Assembly (NCBI GenBank): GCA_014055525.1
Contig: WIAH01000006.1
Coordinates: forward strand, 70,104 to 134,103
Direction of reading: 5' to 3'
DNA: 64,000 nt
Source of the DNA: Nitrospira sp. CR1.3
Lineage (GTDB): Bacteria; Nitrospirota; Nitrospiria; Nitrospirales; Nitrospiraceae
In this document: positions 1 to 64,000 of the stretch, in pieces
How positions within the stretch are numbered: position 1 is the first letter of the stretch
How the letters are laid out: each line of letters opens with the position of its first letter
The notes under the pieces: generated by a model
The model's input: only the letters and a program-made list of their open reading frames with translations
What the model was told of the DNA's origin: nothing
Databases searched by the model: none
Translations under genes and position numbers: made by a program

Positions 1-193
1 TCAAGTGGTCGCAATACTCGTCGAATTCGTCGCGATCGATCCCTTCTTCCATCGAACTCAACGTGGCGCCGCATTCCTGCGCAAAAACCTCGTAACGCAG
101 CCGCTGAGCGGCATGGACGTCGTCGCCGGTTTTCGCGAGAGAGACAGACAGGTTGCTTGTCGGTGCATCAAGATGGCCGCGGTCCTGGTCCAT
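1..193 (-). CDS. GNAT-type N-acyltransferase, N-terminal part (OlsB/hemolysin-like)
   Basis: Only the first 64 residues lie in the window; the rest runs off the left edge. The visible part has the pattern AQRLRYEVFAQE followed by RDEFDEYCDHL, typical of the N-terminus of the GNAT-like family that includes L-ornithine N-alpha-acyltransferase (OlsB) and putative hemolysins. Family members transfer a 3-hydroxyacyl chain from acyl-ACP to ornithine, the first step of ornithine-lipid synthesis. The start is the ATG preceded by GGAGG at 6 nt. The promoter region carries 11-bp phased repeats like those before the neighbouring PhoB-type regulator. Family membership is fairly clear, but the exact substrate cannot be judged from the fragment. 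Confidence 0.6.
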   Translation of the reverse strand, partial: MDQDRGHLDAPTSNLSVSLAKTGDDVHAAQRLRYEVFAQECGATLSSMEEGIDRDEFDEYCDHL

Positions 194-248
194 GATGGCC
201 CTCCTTCCGAGGAAATGGAAACTCATGGCTCAAGCCTGGCTCGCCACT

Positions 249-287
249 GTAACGGGAAAGTAAACCCTTGGTGTCGGGCGGGTTAAC
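249..287. promoter_or_regulatory. 11-bp phased half-sites upstream of the acyltransferase
   Basis: On the plus strand the pentamers GTAAC, GTAAA, GTGTC and GTTAA begin at 249, 260, 271 and 282, exactly 11 bp apart. One helical turn between direct repeats is the layout used by OmpR/PhoB-family regulators. A similar set lies before the adjacent PhoB-like gene. Binding is inferred. Confidence 0.4.
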
Positions 288-389
288 TTGTGCTCAAAAG
301 CGATGAAACAATCCGGGATGCGGGGCGCGTTTCATCCCAATATGCGGTGAGAATGACCGTAACGCCGGCAGATGATGCCTGTTCCCAGG

Positions 390-1100
390 CTATGCGTTCA
401 GCCCCTGTTCCCTGAGCTTGTAGCCTAGGGACTTGACCGACAGAATGGCGTCGTTGAGTAGAGGAAGTTTCTGTTTGATCCGCCGGACGTGCACGTCGAC
501 CGTTCTGGTGGTTCCATGGTAGTCATAGCCCCAGACGCTGTTCAACAACACATCCCGCGTGAGTACTCGTCCAGGATTTCTCAGGAGATGCTCGAGCAGA
601 CCGAATTCTTTGGCGGTCAGCATGACTTCACGTCCATCCACGGTCACTTCATGCCTGGACAGATTGAGATTGAGCGAGCCGTACCGATAGGCGCTGATAT
701 CCCGATCGTTGGCTCGATCGAGTCGCCGGAACAACGCCTTGATCCGCGCGACAAGTCCACGGGGGCTGAACGGCTTTGTCACATAGTCGTCGGCTCCGAG
801 TTCCAGCCCGACAACCGTGTCCGACTCTTCGCTCTTGGCGGTCAACATGATGATCGGCAGCATGGAGGTTTGCGGAGTGAGGCGAAGCTTCTTGCACACT
901 TCAAGCCCGTCGATTTCAGGCAGCATCAGGTCCAAAATGACCAGGTCCGGATGTTCCGAACGAACTTGTCGGAGCGCCTCGACACCGTTCGCGGCGGTCA
1001 GCGTTCGAAAACCTTCCTTGTCCAGGTACATCTTCACGAGATGAAGGATGTCCTTTTCGTCCTCCACGATCAGTACCTTTTTGCTGCCGGCCACAACCAT
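390..1100 (-). CDS. OmpR/PhoB-family response regulator
   Basis: A full-length two-domain response regulator of 236 residues. The receiver domain (about 8-125) has the acidic pair E13/D14, the phospho-acceptor D57 in LVILDLMLP, T87 and K109 in VTKPF. The C-terminal winged helix (about 140-232) has the usual LTAKEFGLLEHL and RTVDVHVRRIKQKL stretches. Phosphorylation by a partner kinase should promote dimer binding to direct repeats. No histidine kinase is adjacent, so it is an orphan in this window. It lies next to an OlsB-like acyltransferase, and PhoB-controlled ornithine-lipid synthesis is known in other bacteria, so a phosphate-stress role is possible but not shown. The start has GGAGG upstream (AAAGGAGGTCGCC). 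Confidence 0.9.
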   Translation of the reverse strand: MVVAGSKKVLIVEDEKDILHLVKMYLDKEGFRTLTAANGVEALRQVRSEHPDLVILDLMLPEIDGLEVCKKLRLTPQTSMLPIIMLTAKSEESDTVVGLELGADDYVTKPFSPRGLVARIKALFRRLDRANDRDISAYRYGSLNLNLSRHEVTVDGREVMLTAKEFGLLEHLLRNPGRVLTRDVLLNSVWGYDYHGTTRTVDVHVRRIKQKLPLLNDAILSVKSLGYKLREQGLNA

Positions 1101-1174
1101 GGCGACCTCCTTTCCGATGAAGCGCGCGGCTCTCTACTACCTGGGCGCAGTCTAGGAAAGGGAAGCTGCGCCGG

Positions 1175-1203
1175 CGTTACGGTCTTGTTAAGCCGATGTT
1201 AAA
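1175..1203 (-). promoter_or_regulatory. three 11-bp phased direct repeats upstream of the response regulator
   Basis: Read on the plus strand, CGTTACG, TGTTAAG and TGTTAAA start at 1175, 1186 and 1197, each 11 bp from the last. They lie about 75-105 bp upstream of the regulator start. This is the geometry of a PhoB/OmpR-type operator and suggests autoregulation. The part from 1170 to 1184 recurs inverted just past the 3' end of the same gene. Confidence 0.5.
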
Positions 1204-1295
1204 TTCCGCTGTTGTGGCCACGGAGGGCCCATACAGATGAGAAGGAAACCAGCTGGCGCCTGCGGAAAACACGCGTCCCACGGGGCGGACCGGGG

Positions 1296-3026
1296 CTACG
1301 AAGGCAGCTCAGTAAGGCGCAGCGTGTAGAGATAGTGGTAGAGACCCTTGCGGTCCATCAACTCGCTGTGGGTACCAGTTTCGACCAGACGACCCTGGTT
1401 CAGCACCAGGATGCGATTGGCTCGTTGGATGGTGGTCAGGCGGTGCGCCACAACGAATGTCGTACGGCCCGTCATGAGTCGCTCGAGGGCTTCCTGGACG
1501 AGCCGCTCCGATTCGCTATCAAGCGACGAAGTCGCTTCGTCCAACAGCAGGATGCGCGGATTCTTGAGGATCGCTCTGGCAATGGCGATTCGCTGGCGCT
1601 GTCCCCCGGAGAGGTTGATCCCCTTTTCCCCTACGATCGTCTGATACGAATCGGGGAGGCTGGTGATGAAGTCATGGGCGTGCGCGGCTCGGCTGGCGGC
1701 ATGAACGGCCTCCTCGTTGGCTTGTTGGTCTCCGTAGCGAATGTTGTCAAAGATCGTCCCGCCGAACAGGATGGTTTCTTGGGGTACCAGCGATACCTGC
1801 CGGTACCAACTTTCCAGCGTGATCTCCCGGAGATCGCGTCCGTCGATCGTAATCCGGCCTTCCGTCGGATCATAGAAACGATGCAACAGATTGACGAGTG
1901 TGGTTTTCCCCGCCCCGGTCGGTCCGACGATTGCGATCAATTCACTCGGTCGCGCTTCGAATGAAACATTGAACAGCACCGGCCGGCGGACGTCATACGA
2001 AAAACTTACCTGCTCGACGCGAACATGTCCCACGACACGGTCGACGGCCAACGCGGTCGAGGAGTCGGAGACATCGGGGCGGGCGTCCAGAATCTCAAAG
2101 ACCCGTTGCGTGGCGCCCTGTGCCTCTCGAACTTGCGCGAACACGCGGGCGGCCGAGCTGAATGGGCCGATCAGGATGCCGGCAAAAAGGACGAACGCAA
2201 AGAGGTCGCCGGGAGAGACCGATCCTTCGATCACCTGGAGGCCGCCGTACCACAGCACCGCCGCCGCAGCGGAGAAGGTCAGCAGACTGATCACCGGAAT
2301 GAACAGGGCCATGATTCCCGCCCGGCGCATGGTGAGCGAAAGGTTCTGCTCGACTTGCGCGGCGAATCGCCGTTCCTCTCTGGTGGTCTGGACAAACGAT
2401 TTGACGATGCGGATTCCGGAGACAACCTCTTCGATCAGGGTGCTCAGCGCGGCGGTGTGGTCCTGGATCGACGTCGACAGGAATTTGAGTTTGCGGCCGA
2501 AGAATCGCGCGACGAGGACGAGCAGCGGCAGCAACACCAGGATGAGCAGACAGAGCCGCCAGTTCATGGCGAGCAGAAATCCGATGCCGCCCACGAAGGT
2601 GACGAGTTGCTTGGCGGTGTCGATCGGGGTTTCAGTGGCGACCGATTGAATGACGGTCACGTCATTCATCAGTCGCGAGAGGAGTTCGCCGGTTCGACGA
2701 CGGGCAAAAAAACTGACGGAAAGGGTTTGCAGGTGCGCAAACACATGGGTCCGAAAATCGGCGACGATTCGCTGGGATACCCAGGCGGTCAGATAACTGT
2801 GCCCCATCGAACAGAGCCCTTGAATAAGCACGAGTCCGAGGAAGAGCCCGATCAGCTCCGTCATGCGCGACGCGTCATGGCGCACGGTGATGACGTCCCA
2901 GACCGTTCCCGCCAGGCGAAGGAGGGCCAGGTTGATCGCGGCCACCATCATGACCAGAAGACCGGCCACGACCATACGGGGGAGATACGGCTTCAGGAAT
3001 GGGAAAAATCTGGCGAAGGTCGACAT
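1296..3026 (-). CDS. ABC exporter, fused membrane and ATPase domains (MsbA-like)
   Basis: A 576-residue half-transporter of the type IV exporter family. The first ~310 residues contain about six membrane helices (for example near 18-40, 58-78, 140-175 and 240-300). The nucleotide-binding domain carries Walker A GPTGAGKTT at about 367, signature LSGGQRQRIAIARA, Walker B RILLLDEATSSLD and a switch histidine in VVAHRLTT. Such proteins homodimerise in the inner membrane and export lipids (lipid A flipping by MsbA) or drugs. The sequence alone does not separate lipid from multidrug transport. It stands alone, about 100 bp from a small conserved gene on the same strand. Confidence 0.88.
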   Translation of the reverse strand: MSTFARFFPFLKPYLPRMVVAGLLVMMVAAINLALLRLAGTVWDVITVRHDASRMTELIGLFLGLVLIQGLCSMGHSYLTAWVSQRIVADFRTHVFAHLQTLSVSFFARRRTGELLSRLMNDVTVIQSVATETPIDTAKQLVTFVGGIGFLLAMNWRLCLLILVLLPLLVLVARFFGRKLKFLSTSIQDHTAALSTLIEEVVSGIRIVKSFVQTTREERRFAAQVEQNLSLTMRRAGIMALFIPVISLLTFSAAAAVLWYGGLQVIEGSVSPGDLFAFVLFAGILIGPFSSAARVFAQVREAQGATQRVFEILDARPDVSDSSTALAVDRVVGHVRVEQVSFSYDVRRPVLFNVSFEARPSELIAIVGPTGAGKTTLVNLLHRFYDPTEGRITIDGRDLREITLESWYRQVSLVPQETILFGGTIFDNIRYGDQQANEEAVHAASRAAHAHDFITSLPDSYQTIVGEKGINLSGGQRQRIAIARAILKNPRILLLDEATSSLDSESERLVQEALERLMTGRTTFVVAHRLTTIQRANRILVLNQGRLVETGTHSELMDRKGLYHYLYTLRLTELPS

Positions 3027-3123
3027 GCTGCCGGAGCGATCTTAGAGGAGGTGAGTGCAGAAAACCAAGGGAGAACCGCGACGAGGTGTAGGAATCGTGA
3101 CGGAAGACCGCGCAGTTCGAGCG

Positions 3124-3342
3124 TCAGATTTGAGCGATCGATTCGATGAGATTCTTGTTGACGGCCACAAAATCAGAGCGGTCCTTGTCGTTGATCACGA
3201 CGTCGGTGAGGTTGATGAACAGGCGCTGCTCTTCGTTGATCGCGTCGGAAACGCGATTGCGCATGGGAGGAATGAGAAAGTCTCCGACGTAGACGCAGGC
3301 CACCGTGCGGACGCGAATGCGAACCTTCTTGCCTTCTGGCAC
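3124..3342 (-). CDS. small conserved protein of unknown function
   Basis: A 72-residue protein starting at GTG with a strong GGGAGGAGG ribosome-binding site. It reads as a compact beta-rich domain (KVRIRVRTVACVYVGDF, then RLFINLTDVVIND). No signal peptide or membrane helix is present. It lies between the ABC exporter and a ribosomal-type micro-gene on the same strand. The strong ribosome-binding site and protein-like composition support a real gene. I do not recognise a function. Confidence 0.65.
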   Translation of the reverse strand: MPEGKKVRIRVRTVACVYVGDFLIPPMRNRVSDAINEEQRLFINLTDVVINDKDRSDFVAVNKNLIESIAQI

Positions 3343-3372
3343 GCGGTCCTCCTCCCAAAACGATGGGCGGGC

Positions 3373-3468
3373 TTAGCTTTTACGGCGAAGGAATTTTTGA
3401 CGCCGGCGCAGCTTTTTATACTTGTGTTTGCGCATTTTCTTCCGGCGTTTTTTGAGTACGCTAGCCAT
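3373..3468 (-). CDS. AURKAIP1/COX24-type ribosomal micro-protein (31 aa)
   Basis: A 31-residue, extremely basic peptide (MASVLKKRRKKMRKHKYKK then an Arg/Lys tail). It matches the AURKAIP1/COX24 domain family, which is related to mitochondrial small-subunit protein mS38 and occurs as a free tiny protein in several bacterial phyla. It probably binds 16S rRNA as an accessory ribosomal protein. An AGGAGA ribosome-binding site sits about 8 nt before the ATG. It is easily missed by gene finders because of its size. Confidence 0.8.
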   Translation of the reverse strand: MASVLKKRRKKMRKHKYKKLRRRQKFLRRKS

Positions 3469-3605
3469 GCGGTGTCTCTCCTACGAAACGGAGTCTAAGG
3501 TCTTTAGGCGTAAATTGCAAGCCGCGAGGCGATGCCTTGACCTCGCTCATGAGCGATTTCTATACTGCCTGCATCGTGAGATTCGCTTTCATCAATCGAC
3601 GAGTC

Positions 3606-4082
3606 ATGACGGTGCTGCTGCTCACACTGTTGCTCATCGCTTCAGTCGGATGCGGCGCCAAAGTCGCGCAGTATCCAGAAGACCATGAACGGTACCTTCG
3701 CATCGACAAAGCGGTGGAGTCCCTTCGCCAGGCGTATGTGAAGAAGGATTCCTCGGCCATGGCGGCGTTGATGGTCCCGATGGACCAATTGGAGCAGCTC
3801 CAGCGGGAAGCGGAGAATGATTTTGAAACGTTCCAGAGTATTGCGCTTGAGTTCAGAGTCGAGAGGATCATGATTGAAGGCGACGACATCGATGTGTACG
3901 TGCATTGGCAAGGCCTATGGAAGAAAGATCCGGATGACCCGGGCCAGCGCCAACGAGGCCACACGCGTCTTCAATGGGTCGGAACGAAGGCCGTCCTGCT
4001 GCGCGGCGTGCAGGGGGATTCGCCCTTTGGAATGAAGCGGCGGCACTCCAGCACCGAAGCGCCTGTTCCAACGAAGAAGTGA
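3606..4082 (+). CDS. putative lipoprotein of unknown function
   Basis: From the internal ATG chosen here the product has 158 residues and begins MTVLLLTLLLIASVGCGAK, a lipoprotein signal with cysteine at 16; a longer in-frame start at 3537 would put a charged stretch before the signal and is less likely. The mature part is a single alpha+beta domain (YLRIDKAVESLRQAYVKKD, later IDVYVHWQGLWK) resembling the NTF2-like/SnoaL fold in general layout only. It ends 3 nt before nadB, so the two are probably cotranscribed, though no functional link is evident. Confidence 0.6.
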   Translation: MTVLLLTLLLIASVGCGAKVAQYPEDHERYLRIDKAVESLRQAYVKKDSSAMAALMVPMDQLEQLQREAENDFETFQSIALEFRVERIMIEGDDIDVYVHWQGLWKKDPDDPGQRQRGHTRLQWVGTKAVLLRGVQGDSPFGMKRRHSSTEAPVPTKK

Positions 4083-4085
4083 TCT

Positions 4086-5729
4086 ATGCGAAGTCGCTCA
4101 TCTTCAGGCCCGCCGCCGGCTGATTTCCTCGTCGTTGGAAGCGGCGTTGCCGGCCTCCGCGCGGCGTTGGAGTTAAGTGAGGTCGGCCGCGTGCTGATGT
4201 TGACGAAGGGGCATCCCCTACAAAGCAGTTCCATCCACGCGCAGGGTGGAGTTGCCGTCGCCATGAGTGAAGAAGACGACGTGGCCATTCATCTGACCGA
4301 CACGCTCAAGGCCGGACATGGCCTGTGCCGAAAGGAAGCCGTTCGAGTCCTCGTGGAGGAGGGGCCAGACCGAATTCAAGAGCTGATCAAGTGGGGAGCC
4401 AAGTTCGATAAGAGAGGCGGAAAGTTCGCTTTTGCGCGGGAGGCGGCGCACAGCCGGAGCAGGATCCTGCGCGCTCGAGGTGACGCGACAGGCAACGAAA
4501 TGGTGCGTGTCTTGATCGCCCAGGCCATGCGCCACGCGCATATTCAGCGTTTGGACTATCACTTCACCGTGGATTTGATTATCGAAGACGGTCGTTGTTG
4601 CGGCGCGCTGGTGCTGGACGAACATTCCGGACGTCGATTTCTTCTGCCCGCCCGGGCGGTCGTACTGACCACCGGAGGAGCCGGTCAGGTCTATGCCCGC
4701 ACGACGAACCCGCCCAATGCGACGGGCGACGGTATGGCGATGGCGCTGCGTGCCGGCGCAGTGCTCCAGGATATGGAATTTGTCCAATTCCATCCCACGG
4801 CCTTGTACCTCCCGTCGAGCCCTCCGTTCCTACTCTCGGAAGCCATGCGGGGCGAGGGGGGGCAGTTACGGAACAATAAAGGCGAGCTCTTCATGCATCG
4901 CTATCATCCCATGGGCGCGTTGGCGCCGAGAGACATCGTTTCGCGCGCCATCTGGGCGGAAATGGCGGCGACCAAGGCGCGGCATGTCTATCTGGACGTG
5001 ACACAACTAGGCGCCGACTTCATCAAGCGAAGATTTCCCACCATCTATGCGACCTGTCTGCGCTACGACATCGATATTACGGAAGAATGGATTCCTGTTT
5101 CACCGAGCGCCCATTACATGATGGGCGGGGTCTGGACCGACTTGAACGGGGCGACCACGGTTCCCGGACTGTTCGCCGCAGGCGAGGTGGCCTGCAGCGG
5201 GGTTCACGGCGCGAATCGGCTGGCCAGTAATTCGTTACTCGAGGGATTGGTATTCGGTGCGCGCGCAGCGATCGCCGCGGTGAATTATGCGGGTCGGCAG
5301 GAGATTCCATCGTTGGTCGCGCAGGAGGCGGCCCTCAAGACCGAGCATCTCGGTTCGATCGATGACGCCGAGAAGCTGCGGAGTTCTCTTAGGCGGACCA
5401 TGTGGGGGCAGGTCGGGATGATCCGCTCAGGCGAATCCCTGATTCGAGCTTGCGCCCAGCTCTCGCGTTGGGCGCAGATGATGGCACAACCGTTGTCGAA
5501 TCGCGCGGCGTTGGAAGTGAAAAATATGGTGCAGGTCGCGCAGTGCATCGCCGAAGCGGCCCTCTGGCGGGAGAACAGCATCGGGGCCCACTATCGATCG
5601 GACTTTCCACAGGCCAGGCGAGCAGGTTGGCAGCAACATAGCCGCCTCTCGATTGAGGAAGGAATCAGCGGGAAAAAAGTTCGGAAGTCGCGGGGTCTCC
5701 TGCTGACGCTGGGGGGGCGTACCGGTTGA
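4086..5729 (+). CDS. nadB: L-aspartate oxidase
   Basis: This flavoenzyme oxidises L-aspartate to iminoaspartate, the first step of de novo NAD synthesis. The 547 residues show the N-terminal FAD-binding motif VVGSGVAGLRAA, the SSIHAQGGVAVA segment, the active-site region FVQFHPTALY, and GANRLASNSLLEGLVFG near the end of the FAD domain, followed by the helical C-terminal domain of the succinate dehydrogenase/NadB family. The length is normal. nadA and nadC are not in the window. The last 65 nt overlap, tail to tail, the coding region of a lytic transglycosylase on the other strand. Confidence 0.95.
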   Translation: MRSRSSSGPPPADFLVVGSGVAGLRAALELSEVGRVLMLTKGHPLQSSSIHAQGGVAVAMSEEDDVAIHLTDTLKAGHGLCRKEAVRVLVEEGPDRIQELIKWGAKFDKRGGKFAFAREAAHSRSRILRARGDATGNEMVRVLIAQAMRHAHIQRLDYHFTVDLIIEDGRCCGALVLDEHSGRRFLLPARAVVLTTGGAGQVYARTTNPPNATGDGMAMALRAGAVLQDMEFVQFHPTALYLPSSPPFLLSEAMRGEGGQLRNNKGELFMHRYHPMGALAPRDIVSRAIWAEMAATKARHVYLDVTQLGADFIKRRFPTIYATCLRYDIDITEEWIPVSPSAHYMMGGVWTDLNGATTVPGLFAAGEVACSGVHGANRLASNSLLEGLVFGARAAIAAVNYAGRQEIPSLVAQEAALKTEHLGSIDDAEKLRSSLRRTMWGQVGMIRSGESLIRACAQLSRWAQMMAQPLSNRAALEVKNMVQVAQCIAEAALWRENSIGAHYRSDFPQARRAGWQQHSRLSIEEGISGKKVRKSRGLLLTLGGRTG

Positions 5730-6375
5730 CGGGGCGTTCCGTGATCACGCCGTCACGTACGAGAAACGTCCGGTAGTAGCGCAGCACTTTTCGAACGTAC
5801 TGTCTTGTTTCATCGATCGGGGGCAGCGCCTGATAGCGCTCCACGACGTTCTCCCCAGCGTTGTAGGCTGCGAGGGCGAGCGGCAAGTTTCCGTGAAACC
5901 GGTCAAGGAGCTGCCGAAGGTATTTGGTTCCTCCCGCCACATTGTCTTCCGGGTCATACAGGTCTCTGACGTCCATCCGCACTGCGGTCTGCGGCATCAG
6001 CTGCATGAGGCCGATGGCGCCGGCGCGGGAGACGGCCCGCGGGTCGAAATTCGATTCTGCCTTGATGACCGCGCGAATCAATGCCGGATGCAATTGATGT
6101 TGGGATGAATGGCGACGGATGAGCGGTTCGAGTTCCCGTTCGGACAGGACGGCATGAAATTGTGCCGAGTCGATCTCGATTCGTTGGTAACGGGCATCCG
6201 ATGGCACATTCGTCAACGAGATGGAGCCGTTGGGGCCGATATATTGGTAGATTTCTCCCAAGGACCGATCGGGGGTGAGAATCGTCATGGCGCAAGAGCC
6301 TGCCAGCAAGGCGGCCACGATTCTGATCGGACTGACTCGTTGAATTCGCTGGAGGGCTGAGTCGTACATTTGCAT
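5665..6375 (-). CDS. small secreted lytic transglycosylase (DUF4124 + SLT domains)
   Basis: A 236-residue exported protein. A hydrophobic segment at about 18-34 serves as signal or anchor, residues 40-70 (EIYQYIGPNGSISLTNVP) form a DUF4124-like beta unit, and residues 85-210 form an SLT domain with catalytic E107 in KAESNF, the GLMQLMP motif and ALAAYNAG. It should cleave peptidoglycan glycan strands to 1,6-anhydro products in the periplasm. Its 3' end is antisense to the last codons of nadB, so the two genes converge with a 65-nt overlap. Confidence 0.88.
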   Translation of the reverse strand: MQMYDSALQRIQRVSPIRIVAALLAGSCAMTILTPDRSLGEIYQYIGPNGSISLTNVPSDARYQRIEIDSAQFHAVLSERELEPLIRRHSSQHQLHPALIRAVIKAESNFDPRAVSRAGAIGLMQLMPQTAVRMDVRDLYDPEDNVAGGTKYLRQLLDRFHGNLPLALAAYNAGENVVERYQALPPIDETRQYVRKVLRYYRTFLVRDGVITERPVNRYAPPASAGDPATSELFSR

Positions 6376-6485
6376 GCTCCCAACGATACCAGCCTCGGTT
6401 CGCCTGTCAAGAAAATGCAGAACCTGTGCCCGAAATGACCGAAATATTCATCAGAAAGAACAACATGATAGGACAACAGGAGGAA

Positions 6486-7364
6486 TCACAATTCCAGAAA
6501 TCTGGTGCGGTTGGCGACAAAAATTTGATGCAGTCTTTGGGTCACGGGACCCGGCTTGCCTTCGCCGATGGGTCGTTGATCCAGTTTTGTGACCGGCATC
6601 ACTTCCATCGAGGTGTTGGTCAAGAAACACTCGTCGGCTTGACGAAGCCTCTCAAGGGTAAAAGTCCCCTCGTCAACGGGAATCCGCTCTTCACGCGCCA
6701 GCATCAGGATGATGTGGCGGGTGATCCCGTCGAGGATCCCGCATGCCAGAGACGGCGTACAGAGGCGACCTTCGCTTACGAAAAAGAGGTTACTCACCGT
6801 ACATTCTGCCACCAATGATTCCCAATTCAGCAAGAGACTGTCAAAGGCTCCGGCTGCGATCGCTTCACGTTTCGCCAGAATGTTATTCAGAAAGTTGGTG
6901 GCCTTGATTTGGGGATCGAGTGCGCTCGGCAGATTTCGCCTGGTCTTGGCCACAATCAGGCTTACGCCATCCCGATAGGTCTGGCGTGGGGGCGACGTGA
7001 GCGGTTTGGCCATGATAACCACCGTAGGGGTGCGACAGAGGCCGGGATCGAGTCCGATATCTCCGGTGCCTCGCGAAATGGTAACCCGTAGGTACGCGTC
7101 GGCCTGGTCGTTGCCCACGTCGTTACGCTTCATGGCCTCATGCAGGAGCGCGGGCCAGTTTCCTTCGGGGATCGGGATACACAATCCGATCGCATCCGCA
7201 GAGCGGCGCAGTCTGTCCAGATGCTGATCCCGCATGAAGATCCTGTCTTTGTACGACCGGATCGTTTCGTAGACGCCGTCGCCGTAGAGAAATCCATGAT
7301 CGAACACGGAGACGACGGCCTCCGTGTCCTGCACGAATCGGCTGTTCAGGTAGATCCACATCAA
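6486..7364 (-). CDS. pabC: class IV PLP aminotransferase/lyase, probably aminodeoxychorismate lyase
   Basis: A 292-residue fold-type IV PLP enzyme. Family marks are FDHGFLYGDGVYET near the N-terminus, the PLP lysine in QIKATNFLNN, and ECTVSNLFFV. The family includes branched-chain and D-amino-acid aminotransferases and 4-amino-4-deoxychorismate lyase, which are hard to tell apart by motif. It overlaps the pabB-like gene upstream by 4 nt (ATGA), so translational coupling argues for the lyase, which releases p-aminobenzoate for folate. The D-alanine or branched-chain alternatives remain possible. Confidence 0.72.
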   Translation of the reverse strand: MMWIYLNSRFVQDTEAVVSVFDHGFLYGDGVYETIRSYKDRIFMRDQHLDRLRRSADAIGLCIPIPEGNWPALLHEAMKRNDVGNDQADAYLRVTISRGTGDIGLDPGLCRTPTVVIMAKPLTSPPRQTYRDGVSLIVAKTRRNLPSALDPQIKATNFLNNILAKREAIAAGAFDSLLLNWESLVAECTVSNLFFVSEGRLCTPSLACGILDGITRHIILMLAREERIPVDEGTFTLERLRQADECFLTNTSMEVMPVTKLDQRPIGEGKPGPVTQRLHQIFVANRTRFLEL

Positions 7365-8836
7365 TTTTCCTGTTGAAGCGAACTGAAAAAGGCCTGCGCC
7401 TTGTGCAGTGTCTCTTCATATTCCTGGGCAGGATCCGAGTCCGCCACGATCCCGGCGCCGACCTGCAGATACCCTTTGCTGCCGGACAGCACCAGCGTGC
7501 GGATAATAATGTTGAGATCCATGTCTCCGTTCCAGCCGATGTAGCCGAACGAACCCGTGTATGGTCCACGGCGAACCGGCTCCAGTTCGTCGATAATCTC
7601 CATACAGCGGATCTTCGGGACGCCGGTGATCGTGCCGCCGGGGAAGACCGCCTTGATCAAATCAAACGGTGAGGCGTCGGACTGCAATCGGCCGCTGATA
7701 TTCGAGACGATATGACTGACGTGGGAGTACTGTTCGACCGTCATGAACTCGTCAACATGAACGGTGCTGTATTCACAGACCCGGCCCAGATCGTTTCGTT
7801 CTAGATCGACGAGCATCACGTGCTCCGCCCGTTCCTTTTGGCTGGCCAGCAATTCGTCGACGAGCCGGCGGTCGTCGGAAGGATTCTGACCGCGGGGTCT
7901 AGTCCCGGCGATGGGTCTGGTATCGGTCCGCCTGCCCTGCAGGCGCACGAGCCGTTCCGGTGAAGAACTGATCAACGAGAGATCATTGAAGCGCAAGAGT
8001 CCGGAGAAGGGAGAAGGGTTGACGGTGTGGAGTTGTCGATACAGCATCCGGTCATACCGAAGGCGATCAGCCTTGCTCTGATATCGATCGGGAATTTGGA
8101 AATTGAATCGATGGGAGAGATTCGCCTGGTAGATGTCTCCCGCGGCGATGTAGCGCTGGCATTGTTGCACTCGGTCGAGATAGGCTGCCCGGGTCTGTTC
8201 AGGAACGAAGGAAATGGCAGCGATCGGAGAATCGGCCGGTTCATCGGCCGGCGTTCCCGTGAGTTTGGCCTCGCATTCCGCGATTCTGTCCAGCCCCTCG
8301 CGGAGGAGTTTGTCCCGCTCTTCGGCGAGGAATCGTTTTATCGACGGACAAAAGATGATGTGAATCCGGTTGTTCCGGTGGTCGATCGCGGTCACGAGGT
8401 CAAATAGGGCGAATTGAAGATCGGGGATTGCAAGATCAGCCGACGCGATAGTCGGCAGCGCTTCCAGGCGTCGGACAAAATCGTAGCTGAAATAGCCGAC
8501 CGCACCGCCGAAAAAAGGAGGAAGCTCCTGATCCGGCTCGATGCAGGGACCGATGATCTCTCGTCTGAGTTCTTGAAAAGGATCCTGCCCGGACTCGCTG
8601 TCTCCGGTCGAGCGATGCGACAAGACCGTCGTGGGCCCGCTGCCGAGGTAGGAAAAGCGTGCATTGCCGGTTCCCGAATTCGCGCTATCAAGGAGGAATG
8701 AGGGCTGAGAAGCTGAGGCAATTCGTGCGTAGAGGTCCGACGCACTTGCTGTCCGGCGACCCTCTAGCGTGAGCTTGAGCGGCTGCGGAGGGCCGTTCAA
8801 GAAGGAAGAAGTTGAGGAATGAGACAGTCGGGTCAT
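7361..8836 (-). CDS. pabB: aminodeoxychorismate synthase component I (chorismate-binding)
   Basis: A chorismate-binding enzyme of the TrpE/PabB family that, with a glutamine amidotransferase, aminates chorismate. The C-terminal catalytic core shows PIAGTRPRG, the acidic LVDLERNDLGR segment, and PGGTITGVPKIRCMEIIDELEP. I chose the start MTRLSHSS; a longer frame reaches 8980 but its extra residues cover a palindrome and look non-coding. The following gene is a PabC-like enzyme, which favours PabB over TrpE. No pabA/trpG amidotransferase lies in the window. It is divergent from the ATP synthase cluster. Confidence 0.85.
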   Translation of the reverse strand: MTRLSHSSTSSFLNGPPQPLKLTLEGRRTASASDLYARIASASQPSFLLDSANSGTGNARFSYLGSGPTTVLSHRSTGDSESGQDPFQELRREIIGPCIEPDQELPPFFGGAVGYFSYDFVRRLEALPTIASADLAIPDLQFALFDLVTAIDHRNNRIHIIFCPSIKRFLAEERDKLLREGLDRIAECEAKLTGTPADEPADSPIAAISFVPEQTRAAYLDRVQQCQRYIAAGDIYQANLSHRFNFQIPDRYQSKADRLRYDRMLYRQLHTVNPSPFSGLLRFNDLSLISSSPERLVRLQGRRTDTRPIAGTRPRGQNPSDDRRLVDELLASQKERAEHVMLVDLERNDLGRVCEYSTVHVDEFMTVEQYSHVSHIVSNISGRLQSDASPFDLIKAVFPGGTITGVPKIRCMEIIDELEPVRRGPYTGSFGYIGWNGDMDLNIIIRTLVLSGSKGYLQVGAGIVADSDPAQEYEETLHKAQAFFSSLQQEN

Positions 8837-8927
8837 GGTGAGATCCACTGTCAATGCGGCTGCGACGCCCATCACTATACTCCATACTCCAGCCACTCGT
8901 CCTTTCACAGCGGCCTTCAGCTTGACA

Positions 8928-8952
8928 AATTCAAGGGTATTCTGCTTGAATT
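8928..8952. promoter_or_regulatory. palindrome between pabB and the atp genes
   Basis: AATTCAAG and CTTGAATT form perfect 8-bp inverted arms around a 9-bp centre (GGTATTCTG). A TTGACA hexamer begins 6 bp before the left arm. The site lies in the divergent region between pabB and atpZ and could be an operator or a hairpin. Confidence 0.4.
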
Positions 8953-9029
8953 GCCCGCCCGCCATCGGGAGAGTCCTCACTCAGGCAGCTGGTTGGGTAC
9001 TCGCCTCAGTGGGGTCAACCTAGGCGAAC

Positions 9030-9251
9030 ATGCCCCCTTCACAGGATCCGTTCTACGCGGGGCTCGGCCAGGCCGTTCGTATCGGAACGGAACTGCTCGC
9101 TGCGCTGATTGTCGGGGGGGGAATTGGGTGGGTCGTTGACACGTACCTCCTGGCGACCGGTCCCTGGGGTATGGTGAGTGGATTGATTCTCGGCTCAGTC
9201 GCCGGTGTCCGGAACGCCTATCGGTCGGCGCAGCGATGGCCGAAGTCATAA
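9030..9251 (+). CDS. atpZ: AtpZ/AtpI-like ATP synthase assembly protein
   Basis: A 73-residue membrane protein with two predicted helices (about 19-38 and 46-62) separated by a short loop, the pattern of the AtpZ 'ATPase gene 1' family (GGGIGWVVDTYL, GLILGSVAGVRNAYR). These proteins help assemble the c-ring, and some carry Ca or Mg. It is first in the Fo gene cluster, 30 bp before atpB. The ribosome-binding site is weak. Confidence 0.8.
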   Translation: MPPSQDPFYAGLGQAVRIGTELLAALIVGGGIGWVVDTYLLATGPWGMVSGLILGSVAGVRNAYRSAQRWPKS

Positions 9252-9281
9252 ACATCCTTATAGTAGAAGCCGAAAGGTTCC

Positions 9282-10031
9282 ATGGAAGACAGTCCGCTGC
9301 ATCCGTTTGAACTCCACAATTTTCTCTCGATCCATCTCGGCGGTTTGGACATCTCTCTTAACAAAGCCGTGATCATGATGTGGGTGGTCGTCGGGTTGGT
9401 CACCATCCTGATGATCAAGGCAGGATCGGCTCGCCAACTTATTCCGGGAAAGCTCCAAAGCCTGGGGGAAATACTCGTCGACTTCATCCGCGGGATCATT
9501 CTCGATACGATGGGAAAGGACGGCATGCGGTTTTTCCCGTTGATCGCCACGCTGTTTCTCTTCATCCTCTTCTGCAATTTAATCGGCCTCATTCCCGGGT
9601 CCTATACCGTGACGAGTCAAATCGTCGTGACAGCAGTCTTCGCCTGCGTCGTATACGGCATGAGCGTGGTGATGGGTTTTGTCCTTCACGGAGCCAAGTT
9701 TCTCGGGATTCTCGTCCCGCCCGGGACGCCGGGGTGGTTGTTACCGTTGATGGTGCCGATCGAATTGATCAGCCAATTAGCCAGACCGATTTCTCTTGCG
9801 GTCCGGTTGTTTGCGAACATGACGGCCGGCCACGTGATCCTCGGCGTGCTGTTTGGATTGGCTGTCAGCGGCGGCTTGTTGATCGGCTGGCTGCCCTTTG
9901 CTTTTACGATCGCGATGAACGGATTGGAAGTGGGTATCGCGTTTATTCAGGCCTATATTTTTACGGTACTGACTTGTGTCTACCTGGGAGACGCGTTCCA
10001 TTTGCACGGGAGTGAGGATCACGCGCACTGA
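9282..10031 (+). CDS. atpB: ATP synthase Fo subunit a
   Basis: A 249-residue polytopic membrane protein. It has the conserved helix with the essential arginine in RPISLAVRLFANMTAGHV and the C-terminal GLEVGIAFIQAYIFTVLTCVYL segment. Subunit a forms the two proton half-channels facing the c-ring. Length and order (Z-B-E-F) are typical. Confidence 0.97.
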   Translation: MEDSPLHPFELHNFLSIHLGGLDISLNKAVIMMWVVVGLVTILMIKAGSARQLIPGKLQSLGEILVDFIRGIILDTMGKDGMRFFPLIATLFLFILFCNLIGLIPGSYTVTSQIVVTAVFACVVYGMSVVMGFVLHGAKFLGILVPPGTPGWLLPLMVPIELISQLARPISLAVRLFANMTAGHVILGVLFGLAVSGGLLIGWLPFAFTIAMNGLEVGIAFIQAYIFTVLTCVYLGDAFHLHGSEDHAH

Positions 10032-10067
10032 CGCGTGTGACCACAGACAAGGGAGGAGTAAGCCGCA

Positions 10068-10298
10068 ATGGATTCAGCAGCTGCAGCATTGTTGGGGATG
10101 GGTCTCGCCGCGGCAGGATTTGCCGGAGCGGGCGTGGGCATCGGATATATCTTCGGAAAGATGATTGAGGCGGTAGCGCGTCAACCGGAAGCCGAGGGAC
10201 GTGTCGGAAAGTACATGTGGATCGGGTTTGCATTGGTCGAAGCTATTGCGCTGTATGGTCTCGTGATTGCCTTCATTATCATGGGTCTACGCAAGTAG
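10068..10298 (+). CDS. atpE: ATP synthase Fo subunit c
   Basis: A 76-residue hairpin of two membrane helices joined by the polar loop EAVARQPEAEGR. The second helix carries the ion-binding glutamate in GFALVEAIALYGLV, with no evident sodium-site signature, so proton coupling is likely. A GGGAGGAG ribosome-binding site precedes the start, as expected for a subunit made in about ten copies. Its stop codon is immediately entered by a palindromic repeat element. Confidence 0.97.
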   Translation: MDSAAAALLGMGLAAAGFAGAGVGIGYIFGKMIEAVARQPEAEGRVGKYMWIGFALVEAIALYGLVIAFIIMGLRK

Positions 10299-10418
10299 GA
10301 TGCTGAAAATGGCTTCCGACTTCGCTTTCGAGCGCGCGGCCTCTTCAAGGTACGAAAACAGTACGCTTCGGGGCCCTTTCGCTCTGCGGCCCTGTTGAAA
10401 AGCCATTTTGAGCATCCT
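10297..10418. repeat. 122-bp palindromic repeat element, copy 1 (between atpE and atpF)
   Basis: The terminal arms AGGATGCTGAAAATGGCT (left) and AGCCATTTTGAGCATCCT (right) are inverted copies that match at 17 of 18 positions. Inside are further self-complementary stretches, including GTACGAAAACAGTACG. On the opposite strand the core (GGCCGCAG, GAGCGAA, CGTAC-TGTT-CGTAC, TTGA) matches a second copy at 38006-38131. This is a non-coding, MITE- or REP-like dispersed element. When transcribed it would form a long hairpin between atpE and atpF. Confidence 0.75.
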
Positions 10419-10436
10419 CTAGGAAGAGGGGTTACT

Positions 10437-10943
10437 ATGCCGCAGTTCGAATCCCATTTTTTTTCCTCGCTCATTTTTTGGGAGGTCGTGTCCTTCGCGA
10501 TGCTCCTCTTCCTCCTCTATAAGTTCGCCTTCCCCGGCATTCTCGCGGTGTTGGAGGAGCGGGAGAAGAAAATCAAGGACAGTCTCGACCAGGCTGAGCG
10601 ACACCGGTCGGAGGCTGAACGGAAGCTGAAGGACTATGAGGCCAAGTTAAATGCCGCCTCCAAAGAGGCCGAAGGCATTCTCGCTGCGGCGAAAGAACGA
10701 GCCCAGCGGCTGCTCGAAGAAAACGAGCAACGTCTCACGGCGGAGGCCGAAAGGATCAAAGGCGACGCGACCCGTGAAATTGACCATGAACGCCGCAAGG
10801 CGATTCAAGAGATCCGTACGCAGACGACCGATATGGCACTGATGGTGGCTGAAAAGGTGGTGCAGCGCAGCTTGAATGATGCCGACCACCGCCGGCTGGC
10901 CGATGAAGCGCTGGATGCGCTCGCGAAATCTTCAGTGAAATGA
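10437..10943 (+). CDS. atpF: ATP synthase Fo subunit b
   Basis: From the ATG preceded by AGGAAGAGGGG the protein has 168 residues: one N-terminal membrane helix (about 10-30, FWEVVSFAMLLFLLYKF) and a long charged coiled coil with the usual DQAERHRSEAERKLKDYEAK pattern. It forms the peripheral stalk. A longer in-frame start at 10395 would read through the right arm of the repeat and is rejected. The cluster ends here: atpH, A, G, D and C are absent, and the next gene is convergent. Confidence 0.95.
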   Translation: MPQFESHFFSSLIFWEVVSFAMLLFLLYKFAFPGILAVLEEREKKIKDSLDQAERHRSEAERKLKDYEAKLNAASKEAEGILAAAKERAQRLLEENEQRLTAEAERIKGDATREIDHERRKAIQEIRTQTTDMALMVAEKVVQRSLNDADHRRLADEALDALAKSSVK

Positions 10944-10960
10944 ACCGAGTCAGGGGCGAA

Positions 10961-11770
10961 TCAGTTTAGGCTGAGCCCGCCCGGTCGATATCCTTCCACA
11001 TCCACGCAGACGAACCGGAACCCGGCTTCGCGCAAGCGGGCGCCGATCCGCGCGCGAAGATCCGCCTCGAGGAGTTTCGAAAACTCGTCGGCTCCGACCT
11101 CGATCCTCGCAACATCGCCATGATCCCTCACGCGGACCTGATGGAACCCTTCCGTATGAAGAATCGCTTCGGCCTGTTCGACACGCCGGAGCTTTTCGAC
11201 CGTAATCGGGAGACCCCGGGGAATTCTTGAGGAGAGGCAGGCCGCCGCAGGCTTATCCCACGTGGAGAGCCCCAGACTCCTGGCCAGGAGCCGGACGTCG
11301 GATTTTGAGAGTTCCGCCTCGACAAGGGGGCTGCGGACGTGCCATTGGCGCGCGGCCGTGATGCCGGGACGGTCGTCGCCGAGATCGTCGAGATTCGTTC
11401 CGTCCGCGACCCACCGTGAAGCCCGAGGTTGTCTCAGGCTCTCCAATAATTGATACAGGTCGGTCTTGCAATGAAAACAGCGCCCCGCATCGTTCTGCGT
11501 AAAGGCGGAAATGGCCAGCTGATCGGTGTATACGATTTCATGGCGGGCGCCGATTTCCCGTGCGACCCGCTGGGCGGTTTCGAGTTCGATTGCGGCAAAC
11601 GTCGGAGATACGGCGGTCACGCCCAGCGCGTGACCGCCCAATTCATCACGCGCCACTTTCAAGACGAGCGTGCTGTCGACTCCTCCGGAGAAGGCGACGA
11701 GAACGGATTGCATGTCCGCGATGACGCGGCGGAGGCGATCGAGTTTATTGGTAAGGAGCTCCGCGGTCAT
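10961..11770 (-). CDS. larE: ATP-dependent sacrificial sulfur transferase LarE
   Basis: A PP-loop ATP pyrophosphatase with SGGVDST at about 28-34 and the PAAACLSSR motif that places C178 where LarE from Lactobacillus has its sulfur-donating Cys176. A CFHC pair is also present near 98-101. LarE adenylates and thiolates the pyridinium cofactor precursor for the nickel-pincer nucleotide used by LarA-type racemases. No larA, larB or larC lies in the window, so the client enzyme is unknown. It converges with atpF. Confidence 0.85.
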   Translation of the reverse strand: MTAELLTNKLDRLRRVIADMQSVLVAFSGGVDSTLVLKVARDELGGHALGVTAVSPTFAAIELETAQRVAREIGARHEIVYTDQLAISAFTQNDAGRCFHCKTDLYQLLESLRQPRASRWVADGTNLDDLGDDRPGITAARQWHVRSPLVEAELSKSDVRLLARSLGLSTWDKPAAACLSSRIPRGLPITVEKLRRVEQAEAILHTEGFHQVRVRDHGDVARIEVGADEFSKLLEADLRARIGARLREAGFRFVCVDVEGYRPGGLSLN

Positions 11771-11799
11771 GAGCCCTCAGAGGACCATCGGCCGTTCGG

Positions 11800-13170
11800 T
11801 CAATGCTTGACCTTGGACTTGGCGAGATTGCCTACGACGACCAGCGCGTACCGTTGCGGGTCCACATACTGTTTGGCCACGCGCTGCACGTCTTCTTTGG
11901 TCACCCGCTCGATCCATTTCGGATACTGCGAGAAGTACTCGAAGCCCAGTCCGTAAAATTCCACCTGAGCCAACACCTGCGCCAGTTTGGCCGTCGAATC
12001 CAGACGCAAGGGGAAGCTGCCCATCAGAAACGATTTGGCTTCGGCCAGCTCCTGGTCGGAAACGGGATTCTCTCGGATACTCTTCAACTCGGCGAGTACG
12101 CCGGTGATCGCCTGATTGGTGGTCTCGCTTCGTGTTTGCAGATTGATCCAGAAGGAGCCCGGCATGAGCCGCGCGTCGAAGTGGCTCATGATGCCGTAGG
12201 CCAGACCCTGCTTGTCCCGGATCGATTCCATCAAACGCGAGGAAAATCCGCCCGCGCCCAGGATGTAGTTCATCACGGTCACGGCGTAGAAATCGGGATT
12301 CGTCCGGCTGATTCCGCCGTGGCCCAGCACGATGCTCGATTGGGTAAGATCCTTCTCGATCAGCTGGACGGCCTTTTTCTCGATCGGAGTCGGCTTTTTC
12401 GCATTGCGCACCGGGATCGCCGCTTTTTTCCAAGACCCGAAATGGGTCTGCACGAGTCCCGTAGCTTGCTCAGCCGTAACGTCTCCGACGACCGTGAGAA
12501 TAACCTGCCCTGGGACATACTCCTTCGAATAAAAATTCGACACATCGGCCGGCGTAATCTTGCCGAGGCTTTCTTCCGTCCCCTGGAGCGGCCAGCGGTA
12601 AGGATGGCCGTGAAAGACCAGCTGATTGAATGCTTTCATCGCGACATGGCCGGGGTCGTCATTATCGCTGGCCATCTCTCCGAGGATCTGGGTGCGGATG
12701 CGGTCGAACTCCTGTTTGTGGAAGGCGGGATGCTGAAGAATATCGGCAAGCAGGATGAATCCCAAATCGGCGTCTTTTTTCAACATCCGAGCGGAGGCGG
12801 TGGTGAAATCCTCCGAAGCCTTCACTTCCAGCGAGCCGCCGACAAAGTCGATCTGCTCGGCCAGTTGTTTCGACGTACGGGTTGTGGTGCCCTCATCGAG
12901 AAGGCTGGCCACGAGATTGGCCAGGCCGGCCTTGTCCGGCGGATCCTGCGCGGATCCGGTTTTAATCAGGGCATGGATTTCGACAATCGGCAAAAAATGC
13001 TGTTCGAGCACTAGGACGGTCATTCCGTTGGCGGTGACGAACTTGGTCGGAACGATTTCTGTCGCGGATGAGGGCGAGGCGGGTACGCCGACGGCGCAAC
13101 ACCACAGGGCCACGATTGGGAACAGGGTCTGTGAGGAGCGACGCCATATCGGCGCCCTGTTCGAGAACAT
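11800..13170 (-). CDS. M16 family peptidase-like protein, non-catalytic subunit
   Basis: A 456-residue exported protein with a signal peptide (FPIVALWCCAVGVPASPSSA, about 17-36) and two M16 domains. The position of the zinc motif reads LANLVASLLDEGT, so the HxxEH signature is lost, while the C-terminal domain has the usual GGFSSRLMESIRDKQGLAYG. M16 enzymes often work as one active and one inactive subunit. The gene directly before it encodes the active partner, and the stop and start codons overlap by 1 nt, which supports a heterodimer. Confidence 0.88.
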   Translation of the reverse strand: MFSNRAPIWRRSSQTLFPIVALWCCAVGVPASPSSATEIVPTKFVTANGMTVLVLEQHFLPIVEIHALIKTGSAQDPPDKAGLANLVASLLDEGTTTRTSKQLAEQIDFVGGSLEVKASEDFTTASARMLKKDADLGFILLADILQHPAFHKQEFDRIRTQILGEMASDNDDPGHVAMKAFNQLVFHGHPYRWPLQGTEESLGKITPADVSNFYSKEYVPGQVILTVVGDVTAEQATGLVQTHFGSWKKAAIPVRNAKKPTPIEKKAVQLIEKDLTQSSIVLGHGGISRTNPDFYAVTVMNYILGAGGFSSRLMESIRDKQGLAYGIMSHFDARLMPGSFWINLQTRSETTNQAITGVLAELKSIRENPVSDQELAEAKSFLMGSFPLRLDSTAKLAQVLAQVEFYGLGFEYFSQYPKWIERVTKEDVQRVAKQYVDPQRYALVVVGNLAKSKVKH

Positions 13171-14567
13171 CAGGACTTCCCCTGCTGCGCCGCCGGCACC
13201 GGCTCCGGTTGCTTGGAAGGTACGGGGATCAAGGTGCCGACTGTGCGCGTGTCCTCGATCAAGTATTGCCGCGCGACCCGCTGGACGTCCTTGGCGGTAA
13301 CGGCACGAATGCGATCGAGGAACTGGTCGACTTTTCGCCAGCCTGCGCCGACCGACTCGGCCTGACCAAGTAACATGGCGTGGCGGAAGTTGGAGTCCTG
13401 TTCGAAGACCCGAGCCGCCTCGACCTGGTTCTTGGCCCGTTGCAGTTCCTGCTCGGTCGGGGGGTCGTTCTGAAGACGTCGGATTTCCTTGTGCAGCGCC
13501 TCCTCGACCTGTTCGACTTTCTGCCCCGGACTGACGAGCGCATAAAAGTAAAACAACCCCGGATCGGTCTGCATCAAGCCGTATTCGGCTCCGACGGCGA
13601 TCGACAACTTCTGGTCGTACACGAGACTTTGGTAGAGACGGGAACTCTTACCGTGAGAAAGAATCGATTCCAGGACATCCAAGGCGTACGAATCCTCGCT
13701 GCTGAAATTCGGCACTCGAAAGCCCATCATGACGAAGGGGACCTGCGCGTCTCGCTTGAGCAGAAAACGGCGCTCACCCTTCTGTTCTCCTTCCATTGTG
13801 GCAACCGGCTTGGGTTCTGGCCCGCGGGGAATGGGCTCGAAGAGCTGTTTGATCGTCGGAAGCAGGTTGTCCGCCTTCACATCGCCTACGACGAGCAGGG
13901 TCGCGTTGTTCGGAGAGTAATAAGTGTCGTAGTGTCGCTGGAGATCGTCGAGCGTCATCGCATCGAGATCGCCGAACCAGCCGATGACCGGCCAATGATA
14001 CGGATGGCTCATATAGGCCTGCGCGAACAGCGCTTCGACGAGCGCACCCTGCGGGTCATCTTCGCTGCGAAGCCGCCGCTCTTCCTTGACGACTTCGCGC
14101 TCCGTCTTCAATTCGTTCAGCTCCAGGATGAGACCCTGCATGCGGTCGGCTTCCAGCTCGAGCGCGAGGTCGACGCGGTCGGCCGCGAGGTTTTCAAAAT
14201 AGGCCGTAAAGTCCTGGCTGGTAAAGGCGTTGTCCATTCCGCCGTTCTTCCGAATAAGGCGCGAGAAGGACCCCTTGGGGTATTTGTTTGTGCCCTTGAA
14301 CATCATGTGCTCAAGCATGTGAGAGAGCCCTGCTCGCCCCATGAGTTCGTTGCGCGAGCCGACCTTGTACCAGACCTGCACCGTGGCAACCGGGGCTTTG
14401 GGAACCTCGATGATCAGCACTTTCATTCCGTTGGAAAGCATGTATTCAGATGGATCAGAAGCCAGAGCCGGTTGGGCGGAACTGAAAAGCAGGAGGCCTG
14501 CGAAAGAGAACCACGCTGGAATGTGCCGGGACAGTTGGACGATCATGATTGGCGGCGAGAAACGCAA
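13170..14567 (-). CDS. M16 family zinc metallopeptidase, catalytic subunit
   Basis: A 465-residue secreted peptidase. The zinc site is intact as H83-M-L-E86-H87 (LSHMLEHMMFKGT) with the downstream third-ligand region ELNELKTEREVVKEERR. A signal peptide covers about 16-36; the start could also be the internal ATG at residue 8. It is paired with the inactive M16 subunit encoded immediately downstream. Likely role: degradation of peptides or damaged proteins in the periplasm. Confidence 0.9.
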   Translation of the reverse strand: MRFSPPIMIVQLSRHIPAWFSFAGLLLFSSAQPALASDPSEYMLSNGMKVLIIEVPKAPVATVQVWYKVGSRNELMGRAGLSHMLEHMMFKGTNKYPKGSFSRLIRKNGGMDNAFTSQDFTAYFENLAADRVDLALELEADRMQGLILELNELKTEREVVKEERRLRSEDDPQGALVEALFAQAYMSHPYHWPVIGWFGDLDAMTLDDLQRHYDTYYSPNNATLLVVGDVKADNLLPTIKQLFEPIPRGPEPKPVATMEGEQKGERRFLLKRDAQVPFVMMGFRVPNFSSEDSYALDVLESILSHGKSSRLYQSLVYDQKLSIAVGAEYGLMQTDPGLFYFYALVSPGQKVEQVEEALHKEIRRLQNDPPTEQELQRAKNQVEAARVFEQDSNFRHAMLLGQAESVGAGWRKVDQFLDRIRAVTAKDVQRVARQYLIEDTRTVGTLIPVPSKQPEPVPAAQQGKS

Positions 14568-14576
14568 CTCTGCATG

Positions 14577-15671
14577 CTAACAACGGGATTCAATTTGTGT
14601 CAAGGCGCGTTCGGTGAGCGCAGGCGGGATATTGCCGAGTTGTCCGCAGGCGCCGAGCACATCGCGCCCGCGGCTCTTTCGAATGAAGACTTCTGAGCCT
14701 CCCTGTTTCAATAACGATTGAAACGCCAGGACTGCGTGGTCGGGCGGCCGGCGGTAGACACTCCCCGGAAATTCATTGAACGGGATCAAGTTGACCTTGC
14801 ATCTCAGCCCGCGGATCAGCTTCGTCAGTCTCCTGGCGTCTTCAACGTGATCGTTGACGCCGGCCAACAGTACGTACTCGAAGGTCAGACGGCGCGATGG
14901 CGGCAAGGGATAGCGGCGACAAGCGGTCAACAGAGATCTCAGGGACGCAATGCCGTTGGCTGCCGGCATCAAGTGAGCCCGTTGGGCTTCCGTTGTGGCA
15001 TTCAAGGATATCGCAAGGTTGACTCCAAGCGGCGCAACGTCTTTGAGGCGAGAAGCCAGGCCGGCGGTGGAGACCGTGATGCGCCTCGGAGACCAACCGA
15101 GACCCCAGGTTCTGTTTGTTAGCCGTGTGACTGCGTCCGACAAACTGTCGAAATTGGCCAATGGCTCTCCCATGCCCATAAAGACCAGATTCGTGATTCG
15201 TTCGCCTGCGGCAAGTCGATCCTGCGCCGTGAGGACCTGTTCGACGATTTCATTCGGTTTCAAGTTGCGCCTCAGCCCCATCGTTCCCGTCAGGCAGAAG
15301 CCACAATCCAAGGTGCAGCCGACTTGAGTAGAGACGCAGAGGGTCAGTCGATCCTCATCGGGGATCAGCACGGTTTCGACCGCGAGTCCGTCGTCAAGCG
15401 TCAGGACCAATTTTCTGGTGCCGTCGGCAGAACGGTACAAGTCACAAGCCAGGGCTCGACGGATTGTCGCCGCCGCTGTGAGCAGGTTCCGATCCTTCCG
15501 GCTGAGATCCGTCATCTCGTTCATGGTTCTGGCGCGCCGTTGGTAGAGCCAGCGGAGAATCTGCCCGGCCCGGTAAGAGGGCCAGCCCAACCGTCGGACG
15601 AGCCGAACCATACCTGTCTCGTTAAGAGAGAGGAGGTTGGTGTGGGCCGGTGAGGCAGATTCGCAACGCAT
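14577..15671 (-). CDS. rlmN: dual-specificity RNA methyltransferase RlmN
   Basis: A radical SAM enzyme that methylates C2 of A2503 in 23S rRNA and A37 in some tRNAs. The [4Fe-4S] ligands are C119, C123 and C126 (CTLDCGFC), preceded by TLCVSTQVG. The GMGEPLANFD motif and the C-terminal INLIPFNEFPGS segment are typical, and a conserved cysteine follows near the C-terminus (DVLGACGQL). The length of 364 is normal. It lies 9 bp beyond the M16 pair on the same strand and diverges from the Slt70-like gene. Confidence 0.95.
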   Translation of the reverse strand: MRCESASPAHTNLLSLNETGMVRLVRRLGWPSYRAGQILRWLYQRRARTMNEMTDLSRKDRNLLTAAATIRRALACDLYRSADGTRKLVLTLDDGLAVETVLIPDEDRLTLCVSTQVGCTLDCGFCLTGTMGLRRNLKPNEIVEQVLTAQDRLAAGERITNLVFMGMGEPLANFDSLSDAVTRLTNRTWGLGWSPRRITVSTAGLASRLKDVAPLGVNLAISLNATTEAQRAHLMPAANGIASLRSLLTACRRYPLPPSRRLTFEYVLLAGVNDHVEDARRLTKLIRGLRCKVNLIPFNEFPGSVYRRPPDHAVLAFQSLLKQGGSEVFIRKSRGRDVLGACGQLGNIPPALTERALTQIESRC

Positions 15672-15798
15672 TGGGGCAGACTACCATAGCCCGAAAAACC
15701 GGAACAAGGTAAGCGTCCAAGCAAAACGACGCTCCTCCTGCTGGCAAGAGAGGAAGGACGCTGATATATATTGAGCAGACACTATCAAGGAGACCAAG

Positions 15799-18063
15799 GT
15801 GCACGACCGCGCTTACCAGCCTTTCTTGCGACGCCTGTTCCTGGCCGCGAACTGCCTGCTGTTCCTGGCCTTTCCGGCTTCTCATCGGTCGCATGCGGAC
15901 GGTCCGGCCGGTTCACCCGTAAGTGAGCCAGAATCCTGCGAGACTGCGGAGGCCTGCTTTCAAGCCGGAGCTTTGCCTAGGGAACGGCTCGGGAAGATGA
16001 TGACGAAGGAGCAAGTTCTTTCGCTCAAGCTTGAACGGCTGCGGAGCTTGATGGAACGGTTCCCCTCCACCTTGTGGGCCAAACGTGCAGGGCTGCTTTC
16101 CGGTGTGTTGCTCGTGGAGCGAAATCCTGCCGTGTCGATTCAGTTTCTTCGTGGAGCCCAACGGGACTTTCCGGTCCTCGACGACTACATACGTCTGTGG
16201 CTCGGGGAGGCTTCATTGAATCTCGGCGACACCAAGCAGGCAGCGGGCATGTTCGAAAGCGTCCCGCTAGCCGTTCCCGACTCCAACATTCTGGCTAAGG
16301 CCGCCTATCGGGCGGGAGAGGCCTGGTATCAGGCCTCAAGCTGCCCGGAAGCGAACGAGTGGTTTGCGAAGGCCATTGCCCTGAGTGATAAAGAGCCGAA
16401 CACGCCCCAGGCGTTCCTCCGGCGGGCGGCTTGCCTGCTGCGGGATAACAGTATTCCGGATGGTCGAGAGATCCTCAGGCAATTGTGGGTGCGATTCCCT
16501 TCGAGCCAGGAGGCGCGGGAATCTGAAACGCTGTTGGCATCGAATCTGGGAGGCGAGCAGTGGACGCCTCAGCCTGCCGAAAGGTTCGCTCGCGCGCAGG
16601 CGTTTCTCGCTCTGGCCTTTCACGCGGAAGCAATCGAGGAACTGAAGAAGTTTCTTGCAGCAGACCCGCATTCTCCGCGACGGTCTGAAGCGAAATTGAA
16701 GCTCGGCGTCGCTCAGGTTCGCCTCAAGCAATATGACCAGGCTCGAGACACATTCCGAGCCCTGATGAAGGAAGGGGGAACGGAATCTCAGGAAGCGGCT
16801 GTCTGGCTGGCCCGTGTCTATCTCCGCCAAGGGCTGGGGGACAAGCTGATGGAGCTGGCTCGGACGCTGCAGAACACCTCGCTGTCAGCCGAACAGAAGG
16901 GGCAGATCGGCCTGTTCGCCGGAATCTGGCTAGAGGATCAGAAGCAATTTGATGAGGCCATCACCCGCTACCGCCATGTGGCGAAGTCCGGCGAACCGGC
17001 GTCGCAGCGGGAGGAAGGCCAGTGGCGCGTCGGGTGGGTCTATTACCGGACCGGGCGATACCGTGAAGCGAGCGACACCCTGCAGCTCCTCATTGAGCGG
17101 CATGACGGCGATTTCGAACCACAGGCGCTCTATTGGATGGCACGTGCGGCGGAGCAGAGCGGTCAGTCGCAAGCGCCGGAGCTCTACCGCCAACTCTGCC
17201 AGCGGTTCATCTATACGTACTATTGTCAACTTGCGCGAGAACGGATGGGAACTCCCGCAGCAGTCGATGCTAGTCCGGAAGCCACTTCGACGAATGCAGA
17301 TCCGTCCGCGAACGGGGAGGCCCCGCAGCCGGCGACGAACCGAGTTGAGATCGAGCAGCAAAACGCCTACCGCCGCGCCATTGAGCTCAAGACGTTAGGG
17401 CTCGATGCGGACGCTGCTCGAGAGGTTGCGGTGTTGACCGACCGCTATGGCCGTGATCCGGACGTGCTCATCGCGCTCTCCACGATGCTCAACGAGGTCG
17501 GCGCCTACCACCACGCGCTGCGTTTAGCCCGGGCTCGGTTCCGGGACAAGCTGGAGCGGACCGGAGGTTCTCTCGCGCCGGCCTTGTGGAATGTGGCCTA
17601 CCCGACGGGGCTTCTCCCTACGATCAAGTTGCAAGGTGCGAAGGGAGTGGATCCATATCTGATCGCGGCGATCATTCGCGAGGAGAGCCAGTACGATTTG
17701 AAGGCGGTCTCGCGGGTCGGCGCAATTGGCTTGATGCAAGTGATGCCGGCGACGGCCACCAGCGTCGCGCAACGCGTGGGACTTCCCGCAGTAGGACGGG
17801 AGGATCTCTTCGATCTGGAAACGAACATTCGGATCGGAGTTCGGTATGTGGAACAGTTACTCGAGCAGTTTTCGGGAAATCTGGTCTATACGGTCGCGGC
17901 CTACAACGCGGGCCCTCTCGTGGTCAATACATGGCGGGCGCAGCACGGAAATCATGGTCAGGATGAGTTTGTCGAAATGATTCCCTACCAAGAGACACGA
18001 CAGTATGTGAAGCGGGTCATGCGGAGCTATAGGGAATACGTCCGATTGGCCAGCGTCTCCTGA
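15799..18063 (+). CDS. soluble lytic murein transglycosylase (Slt70-like) with TPR superhelix
   Basis: A 754-residue periplasmic protein that starts at GTG after AAGGAGA. After a signal peptide (about 13-33) comes a long alpha-helical TPR-like region (about 60-590) that forms the ring of Slt70, then a C-terminal SLT domain. The catalytic glutamate is E629 in REESQYD, followed by GAIGLMQVMP and VAAYNAGP. It should release 1,6-anhydromuropeptides from peptidoglycan. It is the second SLT enzyme in the window and is much larger than the first. Confidence 0.9.
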   Translation: MHDRAYQPFLRRLFLAANCLLFLAFPASHRSHADGPAGSPVSEPESCETAEACFQAGALPRERLGKMMTKEQVLSLKLERLRSLMERFPSTLWAKRAGLLSGVLLVERNPAVSIQFLRGAQRDFPVLDDYIRLWLGEASLNLGDTKQAAGMFESVPLAVPDSNILAKAAYRAGEAWYQASSCPEANEWFAKAIALSDKEPNTPQAFLRRAACLLRDNSIPDGREILRQLWVRFPSSQEARESETLLASNLGGEQWTPQPAERFARAQAFLALAFHAEAIEELKKFLAADPHSPRRSEAKLKLGVAQVRLKQYDQARDTFRALMKEGGTESQEAAVWLARVYLRQGLGDKLMELARTLQNTSLSAEQKGQIGLFAGIWLEDQKQFDEAITRYRHVAKSGEPASQREEGQWRVGWVYYRTGRYREASDTLQLLIERHDGDFEPQALYWMARAAEQSGQSQAPELYRQLCQRFIYTYYCQLARERMGTPAAVDASPEATSTNADPSANGEAPQPATNRVEIEQQNAYRRAIELKTLGLDADAAREVAVLTDRYGRDPDVLIALSTMLNEVGAYHHALRLARARFRDKLERTGGSLAPALWNVAYPTGLLPTIKLQGAKGVDPYLIAAIIREESQYDLKAVSRVGAIGLMQVMPATATSVAQRVGLPAVGREDLFDLETNIRIGVRYVEQLLEQFSGNLVYTVAAYNAGPLVVNTWRAQHGNHGQDEFVEMIPYQETRQYVKRVMRSYREYVRLASVS

Positions 18064-18072
18064 GACGCTTTC

Positions 18073-18101
18073 TTGACAAGATCTGGGCAAGTTCCTATAG
18101 T
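18073..18101 (+). promoter_or_regulatory. near-consensus sigma-70 promoter for zapB-zapA
   Basis: TTGACA and TATAGT are separated by exactly 17 bp, with only one mismatch to the combined consensus. It lies 39 bp upstream of zapB, just after the stop of the transglycosylase gene. Confidence 0.75.
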
Positions 18102-18139
18102 GCCCCACAATTTGTAGGGTCCTACGAGGTTGCGACGCG

Positions 18140-18394
18140 ATGGCATTGGATCGGCTGGATGCGCTGGAAACTCGGATCAAGGATCTCGTTAAACTCGTCC
18201 ATGAGTTGAAGAAGAAAAACGCGGCCCTTGAAGAGGACCTCAGGACGATTCGACAGCGGTTTGCCGAGCAGAGCGACTCGAATCGACGTTGGGAACGCGA
18301 ACGGATGGACATCAAGTCACGCGTAGAAAAGGTGTTGGGGGAACTCGAGTTGTTGGAGTGTTTGGAAGAACGCAAGGAGGTGGCCTTTGACTAA
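18140..18394 (+). CDS. zapB: cell division coiled-coil protein, ZapB-like
   Basis: An 84-residue, almost entirely coiled-coil protein (LDALETRIKDLVKLVHELK, then KKNAALEEDLRTIRQRF). Size, heptad pattern and location directly before zapA fit the ZapB family, which bundles the FtsZ ring at midcell. It overlaps zapA by 8 nt. Coiled coils give weak family evidence alone, so the call rests largely on context. Confidence 0.72.
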   Translation: MALDRLDALETRIKDLVKLVHELKKKNAALEEDLRTIRQRFAEQSDSNRRWERERMDIKSRVEKVLGELELLECLEERKEVAFD

Positions 18395-18683
18395 GACGAC
18401 GGATGTCGAAATCTACGGCCAGCGGTATGCGATTCGGGGAGAAGCGGATGAGGGGTATATTCGGCGATTGGCGAGTTTTGTCGACGGGCAGATGCGTCAT
18501 CTGGCTGAGGGATTGAACACCACAACCCCGTCCAAATTGGCGGTCTTGACCGCGCTCAATCTTGCACACCAGTTATTCGAAGCGGAAAAGAAACGGGCTC
18601 AAGGGGAGGCGGATGTCGAACGGAGAATGATGTCGTTGATGGAGTCGATCGAAGAGCAGGTTCCCACCTCGCTCTTTCGATGA
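18387..18683 (+). CDS. zapA: cell division protein ZapA
   Basis: A 98-residue protein with the ZapA layout: an N-terminal beta unit (VEIYGQRYAIRGEADEGYI), then a long helix (LAVLTALNLAHQLFEAEKK) for tetramerisation. ZapA crosslinks FtsZ filaments. Translation begins at TTG, 6 nt after AAGGAGG that lies inside the end of zapB, so the two are translationally coupled. In many bacteria zapA is followed by 6S RNA; a large non-coding gap follows here. Confidence 0.87.
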   Translation: MTKTTDVEIYGQRYAIRGEADEGYIRRLASFVDGQMRHLAEGLNTTTPSKLAVLTALNLAHQLFEAEKKRAQGEADVERRMMSLMESIEEQVPTSLFR

Positions 18684-18689
18684 ATCAGC

Positions 18690-18910
18690 TTGCAAAGGGC
18701 TGTAAGCCTTTGTTATCGTGATGTTGAGCTGTCGGGAGGCAGTGAGTGACTTAGGGCATAGACAAGGCAATTTCCGAACCGGTTGAGTATCCGGGAATAC
18801 GAAGCAGTATCGCTGGAATGGATGGCAAAGTTTCGATGCTGGTGTCGTGGAGAAAGTGCCAAAGTGCGCAGAGGCTCGTCCTTCTCATGGCCACGCTCGT
18901 GGCTGTGCTC
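18690..18910 (+). ncRNA. possible 6S-type ncRNA in the zapA-rny gap (candidate only)
   Basis: The 573-bp gap between zapA and rny lacks a convincing gene. It opens with a promoter-like pair TTGCAA and TATCGT 18 bp apart (18690-18719), followed by a sequence with several short hairpins such as GCCAC-GCTC-GTGGC near 18894. In many proteobacteria ssrS lies right after zapA. I could not fold the closed-stem/open-bubble shape of 6S RNA by eye, so the call rests on position and the promoter. The 3' boundary is arbitrary. Confidence 0.25.
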
Positions 18911-19117
18911 GCCCAAATTGAAAAGTTCGTCATGCCGGCTGGTCTTGCAAGCGACGGACAAAGACTCCCGTTGCTTCCAGTTCGTGCGCTTCATTCGCGC
19001 GCAGATGTGAGGCCTGGCCGATATCGTAGAACTGCGAGGGGATTCCCCCGAACGGAGCGGGTTTCATCTCTCGATCCAGCGACGCGTCCATTCTCATGGA
19101 GTCCATTCTCGGAATGA
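18818..19117 (+). CDS. possible small membrane protein in the zapA-rny gap (doubtful)
   Basis: An open frame of 99 codons whose first half includes a hydrophobic run LVLLMATLVAVLAQIEKFVM and whose second half is rich in Arg/Pro/Ser with no clear fold. There is no good ribosome-binding site before the ATG. It overlaps the ncRNA candidate; at most one of the two is likely to be real. Confidence 0.2.
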   Translation: MDGKVSMLVSWRKCQSAQRLVLLMATLVAVLAQIEKFVMPAGLASDGQRLPLLPVRALHSRADVRPGRYRRTARGFPRTERVSSLDPATRPFSWSPFSE

Positions 19118-19256
19118 GCGGTTAAGCCGCCGTTCGGGCCGTCCTCAGTCTCTGTCCTCGTTCCACAACATCTCCTTTCAGTTCTGACCGATACACTCAT
19201 GGTGCGAGCAGGCGAGTGAAGATTCCTCGCGCTCGATTTTGAAAGGGGCCAGTCCC

Positions 19257-20825
19257 ATGTCCACCTCACTTGTAGTGTACATCCTCATTGCGATCGGCGG
19301 ATCGGCACTCGGCATAGGGGTGTATGAATTCGTCCGAAGATCGTCGAGCGTCTCCAAGAGAATGCAACAGGAAGAGCAGGCCCGCCATCTGGCGCAGAGT
19401 GCACAGCGGGAAGCCGAGAACATTATCCGAGAAGCCAAGCTTGAAGCGAAAGACTTGGTTTTTCAGTCGAAGGCGGAACTCGAGAAGGAACAGAAAATCA
19501 AGCTGGCGGAGCTTTCCGCGGCAGAAAAACGCTTGGCCCAACGGGAGGAAGCCATCGACAAGCGGATCAGCACTGTCGACAGGCGGGACAGCGAAGCCCA
19601 GAGGCGCGAGCAAGAGCTCCTCAAGCGCGAAGAGAAGCTCGTAGCCAAGGAAGCGGCCTGCGCCCAAGCAGAGAAGGAGCATCGAGAGGCTCTGGAGCGC
19701 ACCGCGGGAATGACGGCCGATGAGGCCAAGAAACAGTTGCTCCAGGAAATGGAGAGCCAGGTCCGCCTCGATGCAGCCGGAATGGCGAAGCGGACGCTCG
19801 AAGAAGCCAGAGAGAACTCGGAGCGGGAGGCGCGAGAGATCATCACAAGTTCGATTCAACGGGTCGTGCGTGATTATGTGTCGGAATCGACGATTTCAGT
19901 CGTCCCGATTCCAAACGACGCCATGAAGGGTCGAATCATTGGCCGAGAAGGCCGCAATATTCGCGCCATCGAGGCGGCGACGGGAATCGACTTGATCATC
20001 GACGAAACACCCGAAGCGGTGATCATCTCGGGGTTCGACCCTCTGCGCCGGGAAATCGCCAAGGTGTCGCTTGAGCGGCTCATGCACGATGGCCGCATCC
20101 ATCCGACCAGGATCGAAGAGATCGTCGAGAAGGTCAAAGTTGAGATCGACAAGTTGATGTACGAGGAAGCCGAAAAAATCATTTTTGAGCTGGGGCTCTC
20201 GGATTTTCACCCTGAGCTGATCAAGGTCTTGGGGCGGTTGAAGTACCGCACCAGCTATGGTCAAAACAACCTCTATCACGCGCGGGAGGCGGCGTACATA
20301 TGCGGGATGATGGCGTCCGAACTCGGTCTCGATGTCCGGTTGGCTCGACGGGGTGCTCTGCTGCACGACATCGGTAAAGCGGTCAGTCACGAAGAAGAGG
20401 GACCGCATGCCATGCTGGGGGCCGAGATCGCCAAAAAGTACGGCGAAAGCGAGAAGATCGTCAACGCGATCGCGGCGCATCATGAGCAAGTCGAGCCGAT
20501 TTGCCCCGAATCCGTGTTGGTGGCGGCGGCGGAGGCGCTCTCCGCTGCGCGACCGGGCGCGCGGCGCGAAGCACTCGAATCCTACGTCAAACGGTTGGAG
20601 AAACTGGAGTCGCTGGCGCATGCTCAGAAGGGCGTGCAGAAGGCCTATGCGATCCAGGCGGGCCGCGAGATTCGCGTCATCGTTCGGCAGGAGGATGTCA
20701 CGGACAGCGAGTCCTTTCAGCTCTCTCGGGAATTAGCCAAGAAGATCGAGCAGGAGCTGACTTATCCGGGGCAGATCAAGGTGACCGTGATCCGGGAAAG
20801 CCGCTACATTGAGTACGCCAAATGA
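19257..20825 (+). CDS. rny: ribonuclease Y
   Basis: A membrane-anchored endoribonuclease that starts mRNA decay. Numbered from the ATG chosen here (ribosome-binding site AAAGGGG), the 522 residues comprise an N-terminal helix (SLVVYILIAIGGSALGIGVY), a long coiled coil to about 200, a KH domain (about 205-270, GRIIGREGRNIRAIEAATG), and an HD domain with the metal pair in LLHDIGKAV. The C-terminal RNase_Y tail ends in REIRVIVRQEDV and YPGQIKVTVIRESR. A TTG at 19239 is an alternative start. It overlaps ymdB by 4 nt. Confidence 0.96.
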   Translation: MSTSLVVYILIAIGGSALGIGVYEFVRRSSSVSKRMQQEEQARHLAQSAQREAENIIREAKLEAKDLVFQSKAELEKEQKIKLAELSAAEKRLAQREEAIDKRISTVDRRDSEAQRREQELLKREEKLVAKEAACAQAEKEHREALERTAGMTADEAKKQLLQEMESQVRLDAAGMAKRTLEEARENSEREAREIITSSIQRVVRDYVSESTISVVPIPNDAMKGRIIGREGRNIRAIEAATGIDLIIDETPEAVIISGFDPLRREIAKVSLERLMHDGRIHPTRIEEIVEKVKVEIDKLMYEEAEKIIFELGLSDFHPELIKVLGRLKYRTSYGQNNLYHAREAAYICGMMASELGLDVRLARRGALLHDIGKAVSHEEEGPHAMLGAEIAKKYGESEKIVNAIAAHHEQVEPICPESVLVAAAEALSAARPGARREALESYVKRLEKLESLAHAQKGVQKAYAIQAGREIRVIVRQEDVTDSESFQLSRELAKKIEQELTYPGQIKVTVIRESRYIEYAK

Positions 20826-21601
20826 AAGTCCTGTGTATCGGCGACATCATGGGAGAGCCGGGAAGACGGGCGGTGGCGCGCGTTGTGCCCCGGCTTGTTT
20901 CGCAGCGGAAGATCGACGTCGTCGTCGGCAATGGTGAAAACGCGGCAGGGGGATTCGGCATTACACCTGAGTTGGCCGAAGAGCTTTTCAAAATGGGACT
21001 TTCTGCTATTACCACCGGCAATCACGCTTGGGACAAGAAGGAAATTCTTGACTATTTTCCACGGGAACGGCGCCTCTTGCGTCCTGCAAACTATCCTGAA
21101 GGTGTGCCAGGACAGGGAAGTTACGTAATTGAAACATCAAGCGGTGAAGCATTGGGGATATTGCAACTCATGGGGCGCGCCTATATGCCGACGTTGGATT
21201 GTCCGTTTCAAGTCGCCAGGCGCGAGATAGCCAGGCTCAAGAAGCGCGTTGCGGCGATCGTCGTCGATATGCATGCGGAGGCCACCTCGGAAAAGATGGC
21301 TATGGGGCATTACTTGGACGGAGAGGTCACAGCCGTTGTCGGGACCCATACCCATGTGCAGACGGCCGACGAGCAGATTTTGCCCAGGGGAACCGCATAT
21401 TTGACGGATATCGGCATGACCGGTCCGCTTCATGGAGTTATCGGAGTGAAGAAAGAGTTGGCTATCGAAAAGTTTCTGACCGGCATGCCACGACGCTTTG
21501 AGGTGGCTTCCGGCCCTGTAGTGTTCTGCGCCGCACTGTTGGATATCGACGCCCGGATCGGCAAGGCGCTTTCCATTGAACGGATTCGGATCCCCGACTG
21601 A
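20822..21601 (+). CDS. ymdB: YmdB-family metallophosphoesterase
   Basis: A 259-residue calcineurin-like phosphoesterase of the TIGR00282 family. Metal ligands are visible in GDIMGEPGRRA, VVGNGENAAGGFGI, TTGNHAWDKKE and VVGTHTHVQTADEQI. Homologues hydrolyse cyclic nucleotide or RNA 2',3'-cyclic phosphates and affect RNase Y-linked regulation in Bacillus. The 4-nt overlap with rny (ATGA) fits that link. Confidence 0.92.
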   Translation: MKVLCIGDIMGEPGRRAVARVVPRLVSQRKIDVVVGNGENAAGGFGITPELAEELFKMGLSAITTGNHAWDKKEILDYFPRERRLLRPANYPEGVPGQGSYVIETSSGEALGILQLMGRAYMPTLDCPFQVARREIARLKKRVAAIVVDMHAEATSEKMAMGHYLDGEVTAVVGTHTHVQTADEQILPRGTAYLTDIGMTGPLHGVIGVKKELAIEKFLTGMPRRFEVASGPVVFCAALLDIDARIGKALSIERIRIPD

Positions 21602-21604
21602 CGG

Positions 21605-22981
21605 ATGGTTTCTAAGGAATTTCACACGTCCAGCCCCTCTGCCCCGCGACCGATACTAACCGTTTCACAACTTACAAGCCTCGTTCGAACGTCGATTGAA
21701 GCCAAATTTCAGGATGTCTGGCTGGAGGGTGAAATCTCCAATCTTCGCACGCCTGGCTCCGGGCATCTCTACTGCACGCTGAAAGACGAAACCAGCCAGA
21801 TTCGAGCCGTACTCTTCCGTTCGAGCGCAATCCGTTTGCGGTTTTCCCTTGCGGAGGGCATGCAAGTCATCGTGCGCGGTCGACTCACCGTCTATGAACC
21901 TCGCGGTGAATATCAGATCGTGCTGGAGGCGGTCGAACCCAAGGGCATTGGCGCGCTTCAGCTGGCATTCGACCAATTGAAGGAGCGATTGGCTGCTGAG
22001 GGGCTTTTCGATCCGGCTCGCAAGAAGCCGCTTCCCCAGTTTCCGAAGACTGTGGGGATTGTCACTTCTCTCAATGGCGCAGCGATCAGGGACATCTTGG
22101 CGGTCCTTCGCCGACGCTGGCCGACTCTGCACATCATTATCGTTCCGGTCCAGGTTCAGGGTGAAGGGGCCGGAGAGCAAATTGCGGTAGCCCTGCGCTC
22201 GCTGAGCGAACAAGGGCTTGCGGATGTGATTATCGTCGGGCGAGGGGGAGGGTCGCTGGAAGATCTTTGGAGTTTCAACGAGGAAGTGGTTGTGCGCGCC
22301 GTGGCTGCTTCCTCCATTCCAATTGTCGCAGCTGTGGGTCACGAGATCAACGTGACGCTGACGGATTTTGCGGCGGATTACTGCGCCCCGACCCCGTCCG
22401 TTGCAGCGGAAATTGTGGTTCCGGTCCTGACCGAGGTGATCGATCGATTAAGGGATCTCACGGTCCGGACCGGGCGCGCGATGGTCCGCCAGTGTTTGTC
22501 GGAGCATCGGCGCCTCGTGTCAAACCGTCGAGGGTTGGCGCACATACGTTTCCGCATCCAGGAGGAAGCGCAACGAGCCGATGACGTGACCTACCGTTTA
22601 AGAGAGATGACTTTGTCAAGGTTATCGGCCGGGAGTGACCGAGTTCGCCGGAGGGAGCGCGAGCTGACCGGATTGAGTCCTCTTCTCATGGTGAAAAGAA
22701 GCCTCTCGATGATGCCTTTGTTCATCAAGCGTCTCGAACGGCAGATGCGCGTGTTGGCTCTGCAGCGTCGGGGACAGGTCGAGGCAGCGGTGGCTCAACT
22801 GAACGGGTTGAGTCCTTTGAGCATTCTTGGGCGAGGGTACAGTATTCTTATGCGAGCGCCGGGGGGAGTCCTGCTGAGGCGGGCGTCTGATGTGCGCGTC
22901 GGCGAAAACGTCACTGCGCAATTAGCGGAGGGTCGGTTGGACTGCACGGTCAGACGCGTACTGCCCGATCCGTCGCTTTGA
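21605..22981 (+). CDS. xseA: exodeoxyribonuclease VII large subunit
   Basis: A 458-residue subunit with an N-terminal OB-fold (VWLEGEISNLRTPGSGHLYC), the catalytic domain with GRGGGSLEDLWSFNEE and PIVAAVGHEINVTLTDFAAD, a long coiled-coil region, and a C-terminal LSPLSILGRGYSIL unit. With XseB it degrades single-stranded DNA from both ends. It follows ymdB by 3 nt. Confidence 0.96.
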   Translation: MVSKEFHTSSPSAPRPILTVSQLTSLVRTSIEAKFQDVWLEGEISNLRTPGSGHLYCTLKDETSQIRAVLFRSSAIRLRFSLAEGMQVIVRGRLTVYEPRGEYQIVLEAVEPKGIGALQLAFDQLKERLAAEGLFDPARKKPLPQFPKTVGIVTSLNGAAIRDILAVLRRRWPTLHIIIVPVQVQGEGAGEQIAVALRSLSEQGLADVIIVGRGGGSLEDLWSFNEEVVVRAVAASSIPIVAAVGHEINVTLTDFAADYCAPTPSVAAEIVVPVLTEVIDRLRDLTVRTGRAMVRQCLSEHRRLVSNRRGLAHIRFRIQEEAQRADDVTYRLREMTLSRLSAGSDRVRRRERELTGLSPLLMVKRSLSMMPLFIKRLERQMRVLALQRRGQVEAAVAQLNGLSPLSILGRGYSILMRAPGGVLLRRASDVRVGENVTAQLAEGRLDCTVRRVLPDPSL

Positions 22982-23034
22982 AATACTGAGAGGGCTGGGT
23001 ATAATGGGCGACCTACATGAAGGAAGAGGGGACT

Positions 23035-23298
23035 GTGGCCGTGAAGTTTGAACAGGCAATGGCGCGGTTGGAGGCCATCGTCGGAGAGTTGGAGAAGGGC
23101 GATCTTCCACTTGACGAATCACTGAAAATCTTTGAAGAAGGCATTCGTCTCTCGAAGAACTGCCTCAGGATTCTCGAAGACGCGGAACGCAAAGTGGAAG
23201 TACTGGTGCAGGAGCAGAACGGCAAGAAACGCCTGCATGCTTTTACGCAAGCCGACGAAGATGGCGAATCATCGTCCACGATATCCGAGGAGCCATAA
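23035..23298 (+). CDS. xseB: exodeoxyribonuclease VII small subunit
   Basis: An 87-residue protein from the GTG chosen here (MAVKFEQAMARLEAI...). It contains the family core LEKGDLPLDESLKIFEEGIR and a short acidic tail. The small subunit packs along the coiled coil of XseA. GAGGGG lies just before this GTG; an in-frame ATG at 23017 is an alternative but has a poorer ribosome-binding site. It lies 53 bp after xseA. Confidence 0.92.
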   Translation: MAVKFEQAMARLEAIVGELEKGDLPLDESLKIFEEGIRLSKNCLRILEDAERKVEVLVQEQNGKKRLHAFTQADEDGESSSTISEEP

Positions 23299-23338
23299 GT
23301 TGTAGCGCATCTTCAGCCTGTGCCAAGCTCGATCCTCC

Positions 23339-24124
23339 ATGGCAGCCTCAGCACGTATCCCGAAAGAACGTTTGGATCGGTTATTGGTTTCGCAAGGTTT
23401 GGCCGTGAGTCGAGAAATTGCCGCCAGAACGGTTCTGGCGGGGGGTGTGCTTGTCGACGGGATTGTTGTCGATAAACCGGCCAAACTGGTCTCTCCCCAC
23501 TCCCGAATTGATATCGAGAAGCCGGCGTCATTTGTCAGTCGATCCGGCGAAAAGCTGGCTGCGGCTCTCGAGCCGTTTTCGATTGGTCCCGAGGGAACCA
23601 TCTGCCTCGACGTTGGTTGCTCAACGGGGGGATTTACCGACTGTCTGCTTCAGCGGGGAGCCCGCCGGGTTTACGCAGTGGACGTCGGGTATGGTCAAAT
23701 CGATTGGAAGCTCCGACAGGATCCACGCGTCATTCTGTTGGAACGAACGAACATCCGGTACCTGGATCGATCGCTCATTCAAGATCCGATCGATCTTGCG
23801 GTAATCGACGTTTCGTTTATCTCACTGACTCTGGTCTTGCCGAGCGTGGTCCGGTTTCTTCGCGACGGAGCACGCGTCGTTGCCCTCGTGAAGCCGCAGT
23901 TTGAAGTAGGTAAGGGACAGGTGGGGGCGGGGGGGATCGTCCGCGACGATGTCCAGCGACGGGCGGTGACAAAAAAGGTGATCGACTCTGCCGCCCAATT
24001 AGGGCTCAAGAGTGACGGTAGTCTAGATTCTCCGGTGAAAGGGCGAAAGGGAAATCGGGAAATTCTTGTGGCCTTTGAGTATCGTAGTAAGATGAGCCTT
24101 CCACTGAAACAATCCGGCACGTAA
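23339..24124 (+). CDS. tlyA: TlyA-family rRNA (cytidine-2'-O)-methyltransferase
   Basis: A 261-residue protein with an N-terminal S4 RNA-binding domain (RLDRLLVSQGLAVSREIAAR) and an FtsJ-like Rossmann domain with the SAM site CLDVGCSTGGFTDCLLQRGA, the catalytic-lysine region WKLRQDPRV, and ALVKPQFEVGKG. TlyA methylates ribose at C1409 of 16S and C1920 of 23S rRNA in mycobacteria. It commonly neighbours xseB, as here. Confidence 0.92.
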   Translation: MAASARIPKERLDRLLVSQGLAVSREIAARTVLAGGVLVDGIVVDKPAKLVSPHSRIDIEKPASFVSRSGEKLAAALEPFSIGPEGTICLDVGCSTGGFTDCLLQRGARRVYAVDVGYGQIDWKLRQDPRVILLERTNIRYLDRSLIQDPIDLAVIDVSFISLTLVLPSVVRFLRDGARVVALVKPQFEVGKGQVGAGGIVRDDVQRRAVTKKVIDSAAQLGLKSDGSLDSPVKGRKGNREILVAFEYRSKMSLPLKQSGT

Positions 24125-24140
24125 ACAAGAGGGGGGATGC

Positions 24141-25064
24141 ATGAAGGTTCTGGTAACGGGAGGGGCAGGATTCATCGGATCTCATCTTGTAGACCGCCTT
24201 GTGCAGGAGGGCCATGAGGTCATCGTTGTCGACAATTTGTCAACGGGGAAACGTCGGAATCTTAACCGGGGCGCGCGTTTTTACAAAGTAGATATTCAGA
24301 GTTGGCGCCTTGAGCGGGTGTTTCGTAATGAACGCCCCAACGTCGTCATGCATCTCGCCGCGCAGATGGATGTGCGCAAGTCTGTGGAAGATCCCATGTT
24401 TGATGCACAGGTCAACATTCTCGGAACACTCAACATTCTGCAACAGACGGTGAAGCACGGAGTGAGGAAGGTGGTCTTCTCTTCCTCAGGAGGGGCTATT
24501 TATGGGGAGCAGGATACCTATCCTGCTCCGGAAACGCATGCCACCAAACCCTTGTCGCCTTACGGGCTCAGTAAACTGTGTGGAGAACAGTACTTGTCTT
24601 ATTTTCAGCGTGTCGGTGGATTGCAGGTGGTGAATCTTCGTTACGCGAACGTGTACGGGCCGCGCCAGGACCCGGAGGGAGAAGCAGGGGTCGTAGCGAT
24701 TTTTATCCAGAAGTTGCTGAACAATGAACAGGCCGTAATCAACGGTAACGGCCGCCAAACGAGAGACTTCGTTTTTGTCGAAGACGTCGTGGAGGCCAAT
24801 CTTGCGATGATGGGACAAGAGACGGACGGGACGTACAACGTCGGAACCGGAGTGGAAACCTCGATCAATGATTTGTTCCGAATCCTCGTGCAGCACACGG
24901 GATCAAACTGTAAGGAGGTTCACGGGCCGGCTAAGAAGGGTGAGCAGGCACGCAGCGTCATCGACGCGTCGAAACTCCGTCACGAGTTATCGTGGGAGCC
25001 CAAGATGACTCTAAGCGACGGACTCAAGCGAACCGTTGAATACTTCAGAGAACGGATGGCTTAG
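24141..25064 (+). CDS. NAD-dependent nucleotide-sugar epimerase (UDP-glucose 4-epimerase-like)
   Basis: An extended short-chain dehydrogenase of 307 residues. The NAD-binding motif GGAGFIGSHL is at about 7-16. The active site has the serine in FSSSGGAIYGE and the YGLSK catalytic tyrosine-lysine pair, and LRYANVYGPRQDPEGEAGVV is typical of the GalE/WbpP group. It probably converts UDP-sugars for cell-surface polysaccharide. The exact substrate is not readable. RBS GAGGGG lies before the ATG. Confidence 0.87.
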   Translation: MKVLVTGGAGFIGSHLVDRLVQEGHEVIVVDNLSTGKRRNLNRGARFYKVDIQSWRLERVFRNERPNVVMHLAAQMDVRKSVEDPMFDAQVNILGTLNILQQTVKHGVRKVVFSSSGGAIYGEQDTYPAPETHATKPLSPYGLSKLCGEQYLSYFQRVGGLQVVNLRYANVYGPRQDPEGEAGVVAIFIQKLLNNEQAVINGNGRQTRDFVFVEDVVEANLAMMGQETDGTYNVGTGVETSINDLFRILVQHTGSNCKEVHGPAKKGEQARSVIDASKLRHELSWEPKMTLSDGLKRTVEYFRERMA

Positions 25065-25106
25065 CGGGCAGAATAAATTGGCCCTCGTCTGAGGTGATAT
25101 AGCACA

Positions 25107-25427
25107 TCAGTATCGCGGGACAGTCCCATCAACCTGCGCCGACCATGCATCGATTCCTCCCACCAGATTTTTCACCTTCGTGAAGCCTTGTTGGAGGAGG
25201 AAATTCGTCGCATCGGCGCTTCTCATCCCGTGATGGCAAATTGCGATGATTTCGGACTCGCGATTCAGTCTCGCTAAGGATTGAGGAAGCGTTGCGAGCG
25301 GTATAAGCGTTGACCCACTCAGTTTGGCCAAATCATATTCCCATTGTTCCCGTACGTCCAACAACACCAATTGCTCTCCCTTGTCGAGGCGAAATTTCAG
25401 TTCCTTAGGTGTAATTGCGAAACTCAT
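25107..25427 (-). CDS. single-domain rhodanese-like protein
   Basis: A 106-residue cytoplasmic rhodanese domain. The active-site loop reads ICHHGMRSADAT, with the catalytic cysteine followed by a hydrophobic/basic loop like GlpE or PspE relatives. LLDVREQWEYDLAKLSGS and VKNLVGGIDAWS are standard. It may carry persulfide sulfur, but its donor and acceptor are unknown. It converges with the epimerase gene. Confidence 0.88.
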   Translation of the reverse strand: MSFAITPKELKFRLDKGEQLVLLDVREQWEYDLAKLSGSTLIPLATLPQSLARLNRESEIIAICHHGMRSADATNFLLQQGFTKVKNLVGGIDAWSAQVDGTVPRY

Positions 25428-25790
25428 TGATCAACCTCCATTCTTAAAAATGATCATAAGTGACCCTCCAAAATCCTGTCAACGAGCGACGTGCGGCAGG
25501 AAAGCCCCCGATTCCGAATCAATTAATTAATTATCTCACGATGGTAACGGTGCCGGATGACAATTTTTGTACATTCTTGTCACTATTTGTTCCTGTTTAG
25601 GCAGTGGGAATTCACCAGACTCTAGAGAACCGCAAATGAAGAGTCGCGGATCGATACTTGTAAGTAGCTGAATTAATTACGCTAATGAGTCATCCTTTAC
25701 GTAGTAGGCCCAGAAATTGCTTAAGCCTTAAGAGCAGGGAAGCGGGACCCTTGCCTCAAGGATCCTGGCTCTTGTATGGTTCCTGTCCTT
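25428..25790. other. 363-bp AT-richer spacer between rhodanese and cutA
   Basis: No open frame with a plausible product is present. The spacer contains the repeated unit AATTAATTAATT near 25520, a second GAATTAATTA near 25670, and the nested palindrome annotated separately. It must hold the promoters of two divergent genes, but I see no consensus pair I would defend. Confidence 0.5.
25558..25582. promoter_or_regulatory. nested palindrome, candidate operator
   Basis: The arms TGACAA (25558-25563) and TTGTCA (25577-25582) are perfect inverted repeats around a centre that contains the second palindrome TGTACA. Two-fold symmetry at both levels in a divergent promoter region suggests a binding site for a dimeric repressor or activator. 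The regulator is not known. Confidence 0.45.
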
Positions 25791-26123
25791 ATGGGAAAGA
25801 CGTCGAAAGGGGTCGTGATTGTGCTCACAACAGTCCCGAGTCGCCCTGTGGCAGTGAGAATCAGCGAGGCGTTGGTACGCAAGAATCTTGTGGGTTGCGC
25901 CACCATTCTGGCGAACGTTCGGTCGTTCTATAAGTGGGAAGGTAGAATGGAAAAGAGCCGTGAATTTCTGGTCATGCTGAAGACGACCGGTAGGCGTTAT
26001 TCCGCGTTAGAGAGGGCCATTAAGGCGATGCATCCTTACAGAGTCCCTGAGATCCTTTCCATACCAGTCAATCGTGGATACGCCCCATATCTTGGGTGGC
26101 TTTCAGGTGAAGTAGTCGATTAG
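25791..26123 (+). CDS. cutA: CutA1 divalent-ion tolerance protein
   Basis: From the ATG chosen here the product has 110 residues and covers the whole CutA1 fold: VVIVLTTVPSRPVAVRISEAL, the NLVGCATILANVRSFYKWEG core and the FLVMLKTTGRRYSALERAIK segment. CutA1 forms a trimeric ferredoxin-like barrel linked to copper tolerance and of uncertain biochemical role. An upstream in-frame ATG at 25776 would add five residues. Confidence 0.9.
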   Translation: MGKTSKGVVIVLTTVPSRPVAVRISEALVRKNLVGCATILANVRSFYKWEGRMEKSREFLVMLKTTGRRYSALERAIKAMHPYRVPEILSIPVNRGYAPYLGWLSGEVVD

Positions 26124-26164
26124 TTGTGGACAGGTGTTCCAGTATCACCACCAGAAGTGAGGGG

Positions 26165-26193
26165 TTGACCGAAGCAGCCTATCTAGGTACACT
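26165..26193 (+). promoter_or_regulatory. sigma-70 promoter for the M23 peptidase gene
   Basis: TTGACC and TACACT lie exactly 17 bp apart, 53 bp upstream of the peptidase start. A small hairpin CCCC-AAATTTA-GGGG (26223-26237) follows, and its right arm is the ribosome-binding site, so the site may be partly masked in the mRNA. Confidence 0.65.
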
Positions 26194-26245
26194 CGCAAGA
26201 CAGTCATAGGCGCGGAGGTCGCCCCCAAATTTAGGGGTGAAGATT

Positions 26246-27283
26246 ATGGGACAAGTGACAGGAACGGAAAATAGCGATGCCTACACGGTCGTGATCTTCC
26301 GCGGGTCAACGGCAAAACCGCTACGCTTTAGTTTTCCGCGGAAGTTTGTTCGTAAGCTATTGATAGTCTGTGGGATATTCATCATTGCCGACCTGCTGGT
26401 CCTCTCCCATTATGTGATAAGGACTGGAGAGGTATGGGAACTGTCCGCATTCCGGTCCGAGGCCATGAGTGCTCGCCAACAGACAGTCGCCTTTTCCACT
26501 GCCATCGACGATTTGAAGAAGCGACTCACGAGCATGAAGGAAGTCAACCAACGGCTTCGAGTCATGCTCGGTATAGAGACTCCTAAGACGGGAGATCTCG
26601 TCAATGGTCGAGGCGGTGAGGATGGGCCGATCCCTGAAGGGAATTTGATCCCTCCCTCTGGAGCCTCCAGAGGCGACAGCCAAAGCCAATCTCCGAATGC
26701 AGCCGAGGGCGCTCGAGCCGATGGCACGGTTGACCAAAGCAAGAACTCCTCTCTCTCCTCAGAGTTTGATGAACAGGAACTCATTGCAACGGTGAAACAA
26801 GGGATCGAATGGCTCTCTCGGGAAGCCAATGTGCAGGAACAGACCCTTCACGAACTCTCCTTGGCTGCGGAACAGAAATCTTCCCGCTGGGCGGCGACTC
26901 CTTCAATTTGGCCGGTCAAGGGATGGGTAACCTCAGGGTTCGGACCCAGGGTCTCTCCTTTCACAGAAAAGCCGGCTTGGCACGACGGACTGGATATCGG
27001 CGCTGCTGCCAACGCGCCGGTCCAGGCTCCGGCGCAAGGTCGCGTGACGACGGTTGGTTTTGATCCCAAACTGGGCAACATTGTAAAGCTGGACCATGGA
27101 TTCGGCATTGAGACCCTCTATGGCCACCTCGCCAAGGCTCTCGTCAAGGAAGGTCAACGCGTGAGGAGGGGTGATGTCGTGGGCTTGATTGGTAGCACCG
27201 GGTTAGCCACAGGCCCTCATCTCCATTACATGGTGAAAGTAAACGGTCAGACTTTCGACCCGACGAAGTATATTCTCGACTAG
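26246..27283 (+). CDS. membrane-anchored M23 (LytM) family peptidase
   Basis: A 345-residue protein with one N-terminal membrane helix (about 35-55, LLIVCGIFIIADLLVLSHYV), a periplasmic coiled-coil and low-complexity linker, and a C-terminal LytM domain. The zinc ligands are in WHDGLDIG (H and D) and HLHY. The intact site suggests an active peptidoglycan endopeptidase; in some relatives such proteins act as activators of amidases. It has its own promoter and a strong terminator. Confidence 0.87.
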   Translation: MGQVTGTENSDAYTVVIFRGSTAKPLRFSFPRKFVRKLLIVCGIFIIADLLVLSHYVIRTGEVWELSAFRSEAMSARQQTVAFSTAIDDLKKRLTSMKEVNQRLRVMLGIETPKTGDLVNGRGGEDGPIPEGNLIPPSGASRGDSQSQSPNAAEGARADGTVDQSKNSSLSSEFDEQELIATVKQGIEWLSREANVQEQTLHELSLAAEQKSSRWAATPSIWPVKGWVTSGFGPRVSPFTEKPAWHDGLDIGAAANAPVQAPAQGRVTTVGFDPKLGNIVKLDHGFGIETLYGHLAKALVKEGQRVRRGDVVGLIGSTGLATGPHLHYMVKVNGQTFDPTKYILD

Positions 27284-27306
27284 TATAGGCTGCTGTTTTT
27301 CACAAA

Positions 27307-27352
27307 GAGCGCGCTGCGAATTGTCTCATCGTTCGTAGCGCGCTCGTTTTTT
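27307..27352 (+). terminator. Rho-independent terminator after the M23 peptidase gene
   Basis: GAGCGCGCTGCGAA and TTCGTAGCGCGCTC form a 14-bp stem with one mismatch around an 11-nt loop, followed by GTTTTTT. A classical intrinsic terminator that separates the gene from fhs. Confidence 0.9.
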
Positions 27353-27386
27353 GTGGACGCACCGCTTTGGGAAAACGTGCCTGTGC

Positions 27387-27392
27387 TATACT
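27387..27392 (+). promoter_or_regulatory. extended -10 element for fhs
   Basis: TATACT is preceded by TG and one base (TGCTATACT), an extended -10, 39 bp upstream of the fhs start. No well-spaced -35 is present (TTGGGA is only 14 bp away), which fits an extended -10 promoter. Confidence 0.45.
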
Positions 27393-27430
27393 CCCCCGCT
27401 GCCTGGTAATGGCCGTTTCCGATCAATCGT

Positions 27431-29113
27431 ATGACAGATCTTGATATCGCTAGGTCGGTCAAGCCTCTACCGATCCAAGAGATCAGCAAACAACTCGGTC
27501 TTTCTCCTGACGAGGTCTATCCCTACGGGAGACATAAAGGGAAAGTGTCCTTAGCCGCATTGGAAAGGCTCAAGAGCAAACCCCAGGGCCGGTACGTTCT
27601 TGTTACAGCGATCAATCCGACTCCTCTAGGAGAGGGAAAGACCACAACGTCTATCGGATTATCCATGGGGTTATGCCGCCTCGGCCATCGGGCAGTTGTC
27701 ACCCTCCGGCAGCCTTCATTGGGCCCTGTATTCGGTGTGAAAGGTGGCGGAACAGGGGGAGGTCACGCGCAGGTGATCCCGATGGAGGAAATCAACCTCC
27801 ATCTCACCGGCGATGCGCACGCCGTCTCGACCGCACACAATCTCTTGTCGGCTTTCGTCGACAATCATGTATTTCACGGGAATCCACTCGAACTTGATCC
27901 TGCAAGAATCTCCTGGCCCCGCACAGTGGGTATCAGTGATCGGGCTCTGAGGGAGGTGGCGCTTGGAGAAGGGACGGGTAATCGAAGAAGTCAGTTTGTC
28001 ATTTCTGAAGCTTCCGAAGTCATGGCTATCTTGGCGCTGGCATCCGGCCAGACCGACCTTCGGTATCGGCTCGGTCAGATAATTGTCGGATTGACGACAA
28101 CTGGAAGGCCGATCCGTGCCAAAGACCTGAACTGTGTCGGGTCCATGGCGGTCCTTCTTAAGGAAGCGCTGTTACCGAATGTGGTCCAAACATTGGAAGG
28201 GTCCCCGGCATTTGTCCATACGGGTCCGTTCGGAAACATCGCTCACGGAAACTGTTCCATCCTTGCTGATGCGATAGCCATCCGTTGCGCCGATTATGTG
28301 GTGACTGAAGCCGGCTTTGGAAGCGATCTTGGCGCAGAGAAGTTTTTCAACATCAAATGCCGTGTCTCCGGATTGAAGCCTGCGGCGGCGGTTGTCGTGG
28401 CCACGTTGCGCGCGCTCAAGCTTCATGGTGGAGGAGGCCCCGTCAAGGCGGGGATGCCTCTTCCGTCCACTCTGACGGAGCTCAACCAGGACGCTCTCGA
28501 GAAAGGATTTGCCAACTTGGAGCAGCACATCGCGAATGTGAAGGCCCACGGCGTTCCCGTCGTTGTGGCCGTCAATGCGTTCAAGGGTGATTCTGCTCGG
28601 GAGCTTGAATGGGTTCGGGATCAGGCGAAGAAGGTTGGAGCAGCCGAGGCGGCTGTCTCAACTCACTGGGCGGACGGAGGCAAGGGTTCGGAAGACTTGG
28701 CCCGCGCGGTGCTGCATGCGGCTTCGCAAAATTCTTCCTTCTCCCACTTATACGACTTGGCCTGGCCGATCAAGAAAAAGATCGAGACAATCGCAGCCAG
28801 GATGTACGGCGCAGGAGCTGTTTCCTATGATGGCGCAGCGGAGCAACAACTTGATGTCGCCCAGCAGTTAGGATATGGTCAGCTTCCCATCTGCATGGCC
28901 AAGACGCCGCTTTCCTTGTCACACGACCCAGCGGCGAAGGGGCGTCCGACCGGTTTTACGTTGCCGGTCAAGGAGGTCCGGCTTCTCGCCGGAGCGGGGT
29001 TTCTCACCGCCGTCTGTTCGGGGATTCAGCTCATGCCCGGATTGCCGAAGAAGCCGGCGGGTGAACGGATCGATATCGATGGTCGGACCGGAGATATCGT
29101 CGGGTTGTCGTAG
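27431..29113 (+). CDS. fhs: formate-tetrahydrofolate ligase
   Basis: The enzyme uses ATP to join formate to tetrahydrofolate, giving 10-formyl-THF for C1 metabolism. The 560 residues include the nucleotide-binding loop TPLGEGKTT at 64-72, GGGTGGGHAQVIPMEEINLH, and the C-terminal GFTLPVKEVRLLAGAGFL and ITGDI-like GRTGDIVGLS end. The length is full. The neighbouring folate gene folD is not in the window. It converges with hflC with only 6 bp between stops. Confidence 0.97.
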   Translation: MTDLDIARSVKPLPIQEISKQLGLSPDEVYPYGRHKGKVSLAALERLKSKPQGRYVLVTAINPTPLGEGKTTTSIGLSMGLCRLGHRAVVTLRQPSLGPVFGVKGGGTGGGHAQVIPMEEINLHLTGDAHAVSTAHNLLSAFVDNHVFHGNPLELDPARISWPRTVGISDRALREVALGEGTGNRRSQFVISEASEVMAILALASGQTDLRYRLGQIIVGLTTTGRPIRAKDLNCVGSMAVLLKEALLPNVVQTLEGSPAFVHTGPFGNIAHGNCSILADAIAIRCADYVVTEAGFGSDLGAEKFFNIKCRVSGLKPAAAVVVATLRALKLHGGGGPVKAGMPLPSTLTELNQDALEKGFANLEQHIANVKAHGVPVVVAVNAFKGDSARELEWVRDQAKKVGAAEAAVSTHWADGGKGSEDLARAVLHAASQNSSFSHLYDLAWPIKKKIETIAARMYGAGAVSYDGAAEQQLDVAQQLGYGQLPICMAKTPLSLSHDPAAKGRPTGFTLPVKEVRLLAGAGFLTAVCSGIQLMPGLPKKPAGERIDIDGRTGDIVGLS

Positions 29114-29119
29114 GAACCG

Positions 29120-29980
29120 TTACCGCTGTTTGAGGTAATGGAAGAACTCTGAGTCAGGGCTCATGATTACCATGGACTTCTCGTCGAACGATTTCTTGTA
29201 CGCTTCCATCGATCGTGTGAAGTCGAAGAATTTGGGATCTTGCCGGTACGCATCGGCGTACGTCCGAAACGCCTTGGCGTCTCCTGCGCCGCGAACCTCC
29301 TCAGACTCCTTGTAAGCTTGAGCGAGCAGAATTTCCTTGTCTTTCTCGGCTTCTGACCGAATCTTCTGAGCTTCTTCCGCCCCTTCCGCGCGGTACTGCT
29401 TCGCCTGCTGCTCCCGTTCCGCCTGCATGCGTTGAAACACCGTCTTCTCATTCTCTTGAGGAAGATCTGCGCGCTTGATACGCACATCCTGAATCGCTAT
29501 TCCGTAGGCCGACGCTTTTTCATTCGCGCGCTGCGTCACAACTTTCATGAGTTCCGCCCGGGTGGTCGAAACGATCTCCGAGAGGTCATGACGGCCAAGT
29601 TCGACTCGAAGTTCCGAGTAGATAATGTCATGGAGTCGTTGCAACGCCCCTCGCTGGCTCTGAAAATTCTGATAGACCTTCAGCGGATCGATGATGAGCC
29701 ATTTGGCGAAATTGTCCAGCAGCAGAGTTTTCTTGTCCTGCGTGATGACATCCTGAGCGTCGGAATCATAGTCCAGGAGCCGCTTGTCGAAGTAGGTGAC
29801 TTCTTGCGCGAAGGGCACCTTCACGTATAGGCCGGGGTCCGTGACGGTGCGTACCGGCTTGCCTAATTGCACGACGATCGCAGTCTGAGTCACATCGACG
29901 ACAAACAACGGCGAGGCGCCTAAGACAAACAATAGGAGCAACACCGCGAGCAGCGCGATGGTGAGGCCCTGTTTGGTCAT
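29120..29980 (-). CDS. hflC: HflC, SPFH-domain protease modulator
   Basis: A 286-residue protein with an N-terminal membrane helix (LTIALLAVLLLLFVLGASPLF) and an SPFH/band-7 domain, then a charged helix (MQAEREQQAKQYRAEGAEEA). With HflK it forms the large cage around the membrane protease FtsH. The start overlaps the end of hflK by 4 nt. Confidence 0.94.
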   Translation of the reverse strand: MTKQGLTIALLAVLLLLFVLGASPLFVVDVTQTAIVVQLGKPVRTVTDPGLYVKVPFAQEVTYFDKRLLDYDSDAQDVITQDKKTLLLDNFAKWLIIDPLKVYQNFQSQRGALQRLHDIIYSELRVELGRHDLSEIVSTTRAELMKVVTQRANEKASAYGIAIQDVRIKRADLPQENEKTVFQRMQAEREQQAKQYRAEGAEEAQKIRSEAEKDKEILLAQAYKESEEVRGAGDAKAFRTYADAYRQDPKFFDFTRSMEAYKKSFDEKSMVIMSPDSEFFHYLKQR

Positions 29981-31011
29981 GGTCTGCCTCCTTCCGCCGA
30001 CGAAGGGGCTTTCTTGGATGGGCGATCGAGCGGCAAGTAGGGGAGCATCCGCTCGCCGGCTTTGCCGTCGATGATGATTTTTTCCATTTTGGGAAGAATT
30101 TCTTCCATTGTTTCGATGTAGATGCGTTTGCTGATCGTATCTTTGGCTTGATTGTATTCTTTCAACGTGGCGAGAAAGCGGTTGGCCTCACCCTGGGCTC
30201 GATTCAAGCGAGCCTGCGCATACCCCTTGGCCTGATTGACCATTTGCGCAGCTTCGCCCTTGGCTTTCGGTAGAATGTCGTTCCGATAGCCGATCGCTTG
30301 GTTGATGAGCTTCTCCCGATCCTCCTTGGCGTTGGTCACGTCCTTAAACGCCGCCGCGACCGCTTCTGGGGGATCGACGTCTTGCAATTGCACCGCGGCA
30401 ATCTGGACACCGGCCTGGTACTGATCCAGAATTCTTTGAAGCAGATCCTGGGTATCCTGCTGGATCTGAGCTTTGCCCGTCGTCAACGCTTCATCGATTT
30501 TGCTCTTGCCGATGACCTCCCGCATCGAGGCTTCGGCAGCCTTGCCGATCGTGTCGTGGATGTCGGCGACGCTGAAGAGGTAATTGGCGGATTCCTTGAT
30601 CTTGTATTGCACGATAAACTCGATGGCGAGAATATTCATGTCACCCGTCAGCATCAACGCTTCCTGGGGGATCATCTGCTGCCGCGCTTGCCGATCGGTG
30701 CGAAAGCCGATTTCGACGCGGTGTAGCTTGGCGACCTTCGGCTGGAGCACCGTTTCGACGACGGGAATCTTCAGGTGAGGTCCCGGCCCCAGTGTCCGGA
30801 CGGGGATGCCGAATCGTTTCACAACGCCCTCTTCGTCCGGCGAGACAATGAAGGCGCTTTGCCAGACCAGGAAGATCAGGACGCCTGCAAGGAGAATGTT
30901 TCGAAACCCGCTTGAGGGGAGGAAATTCTTGAACTGCGATTGCGCCTGCCTGAGGGCATCCTCAAGCGGGTCGCTTTTCTTGCTCCAAGGATCTTTGGGG
31001 TCCCAAACCAT
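29977..31011 (-). CDS. hflK: HflK, SPFH-domain protease modulator
   Basis: A 344-residue protein with the characteristic N-terminal WDPKDPWSKK segment, one membrane helix (about 38-55), and an SPFH domain (SPDEEGVVKRFGI, then QDVDPPEAVAAAFKDV) followed by a coiled coil with KGYAQARLNRAQGEANRF. It partners HflC. The first gene of a two-gene operon. Confidence 0.94.
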   Translation of the reverse strand: MVWDPKDPWSKKSDPLEDALRQAQSQFKNFLPSSGFRNILLAGVLIFLVWQSAFIVSPDEEGVVKRFGIPVRTLGPGPHLKIPVVETVLQPKVAKLHRVEIGFRTDRQARQQMIPQEALMLTGDMNILAIEFIVQYKIKESANYLFSVADIHDTIGKAAEASMREVIGKSKIDEALTTGKAQIQQDTQDLLQRILDQYQAGVQIAAVQLQDVDPPEAVAAAFKDVTNAKEDREKLINQAIGYRNDILPKAKGEAAQMVNQAKGYAQARLNRAQGEANRFLATLKEYNQAKDTISKRIYIETMEEILPKMEKIIIDGKAGERMLPYLPLDRPSKKAPSSAEGGRP

Positions 31012-31104
31012 GCGGAGTATTCAGCCGAAGCTCACTGTGATCGCAACGTGCGGGAGACACCTTAGCAGACTGCTATAGCCGGAGCAAGATACCGTGGGCG
31101 ACCC

Positions 31105-32214
31105 TCACTCGTTGATCGCCCCGCCGCAGGACGAGCCGGATCCGGCCGTGCAACCGTAACAATGATTGCGTGTCACGATCTGGCGACGGTGGAACCGCGC
31201 CGGATCAAAGTCTCGGATATGAGACGGGGCACCGTGGCCCACAGGCAGATCCAGCATTTGATTGAAATCACAATCGTACAGCGTTCCATCCCATCCGACC
31301 GATAGCGTGTACCGGCACATGACGTTGGTTGCAGCGACGGGATTGAAGGCGTTCGCCAGCCGTTCCATGTATCCGTCATAGTTGCCGCTCTCCACGAGAA
31401 ACTCCAGGAACCGGCTGATCGGCATATTGGTAATGGTGTAGAGATGGTTGAACTCGACCCCGTGGCGGCTCCTGAGTTCCCGCCGAAACTGGCTTTCGAT
31501 CGCCGCTTGCTTAGGCGGCAGGAACGCGCCGACGGGATTGCAGACCAGATTCAAGATGAGTCCGCTGTCCGGCCGCCCATATCCGAGGCTGTTCAGCAAT
31601 CGGAGTGCTCCGATGGATTTCTCGAAGATTCCGCCTCCCCGCTGTGCGTCGGTCTGCCCGGCCCGATAATAGGGAAGCGACGCCACAATCTCGACCCGAT
31701 GTCTGGCAAGAAAATTCGCCAAGTCCGCTTGCGACGGCAGAAGAAGGACGGACAAATTGCATCGATCCATGACATGCCGTCCCTGTGCGCGGCTTTGTTC
31801 GACCAGCCAGCGAAAATTCTCATTCAGCTCCGGGGCGCCCCCGGTGATGTCCACCGTAGGGATATCGGTCATCGCCAAGGCTTGAATGCAAAGTTCGGCG
31901 GTTTCGCGGGACATGCTCTCTGTCCGGTCCGGTCCCGCATCAACGTGGCAATGCCGGCAGGTTTGGTTGCACAATTTTCCTACGTTCAATTGAAAAACCG
32001 TGATGCCGTTGGCGTAGAGCGGGAAGAGGCCGGCACGTTCGAGTCGCTCCTCAAAGGGAAGACAGCTCTGCGCTTCAGCGAGCAACTTCAGTTGCTCACT
32101 GGAGGAGGAGAGAGGACTGTTCCGGCCTATCAAGGTCAGCGCCATGGGTAGTGACCTAACGGGCGCAGCCAGGCAAGGTCGGGACCGAGAAATATCATCA
32201 GCAGCAGCCTCCAT
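31105..32214 (-). CDS. arsS: arsenosugar biosynthesis radical SAM protein ArsS
   Basis: A radical SAM protein of the ArsS/DUF3641 family. The cluster ligands are C82, C86 and C89 (CNQTCRHCH), and the C-terminal DUF3641 part has extra cysteines in CYGCTAGSGSSCGG. ArsS transfers the 5'-deoxyadenosyl group to methylated arsenic in arsenosugar synthesis. The start is uncertain: the longest frame overlaps arsM by 17 nt, while the internal ATG at 32145 begins closer to the conserved part. Coupling with arsM is supported by the overlap. Confidence 0.88.
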   Translation of the reverse strand: MEAAADDISRSRPCLAAPVRSLPMALTLIGRNSPLSSSSEQLKLLAEAQSCLPFEERLERAGLFPLYANGITVFQLNVGKLCNQTCRHCHVDAGPDRTESMSRETAELCIQALAMTDIPTVDITGGAPELNENFRWLVEQSRAQGRHVMDRCNLSVLLLPSQADLANFLARHRVEIVASLPYYRAGQTDAQRGGGIFEKSIGALRLLNSLGYGRPDSGLILNLVCNPVGAFLPPKQAAIESQFRRELRSRHGVEFNHLYTITNMPISRFLEFLVESGNYDGYMERLANAFNPVAATNVMCRYTLSVGWDGTLYDCDFNQMLDLPVGHGAPSHIRDFDPARFHRRQIVTRNHCYGCTAGSGSSCGGAINE

Positions 32215-33439
32215 CGGGAGAACAGGTCACAGCTTCTCCGCGCATAGCCGGGCCGGCGCGGTTGATGACTGCGAAGTTCTCGGCATAGCCGGCTGTTTCA
32301 AGAACAGTCAATGTCTTTGAGCAGATCTCCATCGGTTCACCACGCCGATAGACGTGGTGATCGTCATCGGCAACTTCGCGAAACGGCCCGGCGAGCAGGG
32401 CAAAATGTCCGCGCCACACACAGGGAGCTTGGGCCGGCAAGATCGTGGCCCAGCGAGGGTCTCCACGATCAAGCCAGAGCGGCTCGAATGACAACACAAA
32501 ATAGGGAGCAAGAGGAGGCTGAGAGAGCAGTGAGACCGTTTCGGGCCCGATCGGTTGAGGAATGCCGCGTCGGTACTCCATCCCGTGCTCGTCGATTGCC
32601 CGGCTGAACGGCCCGCGAAGCGTCGCGTAGCGAACGGCCGGAATGCTATCGACCACGGGCAATTTGTAACCGGTTAACGTCACCGAAAAGAAGTGAACAC
32701 CGTCAATCGCCTGCCAAGGAGAAAATTTACTCAGGTGAATAGCGGAGAACCCTGCCTCCGCAAGTCCCGCGAAGTAGGCCGTGAGCGTCAACGCGCCTGA
32801 GAGGCAGTCGCCCCACTTTTCGACATTATGAACCAAGTACTGCGGCACCGGTTGATCCGACACGATATCCGAAATCGTAAAGCGCCCCCCCGGTTTGGCT
32901 ACGCGAAACATTTCTTGGAACACCCTGCGCTTGTCCGGGGCGAGATTGATCACGCAATTGGAAATGATGAGGTCGATGACGCCATCGCTCAGTGGTATCG
33001 CATCCGCCATGCCCTTTCGAAACTCCACGTTAGACGTTGGGTAGCCGAGGTTGGCCGCGACGATCGGGGCGTTTGTCCGGGCGATCTCCAGCATGGTGTC
33101 GGTCATATCGATTCCGATGACATGTCCCGAAGGACCGACCAGCCGGGAGGCTTCAAAGCAGTCAATACCCCCTCCTGAGCCGATATCCAGGACGGTCTCA
33201 CCCGGGCTGACGGTGTTCAACCCGGCTGGCGTCCCGCAGCCATAGGAAATCTTGACCACCTCTTCCGGGATGAAACTGAGCAGTTCGCTCACGTTGTAGC
33301 TTGTCGGGCAGCACATCTGCTCGCCCGTGGCGGCCGCTCTGGCGTACCGATCACTGACTTTCCCGGGGATGTCTTCTATCGGCATAGCCTCCTCGCGGTC
33401 GTGGCAATAATGAAGACTCATCCATGTATCAAGAGACAC
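32198..33439 (-). CDS. arsM: arsenosugar biosynthesis arsenite methyltransferase ArsM
   Basis: A SAM-dependent methyltransferase. Numbered from the GTG at the 5' end, VLDIGSGGGID (83-93) binds SAM, and the As(III)-binding cysteines expected for ArsM are present: the CC pair 43/44, C162 in SNCVINL and C212 in KWGDCLSG. A long C-terminal extension (about 260-413) ends in CSPDGGCC, as in the variants paired with ArsS. A second possible start is 33385. Two palindromes upstream are candidate operators. No arsR, arsenate reductase or arsenite pump is nearby. Confidence 0.9.
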   Translation of the reverse strand: MSLDTWMSLHYCHDREEAMPIEDIPGKVSDRYARAAATGEQMCCPTSYNVSELLSFIPEEVVKISYGCGTPAGLNTVSPGETVLDIGSGGGIDCFEASRLVGPSGHVIGIDMTDTMLEIARTNAPIVAANLGYPTSNVEFRKGMADAIPLSDGVIDLIISNCVINLAPDKRRVFQEMFRVAKPGGRFTISDIVSDQPVPQYLVHNVEKWGDCLSGALTLTAYFAGLAEAGFSAIHLSKFSPWQAIDGVHFFSVTLTGYKLPVVDSIPAVRYATLRGPFSRAIDEHGMEYRRGIPQPIGPETVSLLSQPPLAPYFVLSFEPLWLDRGDPRWATILPAQAPCVWRGHFALLAGPFREVADDDHHVYRRGEPMEICSKTLTVLETAGYAENFAVINRAGPAMRGEAVTCSPDGGCC

Positions 33440-33450
33440 GGGAGAAGGTC

Positions 33451-33467
33451 AACATCATGATGATGTT
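33451..33467. promoter_or_regulatory. candidate operator upstream of arsM
   Basis: AACATCAT-G-ATGATGTT is a perfect 8-bp inverted repeat with a 1-nt centre, 12 bp upstream of the outer arsM start. Size and symmetry fit a dimeric winged-helix repressor such as ArsR/SmtB, but no such gene is in the window. Confidence 0.45.
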
Positions 33468-33500
33468 CTCGATAGTCGCCGGGTTAGCCAAGGCCTGATG

Positions 33501-33512
33501 TGTGTCGACACA
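33501..33512. promoter_or_regulatory. 12-bp perfect palindrome upstream of arsM
   Basis: TGTGTCGACACA reads the same on both strands and lies 33 bp beyond the larger palindrome, between arsM and the cytochrome P460 gene. It may be a second operator or chance. Confidence 0.25.
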
Positions 33513-33592
33513 GCCGTGATGTTCTTACGGAAAGAAAATGAAGGAGAGTGGCGGGGGCAGCTGCGTGAGCCGCCCCTGCAGCGGAGTCAAAA

Positions 33593-34186
33593 CTACATCC
33601 GCCCCCGACTCTGGAAGTATTCGTCGTACCGATGGACGAAATCCTTCTGCGCCAAGGGCATATGACAGGCCCGACACTTGGTGAAATCTTCCATCAAAGG
33701 CTTGCTCGAGGCGTCATAGGCCGCGTAGGCCCAATCGCCATTTTTCAGGCTCTCGGGAACGTGGTTGCCCCATCCTTGCTCCTTGCCCATCACGAATACT
33801 TTGGCCAGGTCGCCCTTGACGAGCTTCCCGTCCGCGCCGACCGCGAGTTTGTCTCCATCCATTTTGGCTTTGTAGATCTCCATGACCATGAGCGTGCCGT
33901 TCGGGAAGGATTGCCCGGCGGATGTTCTCGCACCGGCGGGATTGATGTAGATGTCCCTCACTTGCTTGGCCTCCTCCTTCTTGATATCCGTCAAGAACTT
34001 AGGCCAGGACTTGTAGTCTGCCGGCAGCGCCAGCGTGCCGTCGGGGCCTGACTGTGTCGCCGCTGTCGCCGTGCCGGCGGGTTTTTCTCCCGACATCTTG
34101 TTCCCGGACGACTCCATGGTGTTGCATCCGGCTAGGTTCAGCAGCAACCCGCCGAGGATCAATTGGAATACGATTGTCATCTTCAT
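33593..34186 (-). CDS. cytochrome P460-family c-haem lipoprotein
   Basis: A 197-residue exported protein with a lipoprotein signal (LLLNLAGC, cysteine at 21) and a linker rich in Ala/Thr/Gly. The P460 domain follows (YKSWPKFLTDIKKEEAKQVR, IYINPAGA), with one haem c site CRACH at 171-175 near the C-terminus. True P460 enzymes oxidise hydroxylamine to N2O or NO through a lysine-haem crosslink; that residue cannot be confirmed here. In nitrifiers it could handle NO or hydroxylamine; electron transfer is the alternative. Confidence 0.85.
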   Translation of the reverse strand: MKMTIVFQLILGGLLLNLAGCNTMESSGNKMSGEKPAGTATAATQSGPDGTLALPADYKSWPKFLTDIKKEEAKQVRDIYINPAGARTSAGQSFPNGTLMVMEIYKAKMDGDKLAVGADGKLVKGDLAKVFVMGKEQGWGNHVPESLKNGDWAYAAYDASSKPLMEDFTKCRACHMPLAQKDFVHRYDEYFQSRGRM

Positions 34187-34392
34187 GATTCCCCCCTGTG
34201 CAAAGTGTGTGATAGTAAGTTGTGCGCTTTCTGCCCCCGCTCTGCTATCAGCTACGGGGCGCGCTTGGCATCGGATTCATCTTGCGCGGGGAGTGAAGAA
34301 GCTCCGGCGGCACAGTACGGGAACAGGGAAGCGAACCTCAGAAGAAAATCAAGGCGAGGATGCATCCAATCATCCTCCTGAACTCGTAGAGC
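34187..34392. other. intergenic region upstream of cytochrome P460
   Basis: About 200 bp without a plausible gene. It holds the P460 5' region on the minus strand, with the ribosome-binding site GGGGGG directly before the ATG. I see no convincing hairpin or consensus promoter. Confidence 0.4.
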
Positions 34393-34761
34393 TTATGGCC
34401 GCCGGTGAGAGAGATGCCACAGCCATCCATACAGCGCCGCATTCAGCAACAGCACTACGGTTCCGAGCGCCGTTTGAAGTTCGCGAGTCAGATCATCAGG
34501 GTAAAGGATGGGCAGGATGTAGTGGGCGATGAAGTCTGAGCGGTAGAGAGATTGCCCTGATTGTTCGCGCAGCCGGTTTTCGAGCGGAGTCAGCGGGCAT
34601 GTTGAGCCGGTGAACTCCACCACAGCGCCCCAGACTGCCGCGGGCACGTGAAGCCACATGGCACGGGGCCATTTCACGCTCAGGAATCCTCCGAAGAGTA
34701 CAAACAGAACGAATGCCACATGAAGAAGCACGATCAGGTCAGCGAGCCGCGCCTCCAACAT
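34393..34761 (-). CDS. DUF2784 membrane protein
   Basis: From the ATG chosen here the product has 122 residues with three predicted membrane helices (about 6-28, 32-50, 95-115) and the family features FGGFLSVKWPRAMWLHVPAA and TGSTCPLTPLENRLR. Function unknown. It starts 5 bp after the DUF488 stop on the same strand, so the two are probably cotranscribed. A longer upstream frame overlaps the DUF488 gene and is rejected. Confidence 0.78.
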   Translation of the reverse strand: MLEARLADLIVLLHVAFVLFVLFGGFLSVKWPRAMWLHVPAAVWGAVVEFTGSTCPLTPLENRLREQSGQSLYRSDFIAHYILPILYPDDLTRELQTALGTVVLLLNAALYGWLWHLSHRRP

Positions 34762-34765
34762 TGAT

Positions 34766-35323
34766 CTAGAAGAGCTGGGGATATCCGGTGGAGTCCACAG
34801 GCTTCGGATAGGTAAGTACAGAGCCTTCGATCTTGGCAAACGAGGACAATCGGTGCGGGGGAGCTTCGTCTGGCGACATGATGTGGAAGACCGACCAATT
34901 GCGTGACACCAGCGCATCGGCAATCAAAGATCGATGACAACGCCAAGGAACCATTTCAGCGCACATGGCGGCAGTACGTAACTTCTTGCCGGCGGCCATT
35001 ATTTCCTCTAACGCTTTCCCAAACCCGTCGGTCTGCATGTAGTCGGCGTAGCCGCGAAAGCTGGTGTTTCGCCACCCCCCATTGATCGAATCCTTCCTGG
35101 GTCTTCGTAACCCTCCGAGGGAGGGCATGTGCATGTAGGTCAGCCCAGCGTTCTTCAGGCTCCCGGCCAAGACTTCGGTATTGAACTGTGGATTGTGGTG
35201 AGAGCGGGGGATTGTTCGTACGTCGATCAATAGTTCAACCTCTCGGGCGCGCAAGGCGTCAATGAATGCGTCGATCGGTCTCGTCGAATGACCGATGGTC
35301 CAGAGGACGCAAGAAGAGGTCAT
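34766..35323 (-). CDS. DUF488 family protein
   Basis: A 185-residue cytoplasmic protein with the DUF488 motifs TIGHSTRPIDAFIDALR, LIDVRTIPRSHHNPQFN, and the cysteine pair region CAEMVPWRCHRSLIADAL. The fold is rhodanese-like in general shape and the family is sometimes linked to toxin-antitoxin or stress contexts, but no function is established. Confidence 0.85.
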   Translation of the reverse strand: MTSSCVLWTIGHSTRPIDAFIDALRAREVELLIDVRTIPRSHHNPQFNTEVLAGSLKNAGLTYMHMPSLGGLRRPRKDSINGGWRNTSFRGYADYMQTDGFGKALEEIMAAGKKLRTAAMCAEMVPWRCHRSLIADALVSRNWSVFHIMSPDEAPPHRLSSFAKIEGSVLTYPKPVDSTGYPQLF

Positions 35324-35382
35324 TCGCTAGTTTCGCACAAGCACAGGATTGGTTGCCAACTGATCGGCGGCTCAGTCTAAAG

Positions 35383-36207
35383 CTACTCAGCCGGCATCTT
35401 CACGGGATCGACTTCGAGCAGACGGTGGCGGCCGTTGAACACATGCTCGACTTTGTAGAGCCGTTCCCCCACCTGAAGGGAACCGTTTACCACACTCCCG
35501 CTGATGACCAGGGCCCACGTCGTCTTCGTGGTGTTCTTCAAGGTGCCGCGGACGCTCGACAGGTCGCTGAGACGCGAGACTGTGGAGGTGACATCCAGTT
35601 CATACATACGGCCCTGGAACAGATCGATCGCGATGGGAGGATGAGGTCTCGCTGCGGCGTTTTTCAAGAGGGCCAAGAGTTGGGGATCAAATGCAATCTC
35701 CCGCTCACGGATGACCCACGGCTTTTTTGCCGGCAGGGGCTGCCCCTGCGCCGTCTGAGGAGATACATCGCGCCAGAGTAGCGGCAGATTGGCATTGTCC
35801 GTCCCCCAGGCGGTTCGGACGACCAGCGGCAGCAACACGCAGAAGGCCAGGACGAATCCCCTGGGAACCCCCCGCTTCTTCAGAGTAACACGGCTGCTCA
35901 CTCCTGCCGAGCGCTTGGCCCATTGAATGATCGCCTCGGAATCTTCGAGCACGTCGGGCGGGACTTCATAGTAGGTCCTGAGCGTCAGTTTGGAGGACAC
36001 ACGAAACGGTTTCATCCCCAGCGCCGTATAGTCCTCGATCGTGTCGGTCCCGACCTTGAAATACAGGCGGCTCTCGTGAATGATGCCGAAGAATTTCTTC
36101 CGGTGCGAGAGGCCATACCCGCCGAACATTGCGCGGCAGGTCACGCCGCGTAGATCGCGAAGTTGATCCAGAACGAAATCCCTGAAGCCGTCGTCATTCC
36201 GAGCCAT
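35383..36207 (-). CDS. TfoX N-terminal-like domain fused to a secreted-type domain
   Basis: A 274-residue frame with two unrelated halves. Residues 1-110 are a TfoX_N-like domain (MFGGYGLSHRKKFFGIIHES, YYEVPPDVLEDSEAIIQWAK). Residues 116-135 are strongly hydrophobic and look like a signal peptide (GFVLAFCVLLPLVVRTAWG). The remainder (IAIDLFQGRMYELDVTSTVS, VVNGSLQVGERLYKVEH) resembles the beta-rich N-terminal region of secreted M12-like metallopeptidases but lacks a catalytic part. A cytoplasmic domain in front of a signal peptide is odd: this is probably a fusion by deletion, or two genes joined by loss of a stop. Confidence 0.65.
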   Translation of the reverse strand: MARNDDGFRDFVLDQLRDLRGVTCRAMFGGYGLSHRKKFFGIIHESRLYFKVGTDTIEDYTALGMKPFRVSSKLTLRTYYEVPPDVLEDSEAIIQWAKRSAGVSSRVTLKKRGVPRGFVLAFCVLLPLVVRTAWGTDNANLPLLWRDVSPQTAQGQPLPAKKPWVIREREIAFDPQLLALLKNAAARPHPPIAIDLFQGRMYELDVTSTVSRLSDLSSVRGTLKNTTKTTWALVISGSVVNGSLQVGERLYKVEHVFNGRHRLLEVDPVKMPAE

Positions 36208-36255
36208 GGAGCATTCCCTATCGGCGAACGACCGGCGACCAGTGCGGTGTTGCCG

Positions 36256-36690
36256 TCACTTCAACGTCTGAAGTGTCTCGCGCAACTCTTTGACCTCGGC
36301 GGCAAAGAGATCAAGGTGCTGCTCGCGCTGCGGCTGATCATCTTTGAACTTCCATGTGCGTTTGAAGATTGCCCACAGCTCTTTATTGTGCGTCACGGCG
36401 AGTGCATGGGCCGGCTGTTCCCGCGTGTGTTTGTCGACGCAGCAGAGATTGTCATTGAAGGCATGAAACTGATTGTGCAGATCGTTCAACGGCTGATCGT
36501 ATCCTTTTCCGGTTCTCGCGGCCGTTGCGCTCGCTTCCATCATATTCGTCAAATTGATCAATGTCTGGACCTGGTCGGCGCCTTTGGCTTTCTCCGCGAA
36601 GTCCTTCGCGTGAGGATAGAACAGGTAGCTGCAGCCGCTGAGCGACAGAACGATGACACATGCCAGGGTCACATGAGTATGTCGATACAT
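36256..36690 (-). CDS. putative lipoprotein of unknown function
   Basis: A 144-residue protein with a clear lipoprotein signal (LACVIVLSLSGC, cysteine at 20) and a helical mature part (QVQTLINLTNMMEASATAAR, LFAAEVKELRETLQTLK) with an internal CC pair. It has its own promoter upstream. I do not recognise the family. Confidence 0.7.
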   Translation of the reverse strand: MYRHTHVTLACVIVLSLSGCSYLFYPHAKDFAEKAKGADQVQTLINLTNMMEASATAARTGKGYDQPLNDLHNQFHAFNDNLCCVDKHTREQPAHALAVTHNKELWAIFKRTWKFKDDQPQREQHLDLFAAEVKELRETLQTLK

Positions 36691-36758
36691 CGCGTCCTCC
36701 TTGGTAGTCGTTTCCCTCCGACGTGCAGATGTTCAGAGGCCCCATAGCCGTACGTATT

Positions 36759-36787
36759 ATCATATTTCGAGCGATGCGCAATGGCAA
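36759..36787 (-). promoter_or_regulatory. sigma-70 promoter for the lipoprotein gene
   Basis: On the minus strand TTGCCA and TATGAT are separated by exactly 17 bp and lie 69 bp upstream of the lipoprotein start. Confidence 0.55.
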
Positions 36788-36857
36788 CCTGCCGGGAAGG
36801 ATAGTTCGGTAACAGTAGGATCAGAAGGTCGGCAGATCTGGTTGTCGGACCAGCGGT

Positions 36858-37442
36858 TCACGAGAGTTGCGCGGCCCGAATGATTGGGGCATAATGCGCG
36901 GTCAAAGAGAGGATGGAGTCCCATTGGTCGCGCATTTCTTTGAAGAGCACCGGGCGCGCATCGAGCAGGCGGTACGCCAGCCTGGTCTGCGGCACAGCTC
37001 CGTTCGAGTGAGCGCTGCCCCAAAGGATGAGGGGGAACGCCGTCGGGAGCCCCGCATTGAACAGTGGCAGACGTGCTCCTACGAGGCCAGCGAATCCCCA
37101 GGAGAAAAAGCCTCCGCGATTCAAGTAGGAGAAGCGGTCGCGCTCGATCATAGCCAAGAGGGCGTTCTCCTTCTCATGGACCATGCGCCAGTACCGACCA
37201 AGATGTTGGAAGTTCACACCTCCCAGAGCCTCGGCCGTAAAACCCTTCTCGTCTTCGACGTCCGCTGGGTCAAACAGGTGCATGTCCCGTCGGTGGGCGA
37301 CTATCATCTGGTCGGCTGCCGCCGCACGTTCGGTCCCTATCACTACGTACAATTCTAGGCGACTGATCCGGAGCTCAGAATAGGCCTGCTTCAGTATCCA
37401 CCGCTGTGCTACAGTGGATGCCGTCACGCGATATTCCTTCAT
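36858..37442 (-). CDS. hypothetical protein, possibly membrane-associated
   Basis: From MKEYRV the product has 194 residues. It includes a mixed alpha/beta N-terminal half (ISRLELYVVIGTERAAAADQ) and a hydrophobic stretch FFSWGFAGLVGARLPLF followed by FPLILWG. No family is recognised. There is no good ribosome-binding site before the start, and an upstream extension or internal start is possible. The amino-acid pattern is more protein-like than that of the frame on the other strand. It diverges from the CX6C-repeat gene. Confidence 0.45.
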   Translation of the reverse strand: MKEYRVTASTVAQRWILKQAYSELRISRLELYVVIGTERAAAADQMIVAHRRDMHLFDPADVEDEKGFTAEALGGVNFQHLGRYWRMVHEKENALLAMIERDRFSYLNRGGFFSWGFAGLVGARLPLFNAGLPTAFPLILWGSAHSNGAVPQTRLAYRLLDARPVLFKEMRDQWDSILSLTAHYAPIIRAAQLS

Positions 37443-37470
37443 CACGCCGAGAGCACAAGGAGGATGGATG

Positions 37471-37929
37471 ATGGCAAACCGTCTTCTCGGAATCACCATG
37501 CTGTGCGCACTCCTCTGCGGCGCGTCGGCCGCGCGGGCCGAGGGACTGTTTGAAGGCCTCTTCGACAAGGCCAAGGGGAGCGCGGAACGCAAAGCGCGGG
37601 ACCGCGTGAATCAGCGCATCGATCAATCGATCGACAAGGGCATCAATAAAACCGAAGAAACGGTCCAATGCGTGGCGACTGATCAGGAATGTCTCAAGAG
37701 AGCCAAGGAGGAGGGGAAGCAGGTCACCGTGGTGAATGCCCCGCCGGCAACCGACTCCGTCAAGTGCGTGGCGACGGACACGGGATGCCTCAAGCAAGCC
37801 AAGGCACAGGGCAAGAAAGTCGAGATCGTCGACGAAGCGGAGCTCGACACGCTCCGCTGCTCGGTTGCCGACGCGGATTGTCTCACCCGCGCAAAGACCA
37901 TGGGCAAGAAGGTCGAGATTGTCGATTAG
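37471..37929 (+). CDS. secreted protein with three CX6C repeats
   Basis: A 152-residue exported protein. The signal peptide (LLGITMLCALLCGASAARA) is followed by a helical region (FEGLFDKAKGSAERKARDRV) and three degenerate repeats of about 31-32 residues, each with the pattern C-x6-C-L-x-x-A-K-x-x-G-K-x-V: CVATDQECLKRAKEEGK, CVATDTGCLKQAKAQGK and CSVADADCLTRAKTMGK. The regular cysteine pairs could form a disulfide per repeat in the periplasm. AAGGAGG lies 7 nt before this ATG; the ATG immediately before it is also possible. No known family comes to mind. Confidence 0.75.
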   Translation: MANRLLGITMLCALLCGASAARAEGLFEGLFDKAKGSAERKARDRVNQRIDQSIDKGINKTEETVQCVATDQECLKRAKEEGKQVTVVNAPPATDSVKCVATDTGCLKQAKAQGKKVEIVDEAELDTLRCSVADADCLTRAKTMGKKVEIVD

Positions 37930-38005
37930 CAGGACGTTGACAAACTACTTGGTAACTGTCGCAAAGCAGGGCCGTAGTAGATCGGAGATGATTTCGGGAT
38001 AGCCC

Positions 38006-38131
38006 GCAGGCTGTTCAAAAAGGCCGTCCAGCAAGGCCGCAGCGAGCGAAGAGGCGAATCGTACTCTGTTCCGTACGTTGAGCCTCTGAGCGACGCGAGA
38101 ACGAAGCTGGCGGACTTTTTCAACAGCCTGC
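38006..38131. repeat. 126-bp palindromic repeat element, copy 2
   Basis: The left end GCAGGCTGTTCAAAAAGGCC and right end (inverse) GCAGGCTGTTGAAAAAGTCC are near-perfect inverted repeats. The core (AAGGCCGCAGCGAGCGAAG, CGTACTCTGTTCCGTACGTT) matches the reverse strand of the element between atpE and atpF. It lies between the CX6C-repeat gene and tag and has no coding potential. Likely a non-autonomous mobile or REP-type element. Confidence 0.75.
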
Positions 38132-38142
38132 TAGGACCGTCG

Positions 38143-38712
38143 ATGGCACAGGTGATCCGCTGCAGCTGGGTGGGGGATAGACCGCATCTCATTCGCTACC
38201 ACGATCAGGAATGGGGCAAGCCGGTGCATGACGACCGGCAACACTTCGAGATGTTGCAGCTCGAAGGTGCGCAGGCGGGGCTGACATGGGAGACCATCCT
38301 CCTTCGCCGTGACGGCTACCGTCGGGCGTTCGCGCGGTTCGATCCCATGAAGGTTGCGCGTTTCGATGCGCGAAGGAAGGCGGCGCTGCTGAAGGACTCG
38401 GGCATCATCCGTAACCGGCTGAAAATCGATGCAGCCGTCACAAACGCCCGAGCCTTTCTGGCGGTGCAGCGAGAGTTCGGGTCCTTCGACGCCTACGTCT
38501 GGCGATTTGTCGGTGGAGAACCCAAGAATAACCGCTGGACATCCGTTCACCAGGTCCCCGCGACGACCGCCGAGAGCGAGGCCTTGTCGAAGGACCTCAA
38601 GAAGCGCGGCTTTCGCTTCGTGGGAGGCACAATCATGTATGCCTATATGCAGGCTGTCGGAATGGTGAATGACCACACCATGGATTGCTTCCTGCGGCGG
38701 GGAGAGAAATAG
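38143..38712 (+). CDS. tag: DNA-3-methyladenine glycosylase I
   Basis: A 189-residue base-excision repair enzyme that removes 3-methyladenine. It shows the family N-terminus RCSWVGDRPHLIRYHDQEWG, the active-site region QLEGAQAGLTWETILLRRDG, and the zinc-snap residues (cysteine in RCSW; histidine and cysteine in HTMDCF). The length is standard. The 126-bp repeat element ends 11 bp before the start. Confidence 0.94.
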   Translation: MAQVIRCSWVGDRPHLIRYHDQEWGKPVHDDRQHFEMLQLEGAQAGLTWETILLRRDGYRRAFARFDPMKVARFDARRKAALLKDSGIIRNRLKIDAAVTNARAFLAVQREFGSFDAYVWRFVGGEPKNNRWTSVHQVPATTAESEALSKDLKKRGFRFVGGTIMYAYMQAVGMVNDHTMDCFLRRGEK

Positions 38713-38760
38713 GGTTCCCGGCCGGTCAGAGGTAGTCGCCTCTCTCGCAAGGGATGAAGC

Positions 38761-40377
38761 ATGGAGAGCCTGCATCAGCTTGAGATTGTCATTCTCCTGC
38801 TTACCGTCGTGCTGGCCTTGACGACGATTGCCCACAAGATCCTGATCCCCTATCCGATTCTGCTCGTGATCGGCGGGCTGATCTTAGGCATCGTGCCTGG
38901 TCTGCCGACCGTCACACTTCACCCTGACCTCGTCTTCTTGGTGTTTTTGCCGCCGATTCTGTGGGCCGCCGCCTATTTTACGTCGCTGCGGGAATTTCGT
39001 CAGAACCTGCGCCCGATCTCGTTACTGGCTGTGGGCCTGGTATTGGTGACTACGGCGTCGATCGCGGTCGTCGCCCGTGTCTTGATGCCGGGCATCGGAT
39101 GGGCCGAAGCCATCGCGCTGGGCGCCATCGTCTCTCCGCCGGATGCCGTGTCCGCCACTGCGATTGGAAAGCGGCTCCGCATACCGCGCCGGGTCGTAAC
39201 GATCCTCGAAGGCGAAAGTCTTGTGAACGACGCGACTGCCCTGGTTCTATATCGCGCGGCCGTCGGCGCGGTCGTGAGCGGGTCGTTTCTGATAGGAGAG
39301 GCCGTTCTCGGCTTCTTCTTTGCCGCGCTGGCGGGGGTGGCGATCGGAATCGGGGTCGCGCTGCTCACGCGATGGGCTCTCTGCGCGACCGAGGATTCGT
39401 TCACCCAAATTGCCATCACCTTGCTGGCTCCCTACATCGCCTGGGTTTTGGGAGAATCCGCGCATGCCTCCGCCGTCCTGGCTTGTGTCGCAGGCGGAAT
39501 ACATTTGCGACAACATTTCAGCGGCGCGGTGTCACCATCGGCTCGTCTTCAAGCGCGTGCCGTGTGGAATCTACTGATATTTGTGCTGAACGGCGTCATC
39601 TTCATTTTGATCGGGTTGCAGTTGGGCGCCTTGCGCGAGGCCTTGCCATCGGGACAGTTCAGACCGGTCCTGCTTGCGGGGGCGGCGGTCAGCCTGACAG
39701 CCATTGCCGTGCGCCTCCTGTGGGTGCCATTAGCTGCCCTGATACCTCGATGGCTGAGCGCTGCCCTGACAAAACGCGATCCAATGCCCCCTTGGCCGAA
39801 TATTTTTCTCGTGTCCTGGACGGGTATGCGCGGGATCGTGACGCTCGCCGCGGCCTTGGCCCTTCCCGTGACGACGGTCTCCGGCGCGCCGTTTCCGTTC
39901 CGCACGGAGATCATTCTTGTCAGCTTTGCAGTGATCCTTGCGACGTTAGTGCTGCAGGGACTCTCACTCACGCCGCTCATTCGCCTGCTCCGTCTGGAGG
40001 ATGATCAGGGGCTGGAGCAAGAAGAGAAGCTGGCGCGTGAGCATGCGGCGACGGCGGCGCTGAGCCGCCTGGATCAGCTGATCGGAGAAGACTGGGCGGC
40101 GAGGGACCAGGTCGAACAATTGCGGCTCCGGTACAGCCGACGATTGGAACGCTATGCCGGCTCGGGTGCGAGGAATGACAGGTCTCCGGTCGAATCGACT
40201 GATGCGTTCCGGCGTCTCCAGCACGAAACGCTGATGGCCGAACGGCTGGCCCTGATCGGCCTTCGAAACGACGGCACGATCAGCGACGATGTCCTGCATC
40301 ACCTGGAGCAGGAACTCGATGTCGCCGCCATGCATCAGGGTGTCGGCGAACGCCGCGCAAATCGATCGGAAAGATAG
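38761..40377 (+). CDS. CPA1-family sodium/proton antiporter
   Basis: A 538-residue transporter with about twelve membrane helices, then a cytoplasmic helical tail from about 415 (LEQEEKLAREHAATAALSRL). Ion-binding motifs are visible in SPPDAVSATAIGKRL and GESLVNDATALVLYR, which carry the paired acidic residues of NhaP/CPA1 exchangers. It likely exports Na+ (or K+) for protons across the inner membrane. RBS AAGGG lies 8 nt before the ATG. Confidence 0.9.
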   Translation: MESLHQLEIVILLLTVVLALTTIAHKILIPYPILLVIGGLILGIVPGLPTVTLHPDLVFLVFLPPILWAAAYFTSLREFRQNLRPISLLAVGLVLVTTASIAVVARVLMPGIGWAEAIALGAIVSPPDAVSATAIGKRLRIPRRVVTILEGESLVNDATALVLYRAAVGAVVSGSFLIGEAVLGFFFAALAGVAIGIGVALLTRWALCATEDSFTQIAITLLAPYIAWVLGESAHASAVLACVAGGIHLRQHFSGAVSPSARLQARAVWNLLIFVLNGVIFILIGLQLGALREALPSGQFRPVLLAGAAVSLTAIAVRLLWVPLAALIPRWLSAALTKRDPMPPWPNIFLVSWTGMRGIVTLAAALALPVTTVSGAPFPFRTEIILVSFAVILATLVLQGLSLTPLIRLLRLEDDQGLEQEEKLAREHAATAALSRLDQLIGEDWAARDQVEQLRLRYSRRLERYAGSGARNDRSPVESTDAFRRLQHETLMAERLALIGLRNDGTISDDVLHHLEQELDVAAMHQGVGERRANRSER

Positions 40378-40417
40378 CATCGGTTGAATCGGTCCGTGAT
40401 GGTTGATCAAAGGCGCC

Positions 40418-41650
40418 ATGGGAGTTGAAACAATAGCAGTCAAATGCTGTATTGCGGGGGGTGGCCCGGCCGGGATGATGCTGGGGTTCTTGCTCGCGCG
40501 GGCTGGTGTCTCGGTCGTGGTGCTGGAAAAGCATGTCGATTTTCTCCGTGACTTTCGCGGCGATACCCTCCATCCCTCCACGCTCGAGATCATGGATGAA
40601 CTCGGGTTGCTGGAACGGTTTCTTCGGCTGCCGCATCAGCCGGTGGCGAGACTGAAAGGCCGGTTCGGCGATCTTGAGTTCACGGTGGCGGATTTTTCTA
40701 CCCTGCCGACCCGGTGCCGGTTTGTCGCCTTCATGCCGCAGTGGGATTTCCTGAACTTTCTGTCCGAGGAGGGACGGCGGTACCCGGTTTTTCACGTCAG
40801 GATGAACGCGGAAGCAACGGATCTCCTCGAGGAGGGGGGCCGCATCATCGGGCTCAGGGCGAAGACGACGGATGGCGCTTTGGAGGTCCGCGCTGATCTT
40901 GTGGTGGGAGCCGATGGGCGGCATTCGACCGTGCGCGCCAGAGCGGGACTGGCGGTTGAGGAATTCGGCGCTCCTATAGATGTCCTCTGGTTTCGGCTCT
41001 CACGGAAACCGAATGATCCAGCTGATCCGATGGGCCGGTTCGACACCGGACGCATCTTCATCATGTTGAACCGAGGGGATTACTGGCAGTGCGGATTCGT
41101 CATCGCCAAAGGCTCGTTGGACCAGCTGCAAGCGAAAGGCCTCCAGTCTTTTCGGGACAGTGTGGCGCAGTTGGCCCTCTTTGCGGCGGATCGTGTCCAC
41201 GAGCTCGAATCATGGGAGCCGGTGAAGCTGCTCACCGTGCAGGTGGATCGGCTGCGGGAGTGGTGGCGACCGGGTGTGCTCTGTATCGGTGACGCAGCGC
41301 ATGCCATGTCCCCGGTCGGCGGGGTCGGGATCAATCTGGCGATTCAGGATGCCGTGGCCGCCGCGAATCGGCTGGCGGCACCATTGAATGAGGATCGGCT
41401 GACGCTCGAAGACCTGCGTGCGGTTCAAATTCGCCGCGAATGGCCGACCAAGATGACCCAGCAGGCGCAGCTGCTGATCCAGAACCGCGTCATCAAGCAA
41501 GTCCTGAGCGCCTCTGATCGACTGTCTCCTCCGTTGTTGATCAAACTTCTGGCTCTGGTGCCATTCTTCCGTCGCATCCCGGCCCGACTGATCGGACTCG
41601 GATTCCGTCCGGAACATGTGAGGACGACCGCCGCGCCGGTCGTACGATGA
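40418..41650 (+). CDS. FAD-dependent aromatic-ring monooxygenase-like protein
   Basis: A 410-residue group A flavoprotein (UbiH/p-hydroxybenzoate hydroxylase type). Visible are the FAD motif CIAGGGPAGMMLGFLLARAG, the DG motif VVGADGRHSTVRARAGL and the second FAD site CIGDAAHAMSPVGGVGINLA. The substrate is unknown: a quinone-pathway ring, an aromatic compound, or a polyketide-like product are all possible. It starts 40 bp after the antiporter gene; a TTG at 40403 is an alternative start. Confidence 0.85.
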   Translation: MGVETIAVKCCIAGGGPAGMMLGFLLARAGVSVVVLEKHVDFLRDFRGDTLHPSTLEIMDELGLLERFLRLPHQPVARLKGRFGDLEFTVADFSTLPTRCRFVAFMPQWDFLNFLSEEGRRYPVFHVRMNAEATDLLEEGGRIIGLRAKTTDGALEVRADLVVGADGRHSTVRARAGLAVEEFGAPIDVLWFRLSRKPNDPADPMGRFDTGRIFIMLNRGDYWQCGFVIAKGSLDQLQAKGLQSFRDSVAQLALFAADRVHELESWEPVKLLTVQVDRLREWWRPGVLCIGDAAHAMSPVGGVGINLAIQDAVAAANRLAAPLNEDRLTLEDLRAVQIRREWPTKMTQQAQLLIQNRVIKQVLSASDRLSPPLLIKLLALVPFFRRIPARLIGLGFRPEHVRTTAAPVVR

Positions 41651-41666
41651 CAGAGGGTGGGCTGCC

Positions 41667-43193
41667 ATGAACTCAATGGAATGGAGCCGACGTCGCTTTC
41701 TTTCGTCGGTTATAACTTTGGCTGGTCTGTCTCTGTCGCGCCCTTCGAACATCCGAGCCAGCGCCATTCTCTCTGCTCAAGGAACCACCTGTCTTTCGAG
41801 TTCCTGGATGGATGGGGGGCGGTTGCCGGTTGAGGGATATGCGAACCGGAGAAGCTACGCCCCCGGCGAACTGGTCACGCTCTTTCTGTCGTCGCCGAGC
41901 CGCACTCGAGCCACCGTCACGATAGAACGCCTTGGAGCGAAAACTGAACGGGTATGGTCCGCCCCTGTATGGGTGTCTCCGATGGCCATACCGGTTGATG
42001 CCTCTGAGCACGGCTGCCGGTGGGAGGGCGGAGAGGGGGGGAGCCTCTCGTTCGAGATTCCGAGCTCGTGGTCGACGGGATTTTATCGCGTCGCGATGAG
42101 CGGGTCGTCCGGAGGTCATGGGCGTCCTGGAGAGGCGTTTTTCGTGGTTCGGCCCCCGAATCCGGGCTGGACATCTCGGATTCTTCTGTGCCTGACGACC
42201 AATACCTATTTCGCGTACAACAACTATGGCGCGGCGCAAGGGTCCGATACCCCGTCGACTCGTGGTAGCTTCTACGAGCAAGCGGAACTGGCCTCCTTCG
42301 ATCGGCCCTTGCCTTCCGGATTTCTCTCACCCTACGACTGCCATAGCGGTGACGCTCCGAGCCGCCACCAGCGGTATGCTGGGTGGGATAAGTGGGAATG
42401 GCCGTTTGTCCAATGGGCCGAACGGGAAGGGTTTGCGCTAGACTATGCGACAAGCGAGGATCTTGAGCGGCATCCTGCTCTCTTGTCATCTTACAGCTTG
42501 ATCCTCAGCGTGGGGCATGACGAGTATTGGTCTCAAGGGATGAGAGACACGGTTGATCAATTCATTCTTCGCGGTGGGAATGCCGCGTTTCTCAGCGGAA
42601 ACGTGTGCTATCGGCATGTCCGGTTGAATGTGCCAGAATCTCGGCTGGAGTTGACAGGTCCCATGGATGGGACAGCTTTGTGGAGTCACCGTCATGGGGC
42701 CAATCGACCGGAGAATCTCCTCACCGGAGTGAGTTTCTGTTACGGGGCCTTGAATCCCGATCCGGTTCCCTACAAGATTTATCAGCCCGGCCATTGGGTA
42801 TTTGACGGAGTCTGGCCCGGCAGCCGGAAGCCGAAGCGGCGTCCTGAGGTGGGACTCATCGGTTACGAGTGCGATGGATGCGACATAGACTGGGTGAACG
42901 ACGCGCCGGTTGCGACCCACAGGGATGGGACCCCTGAAAATTTTCAGATCCTCGGATTGGCGCCGGGGCGAATGCCTGAATACGAGGCCGTGGTGCATTC
43001 CAAAGCGCTCTTTGGCCGGAACGACGGATATGCCCCGTGGGGAAGGGACATGCGCCAAGGGGCCGCAGTGCTCGGTCTGTGGACGCGAGAGGGAACGGTC
43101 TTGACCGTCGGCTGCACCGAATGGGCGCGACAGCTGGACGATCCTGCCGTGGCGCAGATTACGCGGAATATACTGACAAGGCTTTCGCTATGA
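41667..43193 (+). CDS. Tat-exported N,N-dimethylformamidase beta-subunit-like protein
   Basis: A 508-residue protein with a twin-arginine signal (SRRRFLSSVITLAGLSL). The mature part resembles the C-terminal domain of the large subunit of N,N-dimethylformamidase: RILLCLTTNTYFAYNNYGA, LILSVGHDEYWSQGMRDTV, FILRGGNAAFLSGNVCYRHV. True DMFase is an iron amidohydrolase of cytoplasmic origin; Tat export here suggests a relative with a folded, perhaps metal-loaded, periplasmic domain. It follows the flavoprotein by 16 bp. The function is open. Confidence 0.72.
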   Translation: MNSMEWSRRRFLSSVITLAGLSLSRPSNIRASAILSAQGTTCLSSSWMDGGRLPVEGYANRRSYAPGELVTLFLSSPSRTRATVTIERLGAKTERVWSAPVWVSPMAIPVDASEHGCRWEGGEGGSLSFEIPSSWSTGFYRVAMSGSSGGHGRPGEAFFVVRPPNPGWTSRILLCLTTNTYFAYNNYGAAQGSDTPSTRGSFYEQAELASFDRPLPSGFLSPYDCHSGDAPSRHQRYAGWDKWEWPFVQWAEREGFALDYATSEDLERHPALLSSYSLILSVGHDEYWSQGMRDTVDQFILRGGNAAFLSGNVCYRHVRLNVPESRLELTGPMDGTALWSHRHGANRPENLLTGVSFCYGALNPDPVPYKIYQPGHWVFDGVWPGSRKPKRRPEVGLIGYECDGCDIDWVNDAPVATHRDGTPENFQILGLAPGRMPEYEAVVHSKALFGRNDGYAPWGRDMRQGAAVLGLWTREGTVLTVGCTEWARQLDDPAVAQITRNILTRLSL

Positions 43194-43308
43194 CCAACGA
43201 TATGCGGAAACACGAACTGGCCTTGCGTTGACGGATGAAGATTCGATCGGGTACGCTGCCCCTCACAATCGGCTCGCTCCACCTTCCTTACCCTGCAAGG
43301 ATGCGTTC

Positions 43309-43956
43309 ATGCGTCACGGTCGGCTGGTTGCAGCATTCAGTCTGGCGGGTCTGCTCACGTTGCTCGGCTGGACTGTGACAACCGCCGAGCCGTCCTTCGA
43401 GACGACGGCGCGATACATCCTCGAAGTCGTGAAGGCATTCCGCACGGCCTATGTGCTCCAGGTCGTCGAACATACCAGGGCAGGCGGAATGTCGCCCCAG
43501 GAAGACTGGCAGAAGGATGCCCACTTCCTGCCTCTGCCCGCGCAATTTGTGAAAGCCGCTTCGGAACAGGTGGACAGCTTCGAGATCGGACTCATCGGCC
43601 TGGCGCCGCTGAATCCCGCGAACCGTCCCAGGACCTCCGCTGAGGCGGACGCGCTGATCCAGCTGGAAAAAAACCGGGATCGGCGGTTCGTGAGCTTTGT
43701 CGACGGGAACCAGTTCAAAGCCGTATCGGCGGACCTGGCCTTGGTGCAATCTTGCGTCGATTGTCATAACCAGCATCCCCGCTCTTCACGTAAGAACTTT
43801 CAGCGATGGGATGTGATGGGCGGGCTTGTCGTTCGGCTCAAGCGCGACGTCGAACCGGAAGGTTTTTCTCTTCCGGCGGAGCCATCCAAGCGGGCCCCTG
43901 CTACGCTTGAGCGAATGACGCCTCCGCCGACGACGGCCCCTCCATGGGTCCGGTGA
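43309..43956 (+). CDS. DUF3365 (Tll0287-like) c-type haem protein
   Basis: A 215-residue secreted protein. A signal peptide (about 5-27) precedes a Tll0287-like helical domain (YILEVVKAFRTAYVLQVVEH, FLPLPAQFVKAASEQV), with one haem c site CVDCH at 149-153 and HP in CHNQHPRSS just after. A proline-rich tail ends the protein. Family members are putative redox sensors or electron carriers. It has a paralogue at the end of the two-kinase operon 10 kb away. The longer in-frame start at 43228 would precede the signal and is not used. Confidence 0.82.
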   Translation: MRHGRLVAAFSLAGLLTLLGWTVTTAEPSFETTARYILEVVKAFRTAYVLQVVEHTRAGGMSPQEDWQKDAHFLPLPAQFVKAASEQVDSFEIGLIGLAPLNPANRPRTSAEADALIQLEKNRDRRFVSFVDGNQFKAVSADLALVQSCVDCHNQHPRSSRKNFQRWDVMGGLVVRLKRDVEPEGFSLPAEPSKRAPATLERMTPPPTTAPPWVR

Positions 43957-43978
43957 CCACCTTCTCGCGGGAGGGACG

Positions 43979-44377
43979 ATGATGCGATGGCGTCCGATCA
44001 GGCTGATCCTCTTCCTGGCGGCGGTCCTTGAAGCCATGTCGGTGCCTGGCATGGGACAAACCACCTCGCCCCAGTTGAACGGCACCCAGAGTGTCGTTCC
44101 GTTATCCCAACAGGCCACGACGCAGACCGACGCCGCCAATGCTGCTGCGCCTGCGGCCGGCGTCACATCGTCGCCTGTGGCGCCTGGTGTCGGCACCGCC
44201 ATCAGTTCGAGCGTCGGCAAGTCATTCGGCACCGCCGGCCAGGGCTTGCCTGGACTTCCGGGAGGCCCGCCGCTCAACGGCATACCAGGCGGGCAGGACC
44301 CTTCCGGCCAATACATGCGTCCACCCTCGATTCCCCCGCTCCTTTGTGACCCCGCGGTAGATATCCCCTGCATGTGA
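43979..44377 (+). CDS. secreted low-complexity protein
   Basis: A 132-residue protein with a signal-like N-terminus (LILFLAAVLEAMSVPGMG) and a mature part dominated by Ala/Gly/Pro/Ser/Thr (GQGLPGLPGGPPLNGIPGGQ) ending with two cysteines. No domain is recognisable. A perfect palindrome lies just after the stop. It may be a short secreted or cell-surface filler, or a poorly conserved orphan. Confidence 0.45.
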   Translation: MMRWRPIRLILFLAAVLEAMSVPGMGQTTSPQLNGTQSVVPLSQQATTQTDAANAAAPAAGVTSSPVAPGVGTAISSSVGKSFGTAGQGLPGLPGGPPLNGIPGGQDPSGQYMRPPSIPPLLCDPAVDIPCM

Positions 44378-44388
44378 CCATCCCACGA

Positions 44389-44414
44389 GCCCACTGTCAA
44401 ATTTGACAGTAGGC
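44389..44414. terminator. 26-bp palindrome after the low-complexity gene
   Basis: ACTGTCAAATTTGACAGT (44393-44410) is a perfect 18-bp palindrome, extended by GCC and GGC with one mismatch between. It lies 11 bp after the stop. It could act as a terminator hairpin, but there is no T-run and such perfect symmetry also suits a protein-binding site for the following gene. Confidence 0.4.
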
Positions 44415-44684
44415 CCACTTATGCGCTCGCTGTATAACGGCACAGGGGTAGAACCAGGCGGTGCAGGCTTGATCGGCAGAGAAGTACACATTCTGCTCTA
44501 CGAATACTTCCACGGAGACAAGGAGTGACCAGGAATCCGTATGTCCTTCCCATTCCTCCGGCGCCACCGTCGCCTGCGAAGGCGAGGGTGACGGCCTAGC
44601 CGATTGCGGAGGCAGAGCGTCGGAGATGAAATCGGAGCTGTCACATTGAACACTTTCAATTGTCGGAATGAAAGGAGACAACAT
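44415..44684. other. intergenic region before the DUF2780 gene
   Basis: About 270 bp without a supported gene. Near the end ATTGAA-CACT-TTCAAT (44645-44660) is a small perfect inverted repeat just before the ribosome-binding site AAAGGAGA. Confidence 0.4.
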
Positions 44685-45116
44685 ATGCATCGGTTCATGA
44701 TCGTCACGAGCCTCTTCGCCTGCGCGATCCTCGGGCTGTCAGGATGCGCTGAAATGCAATCGACGGGCTTGACGGATGTCCTGGTCAAGAGCCTGACAAG
44801 CCAATTGAACGTCACGGCGGATCAGGCGAAGGGCGGAGTCGGGTCGACATTGAGTTTGGCGAAAGAGAAACTCAACGGCGCAGATTTCAGCTCACTCACC
44901 AAGTACATCCCCGGGTCGGACACGTATATGAAGGCGGCCAAAGATCTCGGCGCCGTGACCGGGCCGATCAAGGATCAGGCAGGCCTGACTTCCGCTTTCT
45001 CGCGTTTGGGAATGGGACAGGACATGGTGCCAAAGTTTTCCCAGACGCTGTCCGACTATGTCGGGAAAGCGGGAGGGGAGCAGGCGAAGAACATGCTTGC
45101 GGCGGTCATGAGATAG
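44685..45116 (+). CDS. DUF2780 lipoprotein
   Basis: From the ATG preceded by AAAGGAGA the protein has 143 residues. It has a lipoprotein signal (FACAILGLSGC) and a DUF2780 domain: LVKSLTSQLNVTADQAKGGV, LSLAKEKLNGADFSSLTKYI, LGMGQDMVPKFSQTLSDYVG. Related proteins in Vibrio (VcgC/VcgE) have no settled function. It starts a run of envelope genes on the same strand. Confidence 0.82.
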   Translation: MHRFMIVTSLFACAILGLSGCAEMQSTGLTDVLVKSLTSQLNVTADQAKGGVGSTLSLAKEKLNGADFSSLTKYIPGSDTYMKAAKDLGAVTGPIKDQAGLTSAFSRLGMGQDMVPKFSQTLSDYVGKAGGEQAKNMLAAVMR

Positions 45117-45151
45117 CGATCCCATCAAATGCACGGGAAAGGCAAACAGTT

Positions 45152-45640
45152 ATGAGAGCATACAACGCGCATGTGTGGTGGACTCTGCCGGGGATAGTCT
45201 TGTTGGCAACCTCCTGCGCCAGTGTGCCCGCCGACATTGAGCCGCCGAAAATCAGCATCGCCAACATTGCGCCCAAGGATTTCTCCCTGTTCGAGCAGCG
45301 CTTCGACGTCCAGCTTCGCATCCAGAACCCGAATGATAAGGAACTGGGAATCAATGGACTGCGCTGCGACATTGAGTTGAACGACAAGGAATTCGGAAAC
45401 GGGATGTCGGGAAATCATGTGAAGGTGCCTCGCTTTGGATCAGAAGTGGTGAACGTCGAAGTCATCACAGGCCTGGGCAGCTTTCTGCGACAAGTGCAGG
45501 ATCTGGGCGGCGCCGCCGGGAGCAAATTCAGATATCGCTTGAAAGGCACGGCCTTTGTGGATTCTCCGAGTAGTTTCAAACTGCCGTTCGACGAGAAAGG
45601 GGAGGTGGACCTGCCTCTCGGGCCGGCGCCCGAGAAGTAG
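45152..45640 (+). CDS. LEA type 2 (water stress/hypersensitive) family lipoprotein
   Basis: A 162-residue lipoprotein (signal ending in LLATSC) with a LEA_2/WHy beta-sandwich: PPKISIANIAPKDFSLFEQR, LRIQNPNDKELGINGLRCDI, then LPFDEKGEVDLPLG. Such domains are implicated in desiccation or envelope stress in bacteria. It is 35 bp after the DUF2780 gene and 15 bp before the MscS-like channel, so cotranscription is likely. Confidence 0.83.
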   Translation: MRAYNAHVWWTLPGIVLLATSCASVPADIEPPKISIANIAPKDFSLFEQRFDVQLRIQNPNDKELGINGLRCDIELNDKEFGNGMSGNHVKVPRFGSEVVNVEVITGLGSFLRQVQDLGGAAGSKFRYRLKGTAFVDSPSSFKLPFDEKGEVDLPLGPAPEK

Positions 45641-45655
45641 CCCGATCGACCGTTC

Positions 45656-47290
45656 ATGATCCCCAAAGTTCCATTCTTCCTGTGCCTCGCGCTCCTGGGC
45701 TTTCCGATATCCGCGCATTCGGTCTCTTCAGCTGGTTCCTCCCCTCCCGCCTCCTTCGATCTTGACGCCGGGCCGGTCCAGTCGATCGCGACGGTGTCGT
45801 TGGACGGGGAAATCCTCTTTCGCGTTCACGGCGTGACGGCCTACCCGGCGGACCGCCGTGCCCAGAACATCATGGCTCGTATGTCTGCCATCGCGGCAGA
45901 TCCGTTGGTTCAGCCCCACGCGATTCATGTCGAGGAAGCGGAAGACCGTTCCACTATTCTAGCGGGCGACCGATTCGTGATGAGCGTGTTCGACGGTGAT
46001 GCGAAACTTGAAGGTGTGTCCCGTCAGATCCTGGCCGAGAGCATTCGCGCCAGAGTTGCCGAAGCGGTCGTCTCTTATCGACATGAGCGCAGCTCTCGCG
46101 TCTTGCTGATCGATACCGCCTACGCCGGGGCTGCGACGATCGTCATGGTCCTCTTGGTGGTATTCCTGCGGCGCGGGTTCCGCTGGATCATCGCCACCGC
46201 GGACCGGCGGTTCAAATCCCGCATCGAGGGGCTGGAAGCCCAGTCGTTCCAGATCGTTCAGGCCACCAGGCTGCGGACCGCATTGCACCGGCTGCTCGAC
46301 GCCCTTCGCATCGGGACGCTGATCGTGATCGGCTACATCTATCTCGAGATCGTTCTCGGCCTCTACCCCTGGACAAAGCCTCTGGCAAGACATCTCTTCG
46401 CCGTCGTCTTGGAGCCTCTGCGCACCATGGGGTCGGCGCTGCTCGACACCTTGCCGAATCTGGTCTTTCTTGCCATTCTAATCGCCGTCATCCGCTACGC
46501 GCTCAAGGCCGTGCGGCTGTTTTTTACCGGGATTGATCAAGGCACCCTGACCTGGTCGGGATTCGAGCGCGAGTGGGCCATGCCGACCTACCGCATCGTC
46601 CGCCTCTTGGTCATCGCGTTTGGGCTGGTGGTGGCCTATCCCTACATCCCCGGATCTCAATCCGAAGCGTTTAAAGGCATCTCGATCTTCCTGGGCGTCA
46701 TTTTCTCCCTCGGCTCCTCGTCCTTTATCTCGAACATGATCGCCGGTTATACGATGACCTACCGGCGGGCATACAGGCTCGGGGATCGGATCAGAGTCGA
46801 TGATGTCGAAGGAGATGTCGTGGAGATGCGGTTGATGGTCACCCATATCCGGACGCCCAAAAACGAAGAAGTCATCATGCCGAACTCGCTGATTCTCAAC
46901 AGTCACGTCGTCAACTACAACACGCTGGCGAAGTCCCGCGGGCTGATTCTGCACACCACGGTCGGGATCGGCTACGAAGTGGCCTGGAGGCAGGTGGAAG
47001 CGATGCTCAGGATCGCGGCGGAGCGCACGGCCGGCCTGCTCAAAGAGCCGCCGCCCTTTGTGTTGCACAAAGGGCTCGGCGATTTTGCCGTGACCTACGA
47101 ACTCAATGCGTACTGCGACAACCCGCAAGCGATGCCCGAACTCTATACGGCGTTGCACCAGAACATTCTCGATCTCTTCAATGAGCACGGCGTCCAGATC
47201 ATGACCCCCGCCTACGAGGGCGATCCGGATTCCCCCAAGGTCGTGCCGAAAGATCGATGGTTCGACGCGCCCGCGAAGGGGCCGGCTTAG
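45656..47290 (+). CDS. MscS-family mechanosensitive channel with periplasmic N-terminal domain
   Basis: A 544-residue channel. After a signal peptide, residues 30-130 form a small periplasmic domain (VSLDGEILFRVHGVTAYPAD). Then come four or five membrane helices (about 150-340) and the MscS pore and beta domain (LGSSSFISNMIAGYTMTYRR, YRLGDRIRVDDVEGDVVEMR, NSLILNSHVVNYN). It releases solutes on osmotic downshock or responds to membrane tension. Its position after a WHy lipoprotein fits an osmotic-stress group. Confidence 0.9.
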   Translation: MIPKVPFFLCLALLGFPISAHSVSSAGSSPPASFDLDAGPVQSIATVSLDGEILFRVHGVTAYPADRRAQNIMARMSAIAADPLVQPHAIHVEEAEDRSTILAGDRFVMSVFDGDAKLEGVSRQILAESIRARVAEAVVSYRHERSSRVLLIDTAYAGAATIVMVLLVVFLRRGFRWIIATADRRFKSRIEGLEAQSFQIVQATRLRTALHRLLDALRIGTLIVIGYIYLEIVLGLYPWTKPLARHLFAVVLEPLRTMGSALLDTLPNLVFLAILIAVIRYALKAVRLFFTGIDQGTLTWSGFEREWAMPTYRIVRLLVIAFGLVVAYPYIPGSQSEAFKGISIFLGVIFSLGSSSFISNMIAGYTMTYRRAYRLGDRIRVDDVEGDVVEMRLMVTHIRTPKNEEVIMPNSLILNSHVVNYNTLAKSRGLILHTTVGIGYEVAWRQVEAMLRIAAERTAGLLKEPPPFVLHKGLGDFAVTYELNAYCDNPQAMPELYTALHQNILDLFNEHGVQIMTPAYEGDPDSPKVVPKDRWFDAPAKGPA

Positions 47291-47309
47291 CGTGTCTCTT
47301 CAGGTCGCG

Positions 47310-47987
47310 CTACTTCTTGACGATCTCGATCAACTCCACTTCAAAAATGAGCGTGGCGCCTGGCTTGATCGTCGGGGGTGAGCCGCGATCGCCGTAGGCG
47401 ATCGCCGAGGGGCAGACCAGCTTGCTCTTTCCACCGACCTTGATCTGCTGCACACCTTCCGTCCAACACTTGATCACTTGATTCAAGGGAAACGTCGCAG
47501 GCTCGCCGCGTTTCACGCTGCTGTCGAACACGGTGCCATCGATCAGTGTGCCGTGGTAATGGACCTTCACCGTGTCGGTGGCCGTGGGTGTCGCTCCCTT
47601 CCCTTCCTTGATCGTCGTGACGATGGCGCCGGACTCCGTTTTCTTCGCGCCGGATTCCGCGGCGGCCTTGGACACGAACGCCGCTCCCGTTTTCTTCTCC
47701 GTCTCGGCCAGCGCCGCGGTGCGGGCCTGTTGAAGCTGATTGACTTTCGGCCCGAACGTTTGGAGCTCGACCTTCGGCGTCTTCTTCAAAACGCCGTCCG
47801 TCATACCAGCCCGCACGAAATCCAGTTCGGATTCGGTCAGGGCAAAGGGGCCGAGCGACTGACTGATCAGCAGGCCCAAGGCGTAAAACGTCTTCTGGTC
47901 GTCGGTAGCAGGGTCGGCTGCGGCGACCGGCATAGCTGGAGCGGCGAGACAGAGCAGACCTGCCAAGAACGCTGTCACAGGGCGCAT
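47310..47987 (-). CDS. secreted FKBP-type peptidyl-prolyl isomerase
   Basis: From the ATG preceded by AAAGGAT the protein has 225 residues. A signal peptide (about 3-24) is followed by an FkpA-type helical dimerisation domain ([20 protein letters not shown]) and a C-terminal FKBP domain ([20 protein letters not shown], then [14 protein letters not shown]). It assists folding of outer-membrane and periplasmic proteins. It converges with the MscS gene. Confidence 0.92.
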
Positions 47988-48198
47988 GAGTGATCCTTTC
48001 TTGTGAGATGGGGAGCGAAAATATTTTCCCACCATATGCTACCTGAAGAGCAACCTCAATAGATTTCTCGGGGCCATCTATGCGTCACTGTTGACCGGGT
48101 TGCTTCACGGAGATCGAGGCGCAGGACCTGATACCGGTTGCGCATGGCCCGGCGCAACGGTACACTGCAGATCCAACCGGTCGCTCGGACAATCCTGC

Positions 48199-49632
48199 AT
48201 GATTTTGATTTTCGTGACCCTCTACATGGCGGCCTCCGTCGGAGTCGGGCTCTACGCCGCGACGCGAGTCCACAGCGCGAAGGATTTCGCCGTGGCAGGC
48301 CGTTCGCTGCCCTTTCCGATCGTGGCGGCGACGGTCTTTGCGACCTGGTTCGGCGCCGAGGCGCTGATGGGGATGTCCGCCACCTTCGTGAAGGAAGGTC
48401 TGCGCGGCGTCGTCGCCGACCCCTTCGGATCGACGCTGTGCCTGATTCTCGCGGGGCTGTTTTTTGCGCCGCGATTCTACCGGATGAATCTGCTCACAGT
48501 GGGAGACTACTACCGGCTTCGCTACGATCGCCGGGTGGAGGTGCTCTGCACGCTCTGCATCGTGGCCTCCTATCTCGGTTGGGTGGCTGCGCAGTTCAAG
48601 GTGCTGGGGCTCGTGTTGCACGTCGTGACGGAAGGGGCCATGAGCCAACAATTCGGCATGGTCGTCGGCGCCGCGGTCGTTCTGACCTACACCACGTTCG
48701 GCGGCATGTTTTCGGTGGCGATTCTGGATTTTGTGCAGCTGTCGGTCATCATCGGCGGCCTCCTGTACATTGTCACGGTCGTCAGCGGCTTGGCGGGCGG
48801 GGTCGGCGCCGTGATCAGCCATGCGGCTCAGGCGGGGAAGCTCGAATTCTTTCCGCCGCTGGCGATCGACGCCTGGATCCCGTTCATCGGCGCCGGGGTG
48901 ACGATGATGCTGGGATCGATCCCGCAACAGGACGTGTTTCAACGCATCACCTCCGCCAAGGATGAACGAACGGCCGTTCGCGGATCGCTGGCCGGGGCAG
49001 CGCTCTATTTCAGCTTTTGCTTCGTGCCGATGTTTCTGGCCTACGCGGCCATCCTCGTCGATCCGGAACAATTCGGCGCCTTGCTCCAGCAGGATCCTCA
49101 GCTGGTCCTGCCGACCCTGATCGTTCAGCATACCCCGGCCTTTGCGCAGATAATATTCTTCGGCGCGGTCCTCTCAGCGGTGATGAGTTGTGCCAGTGCC
49201 ACGCTGCTTGCGCCGTCCGTGGCCTTGAGCGAAAACGTGATCAAGGGAGTCCTGCCCCGGGTGGATGAATGGGGGCTTTTGCGGACGATGCGAATCGTGC
49301 TCCTCGGCTTTGCAGCTGTCGTGTTGGCGATCGCACTGAGTTCCGACGCCAGCATCTATAAATTAGTCGTCAATACCTATAAGGTGACGCTCGTGGCGGC
49401 ATTCGTTCCGCTCTTTGCCGGATTGTATTGGAAAGGGGCAACGGTCGATGGCGCGCTGTGGGCCATTGGTCTGGGTCTGGCGACGTGGCTCGGTGGAGAA
49501 ATGTTCGGTCCCGCAAATCCTATGTGGCCTCCCCAGCTTCTCGGATTGGTGACGGCCGGCATCGGGATGGTTCTCGGTTCGAAATGGCCCTTTCGCGCCG
49601 TACGGCAAACAGAGCCATTCGGCTCAGCCTGA
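48199..49632 (+). CDS. sodium:solute symporter (SSS family)
   Basis: From this ATG the product has 477 residues with about 12-13 membrane helices. The SSS core is evident in VAGRSLPFPIVAATVFATWF, TYTTFGGMFSVAILDFVQLS and LGSIPQQDVFQRITSAKDER. The substrate (sugar, proline, pantothenate, acetate or similar) cannot be read. A longer in-frame start at 48091 adds a non-hydrophobic lead and is less likely. Confidence 0.88.
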   Translation: MILIFVTLYMAASVGVGLYAATRVHSAKDFAVAGRSLPFPIVAATVFATWFGAEALMGMSATFVKEGLRGVVADPFGSTLCLILAGLFFAPRFYRMNLLTVGDYYRLRYDRRVEVLCTLCIVASYLGWVAAQFKVLGLVLHVVTEGAMSQQFGMVVGAAVVLTYTTFGGMFSVAILDFVQLSVIIGGLLYIVTVVSGLAGGVGAVISHAAQAGKLEFFPPLAIDAWIPFIGAGVTMMLGSIPQQDVFQRITSAKDERTAVRGSLAGAALYFSFCFVPMFLAYAAILVDPEQFGALLQQDPQLVLPTLIVQHTPAFAQIIFFGAVLSAVMSCASATLLAPSVALSENVIKGVLPRVDEWGLLRTMRIVLLGFAAVVLAIALSSDASIYKLVVNTYKVTLVAAFVPLFAGLYWKGATVDGALWAIGLGLATWLGGEMFGPANPMWPPQLLGLVTAGIGMVLGSKWPFRAVRQTEPFGSA

Positions 49633-49683
49633 CCCGGTGCCGGCACGCCGCCAGCAATCGTGCAGACGTCCATGCTGATAACC

Positions 49684-51996
49684 ATGAGTGAGTGGATCCG
49701 AACAGCGGCTAGTTCGCCCTGGATCAAGCGGGGCCTGCTGGCGACGGCGGGGTTGTGCGCGGTCCTCTTCCTAGCCGTGGGCGCATACGGAGCCTATCTT
49801 GCCACGTTTCTTGAACTGCCGAAACGCGAGGATCACCCCCCGTTGCGGCTCTACGCCGCCCCTTTCCAATTGAAATCGGATCTCTCGGTCAAAGAGGTCC
49901 GTCTGGTTGAGCGGCTGCAACGGTTGGGCTACCACGCGGTGACCGGTGAAGCAGCTGCCGCCGGAGACTATCAGCTCACGCCGCAGGCGCTGACGATCTA
50001 TCTCCATGCCCAGCCTGAGAGTCTCGCCAAGGCCCGCATGATCCGGTTGACGCTCGATCAGGGGATCGTGACCGAAGTGTTGTCGATGCCGGACGGAAGT
50101 CCCGTCTTTCCTGTGTACCTGGAGCCCGAATTGATCAGCGGGCTGCGCGGCGCCTCGCGGCAGGTGCGCGAGTGGATCCCGCTCAGCGAAATCCCCGCGT
50201 CCGTCATCGATGCGGTGTTGGCGGTGGAGGATCGGCGGTTCTATTCACATTTCGGCATTGACCCGGTCGCCGTAGGACGGGCCGTCTGGAGGAATCTGGC
50301 CAGAGGCCTGGTCGTGCAGGGCGGAAGCACGATTACGCAACAACTCGCGAAGAATCTCTTCTACTCGCCGCAACGGACGTTTGTCCGAAAAATGAAAGAG
50401 GCCCTGGCCGCGGTCGTGCTGGAGGTGAAGTATCGCAAGCAGGACATTCTCGAGAGTTACCTGAACGAGATCTATTTAGGTCAGGCTGGATTCGTTTCCA
50501 TCTATGGAGTGAGCGAGGCGGCCCGTCGCTACTTCGGAAAATCGCTGTCGGAACTCACGGCCGGGGAGACGGCGATGATCGCCGGGCTGATCAAGGGGCC
50601 GAACACCTATGCCCCCACGAAGCATCCGGCGCTGGCGACTGAGCGGCGTGACGTGGTGCTGCGCGTCCTTCGGGAACAGGGCCGGCTCACGGAAGAGGAG
50701 TGGAGAATCGCGGTAAACCAGCAAGTCCGGGTGGTGCCGGCCGACGATGTCCTGGCCGACGCGCCGTACTTCGTGGACGCCGTCCTGCGACAGGTGGAAG
50801 AAGTCATCGAAACGCCTTTGCCGGAAGGACTGCGCATCGACAGCACGCTCGATCCGCTCCTGCAACAGGCCTCGACCGAAGCGATGGAATCGGGGTTGGC
50901 GAAATTGGAGCGCAGTTACCCCGCGCTGGTCGGCACCGGTCAGCCGCTCCAAGCCGCAGTCGTCATTCTTGAGCAGTCGACCGGATCAGTGCTGGCGCTC
51001 GTCGGAGGGCGCGATTATCGGGTCAGCCAGTTCAACCGGGCCGTTCAGGCGCGTCGGCAGGCGGGCTCGCTGTTCAAGCCGTTCGTGTATCTGGCGGCCT
51101 TTGAAGCGAGCCGGGAAGGAAAAGCTCCGAATCTGACCCCCGCGAGTCTGGTGGCGGACGAGCCGGTCACGTTCGAATCGGAAGCCGGCGCCTGGTCCCC
51201 GAAGAACTATGACCGTCAATTTCGCGGCAGCGTCACCCTGCGAAGCGCATTGGAGCAGTCGCTCAACGTGCCGGCGGTACGGGTGGCAAAGTCGGTTGGA
51301 ACCCGCGCCGTGACAGAGTTGCTTCGCCGTCTCGGCGTGACCAGCCCCTTAACCGAGGATCTGTCGATCGCCCTGGGGAGCCCCTCGGTTTCCCTTCTGG
51401 AAATCACCTCCGCCTACGGAGCCATGGCGAACGGCGGGATCTGGGTGCGACCCGCCATCCTGCGCGCTGTAGCGGATCGGGAAGGAACGTCGCTCTGGAG
51501 CGCTACGCCTGATCGAAGACAGGCGGTCTCTCCTCAGGCGGCCTACCTGGTGACGTCGCTCCTCGACGGGGTCATTCAGCGAGGCACCGCAGCGAAGGCC
51601 AAGCAGCTCGGTTTCCCCGGCGCGATCGCCGGGAAAACTGGGACGACCGACGGGTATCGCGACGCCTGGTTCGTGGGGTACACCTCGGATGTGGCGATCG
51701 GCGTATGGGTCGGGTTCGACGACGAGCAGCCGGTTCGGCTGACCGGAGCGCAGGCGGCGCTCCCGATCTGGATGGAAATCGCCAGGCGGATCGTGCCTGA
51801 GCGCTCACCGACGTTTCCCCGTCCGTCGGGCATCATTGCCCGAAGCGTCGATCCCAAGACCGGACAGCTGGCGACCTCACAATGTCCTGAACAAGTGTCG
51901 GAAGTGTTCATCGAAGGAACCGAGCCGAACGTCTATTGTGAAGTTCACGGCGGCGGGATGTGGGAGCGGTTGCGGCATACGTTCGGATTTTCGTGA
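49684..51996 (+). CDS. bifunctional penicillin-binding protein, class A (PBP1b-type)
   Basis: A 770-residue peptidoglycan synthase. After one membrane helix (about 18-42) comes a UB2H-like region (YLHAQPESLAKARMI nearby), then a glycosyltransferase domain with the catalytic glutamate E182 in VEDRRFYSHFG and GGSTITQQLAKNLF. The transpeptidase domain has S462 in GSLFKP, SLN at 526-528 and KTGT at 651-654. UB2H suggests activation by an outer-membrane LpoB-like factor. Alternative starts exist at 49660 and 49672. It follows the symporter by 51 bp. Confidence 0.92.
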   Translation: MSEWIRTAASSPWIKRGLLATAGLCAVLFLAVGAYGAYLATFLELPKREDHPPLRLYAAPFQLKSDLSVKEVRLVERLQRLGYHAVTGEAAAAGDYQLTPQALTIYLHAQPESLAKARMIRLTLDQGIVTEVLSMPDGSPVFPVYLEPELISGLRGASRQVREWIPLSEIPASVIDAVLAVEDRRFYSHFGIDPVAVGRAVWRNLARGLVVQGGSTITQQLAKNLFYSPQRTFVRKMKEALAAVVLEVKYRKQDILESYLNEIYLGQAGFVSIYGVSEAARRYFGKSLSELTAGETAMIAGLIKGPNTYAPTKHPALATERRDVVLRVLREQGRLTEEEWRIAVNQQVRVVPADDVLADAPYFVDAVLRQVEEVIETPLPEGLRIDSTLDPLLQQASTEAMESGLAKLERSYPALVGTGQPLQAAVVILEQSTGSVLALVGGRDYRVSQFNRAVQARRQAGSLFKPFVYLAAFEASREGKAPNLTPASLVADEPVTFESEAGAWSPKNYDRQFRGSVTLRSALEQSLNVPAVRVAKSVGTRAVTELLRRLGVTSPLTEDLSIALGSPSVSLLEITSAYGAMANGGIWVRPAILRAVADREGTSLWSATPDRRQAVSPQAAYLVTSLLDGVIQRGTAAKAKQLGFPGAIAGKTGTTDGYRDAWFVGYTSDVAIGVWVGFDDEQPVRLTGAQAALPIWMEIARRIVPERSPTFPRPSGIIARSVDPKTGQLATSQCPEQVSEVFIEGTEPNVYCEVHGGGMWERLRHTFGFS

Positions 51997-52084
51997 AGGC
52001 TGAGGTTAAGGTTAAGACTGAGGTTAGTCATTCGCGTACGGAGTTCAGTTGTTTCGCCCAACATTGACCTGAACCTTAGCCTTC
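51995..52084. repeat. inverted-repeat spacer with CTGAGGTTA units
   Basis: GAAGGCTGAGGTTAAGG (51995-52011) and CCTGAACCTTAGCCTTC (52068-52084) form imperfect inverted arms around a loop of about 56 bp. The left half repeats CTGAGGTTA at 52000 and 52018. A T-rich stretch (TTTCTATAAT) follows. It could act as a terminator between the PBP and bactofilin genes. It looks like a degenerate simple-repeat palindrome. Confidence 0.6.
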
Positions 52085-52163
52085 TTTCTATAATCTGCTA
52101 GGCCATCGACTGGGAATAGTGTAAGCTGGCGGTGAATTTCCGGGATAGATAGAGGAGTCTTTC

Positions 52164-52607
52164 ATGAAGAAGAACGGATTCACCGGAGACGACAACATCA
52201 CCCTGCTGGCCAGAGGCGTCCAACTCAAAGGCGAGATCCGCGTCGAAGGCACGGTGCGGATTGACGGCCGCCTCGAAGGCGACATCCATACCAAGGGACA
52301 GGTCATCATCGGCGAGGAGGGGCTGGTGCAGGGCACGATCGCTGCCGGAACAGTCGTGAGCAGCGGACGCATCAAGGCCAAGGTCACGGCGACCGAACGG
52401 GTGCAGTTGCTCAAGACGGCCACGCTGATCGGAGAAATCCATACGCCGGTGCTGATGATGGAGGAAGGCGCCAAGATTCAAGGCATGACCGACATGGATG
52501 TCACGGCCTGGGCGGACGAGCTGCCGAAATTGCCCGGCGCCGTTCGCGAACTCTCGACCCACAGAGCCAAGCACGTCGTCGTTCTTGAGAAGGATTCGAA
52601 ATCCTAG
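52164..52607 (+). CDS. bactofilin (polymer-forming cytoskeletal protein)
   Basis: A 147-residue bactofilin with a right-handed beta-helix core (LKGEIRVEGTVRIDGRLEGD, GQVIIGEEGLVQGTIAAGTV, RVQLLKTATLIGEIHTPVLM) and short flexible ends. Bactofilins polymerise without nucleotides and localise cell-wall enzymes, so location downstream of a PBP is meaningful. RBS GAGGAG lies 6 nt before the ATG. Confidence 0.92.
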   Translation: MKKNGFTGDDNITLLARGVQLKGEIRVEGTVRIDGRLEGDIHTKGQVIIGEEGLVQGTIAAGTVVSSGRIKAKVTATERVQLLKTATLIGEIHTPVLMMEEGAKIQGMTDMDVTAWADELPKLPGAVRELSTHRAKHVVVLEKDSKS

Positions 52608-52674
52608 AGACAGACGGCCCGCATTCGGGGCCGCATAAATCTTCCATCGAGATCGGGTTCGTCCTCCCTCCCCT

Positions 52675-53748
52675 ATGACCAGACCTCAACCGTTTACGGT
52701 CGTGTTCTTCGGGCTTCTGCTCTTTCTGCTCTATCAGATCGCCCTCGTGTTTCAGCCGTTCCTGTTTCCCGTGCTTTGGGCTGCGCTCCTCGTCCACGCC
52801 ACCTTTCCGCTCCATGGGCGGCTGACCAAACTGTGCGGCGGGCGGGATACGCTCTCCGCCACCATCCTCACAGTCGGCGCCTTCGCCGTCGTCGTGGTCC
52901 CCCTCGTCGTGATCGGGATCTTGCTTGTTCGTGAAACCCGGGATGCGGAACAGGCGATTCGAGGGTGGATCGCCGCGGGCGGTTTGGCCCGGCTCCCGGA
53001 ACAGGCGGCGGCGGTTCCTCTCATCGGCGAGTGGTTGCGGACGCTGATATCCGGGGATAGTCTGCGGGCGATGTCAATGGAACAGTCGGTGATGGCCGGC
53101 GCCGGACTTCTCAGCCAGTTTTTTGTCGATCAAATGGGCGGGCTGCTCAAGAATACGCTCCTCCTCGTGACGGACTTCTTCATCATGCTGCTGGCGCTGT
53201 TTTTCCTCTACAAGGAGGGGAGAGAATGGATCGGCGTCCTGTACGAACTCATGCCCATGGACGAGTCTCACAAACGAAAGATCGGCGCTCGTCTGGACCA
53301 GACGGTTCGGGCGGTCATCAAGGGCATGCTGGTCACGGCGATGGTGCAGGGCCTCCTGGCGGGTCTGGCCTATATGGCGCTCGGCGTGCCGTTTCCCATC
53401 GTTCTGACGGCCGTGACAATTATTCTGGCCCCGATTCCGTTCGGAGGAACTGCGCTCGTATGGGGACCTGTGGTGCTGTATCTCTTCTGGGTCGGCCTCT
53501 CCTGGAAGGCTCTCGTGATGCTGGCCTGGGGAGTCGGAGTCGTGTCAACGGTCGATCAGTTTCTTCGCCCCTGGTTGATCGGCAAAGATGTGCAGATTCC
53601 CGTCCTCTTCCTCGTGTTCAGCGTTCTGGGAGGCTTGGCATTATACGGACTGATCGGACTTTTCATCGGACCGGTGCTGGTCAGTCTCTTCATGACGGCC
53701 CTGCAGATCTACCGGGAGGAATACCATAGCGGCGCCCACCGCGCATAA
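52675..53748 (+). CDS. AI-2E family transporter (PerM/TqsA type)
   Basis: A 357-residue membrane protein with about eight helices in the UPF0118 arrangement: a paired N-terminal block (LLLFLLYQIALVFQPFLFPV), a soluble segment (about 100-160), and the conserved C-terminal region with ITILAPIPFGGTALVWGP-like sequence and GGLALYGLIGLFIGPVLVSL. Members export AI-2 or other small molecules, or act as Na+/H+ exchangers. It starts 67 bp after bactofilin. Confidence 0.9.
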   Translation: MTRPQPFTVVFFGLLLFLLYQIALVFQPFLFPVLWAALLVHATFPLHGRLTKLCGGRDTLSATILTVGAFAVVVVPLVVIGILLVRETRDAEQAIRGWIAAGGLARLPEQAAAVPLIGEWLRTLISGDSLRAMSMEQSVMAGAGLLSQFFVDQMGGLLKNTLLLVTDFFIMLLALFFLYKEGREWIGVLYELMPMDESHKRKIGARLDQTVRAVIKGMLVTAMVQGLLAGLAYMALGVPFPIVLTAVTIILAPIPFGGTALVWGPVVLYLFWVGLSWKALVMLAWGVGVVSTVDQFLRPWLIGKDVQIPVLFLVFSVLGGLALYGLIGLFIGPVLVSLFMTALQIYREEYHSGAHRA

Positions 53749-53766
53749 TGCCGCGGGAGCGTAGAT

Positions 53767-53862
53767 CCATAGTTGGAAAGTTTGAAAGTTAGAAAGTTGG
53801 CAAGTCAAAGACTTGGCTTTCAGACTTTCCACTTTTCCACTTTCCAACCTTCCAACTGATGG
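53767..53862. repeat. purine/pyrimidine-biased palindrome between convergent genes
   Basis: The left half is built of units like GTTGGAAAGT, GTTTGAAAGT, TTAGAAAGTTGG. The right half is the degenerate inverse (CAGACTTTCCACTTTTCCAC, CTTTCCAACCTTCCAAC). Together they form a ~95-bp imperfect hairpin directly between two convergent stop codons. It may be a two-way terminator. It is of the same general style as the 51995-52084 spacer but has a different unit. Confidence 0.65.
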
Positions 53863-53864
53863 TT

Positions 53865-54458
53865 TTATTCCAACGGAATCGTAATCGCGATTCCTCCCAT
53901 GACGTCGTTCAACTTGAAGTCCCGTTTCGGACTGAGCGGATGACTATTATGACAACTGACGCAGGCGCTGGACACAGCGCGATCCGGATACACCGCCTGA
54001 AAATACTGTTTGCGGCCGCTCGAAACGATGCCCGTCACCGGCGCATCCGCCGACCGGTTGAGCGATTCGAGCGCCTTGCGCTCGAAATCCGTCGCCGGCG
54101 CATTGCGCTGATAAATGGGGGACAGCCCGATCAATCGATAGCGGATGCCTTGGCCGCTCTCGGCGACCAGTCGGCCGGAATGTTGGAGGAATTGGGCCGG
54201 CAGGGGAAGCGCGTTGTCCTGTTCCCAATGTTCCGCCGCGGTGACCACCCCTTTCTCCTGCATGCGGTTGACGACCTGTTTCGTGTAGATCGTGCGGTCT
54301 GCCTGCAGCACGGCATGAACATAGCCGGCGACCTTCTCCGGCGGGATACCTGCCGGCGGCGGCGCCTCTTTGGCGGAGAAGGCCGCAGACCCGCTCCAGG
54401 CGAAGAATGCTAGGAACGTGACGGTTGCGGCATAACGGGAGATTCGGAGACGGTACAT
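53865..54458 (-). CDS. DUF3365 (Tll0287-like) c-type haem protein, kinase-linked
   Basis: A 197-residue exported protein with a signal peptide (about 9-29) and a Tll0287-like helical domain (VAGYVHAVLQADRTIYTKQV, LPLPAQFLQHSGRLVAES). One haem c site CVSCH lies at 166-170, with NSHP just after. Its 5' end overlaps the preceding histidine kinase gene by 49 nt, an unusually long shared stretch, so expression is tightly linked to the sensor genes. Role inferred as a periplasmic redox or ligand sensor that reports to the membrane kinase, or an electron donor. Confidence 0.85.
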   Translation of the reverse strand: MYRLRISRYAATVTFLAFFAWSGSAAFSAKEAPPPAGIPPEKVAGYVHAVLQADRTIYTKQVVNRMQEKGVVTAAEHWEQDNALPLPAQFLQHSGRLVAESGQGIRYRLIGLSPIYQRNAPATDFERKALESLNRSADAPVTGIVSSGRKQYFQAVYPDRAVSSACVSCHNSHPLSPKRDFKLNDVMGGIAITIPLE

Positions 54459-56935
54459 GGTGCCTCCTTCGACAAGGGTGGCCGGGGCGTCGCCGGAAGC
54501 GTGATGATGCAGGAGGTGCCCTGCCCCTCCACGCTCTCCAGGCGGATGTCACCGCCGAACTTTCTGACGATGCGGCGCGCGACGGTCAGACCGAGGCCCG
54601 ATCCTTCGCCTTGTCCCTTCGTCGTAAAAAACGGGTCGAAGATTTTCGACAGGTGCTGTTTGGGAATGCCCGGTCCCGAGTCGGTGATCGTCGCTGTGAC
54701 GGATTGGTCCGTCACGGAAGTCGCGAGGCGCAAGGTCCCCCGTCCCTTCATCGCCTGGATGGCGTTGAGAATAAGGTTGTTCAGCGCCTGCCTGAGCTGA
54801 TCGGGCGACGCGATGACGCAGGTATCCCCCGCGTAGCTCCGCTCGATCGTGAGGGCGGAATCATCCATGTTCGTGGTGAGCGCGGCCAGGGCCTGGTCGA
54901 GTTCCCGTTCGAGGAAGACGGTTTGCCGTTGGTCGGATGATTCGCGCGTCGTGACTCCGGTGAAATCCCTGATAATGGACGCCATGCGCCTGCCGTGCTG
55001 CACGATGTCCTGCGCGTAGGATTTGACGCGACCCAGATCTCTTTCTTCCTGAATCGCCTCTCCCAGTCCGAGAATACCGAACAGCGGATTGTTGAGTTCA
55101 TGGCCGATCCCGGCCGTGAGCACGCCCAGGCTGCCGGATTTTTCCGCCTGGATCAGATTGTCCTGCATGCGGCTGTCGTCGGTCGTGTCGCGAAGCACCA
55201 GCCCGACGCGGTCCGATTCCCCCGGTCGCCCGATGACGCGGAACCATTGATAGTGATAGAGGCGGCGCCCCAACTGGATTTCAGCCAGTCGGTTGGCCGG
55301 TTCCGTTCCGATTTGAGGCGCCAAGGGATCGCGCAGGTTTCGCCGTGATTCCGACGCTGACTCGGCGGCGGATGCAGCAGGCACCGGGACCTGCGCGGTT
55401 TGGCTCTCAAGTTCCTGTCTCAGCCGCTGCCGCTGGGACGCTTCGACCGGAAGAATGTCGAAGAGCCGCGCCGCCGTTTCGCCGTTGCTCTTCAGGTCGA
55501 ACGTTTCGCGGCCGGTCCGGTTCACATATTGTACCGATTCTTGATCGTCGACGATGAGGATGGGTGTGGGGACGGCATCGAGGATCTGGTCGGTCGATTC
55601 CTGCAGGTATTGCACCTCCTGCGTCTTCAAGGTGACCTGATCGGTCAGGCCCGCGAATGCAGCCTCCAGCTGCCGGTTCATGCGGTTGAATTCCTCGGCC
55701 AAGGTCTCGAGCTCATCGCCGGTCTTGATCTGGATGGATTGCCGTAATTCTCCGCGGCCGATGGACTGGGCCGCCTCCTGCAACTGGCGGACCGGCGTGA
55801 CGATGCGGGTGGCCGCCAGATAACCAAGCGTGGCGAGCAGCGCCACCGCGATCGAACCGAACACGGTCATCCAGGTGAACAGATGTCTGATGGGCCCGAA
55901 CAGTTCGTCTGATGATTGCCAGACGAAGGTATGCCACGACCCGACCTCCAGTTCTCCATTGGTGCTCCGGCTGGTTTCAGGAAGCGGAGAAAATCCGATG
56001 ATGGAGGAAGAGCGCCCCCCATGGCCGTCGCTCGGCGCCCTTGTCCATCCCGGATTTGGCGGCGTGACGAGCGGAATGATGCTGGCATCCGAAAGGCTGA
56101 CCCCGGTGGGAAGAATGGGACAGCTCATGACGATCCCTCGATGGTCGATCAGCATGACATGCCCGGTCTTCCCGAACCGGATGGGGTGGGTCGAAGGGGA
56201 GAAGAACTCCTTGGCGTCGATCACCCGGTGCAGCACGCCCACGGCTCCGTACCGGAGGCTGTCCATAATCGGCAGGGAGATCGAAAAGGCATAGGTGCCG
56301 GCCAGGTCATCGAAATACACATCCTCGATATACAGCTTGCCGACGCCTTTGTTATAGGCTCCTTTCCACCAGAGACTCTCGCCGTTGGAGAATTTCGGTC
56401 TCGCCGTGAGGGCTGCCACCAGCTGCCCCTCGATATCCGTGACGAACAGCATCTTTGTGGCGTGGCGGACAACCTGAGGAATGAGTTGATCCGGTTCACT
56501 CTTCGCTCCCGTGTAGTATTCACGCAGGAGGCTGGCGACGGGATTCTCGGTCACGGCTTTGACCGCGGCCGGATCCTTGGAATCCCACTTGGCCTGCTGG
56601 CCACCAAGCAAGTCGTACGGGGAGGGTGTGAGCTGGTTCTGAATGACATCGCGCCGCCGTTCTAGCTCCCGGATGACAATCGGATCTGAAGCGATCCGTG
56701 ACGTACGCGCGACCTCCTCCGCGACCAGGATATCGAGCTTTCTCGCGGCTTCCGTGGCCAGGGCCTTGAAACTTTCGCCGCTGACCTCGTGGATCTCCTT
56801 GGACCCTTGCCAAAAGGCCATGCCGAGGCCGACGAGCAGAGGGACGACCCCGACCAGCAGCATCGAGACGATCAGTTTGGTCTGCAGTCTCCATCCGCGG
56901 GTCGACGGCGCCGGCCCGCTGTCTGAGGATTTCAC
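54410..56935 (-). CDS. membrane sensor histidine kinase (dCache-HAMP-PAS-HisKA-HATPase)
   Basis: An 841-residue kinase. Helix 18-40, a long periplasmic dCache-type sensor (about 45-345, with DIEGQLVAALTARP and GKTGHVMLIDHRGIVMSCP), helix 352-375, HAMP (377-430), PAS (about 445-590, DAVPTPILIVDDQESVQYVN), and H612 in GIGHELNNPLFGILG. The ATPase boxes are NNLILNAIQAM, DSGPGIP, FDPFFTTK and GSGLGL. Its start overlaps the preceding kinase gene by 4 nt and its end overlaps the haem-protein gene. The signal is unknown. Confidence 0.92.
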   Translation of the reverse strand: MKSSDSGPAPSTRGWRLQTKLIVSMLLVGVVPLLVGLGMAFWQGSKEIHEVSGESFKALATEAARKLDILVAEEVARTSRIASDPIVIRELERRRDVIQNQLTPSPYDLLGGQQAKWDSKDPAAVKAVTENPVASLLREYYTGAKSEPDQLIPQVVRHATKMLFVTDIEGQLVAALTARPKFSNGESLWWKGAYNKGVGKLYIEDVYFDDLAGTYAFSISLPIMDSLRYGAVGVLHRVIDAKEFFSPSTHPIRFGKTGHVMLIDHRGIVMSCPILPTGVSLSDASIIPLVTPPNPGWTRAPSDGHGGRSSSIIGFSPLPETSRSTNGELEVGSWHTFVWQSSDELFGPIRHLFTWMTVFGSIAVALLATLGYLAATRIVTPVRQLQEAAQSIGRGELRQSIQIKTGDELETLAEEFNRMNRQLEAAFAGLTDQVTLKTQEVQYLQESTDQILDAVPTPILIVDDQESVQYVNRTGRETFDLKSNGETAARLFDILPVEASQRQRLRQELESQTAQVPVPAASAAESASESRRNLRDPLAPQIGTEPANRLAEIQLGRRLYHYQWFRVIGRPGESDRVGLVLRDTTDDSRMQDNLIQAEKSGSLGVLTAGIGHELNNPLFGILGLGEAIQEERDLGRVKSYAQDIVQHGRRMASIIRDFTGVTTRESSDQRQTVFLERELDQALAALTTNMDDSALTIERSYAGDTCVIASPDQLRQALNNLILNAIQAMKGRGTLRLATSVTDQSVTATITDSGPGIPKQHLSKIFDPFFTTKGQGEGSGLGLTVARRIVRKFGGDIRLESVEGQGTSCIITLPATPRPPLSKEAPCTVSESPVMPQPSRS

Positions 56936-58035
56936 GGCGGAGCCTCTTCCGACGAAGGTAATGTGATCGTGATCGTCGTTCCTTCGTCCACACGGCTGTC
57001 CACGGCGATCTTACCGATCATTTTGTTGACGATGGTCTTTACGTTATAGAGCCCCAACCCAGTGCCTTTCCCCGGCCCTTTTGTAGTAAAGAACGGCTCG
57101 AAGATCCGGCTCAACACCTCCGGCGGCATGCCGCAGCCCGTATCGGCGATGCTCACGCTGGTCGCGCCGCCGCCTGCTCTTGTCGTCATCGTCAATGTGC
57201 CGCCTCCCTGATCCATCGCGTGGACCGCATTGGTGATGAGGTTGACGAACACATGCAGGAGCTCGTCCGGATTGCCCTTCACGTCGACGCCGGCCTCGTA
57301 CTGTTTGACGACCGTGATGTCGTGGAAGCTGGCCGCATATCGGGCGATTTTGAGCGCTTCGTCCAATATGCCGTTCAGCCAGACCACGACGTCGTCGCGG
57401 GCGGACGTCTTGCGCGCATACTGAGTGAGGTCCCGGCTGATGGCGCTGGTCCGCTTCACCGCCTCCACGATCTCCATGGCCTGCTCATGGACGGTCTTGA
57501 TGTCGGTCTCGTCCACCAGATTTTCAGCCAGTCCGAGAATCAACTGGAGGGGATTGTTGATGTCATGAGCGATGCCGGCGGCGAAGTGGCCGATGCCCGC
57601 CAGCTTTTCCGCATGAAACAATTCGGCTTGAAGATTGGCTTCGTGGCGGACCAGCTCCCAGAGGACTCGCGAGGCTGTTCCACTCAACACGTCGGCGCCC
57701 GGGCGTCGATGAAGATGGATGACCCGCTCCATCTGGGGGTCGCCGGTGACGTCCATGATCAGGTTGACGCCGTGGTTGGCGATCAATTCTTCGGCCTGTT
57801 CCGTGACGGGGATTTTGAGATCGCGGGCGCGCTGAAGGCCCGGCGCCTGGCTGTCGCGGTCGGCAATGCCGATGATCTCAATCGAGGGGATCCGATAGAG
57901 CAGATCGAGCAGTGCGGTCCCTCCGCGTCCGGCCCCGAGGATCGCCACTTTGGTCGGCGCAAGGGTCGATACCACCGCGCTGTCCGTCAAGTCCCGCACG
58001 GGGCTTCTCCAGAAGGATGGGGAGGACCGTTCCAC
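56932..58035 (-). CDS. soluble histidine kinase with N-terminal Rossmann-like domain
   Basis: A 367-residue protein without membrane helices. Residues 28-120 form a Rossmann-like unit ([57 protein letters not shown]) like the NAD-binding half of Gfo/Idh or homoserine-dehydrogenase proteins. H157 in [17 protein letters not shown] and the boxes [28 protein letters not shown] and GTGLGL make it an intact kinase. A dinucleotide-sensing kinase is the natural reading. It lies between a response regulator gene and the membrane kinase gene. Confidence 0.88.
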
Positions 58036-58073
58036 GACCCTCCCCTGGACATCCTAGGCGTTCTACGCACTGA

Positions 58074-58508
58074 TTACAAATGGGCGAGTTCGCGCTGATC
58101 CATCGCTCGCGCGACCGATTCGCGGAGCTTCTCTCCCTCGACCGGTTTCACGAGATAGTCGACGACGCCCTGGCGCAGCATCGAGGTCGCCATGTCCGTA
58201 TCCGGGAATCCCGTCAGGACGATGAGCGGCACACGGGGGTAATTGCTGCGGAAGTAGGCGATAGCTTCGACGCCGTTGATCTTCGGCATGCGAATGTCGC
58301 AAATCACGACATCGAGGAGCAGCCTGTTTTCGCCGGCATTGATGGTCTCGATCGCCTTCTCGCCGTTCTCGGCCTCCAGCACATCATACCCTGCCTTTTG
58401 CAGAGTCATGCGCACCACCTTTCGGATGTCCGCTTCGTCGTCAACGACGAGGATGCGCCCATTGGTGGCCTTGTCTCCCATGAAAAATCCAGATGTGAAT
58501 TCCGCCAT
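58074..58508 (-). CDS. single-domain response regulator (CheY-like)
   Basis: A 144-residue receiver domain without an output domain. VVDDEAD holds the acidic pocket, D71 (VVICDIRMP) is the phosphorylation site, with T99 in LTGF and K121 in VKPV. It likely shuttles phosphate or acts by protein contact, perhaps accepting phosphate from the two downstream kinases. RBS AAGGAGG lies 6 nt before the ATG. It is the first gene of the four-gene cluster. Confidence 0.92.
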   Translation of the reverse strand: MAEFTSGFFMGDKATNGRILVVDDEADIRKVVRMTLQKAGYDVLEAENGEKAIETINAGENRLLLDVVICDIRMPKINGVEAIAYFRSNYPRVPLIVLTGFPDTDMATSMLRQGVVDYLVKPVEGEKLRESVARAMDQRELAHL

Positions 58509-59122
58509 GATGTCCTCCTTGTGAATGATGAGTTCCAGGTTGCGGTTTTGATTTCCCTCGACGGCCCTGTCTCCTGCCTACGGGGGAGAGCAACCGGTGT
58601 GCCACTGCAGGTAACGCTCAGACTGGCTGATTCTCGCGGGCTTATGCGCAACTGACGGTAGAGGCCCACATGCCGAGTGGTTCGTATCCACCATCGTAGA
58701 GTGAAATGCACCACCAGAAGCCTTTTCCTTGTTCGCCGGCATCATTCTCTTCATGATGCTTCACCAGATGCGTCGAAGTAGGAGCAAGGAACTGAGCAAC
58801 ACGCTCACGGCTGTCAGGGTCATGATGGTGGACATGGGATGCCTCCTCTCAGAGTTTCTTTATCTAACGGACCGCTATACCAAGATTCATACCACAGGAA
58901 GAATTTCTCACCCGTTCGCTAAGTCGGCTTCTTTCCTGACGGTTTTTGAATTGACTCGGTCCATCGTGGAGGATCTGACGTCATCGTGGGGGGATCAAAA
59001 TCGATTCAATGTGAATCTGTTCCATGCCTCCAATTGACTCCGGGCCTTTGCCGGCGAAGAGCCCCCGGTGGAAATTGCCTTTATCAAAGCTGCTACGGTA
59101 TTCTCTCGCCAGAGAAGGCATT
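58509..59122. other. gap of about 600 bp between the response regulator and bolA
   Basis: Apart from the 24-residue peptide, no well-supported gene is visible. On the minus strand, after the peptide, a frame of about 51 codons (MKRMMPANKEKASGG...) continues to 58582, but it lacks a ribosome-binding site and a recognisable fold. The 5' part of the region carries the promoter of the two-kinase operon. Confidence 0.4.
58761..58835 (-). CDS. 24-residue putative membrane peptide
   Basis: A very short gene encoding MSTIMTLTAVSVLLSSLLLL followed by RRIW. The hydrophobic run (about 5-20) fits one membrane helix with a positively charged C-terminus. The ATG is preceded by GAGAGGAGG, one of the best ribosome-binding sites in the window. 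It lies in the gap between the response regulator and bolA. No homologue is recognised. Confidence 0.5.
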   Translation of the reverse strand: MSTIMTLTAVSVLLSSLLLLRRIW

Positions 59123-59362
59123 GTGATTACCGCTGAGACATTGACCGACTACATCAAGCGCGCGATGCCGGATGCTGCCGTGACGATGACGGACCGGACC
59201 GGGACGATGGATCACCTAAAAGTCATCGTGATCTCAGAGGCATTTCGAGGGAAGAATCTGCTCGACCGGCATCGCTTGATCTATCAGGCGCTTGATGTTC
59301 CGTTAAAAGACGGGCGTATCCATGCCCTGGAACTCACGGCGCGGACAAAGGACGAATCATAG
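59123..59362 (+). CDS. BolA family protein
   Basis: From the GTG chosen here the product has 79 residues: AETLTDYIKRAMPDAAVTMT, then DHLKVIVISEAFRGKNLLDR and LIYQALDVP, which is the BolA core. AGAGAAGG lies 4 nt before the start. The ATG at 59024 would add 33 residues of unlikely sequence. BolA proteins bridge Fe-S clusters with CGFS glutaredoxins; the next gene encodes such a protein, 9 bp downstream. Confidence 0.88.
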   Translation: MITAETLTDYIKRAMPDAAVTMTDRTGTMDHLKVIVISEAFRGKNLLDRHRLIYQALDVPLKDGRIHALELTARTKDES

Positions 59363-59371
59363 GAGGGGACC

Positions 59372-59695
59372 ATGGCCGACCAGATCCAGGACGAAATCCA
59401 AAAAGAAATCGCGGCGAATAAAATTCTGATCTACGGCAAGGGCACGAAGACCATGCCGATGTGCGGATTCACCAGGGAGACGATGCAGTTTTTCGACAAG
59501 TACGGCTATCCGTATGAGTTGATAGATGTTCTCTCGCAGCCGGCCAAGCGCGAGGCGCTGACTAAGATGACGAACTGGCCCACCCTTCCAAAAGTCTTCA
59601 TCGACGGGCAGTTCTACGGCGACACGGATATCCTGGATCCGATGGCGGCCAAAGGTGAGATAGAGCCGCTGCTGAAGAAAGCCTTCGGAAAGTAG
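59372..59695 (+). CDS. grxD: monothiol glutaredoxin (Grx4/GrxD family), CGFT variant
   Basis: A 107-residue monothiol glutaredoxin with the KGTKTMPMCGFTRE active site (C31) and NWPTLPKVFIDGQFYGDTDI. The family motif is CGFS; here the last residue is threonine, and the GGCD/GGSD motif is replaced by GDTD. These changes affect residues near glutathione and the Fe-S cluster, so cluster handling may differ. The pair with BolA suggests an Fe-S transfer complex. RBS AGGAGGGG lies 6 nt before the ATG. Confidence 0.9.
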   Translation: MADQIQDEIQKEIAANKILIYGKGTKTMPMCGFTRETMQFFDKYGYPYELIDVLSQPAKREALTKMTNWPTLPKVFIDGQFYGDTDILDPMAAKGEIEPLLKKAFGK

Positions 59696-59698
59696 CTG

Positions 59699-59728
59699 GG
59701 CAGCGCGAAGTCGCTTCGCTCCGGTGCG
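59699..59728 (+). repeat. 30-bp direct repeat, copy 1
   Basis: Begins GGCAGCGCGAAGTCG and ends CTCCGGTGCG. The second copy, 344 bp downstream, differs at one base. It starts at the end of the glutaredoxin gene. The repeat contains a short self-complementary GCGAAG-TCG-CTTCGC hairpin. Confidence 0.75.
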
Positions 59729-59753
59729 GGCTCGCCTAGCTGCTGTAGCTGCC

Positions 59754-59798
59754 GGGAAACCGGCTGCGGTTCCCCCCATCCCCCAAATCAGAATTTGG
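59754..59798. terminator. two hairpins after the glutaredoxin gene
   Basis: GGGAAACCG-GCTG-CGGTTCCC (59754-59774) and CCAAAT-CAGA-ATTTGG (59783-59798) are adjacent stem-loops. No T-run follows, so factor-independent termination is uncertain. Confidence 0.4.
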
Positions 59799-59884
59799 AG
59801 GTCTCCGATCAGCACCTATCGCTATTGCAGAAAGGCGCTGTCGGACCTCGCTCGGTTTCCCGGCTCGCACATCAGCGTGGCTTG

Positions 59885-59903
59885 CCCGCAAGGTCGCTGC
59901 ACG
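59885..59903 (+). repeat. 19-bp repeat, copy 1
   Basis: CCCGCAAGGTCGCTGCACG is repeated exactly at 60089-60107. Flanking bases are partly similar (GCACATC before, TGCGCT after), so the homology is longer than the exact core. Confidence 0.6.
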
Positions 59904-60042
59904 ACTTCTGCGCTCCCACGCTGGGAGGGTGGACATAGGTTGCGGCAAGTTGTGTCCCGCTCCCTCCGGTGATGTCGGCGACAGTTCCGCCCGGCTGCCT
60001 GTTGCCAGGATTCAGCAGCGGTGGGGGAGGGAGAATGGAAGC

Positions 60043-60107
60043 GGCAGCGCGAAGTCGTTTCGCTCCGGTGCGCACATCGCACTGCTCACCCGCAAGGTCG
60101 CTGCACG
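60043..60107 (+). repeat. composite second copy of both repeats
   Basis: Contains the 30-bp repeat (60043-60072, one C-to-T difference) followed directly by the 19-bp repeat (60089-60107). In the first set these two lie 156 bp apart. The ~470-bp spacer between glutaredoxin and the next gene therefore holds a rearranged duplicated unit and no plausible gene. Confidence 0.6.
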
Positions 60108-60166
60108 TCATTGCGCTGTCGCATGCAGGATAGATAGGTCGAAATGAAGGGCGGAGAGTTGTCTGA

Positions 60167-61885
60167 CTACTTTGCCGCAGGTTTGGTTTTCGGAGCGGAG
60201 AGTCCCTGCGCAATGCCGAGCAAAGCGTAGGCTTTGTCGGATGGGGATGGCAGCGCGCGTGCCCAGACGAGGGCTTGTGACGTCCGTCCGGCCTGCACTT
60301 GAATGGCACCGATGTCCTGGATCAGCCTGAATCTGTCTGACGAATTGGTCAGTCCGTCGGCCGTGGCGACGGCGGTCCGCAGATCGCCTTTTCCGGCCTG
60401 GGCTTTGGCCTGAGCTTCCAGGGCGAGACGGACTGAGTTGTCTATATCTCTCAGGTCCTGCAATCGCCGGCGATCCTCTTCGCTCAAATGCTCTTGAGGC
60501 AGTTGCGACAGGCGCAGGAGTTCTTTCTTTCTGGTTCCCCGCTGCTGCTCAGTTTCGACGAGAAGCAGAGTGGCCTTGGCTCCCTGGATGTCTCCGGAAT
60601 CCGCCTGAGCTTCTGCGACTCTGGCATAAAGGAGCCGGTGTCGTGGCCTGAGGTCCTCGAAGTTTCCGACGGCCTGGCGCGCCTCCTTCGCTCGGCCCGA
60701 TTTGGCCAGTTCGGCTAGGACATCTCCCACCGCTGATTCATAACTGTCGTGAGCATCGCGCACCGTCTCGTCGTCTCGCTTCAACAGCAGCGAGGTATTG
60801 AAGGCGCCCTTCGCCTCTCCCTGCCTGGCTTGCGCCTTTACGATATCGTGGACGGCCGATCTCCGATAAGTATCCATTTCAATTGACTTGGCCGTTTCGA
60901 TCGCGGTGAAGGTCTCTCCCGCTTCCGCCATGGCCGCCGCGATTTGCCGAAGGACATCGGCCTTCGCCGCCTCATTCACGGTTGACGAAGCGGCGGTGGC
61001 GGCCTCCTGTAGGAGCCCCGCCGCCATGGGCTTCGCCCCTGCCGTGATGTGATAGCGCGCGAGTTCCAAGAGGGCGCTTGCCTTCGCATGGCCGGGATTG
61101 ATGGCCGAGGCGGTGAGTTGCGCCGCCGTGAGGCGCCCCTGTTCTTTCTGCGCGCGGACGATTCCCCATTGGGCGTACCGCTGGAGTCCTTCATCCAGTT
61201 CGGAGATGATCCTCAACGCTCCCGGCATATCTCCGGCCCGTACTCGCCCGCCGACAATGCTCATGAGGACTGAAGGATCTTCATTCGCGATCGCGGCGGC
61301 GGTTTGCGCGGCCGCGGCGATATCGCCCTGTTTCGCTTGCGCCTCGGCGATTTTTCCCATGGCTACACCAATGACGGCAGGCAGGCGCTCTCTAGACTGG
61401 TCCTTCATTTGAGACACGACGCGCAGGGCCTCCTCCGTCTTGCCCGCAGTCGCGTAGGCGATCGCGAGGTACCCCCGGGCATCGGTCGCGGCCAGTTTCC
61501 CCCGGCGCGACGAGTGGCCTTCGATGCGGATCTCCGCGTACATTCGTTCGGTCTCGTCGATGTTGCCGGCCCTGGCGTAGACCAGAGCCAAGGCGGCAAA
61601 ATGGTCTGGTCTGTTCGGCAGATTCGGAAACGTCTTGAGGGAATCCTCCGCTCCCGCCGGATCGAGCTCGATTTGAGCTCGTAGAATTCCCTCCAATGCC
61701 GGTAGTCGCTCGGTCGGTTCCTGAATCGCCGCCGCCACCGTTCTTGCTTCGTGAAGGATCTTTGCCGGTTGAGCCTGCTTGTTTCCTGCTCCAGGGCTGG
61801 CGCGACCGGTCGAGAGGGACAGAACGAGGAGGGCGATTGTGGCGAGGACGAGAGCGACAGGCTGGCCGGCTCTTCGATCGATCAT
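60167..61885 (-). CDS. secreted helical-repeat (TPR/SEL1-like) protein
   Basis: From the ATG overlapping the upstream stop the product has 572 residues. A signal peptide (about 10-30) precedes some 14 helix-turn-helix repeats of about 35-40 residues, rich in Ala (RGYLAIAYATAGKTEEALRV, IAEAQAKQGDIAAAAQTAAA). Each has the pattern A-x-A-x-x-G, close to TPR. It is probably a periplasmic scaffold. No catalytic motif is present. Confidence 0.75.
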   Translation of the reverse strand: MIDRRAGQPVALVLATIALLVLSLSTGRASPGAGNKQAQPAKILHEARTVAAAIQEPTERLPALEGILRAQIELDPAGAEDSLKTFPNLPNRPDHFAALALVYARAGNIDETERMYAEIRIEGHSSRRGKLAATDARGYLAIAYATAGKTEEALRVVSQMKDQSRERLPAVIGVAMGKIAEAQAKQGDIAAAAQTAAAIANEDPSVLMSIVGGRVRAGDMPGALRIISELDEGLQRYAQWGIVRAQKEQGRLTAAQLTASAINPGHAKASALLELARYHITAGAKPMAAGLLQEAATAASSTVNEAAKADVLRQIAAAMAEAGETFTAIETAKSIEMDTYRRSAVHDIVKAQARQGEAKGAFNTSLLLKRDDETVRDAHDSYESAVGDVLAELAKSGRAKEARQAVGNFEDLRPRHRLLYARVAEAQADSGDIQGAKATLLLVETEQQRGTRKKELLRLSQLPQEHLSEEDRRRLQDLRDIDNSVRLALEAQAKAQAGKGDLRTAVATADGLTNSSDRFRLIQDIGAIQVQAGRTSQALVWARALPSPSDKAYALLGIAQGLSAPKTKPAAK

Positions 61886-62286
61886 CGTTTGGCTTCGGGA
61901 GGTGGCCAATTCATCTCCGTGTGCCTGCCGCAGTAAAAGCAGGAGAGGCGATAGCGGGCCTTGCGTCGCGGATTCGGCAGCGAGGTGAAGGTAATCGGGG
62001 TGTCATCGAAGGGACAGGTCGGTTGATCGTGCAGCAGATGCACCTCGGCCATCATCGTGATTGACGCGACATCCCACTGCGGCGCCGGCTCTTCCTTCCC
62101 CGTGATCTGCTCCTTCCCATGGCATCGTTCGCATTGAGCTTCAAAGTTCTTGATGCGGGCGTTGTGCGCGGTCAGATCGGTCACTTCCATCGGCCCGCCG
62201 CATCCCGGTCTGGCGCAGGTCAGATGTTCGTGTTGAAGCGCTTGAACGAACCGCCGATGTCCCACCCGTTCCTGCTCCGATTTCAT
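61882..62286 (-). CDS. zinc-ribbon-type protein of unknown function
   Basis: A 134-residue protein with several cysteine pairs: C24/C29 (CARPGC), C52/C55 (CERC), C91 (TCPFDD) and C116/C119 (CFYC), spaced like two zinc ribbons. No signal peptide. The ATG is preceded by GAGGAGGG and its stop overlaps the next start by 4 nt. The family is not recognised; nucleic-acid or protein binding is possible. Confidence 0.7.
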   Translation of the reverse strand: MKSEQERVGHRRFVQALQHEHLTCARPGCGGPMEVTDLTAHNARIKNFEAQCERCHGKEQITGKEEPAPQWDVASITMMAEVHLLHDQPTCPFDDTPITFTSLPNPRRKARYRLSCFYCGRHTEMNWPPPEAKR

Positions 62287-62298
62287 GAAATCCCTCCT

Positions 62299-63045
62299 CT
62301 ATATTCCCCAAGCCCCGCTGATCTGAATGTTGGCGCCGTTGACGTACCGTGCCTCGTCGCTCAAGAGGAAGCGGACTGCGGCGACGATGTCGTCGACCGT
62401 GCCGATGTAGCCTGCGGGAATCCGTTTCGTCATGCCGGCCAGTTCCTCGGGCGGCGCGCTGCCGGAGTCGATGAAGCCCGGTGAAACGGCGTTCACGGTG
62501 ATGCCATGGGGCGCAAGCAGCTTCGCCAGCGTACGTGTGAGGATCAGCACGCCGGCCTTCGCAATGTAGTGCGCCGTCACGTCCGGTTGAGAAATCATCT
62601 GATCGGCGTTGGCCATGCTGAAATTAATGATGCGGCCGGATTTTCTGGCTTTCATCCCCGAGGCTACCGCCTGCGCCAGATAGAAGATGGGGTGGAGATT
62701 GCCGTCGAACATCTCATTCCAGCCCTCGACCGTTTCGTCGAACAGGTTCACGCGGTGGTAGGGCCCGGCGCCGTTGATCAGCGCATCGATCCGGCCCCAT
62801 TCCCTCTCGACCAGGGCTGCGAAGTCTCTCGCGGCCACCGGGTCCGACACGTCGCATCGTCGCGCGAGAACCTGGCCTCCCCGTTCCATGACGGCGCGGG
62901 CGGTCGCTTCCGCGTCCACCGAACTCGTTCGATAACAGATCGCGACGTTCCATTTCTGCGCGGCAAGATCCAGCGCAATGCCGCGACCGATCCCTTTGGC
63001 GCCGCCGGTGATGAGTGCAACCCGGGAAGTCATGACGACACCCAT
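62299..63045 (-). CDS. short-chain dehydrogenase/reductase
   Basis: A 248-residue classical SDR: the TGGAKGIGRGIALDLA cofactor loop near the N-terminus, NGAGPY, the serine in IINFSMANAD, the YIAKAG catalytic tyrosine-lysine pair, and VNAVSPGFIDS. The ATG overlaps the preceding stop (TAATG). It may reduce a carbonyl in a pathway with the neighbouring glycosyltransferases, or be a pteridine-reductase relative. The substrate is unknown. Confidence 0.87.
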   Translation of the reverse strand: MGVVMTSRVALITGGAKGIGRGIALDLAAQKWNVAICYRTSSVDAEATARAVMERGGQVLARRCDVSDPVAARDFAALVEREWGRIDALINGAGPYHRVNLFDETVEGWNEMFDGNLHPIFYLAQAVASGMKARKSGRIINFSMANADQMISQPDVTAHYIAKAGVLILTRTLAKLLAPHGITVNAVSPGFIDSGSAPPEELAGMTKRIPAGYIGTVDDIVAAVRFLLSDEARYVNGANIQISGAWGI

Positions 63046-63806
63046 TATGCCCGTGAACGAAGCCGTTTGGCGAGCAGTTGAAGAGTCCCGGCGGTCCGGG
63101 ACGAGAACTCTCGCTCCGGCTTGGCCTTCTTCGCATCGCCTTCGCTGTCTGCAATGAGCGCGGTCAGGTCGTCGATCGTATCGACGTCCCGCCACTCCGG
63201 CAGCGAGGCGTGGCGCAGTCCGAGGCTGCCCGCTTTGCGATAGGTCAGCTGAAGCACCTGATCGGTCGACCAGGGCATGTCGTCGAACAACCCGCTCGCC
63301 GGTTTGATCAGGCCGATCAGGTAGTAACCGCCATCGAGAGCCGGTCCAAGCACGATGTCATGCCGATCCAGCAAGAGGAGCGCCTGCCGGAAGTGATCCA
63401 GCGGCAGCGTGGGCACGTCGGTTCCCACGATCAAGACCCGCTTGTATCCCTGCTCGAACATTGTCAGAAACGCGTGGTGCATCCGTGCGCCGAGATCATC
63501 GCCGAGTTGATCGATCAGGTGGACTCCCTGCCGTTCTTCCATGATTTTGAAAAACACGAGCTGCGACGACGGCGCACAGGCGAGATAGCGATCGAGCGGG
63601 AGCTTCAACCGGCCGACGGCCGCTTTGGTCCGTTCCAACGTGTCCAGGACGAAACTCCCGTGCAAGGTCGCTGCTTCGTCCAATGTAAGGGGAGGGCAGA
63701 GGCGGGTCTTCACCTGGCCGGGAATCGGCGCCTTGGCGAAAATGACCAGCGCGCCTTCGGCGCGCGCGACAGGTGTTGCGTGAGAAGCGGATGGTTGCCG
63801 ACCCAT
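63045..63806 (-). CDS. TIGR04282-type (DUF2064) glycosyltransferase-like protein
   Basis: A 253-residue nucleotidyl/glycosyltransferase-fold protein with LVIFAKAPIPGQVKTRLCPP near the N-terminus, VGTDVPTLPLDHF and LGPALDGGYYLIGL in the middle, and DVDTIDDL near the C-terminus. Families of this type are named for arsenosugar synthesis from genome neighbourhoods, and the product is not proven. ArsM and ArsS are 30 kb away here. It is preceded by the tail of a TIGR04283-like transferase. Confidence 0.85.
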   Translation of the reverse strand: MGRQPSASHATPVARAEGALVIFAKAPIPGQVKTRLCPPLTLDEAATLHGSFVLDTLERTKAAVGRLKLPLDRYLACAPSSQLVFFKIMEERQGVHLIDQLGDDLGARMHHAFLTMFEQGYKRVLIVGTDVPTLPLDHFRQALLLLDRHDIVLGPALDGGYYLIGLIKPASGLFDDMPWSTDQVLQLTYRKAGSLGLRHASLPEWRDVDTIDDLTALIADSEGDAKKAKPEREFSSRTAGTLQLLAKRLRSRA

Positions 63807-63837
63807 GACTCAGAACTTCGAACTTCTCCCCCCGCTC

Positions 63838-64000
63838 TTACCGCGCAGGTGGATACAGGCGCCCGAGACGATGCGGGCTGACGCCGGTCCAATAAAGCAA
63901 CCGCAGCACCCACATCGATAAAACCGTCTTGAGAGGACCCTGCTGCTCCCATCGACGGAACGACGTCGTGACGCGGTCCCGCAAGGCGACCGTCGCTCCC
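63838..64000 (-). CDS. C-terminal end of a TIGR04283-type family 2 glycosyltransferase
   Basis: Only the last 54 residues are in the window; the start lies beyond the right edge. The segment VALRDRVTTSFRRWEQQGPL, then LSMWVLRLLYWTGVSPHRLG, is characteristic of the C-terminus of family 2 glycosyltransferases that accompany TIGR04282 proteins. It ends 31 bp before the next gene of the operon. Confidence is limited by the fragment. Confidence 0.7.
   Translation of the reverse strand, partial: GATVALRDRVTTSFRRWEQQGPLKTVLSMWVLRLLYWTGVSPHRLGRLYPPAR

Follow-up and report, generated by a model that had tools for sequence, protein, structure and literature searches.

A set of four consecutive genes, encoding a lone receiver (RR), a soluble histidine kinase with an N-terminal Rossmann domain (RHK), a membrane histidine kinase with a dCache domain (dCHK) and a haem c protein (HEM), is a conserved unit whose arrangement is far from chance. 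Our best reading is that this cassette is made up of two modules: an RR-RHK core, which is able to occur alone, and dCHK-HEM, an added periplasmic arm. As to its function, we tentatively propose, as a reading that falls only slightly short of an even chance, a two-component cassette with two inputs and one read-out, in which HEM and dCHK would form a split sensor and RHK would sense a metabolite. Phosphorylated RR would then integrate a nitrogen-oxide or redox signal from outside with the internal reducing power. To our knowledge, little is understood of the ways in which nitrite oxidisers detect nitrogen oxides and set them off against the costly production of NADH. As its conservation extends through Nitrospira and into neighbouring families, the cassette is a testable candidate regulator, and it may enable the cell to weigh what it meets outside, perhaps nitric oxide or the redox state, against the energy state inside.

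In the window (the whole stretch of 64,000 nucleotides that was analysed), the four ORFs lie on the minus strand (Table 1), as a preliminary description of this DNA had claimed, and the overlaps that it gave, 4 nt between RHK and dCHK and 49 nt between dCHK and HEM, are correct. Its assignment of the products to a lone receiver, a cytoplasmic Rossmann kinase (which does show NAD-type features), a dCache membrane kinase and a member of a haem c sensor family is also supported. Recurrence of the gene order, on which it had made its proposal depend, was found: among 49 loci of named genomes with enough flanking sequence, all four genes stand in order in 45, while RR is present in 48 and dCHK also in 48. 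These loci were drawn from the best 80 of 227 relatives in the named-genome scan, so that less common architectures and remote taxa are under-represented. The best 80 hits are mostly labelled Nitrospira or Nitrospirota, with Ca. N. defluvii and N. moscoviensis among them, and the RHK of two loci from one genome (L043 and L080), having no separate gene call, was left out of the counts. RHK and dCHK overlap by exactly 4 nt at 20 of the 48 loci, and dCHK overlaps HEM in 44 of 45 when the first possible start codon is taken. Among the cassette loci compared, HEM is absent from L135 and L138 and was not found in L118. Scans for promoters (0 sites against 1.7 expected) and terminators (3 against 4.8 expected) gave no excess, and neither the cassette nor the Rossmann domain is treated among the matches listed by a literature search, from whose reach subscription journals mostly fell outside. 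Separately, co-occurrence with nitrite oxidoreductase (Nxr) was sought through TIGR03479, which had matches in 37 of 61 genomes, none above its cut-off, and also in 4 of 14 controls; consequently, this model is no marker of Nxr here.

Table 1. Features of the cassette, in positions of the window
Feature	Position	Strand	Basis and remarks
RR	58074-58508	minus	ORF, 144 aa; single-domain response regulator (receiver), without output domain
RHK	56932-58035 (as listed)	minus	ORF, 367 aa; soluble histidine kinase
dCHK	54410-56935	minus	ORF, 841 aa; membrane histidine kinase, dCache-HAMP-PAS-HisKA-HATPase_c
HEM	53865-54458	minus	ORF, 197 aa; stand-alone sCache_heme (Tll0287-like), probably exported
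Hairpin (RNA), RR-RHK spacer	58019-58045	minus	12-bp stem, two G-U pairs
RHK Rossmann domain	57661-57957 (residues about 27-125)	minus	GAGRGG loop; Asp 59 ending strand 2
RHK HisKA + HATPase_c core	56953-57588	minus	Pfam
dCache_1 match, dCHK periplasmic loop	56117-56446	minus	47.1 bits, cut-off 45
dCHK HisKA + HATPase_c core	54488-55123	minus	Pfam
CVSCH haem c attachment motif of HEM	53949-53963 (residues 166-170)	minus	contains the only two Cys in HEM

The 38-bp gap between RR and RHK that had also been described requires a start of RHK at GTG 58035. In alignments, the starts of orthologues fall at GTG 57999 instead, and in one relative (L040) the site equivalent to GTG 58035 lacks a start codon. 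Judged from these alignments, the true start is probably GTG 57999, which makes a gap of 74 nt more likely. The hairpin of this spacer is not significant in the window alone (z -1.11). Among relatives, perfect stems of at least 10 bp occur in 36 of 89 unique RR-RHK spacers, against a mean of 0.7 in dinucleotide shuffles, and in none of 88 coding controls; a hairpin between RR and RHK is conserved family-wide, and its effect would probably be to yield RR in excess of the kinase.

RR matches Response_reg (4.2e-28, Pfam) and has the acidic pair, the phospho-acceptor Asp, the Thr and the Lys of receivers, with D23, D24, phospho-acceptor D71, T99 and K121 each conserved in 100% of 87 unique sequences when gaps are disregarded. 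As it has no output domain, it must act on another protein, presumably in the manner of CheY or in a relay. RHK has HisKA (2.1e-9) and HATPase_c (4.1e-27) matches in Pfam and no hydrophobic segment in a hydropathy scan; its H-, N- and G1-boxes are found in 69 of 69 cassettes, the F-box in 68 and the G2-box in 65. In dCHK, dCache_1 is followed by HAMP, PAS_8, HisKA and HATPase_c (Pfam), and the same scan places one hydrophobic segment at residues 21-39 and another at 352-370; 67 of the 69 cassettes likewise have two such segments. Its H[ED].NNP motif occurs in 68 of 69, and the box counts over the same 69 are 68 (H), 69 (G2), 67 and 68 (N and G1, from loosened patterns) and 58 (F, from a strict pattern). 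For both kinases the best NCBIfam model is AtoS, with ZraS in the top four, all far below the curated cut-offs. The cassette kinases nevertheless differ from AtoS/ZraS-type HisKA kinases in their sensor domains and in accompanying a receiver without output.

The two kinase cores, which are close paralogues, probably both set the phosphorylation of RR, adding or removing phosphate, with RHK controlling this product of the first cistron. A somewhat unlikely alternative is that two systems share one transcript, with RHK acting on RR and dCHK (with HEM) on another regulator, for instance a sigma-54 response regulator. Such a regulator does stand in one genome (L065/L159, same contig), where RR and RHK are followed by a sigma-54 response regulator and then by a dCache protein truncated at the end of the contig, an order that suggests a separate target in that genome. 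By contrast, no complete four-gene cassette has a second regulator between its genes. AtoC, the partner of AtoS, is a sigma-54 regulator, and the AtoS score of dCHK would fit two separate systems, although RHK scores best against AtoS as well.

Comparison of the cores within the genome argues for the shared read-out. By score, the best match of the RHK core among 28 others is dCHK (39%, next 38%), and dCHK is also closest in the dimerisation domain (37%, next 32%), whereas the catalytic domain of RHK is more similar to those of L200 (43%) and L166 (42%), two further kinases, than to that of dCHK (39%); the domain comparisons cover 20 aligned cores, namely dCHK and 19 others out of its pool of 28 other genome matches. 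Partial distance correlations, computed over 62 non-redundant of the 69 cassettes, with gene adjacency and common descent as confounding factors, bear on both readings. The RHK and dCHK cores share the highest value of all pairs (0.47), which speaks against separate systems, while RR follows the RHK core (0.38) more closely than the dCHK core (0.17), as separate systems would predict.

The same correlations bear on the division into two modules. HEM had been described as paired with both kinases, but its distances track those of dCHK (0.21-0.29 with the dCHK parts) and not those of RHK (0.05 with the core, -0.06 with the Rossmann domain), and two loci (L064 and L070) have RR and RHK without dCHK and HEM. 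Consequently, that dual pairing is not upheld, and HEM goes with dCHK. Some values run across the modules: the RHK core also correlates with the PAS region of dCHK (0.35), and the Rossmann domain with the Cache domain (0.24).

HEM consists of one domain, which matches the sCache_heme/DUF3365/Tll0287-like family (PF11845; PMC12889525) at 71.8 bits (1.1e-19, Pfam cut-off 24.1). In 67 of 69 cassettes this domain has CxxCH and no further Cys, and the remaining two (L044/L081, one genome) stop before CxxCH. The N-terminus of HEM resembles a signal peptide by eye; in the hydropathy scan no segment of the window's HEM exceeded the threshold, whereas one did in 45 of 69 cassettes. A PDB search with the HEM sequence alone gave no matches, and a HEM profile placed 5b82 first, a weak match (E 1) whose alignment is short and starts beyond the point needed to locate the axial Cys.

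The preliminary description took the haem family to sense redox state or small ligands. The chemistry of this family is no longer a blank: in a published account (PMC12889525), a signalling member (Target 2 type) without an axial Cys binds NO, releases it slowly and does not form a stable O2 complex, while the stand-alone member that was tested, P. putida Target 1, is redox-like; for HEM itself the ligand is putative. According to the same source, the stand-alone redox type (Tll0287 and P. putida Target 1) has an axial Cys and Cys/His ligation. HEM lacks this Cys, as the tested NO-binding member does, so that the sixth position of its haem may be open or weakly held, and the haem may bind NO or report redox state. 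Nevertheless, a C59A variant of the stand-alone protein, from which the axial Cys has been removed, still releases NO fast in that account (PMC12889525), and the absence of the Cys is therefore no proof of NO sensing. Nor is this absence special to the cassette, as none of the eight sCache_heme domains of this genome, several of them stand-alone, has a Cys outside CxxCH (by eye).

It is doubtful, but conceivable, that HEM is a small cytochrome with a redox or electron-transfer role, or else a target, and is simply co-transcribed, while the dCache domain of dCHK alone senses an ordinary small ligand. The redox-like behaviour of the tested stand-alone protein (PMC12889525) would suit such a bystander, as would the several other stand-alone copies per Nitrospira genome, some of which adjoin non-signalling genes by eye (L164 and L165). 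However, the HEM of the cassette keeps one genomic partner throughout two families, its gene begins within the last part of dCHK, its distances follow those of dCHK, and the axial Cys of the redox-type member that was tested is missing from it.

In the split sensor that we prefer, exported HEM would act together with the periplasmic dCache domain of dCHK, in the role that a periplasmic binding protein has for other kinases. TorT-TorS, LuxP-LuxQ and ChvE-VirA are histidine kinases aided by periplasmic binding proteins, where the gene for a separate exported protein likewise neighbours that of a membrane kinase whose sensor domain is periplasmic. The partner in the cassette differs in being a haem c Cache protein, and its contact with the kinase is predicted. 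A NO or redox signal from HEM, if read in this way, would be useful to nitrite oxidisers. Signalling sCache_heme proteins of the NO-sensor kind (Target 2 type; PMC12889525) carry fused transmembrane helices together with HAMP or another signalling module; HEM is unfused, and is joined to signalling through its operon with the dCache kinase. Another sCache_heme gene of this genome is grouped with CheY, CheW, MCP and CheA genes (L160).

The Rossmann domain of RHK would read a metabolite of dinucleotide type in the cytoplasm, with the NAD+/NADH state as the likeliest candidate. The GxGxxG glycines and the Asp of strand 2 are invariant in 60 of 60 RHK sequences, and most 10-residue blocks of the domain have a pLDDT above 90 in a high-confidence AlphaFold model (AF2). 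Its nearest solved relatives are acetaldehyde dehydrogenase and Rex (Rex profile match, E 0.002), both of which bind NAD(H). Rex, an NADH-responsive redox-sensing repressor, has the Rossmann domain, the glycine loop and the strand-2 acid in common with RHK. It differs in its N-terminal winged-helix DNA-binding domain, which RHK lacks; the RHK domain drives a kinase, and its homologues drive other outputs.

It is unlikely, in our judgement, that the domain is instead a relic, a dimerisation module or a binder of the AMP or SAM type, with no sensing of dinucleotides. The Pfam matches of RHK, which are below threshold (DapB_N at 20.9 bits against 25.6, and GFO_IDH likewise), would agree with such a non-sensor. 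So would the Foldseek searches with whole models of RHK and of a related inserted receiver (see below), in which all of the 50 matches listed for each were either kinases or receivers, the latter with multi-domain response regulators among them. Against this stand the invariant glycine loop and Asp, the kinship with the two NAD(H) binders and the sensor position that the domain occupies on several types of output. The domain precedes HisKA and HisKA_3 kinases, GAF-PAS proteins, diguanylate cyclases, a GGDEF-EAL protein, sigma-54 activators and a chemotaxis (MCP) module. Among four such homologues compared with the NAD-family models, two (L182 and L197) pass the cut-offs of NAD_binding_3, GFO_IDH_MocA or DapB_N and two (L176 and L181) fall below them.

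These observations are consistent with an undescribed, portable cytoplasmic sensor of dinucleotide (energy or redox) state, which, together with the split periplasmic haem sensor, would make the cassette a dedicated integrator of nitrogen oxides against NADH in nitrite oxidisers, a proposal to which we give somewhat less than an even chance. Such a portable domain would bring cytoplasmic metabolic input to several types of bacterial signalling protein. It occurs in Nitrospirota and in at least one member of the Bacillota; its spread outside the phylum was gauged solely in a plasmid collection, in which the N-terminal part of L182 found one match among 72,556 records. The domain is also inserted, between strand 4 and helix 4, inside receivers homologous to RR, a physical joining of the two domain types that counts in favour of the proposed cassette; these proteins, if the portable-sensor reading is true, would be receivers gated directly by a metabolite, with no need of a kinase. 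In one such locus (L156), a HEM gene lies directly downstream of the gene for the protein with the inserted domain.

The four genes lie where the preliminary description placed them when the reading frames are read at those coordinates, and the claimed domains (assigned with Pfam, the Rossmann domain below its cut-off) and overlaps are correct as well. The first gene encodes a bare receiver (RR), 144 amino acids long as expected of a receiver, in which Pfam recognised no second domain and whose catalytic residues are, gaps aside, 100% conserved in 87 unique sequences. It is followed by a soluble kinase (RHK) with a Rossmann domain ahead of HisKA-HATPase_c, by a membrane kinase (dCHK) in which a dCache domain flanked by two hydrophobic segments leads to HAMP, PAS, HisKA and HATPase_c, and by a Tll0287-like haem protein (HEM) with a single CxxCH. 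The signal peptide of HEM was read by eye; a hydropathy scan flagged a segment in HEM from 45 of 69 cassettes, and did not flag that of the window. Only the spacer between RR and RHK needs revision: it is probably 74 nt rather than the claimed 38 nt, because orthologues begin at the position of the downstream GTG and one relative (L040, RHK 81% identical) has a codon that is not a start in place of the upstream one. Divergent to the cassette, and at the same place in many relatives, is a BolA-glutaredoxin gene pair; the region between the two may hold shared promoters.

Positions of the cassette features and of related loci
Feature	Location	Remark
RR	58074-58508 (-)	
RHK	56932-58035 (-)	GTG 58035 listed start; GTG 57999 likelier
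dCHK	54410-56935 (-)	
HEM	53865-54458 (-)	
Spacer hairpin	58019-58045 (-)	
BolA, glutaredoxin	59024-59362, 59372-59695 (+)	
Other sCache_heme protein	43228-43956 (+)	Tll0287-like, 43.2 bits
Third kinase	L059 9827-12463	
HisKA_3 Rossmann kinase next to LuxR-type regulator	L073 9409-11239; L074, L078, L079	L073 own genome (C25); Pfam on L073 only
sCache_heme and chemosensory genes	L160 3352-10444	own genome (C27)
Rossmann-MCP fusion	L197 2998-3780	Acetoanaerobium noterae NZ_CP154629.1
RR-homologous receivers with insert	L072, L076, L077/L137, L075/L139, L125, L132, L141 (68-928), L144, L145, L156 (1705-2634)	L137 is the contig of L077
Rossmann with sigma-54 activators or GAF-GGDEF (two groups)	L182, L183, L184, L194; L176, L186, L189, L191-L193, L195, L196	other phylum members; Pfam or NCBIfam on L176, L182, L189, remainder by eye

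Across 40 stretches examined, the order RR-RHK-dCHK-HEM is seen repeatedly: many genomes from the same family as the window have it, and so do L059, L063 and L068 of f3, another family of the same order. In the best 80 of 227 loci of a named collection, a sample skewed towards close relatives, an RHK orthologue was called in 72, of which 49 had sufficient flank; among these, RR is present in 48, dCHK in 48 and the complete cassette in 45, the incomplete ones being L118, L120, L135 and L138. Both Ca. N. defluvii (L087) and N. moscoviensis (L115) carry the complete cassette. With the Rossmann domain as query, each of the order's 61 genomes gave a match, and the matches differ in architecture.

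The favoured reading, plausible yet a little short of probable, is a two-input cassette in which RHK would read out a dinucleotide, dCHK would respond with HEM, through a putative contact, to a periplasmic NO or redox signal, and both kinases would phosphorylate RR, where the inputs would meet. The anatomy of the cassette and its conservation are established, and ligands, contacts and phosphotransfer are inferred. As a whole, this is a variation on two-component signalling, the Rossmann module being its more novel element.

The genes also occur in other combinations. For instance, RR-RHK stands without the other cassette genes in L064 and L070, and in L065 (one contig with L159) a sigma-54 regulator separates RHK from a dCache protein that is truncated where the contig stops. 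Within the order, some cassettes have an extra kinase of about 830-940 amino acids directly before RR, identified in L127, L133, L140 and L141 by similarity only and in L059 by its receiver, PAS, GAF and HATPase_c domains (receiver-PAS-GAF-PAS type). When pairwise distances were compared by partial correlation in 62 cassettes (the non-redundant ones among 69), RR is linked to the RHK core (0.38), HEM to parts of dCHK (0.21-0.29) and the RHK core to the dCHK core (0.47), while HEM is linked neither to RHK (0.05) nor to the Rossmann domain (-0.06); RHK core with dCHK PAS (0.35) and Rossmann with Cache (0.24) are less tidy. As adjacent genes can share a history through recombination, these values are support rather than proof. 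Among the 29 own-genome matches of the RHK core, itself included, dCHK ranks first of the other 28 (39% identity; next 38%). With 20 other cores aligned to RHK, dCHK is nearest by dimerisation domain (37%, against 32% for the runner-up), and two cores (43% and 42%) are closer than dCHK (39%) in the catalytic domain; all these margins are small.

The glycine loop and strand-2 Asp of RHK are invariant (60/60), its structure model has a mean pLDDT of 86, and the PDB profile relatives of its Rossmann domain are acylating acetaldehyde dehydrogenases (6.5e-5), followed by Rex (0.002). A phylum-wide search at 1e-6 gave a Rossmann match in 249 of 395 genomes; some weak matches could be enzymes. In a selection of 14 genomes and in L073, the domain precedes HisKA, HisKA_3, GAF-GGDEF, GGDEF-EAL and sigma-54 modules (ORFs read by eye, and L176, L181, L182, L189 and the HisKA_3 example L073 also by Pfam or NCBIfam), and in L174, L175, L177 and L178 it lies ahead of GAF-PAS stretches, up to which these were read. 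In a member of the Bacillota, it is fused ahead of an MCP signalling domain, in a sequence that is filed as a plasmid yet is chromosome-sized (2.6 Mb). A second Rossmann kinase, of HisKA_3 type, adjoins a LuxR-type response regulator, and is preceded in L073, L078 and L079 by genes that we take to resemble glyA and nrdR.

The strongest independent hint that one signalling logic unites the Rossmann domain, the receiver and the haem protein comes from RR-like receivers in which strand 4 and helix 4 are separated by an inserted Rossmann domain (nine sequences, A4). Together with the Rossmann domain, the inserts bring the helix, and several also the SEKLA-like beginning, of the kinase dimerisation domain. 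Thr and Lys are kept in 9/9 and the phospho-acceptor Asp in 8/9 (Asn in L141), and L125, L145 and L156 have a membrane-helix-like N-terminal segment. In L156, labelled Gammaproteobacteria and probably mis-binned, a HEM gene follows immediately downstream of the gene for such a receiver; in L141, the latter shares a contig with a cassette. In a model (nine sequences; mean pLDDT 70), a single helix (203-232) runs from the Rossmann domain to receiver helix 4, a mere suggestion because pLDDT is below 50 at the junction (201-205 and 217-229); given this weak junction, helix continuity was dropped from the case for a Rossmann sensor.

DUF3365/Tll0287 is defined as sCache_heme in PMC12889525, which describes a tested signalling member without axial Cys that binds NO and releases it slowly (6.25e-4 per s), and a tested stand-alone member with Cys/His ligation that is redox-like. 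HEM is also stand-alone but lacks the axial Cys of the latter, an absence it shares with the NO-binding member. The only Cys residues of HEM are those of CxxCH, which holds for 67 of the 69 cassettes, HEM of the remaining two stopping before the motif; among 77 HEM-like proteins, 74 have no extra Cys, one has one and two end early. By eye, none of the eight family members of the own genome has a further Cys in the domain, so stand-alone members here are generally unlike the stand-alone example of PMC12889525. A missing Cys is nevertheless insufficient for a sensor, because the C59A variant reported there still released NO quickly. In the own genome, a second stand-alone sCache_heme gene is followed by CheY, CheW, MCP and CheA genes; this haem protein heading a chemosensory gene cluster is a further tie of stand-alone members to signalling. 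Another sCache_heme protein in the window adjoins no recognised signalling genes.

Between the RR stop and the Rossmann domain start, there is an inverted repeat whose pairing is preserved despite sequence drift. Of 89 unique stretches, 36 contain a perfect stem of at least 10 bp; 20 rounds of dinucleotide shuffling gave a mean of 0.7 and a maximum of 3, and coding stretches of equal length 0/88. The window hairpin, a 12-bp stem with G-U pairs, is not significant taken alone (z -1.11); the hairpins in L040 (z -3.58) and L098 (z -3.25) do reach significance, and the stretch of L041 in this test excluded its hairpin. The listed GTG start of RHK falls within the hairpin, which would likely cause RR to be made in excess over the kinase.
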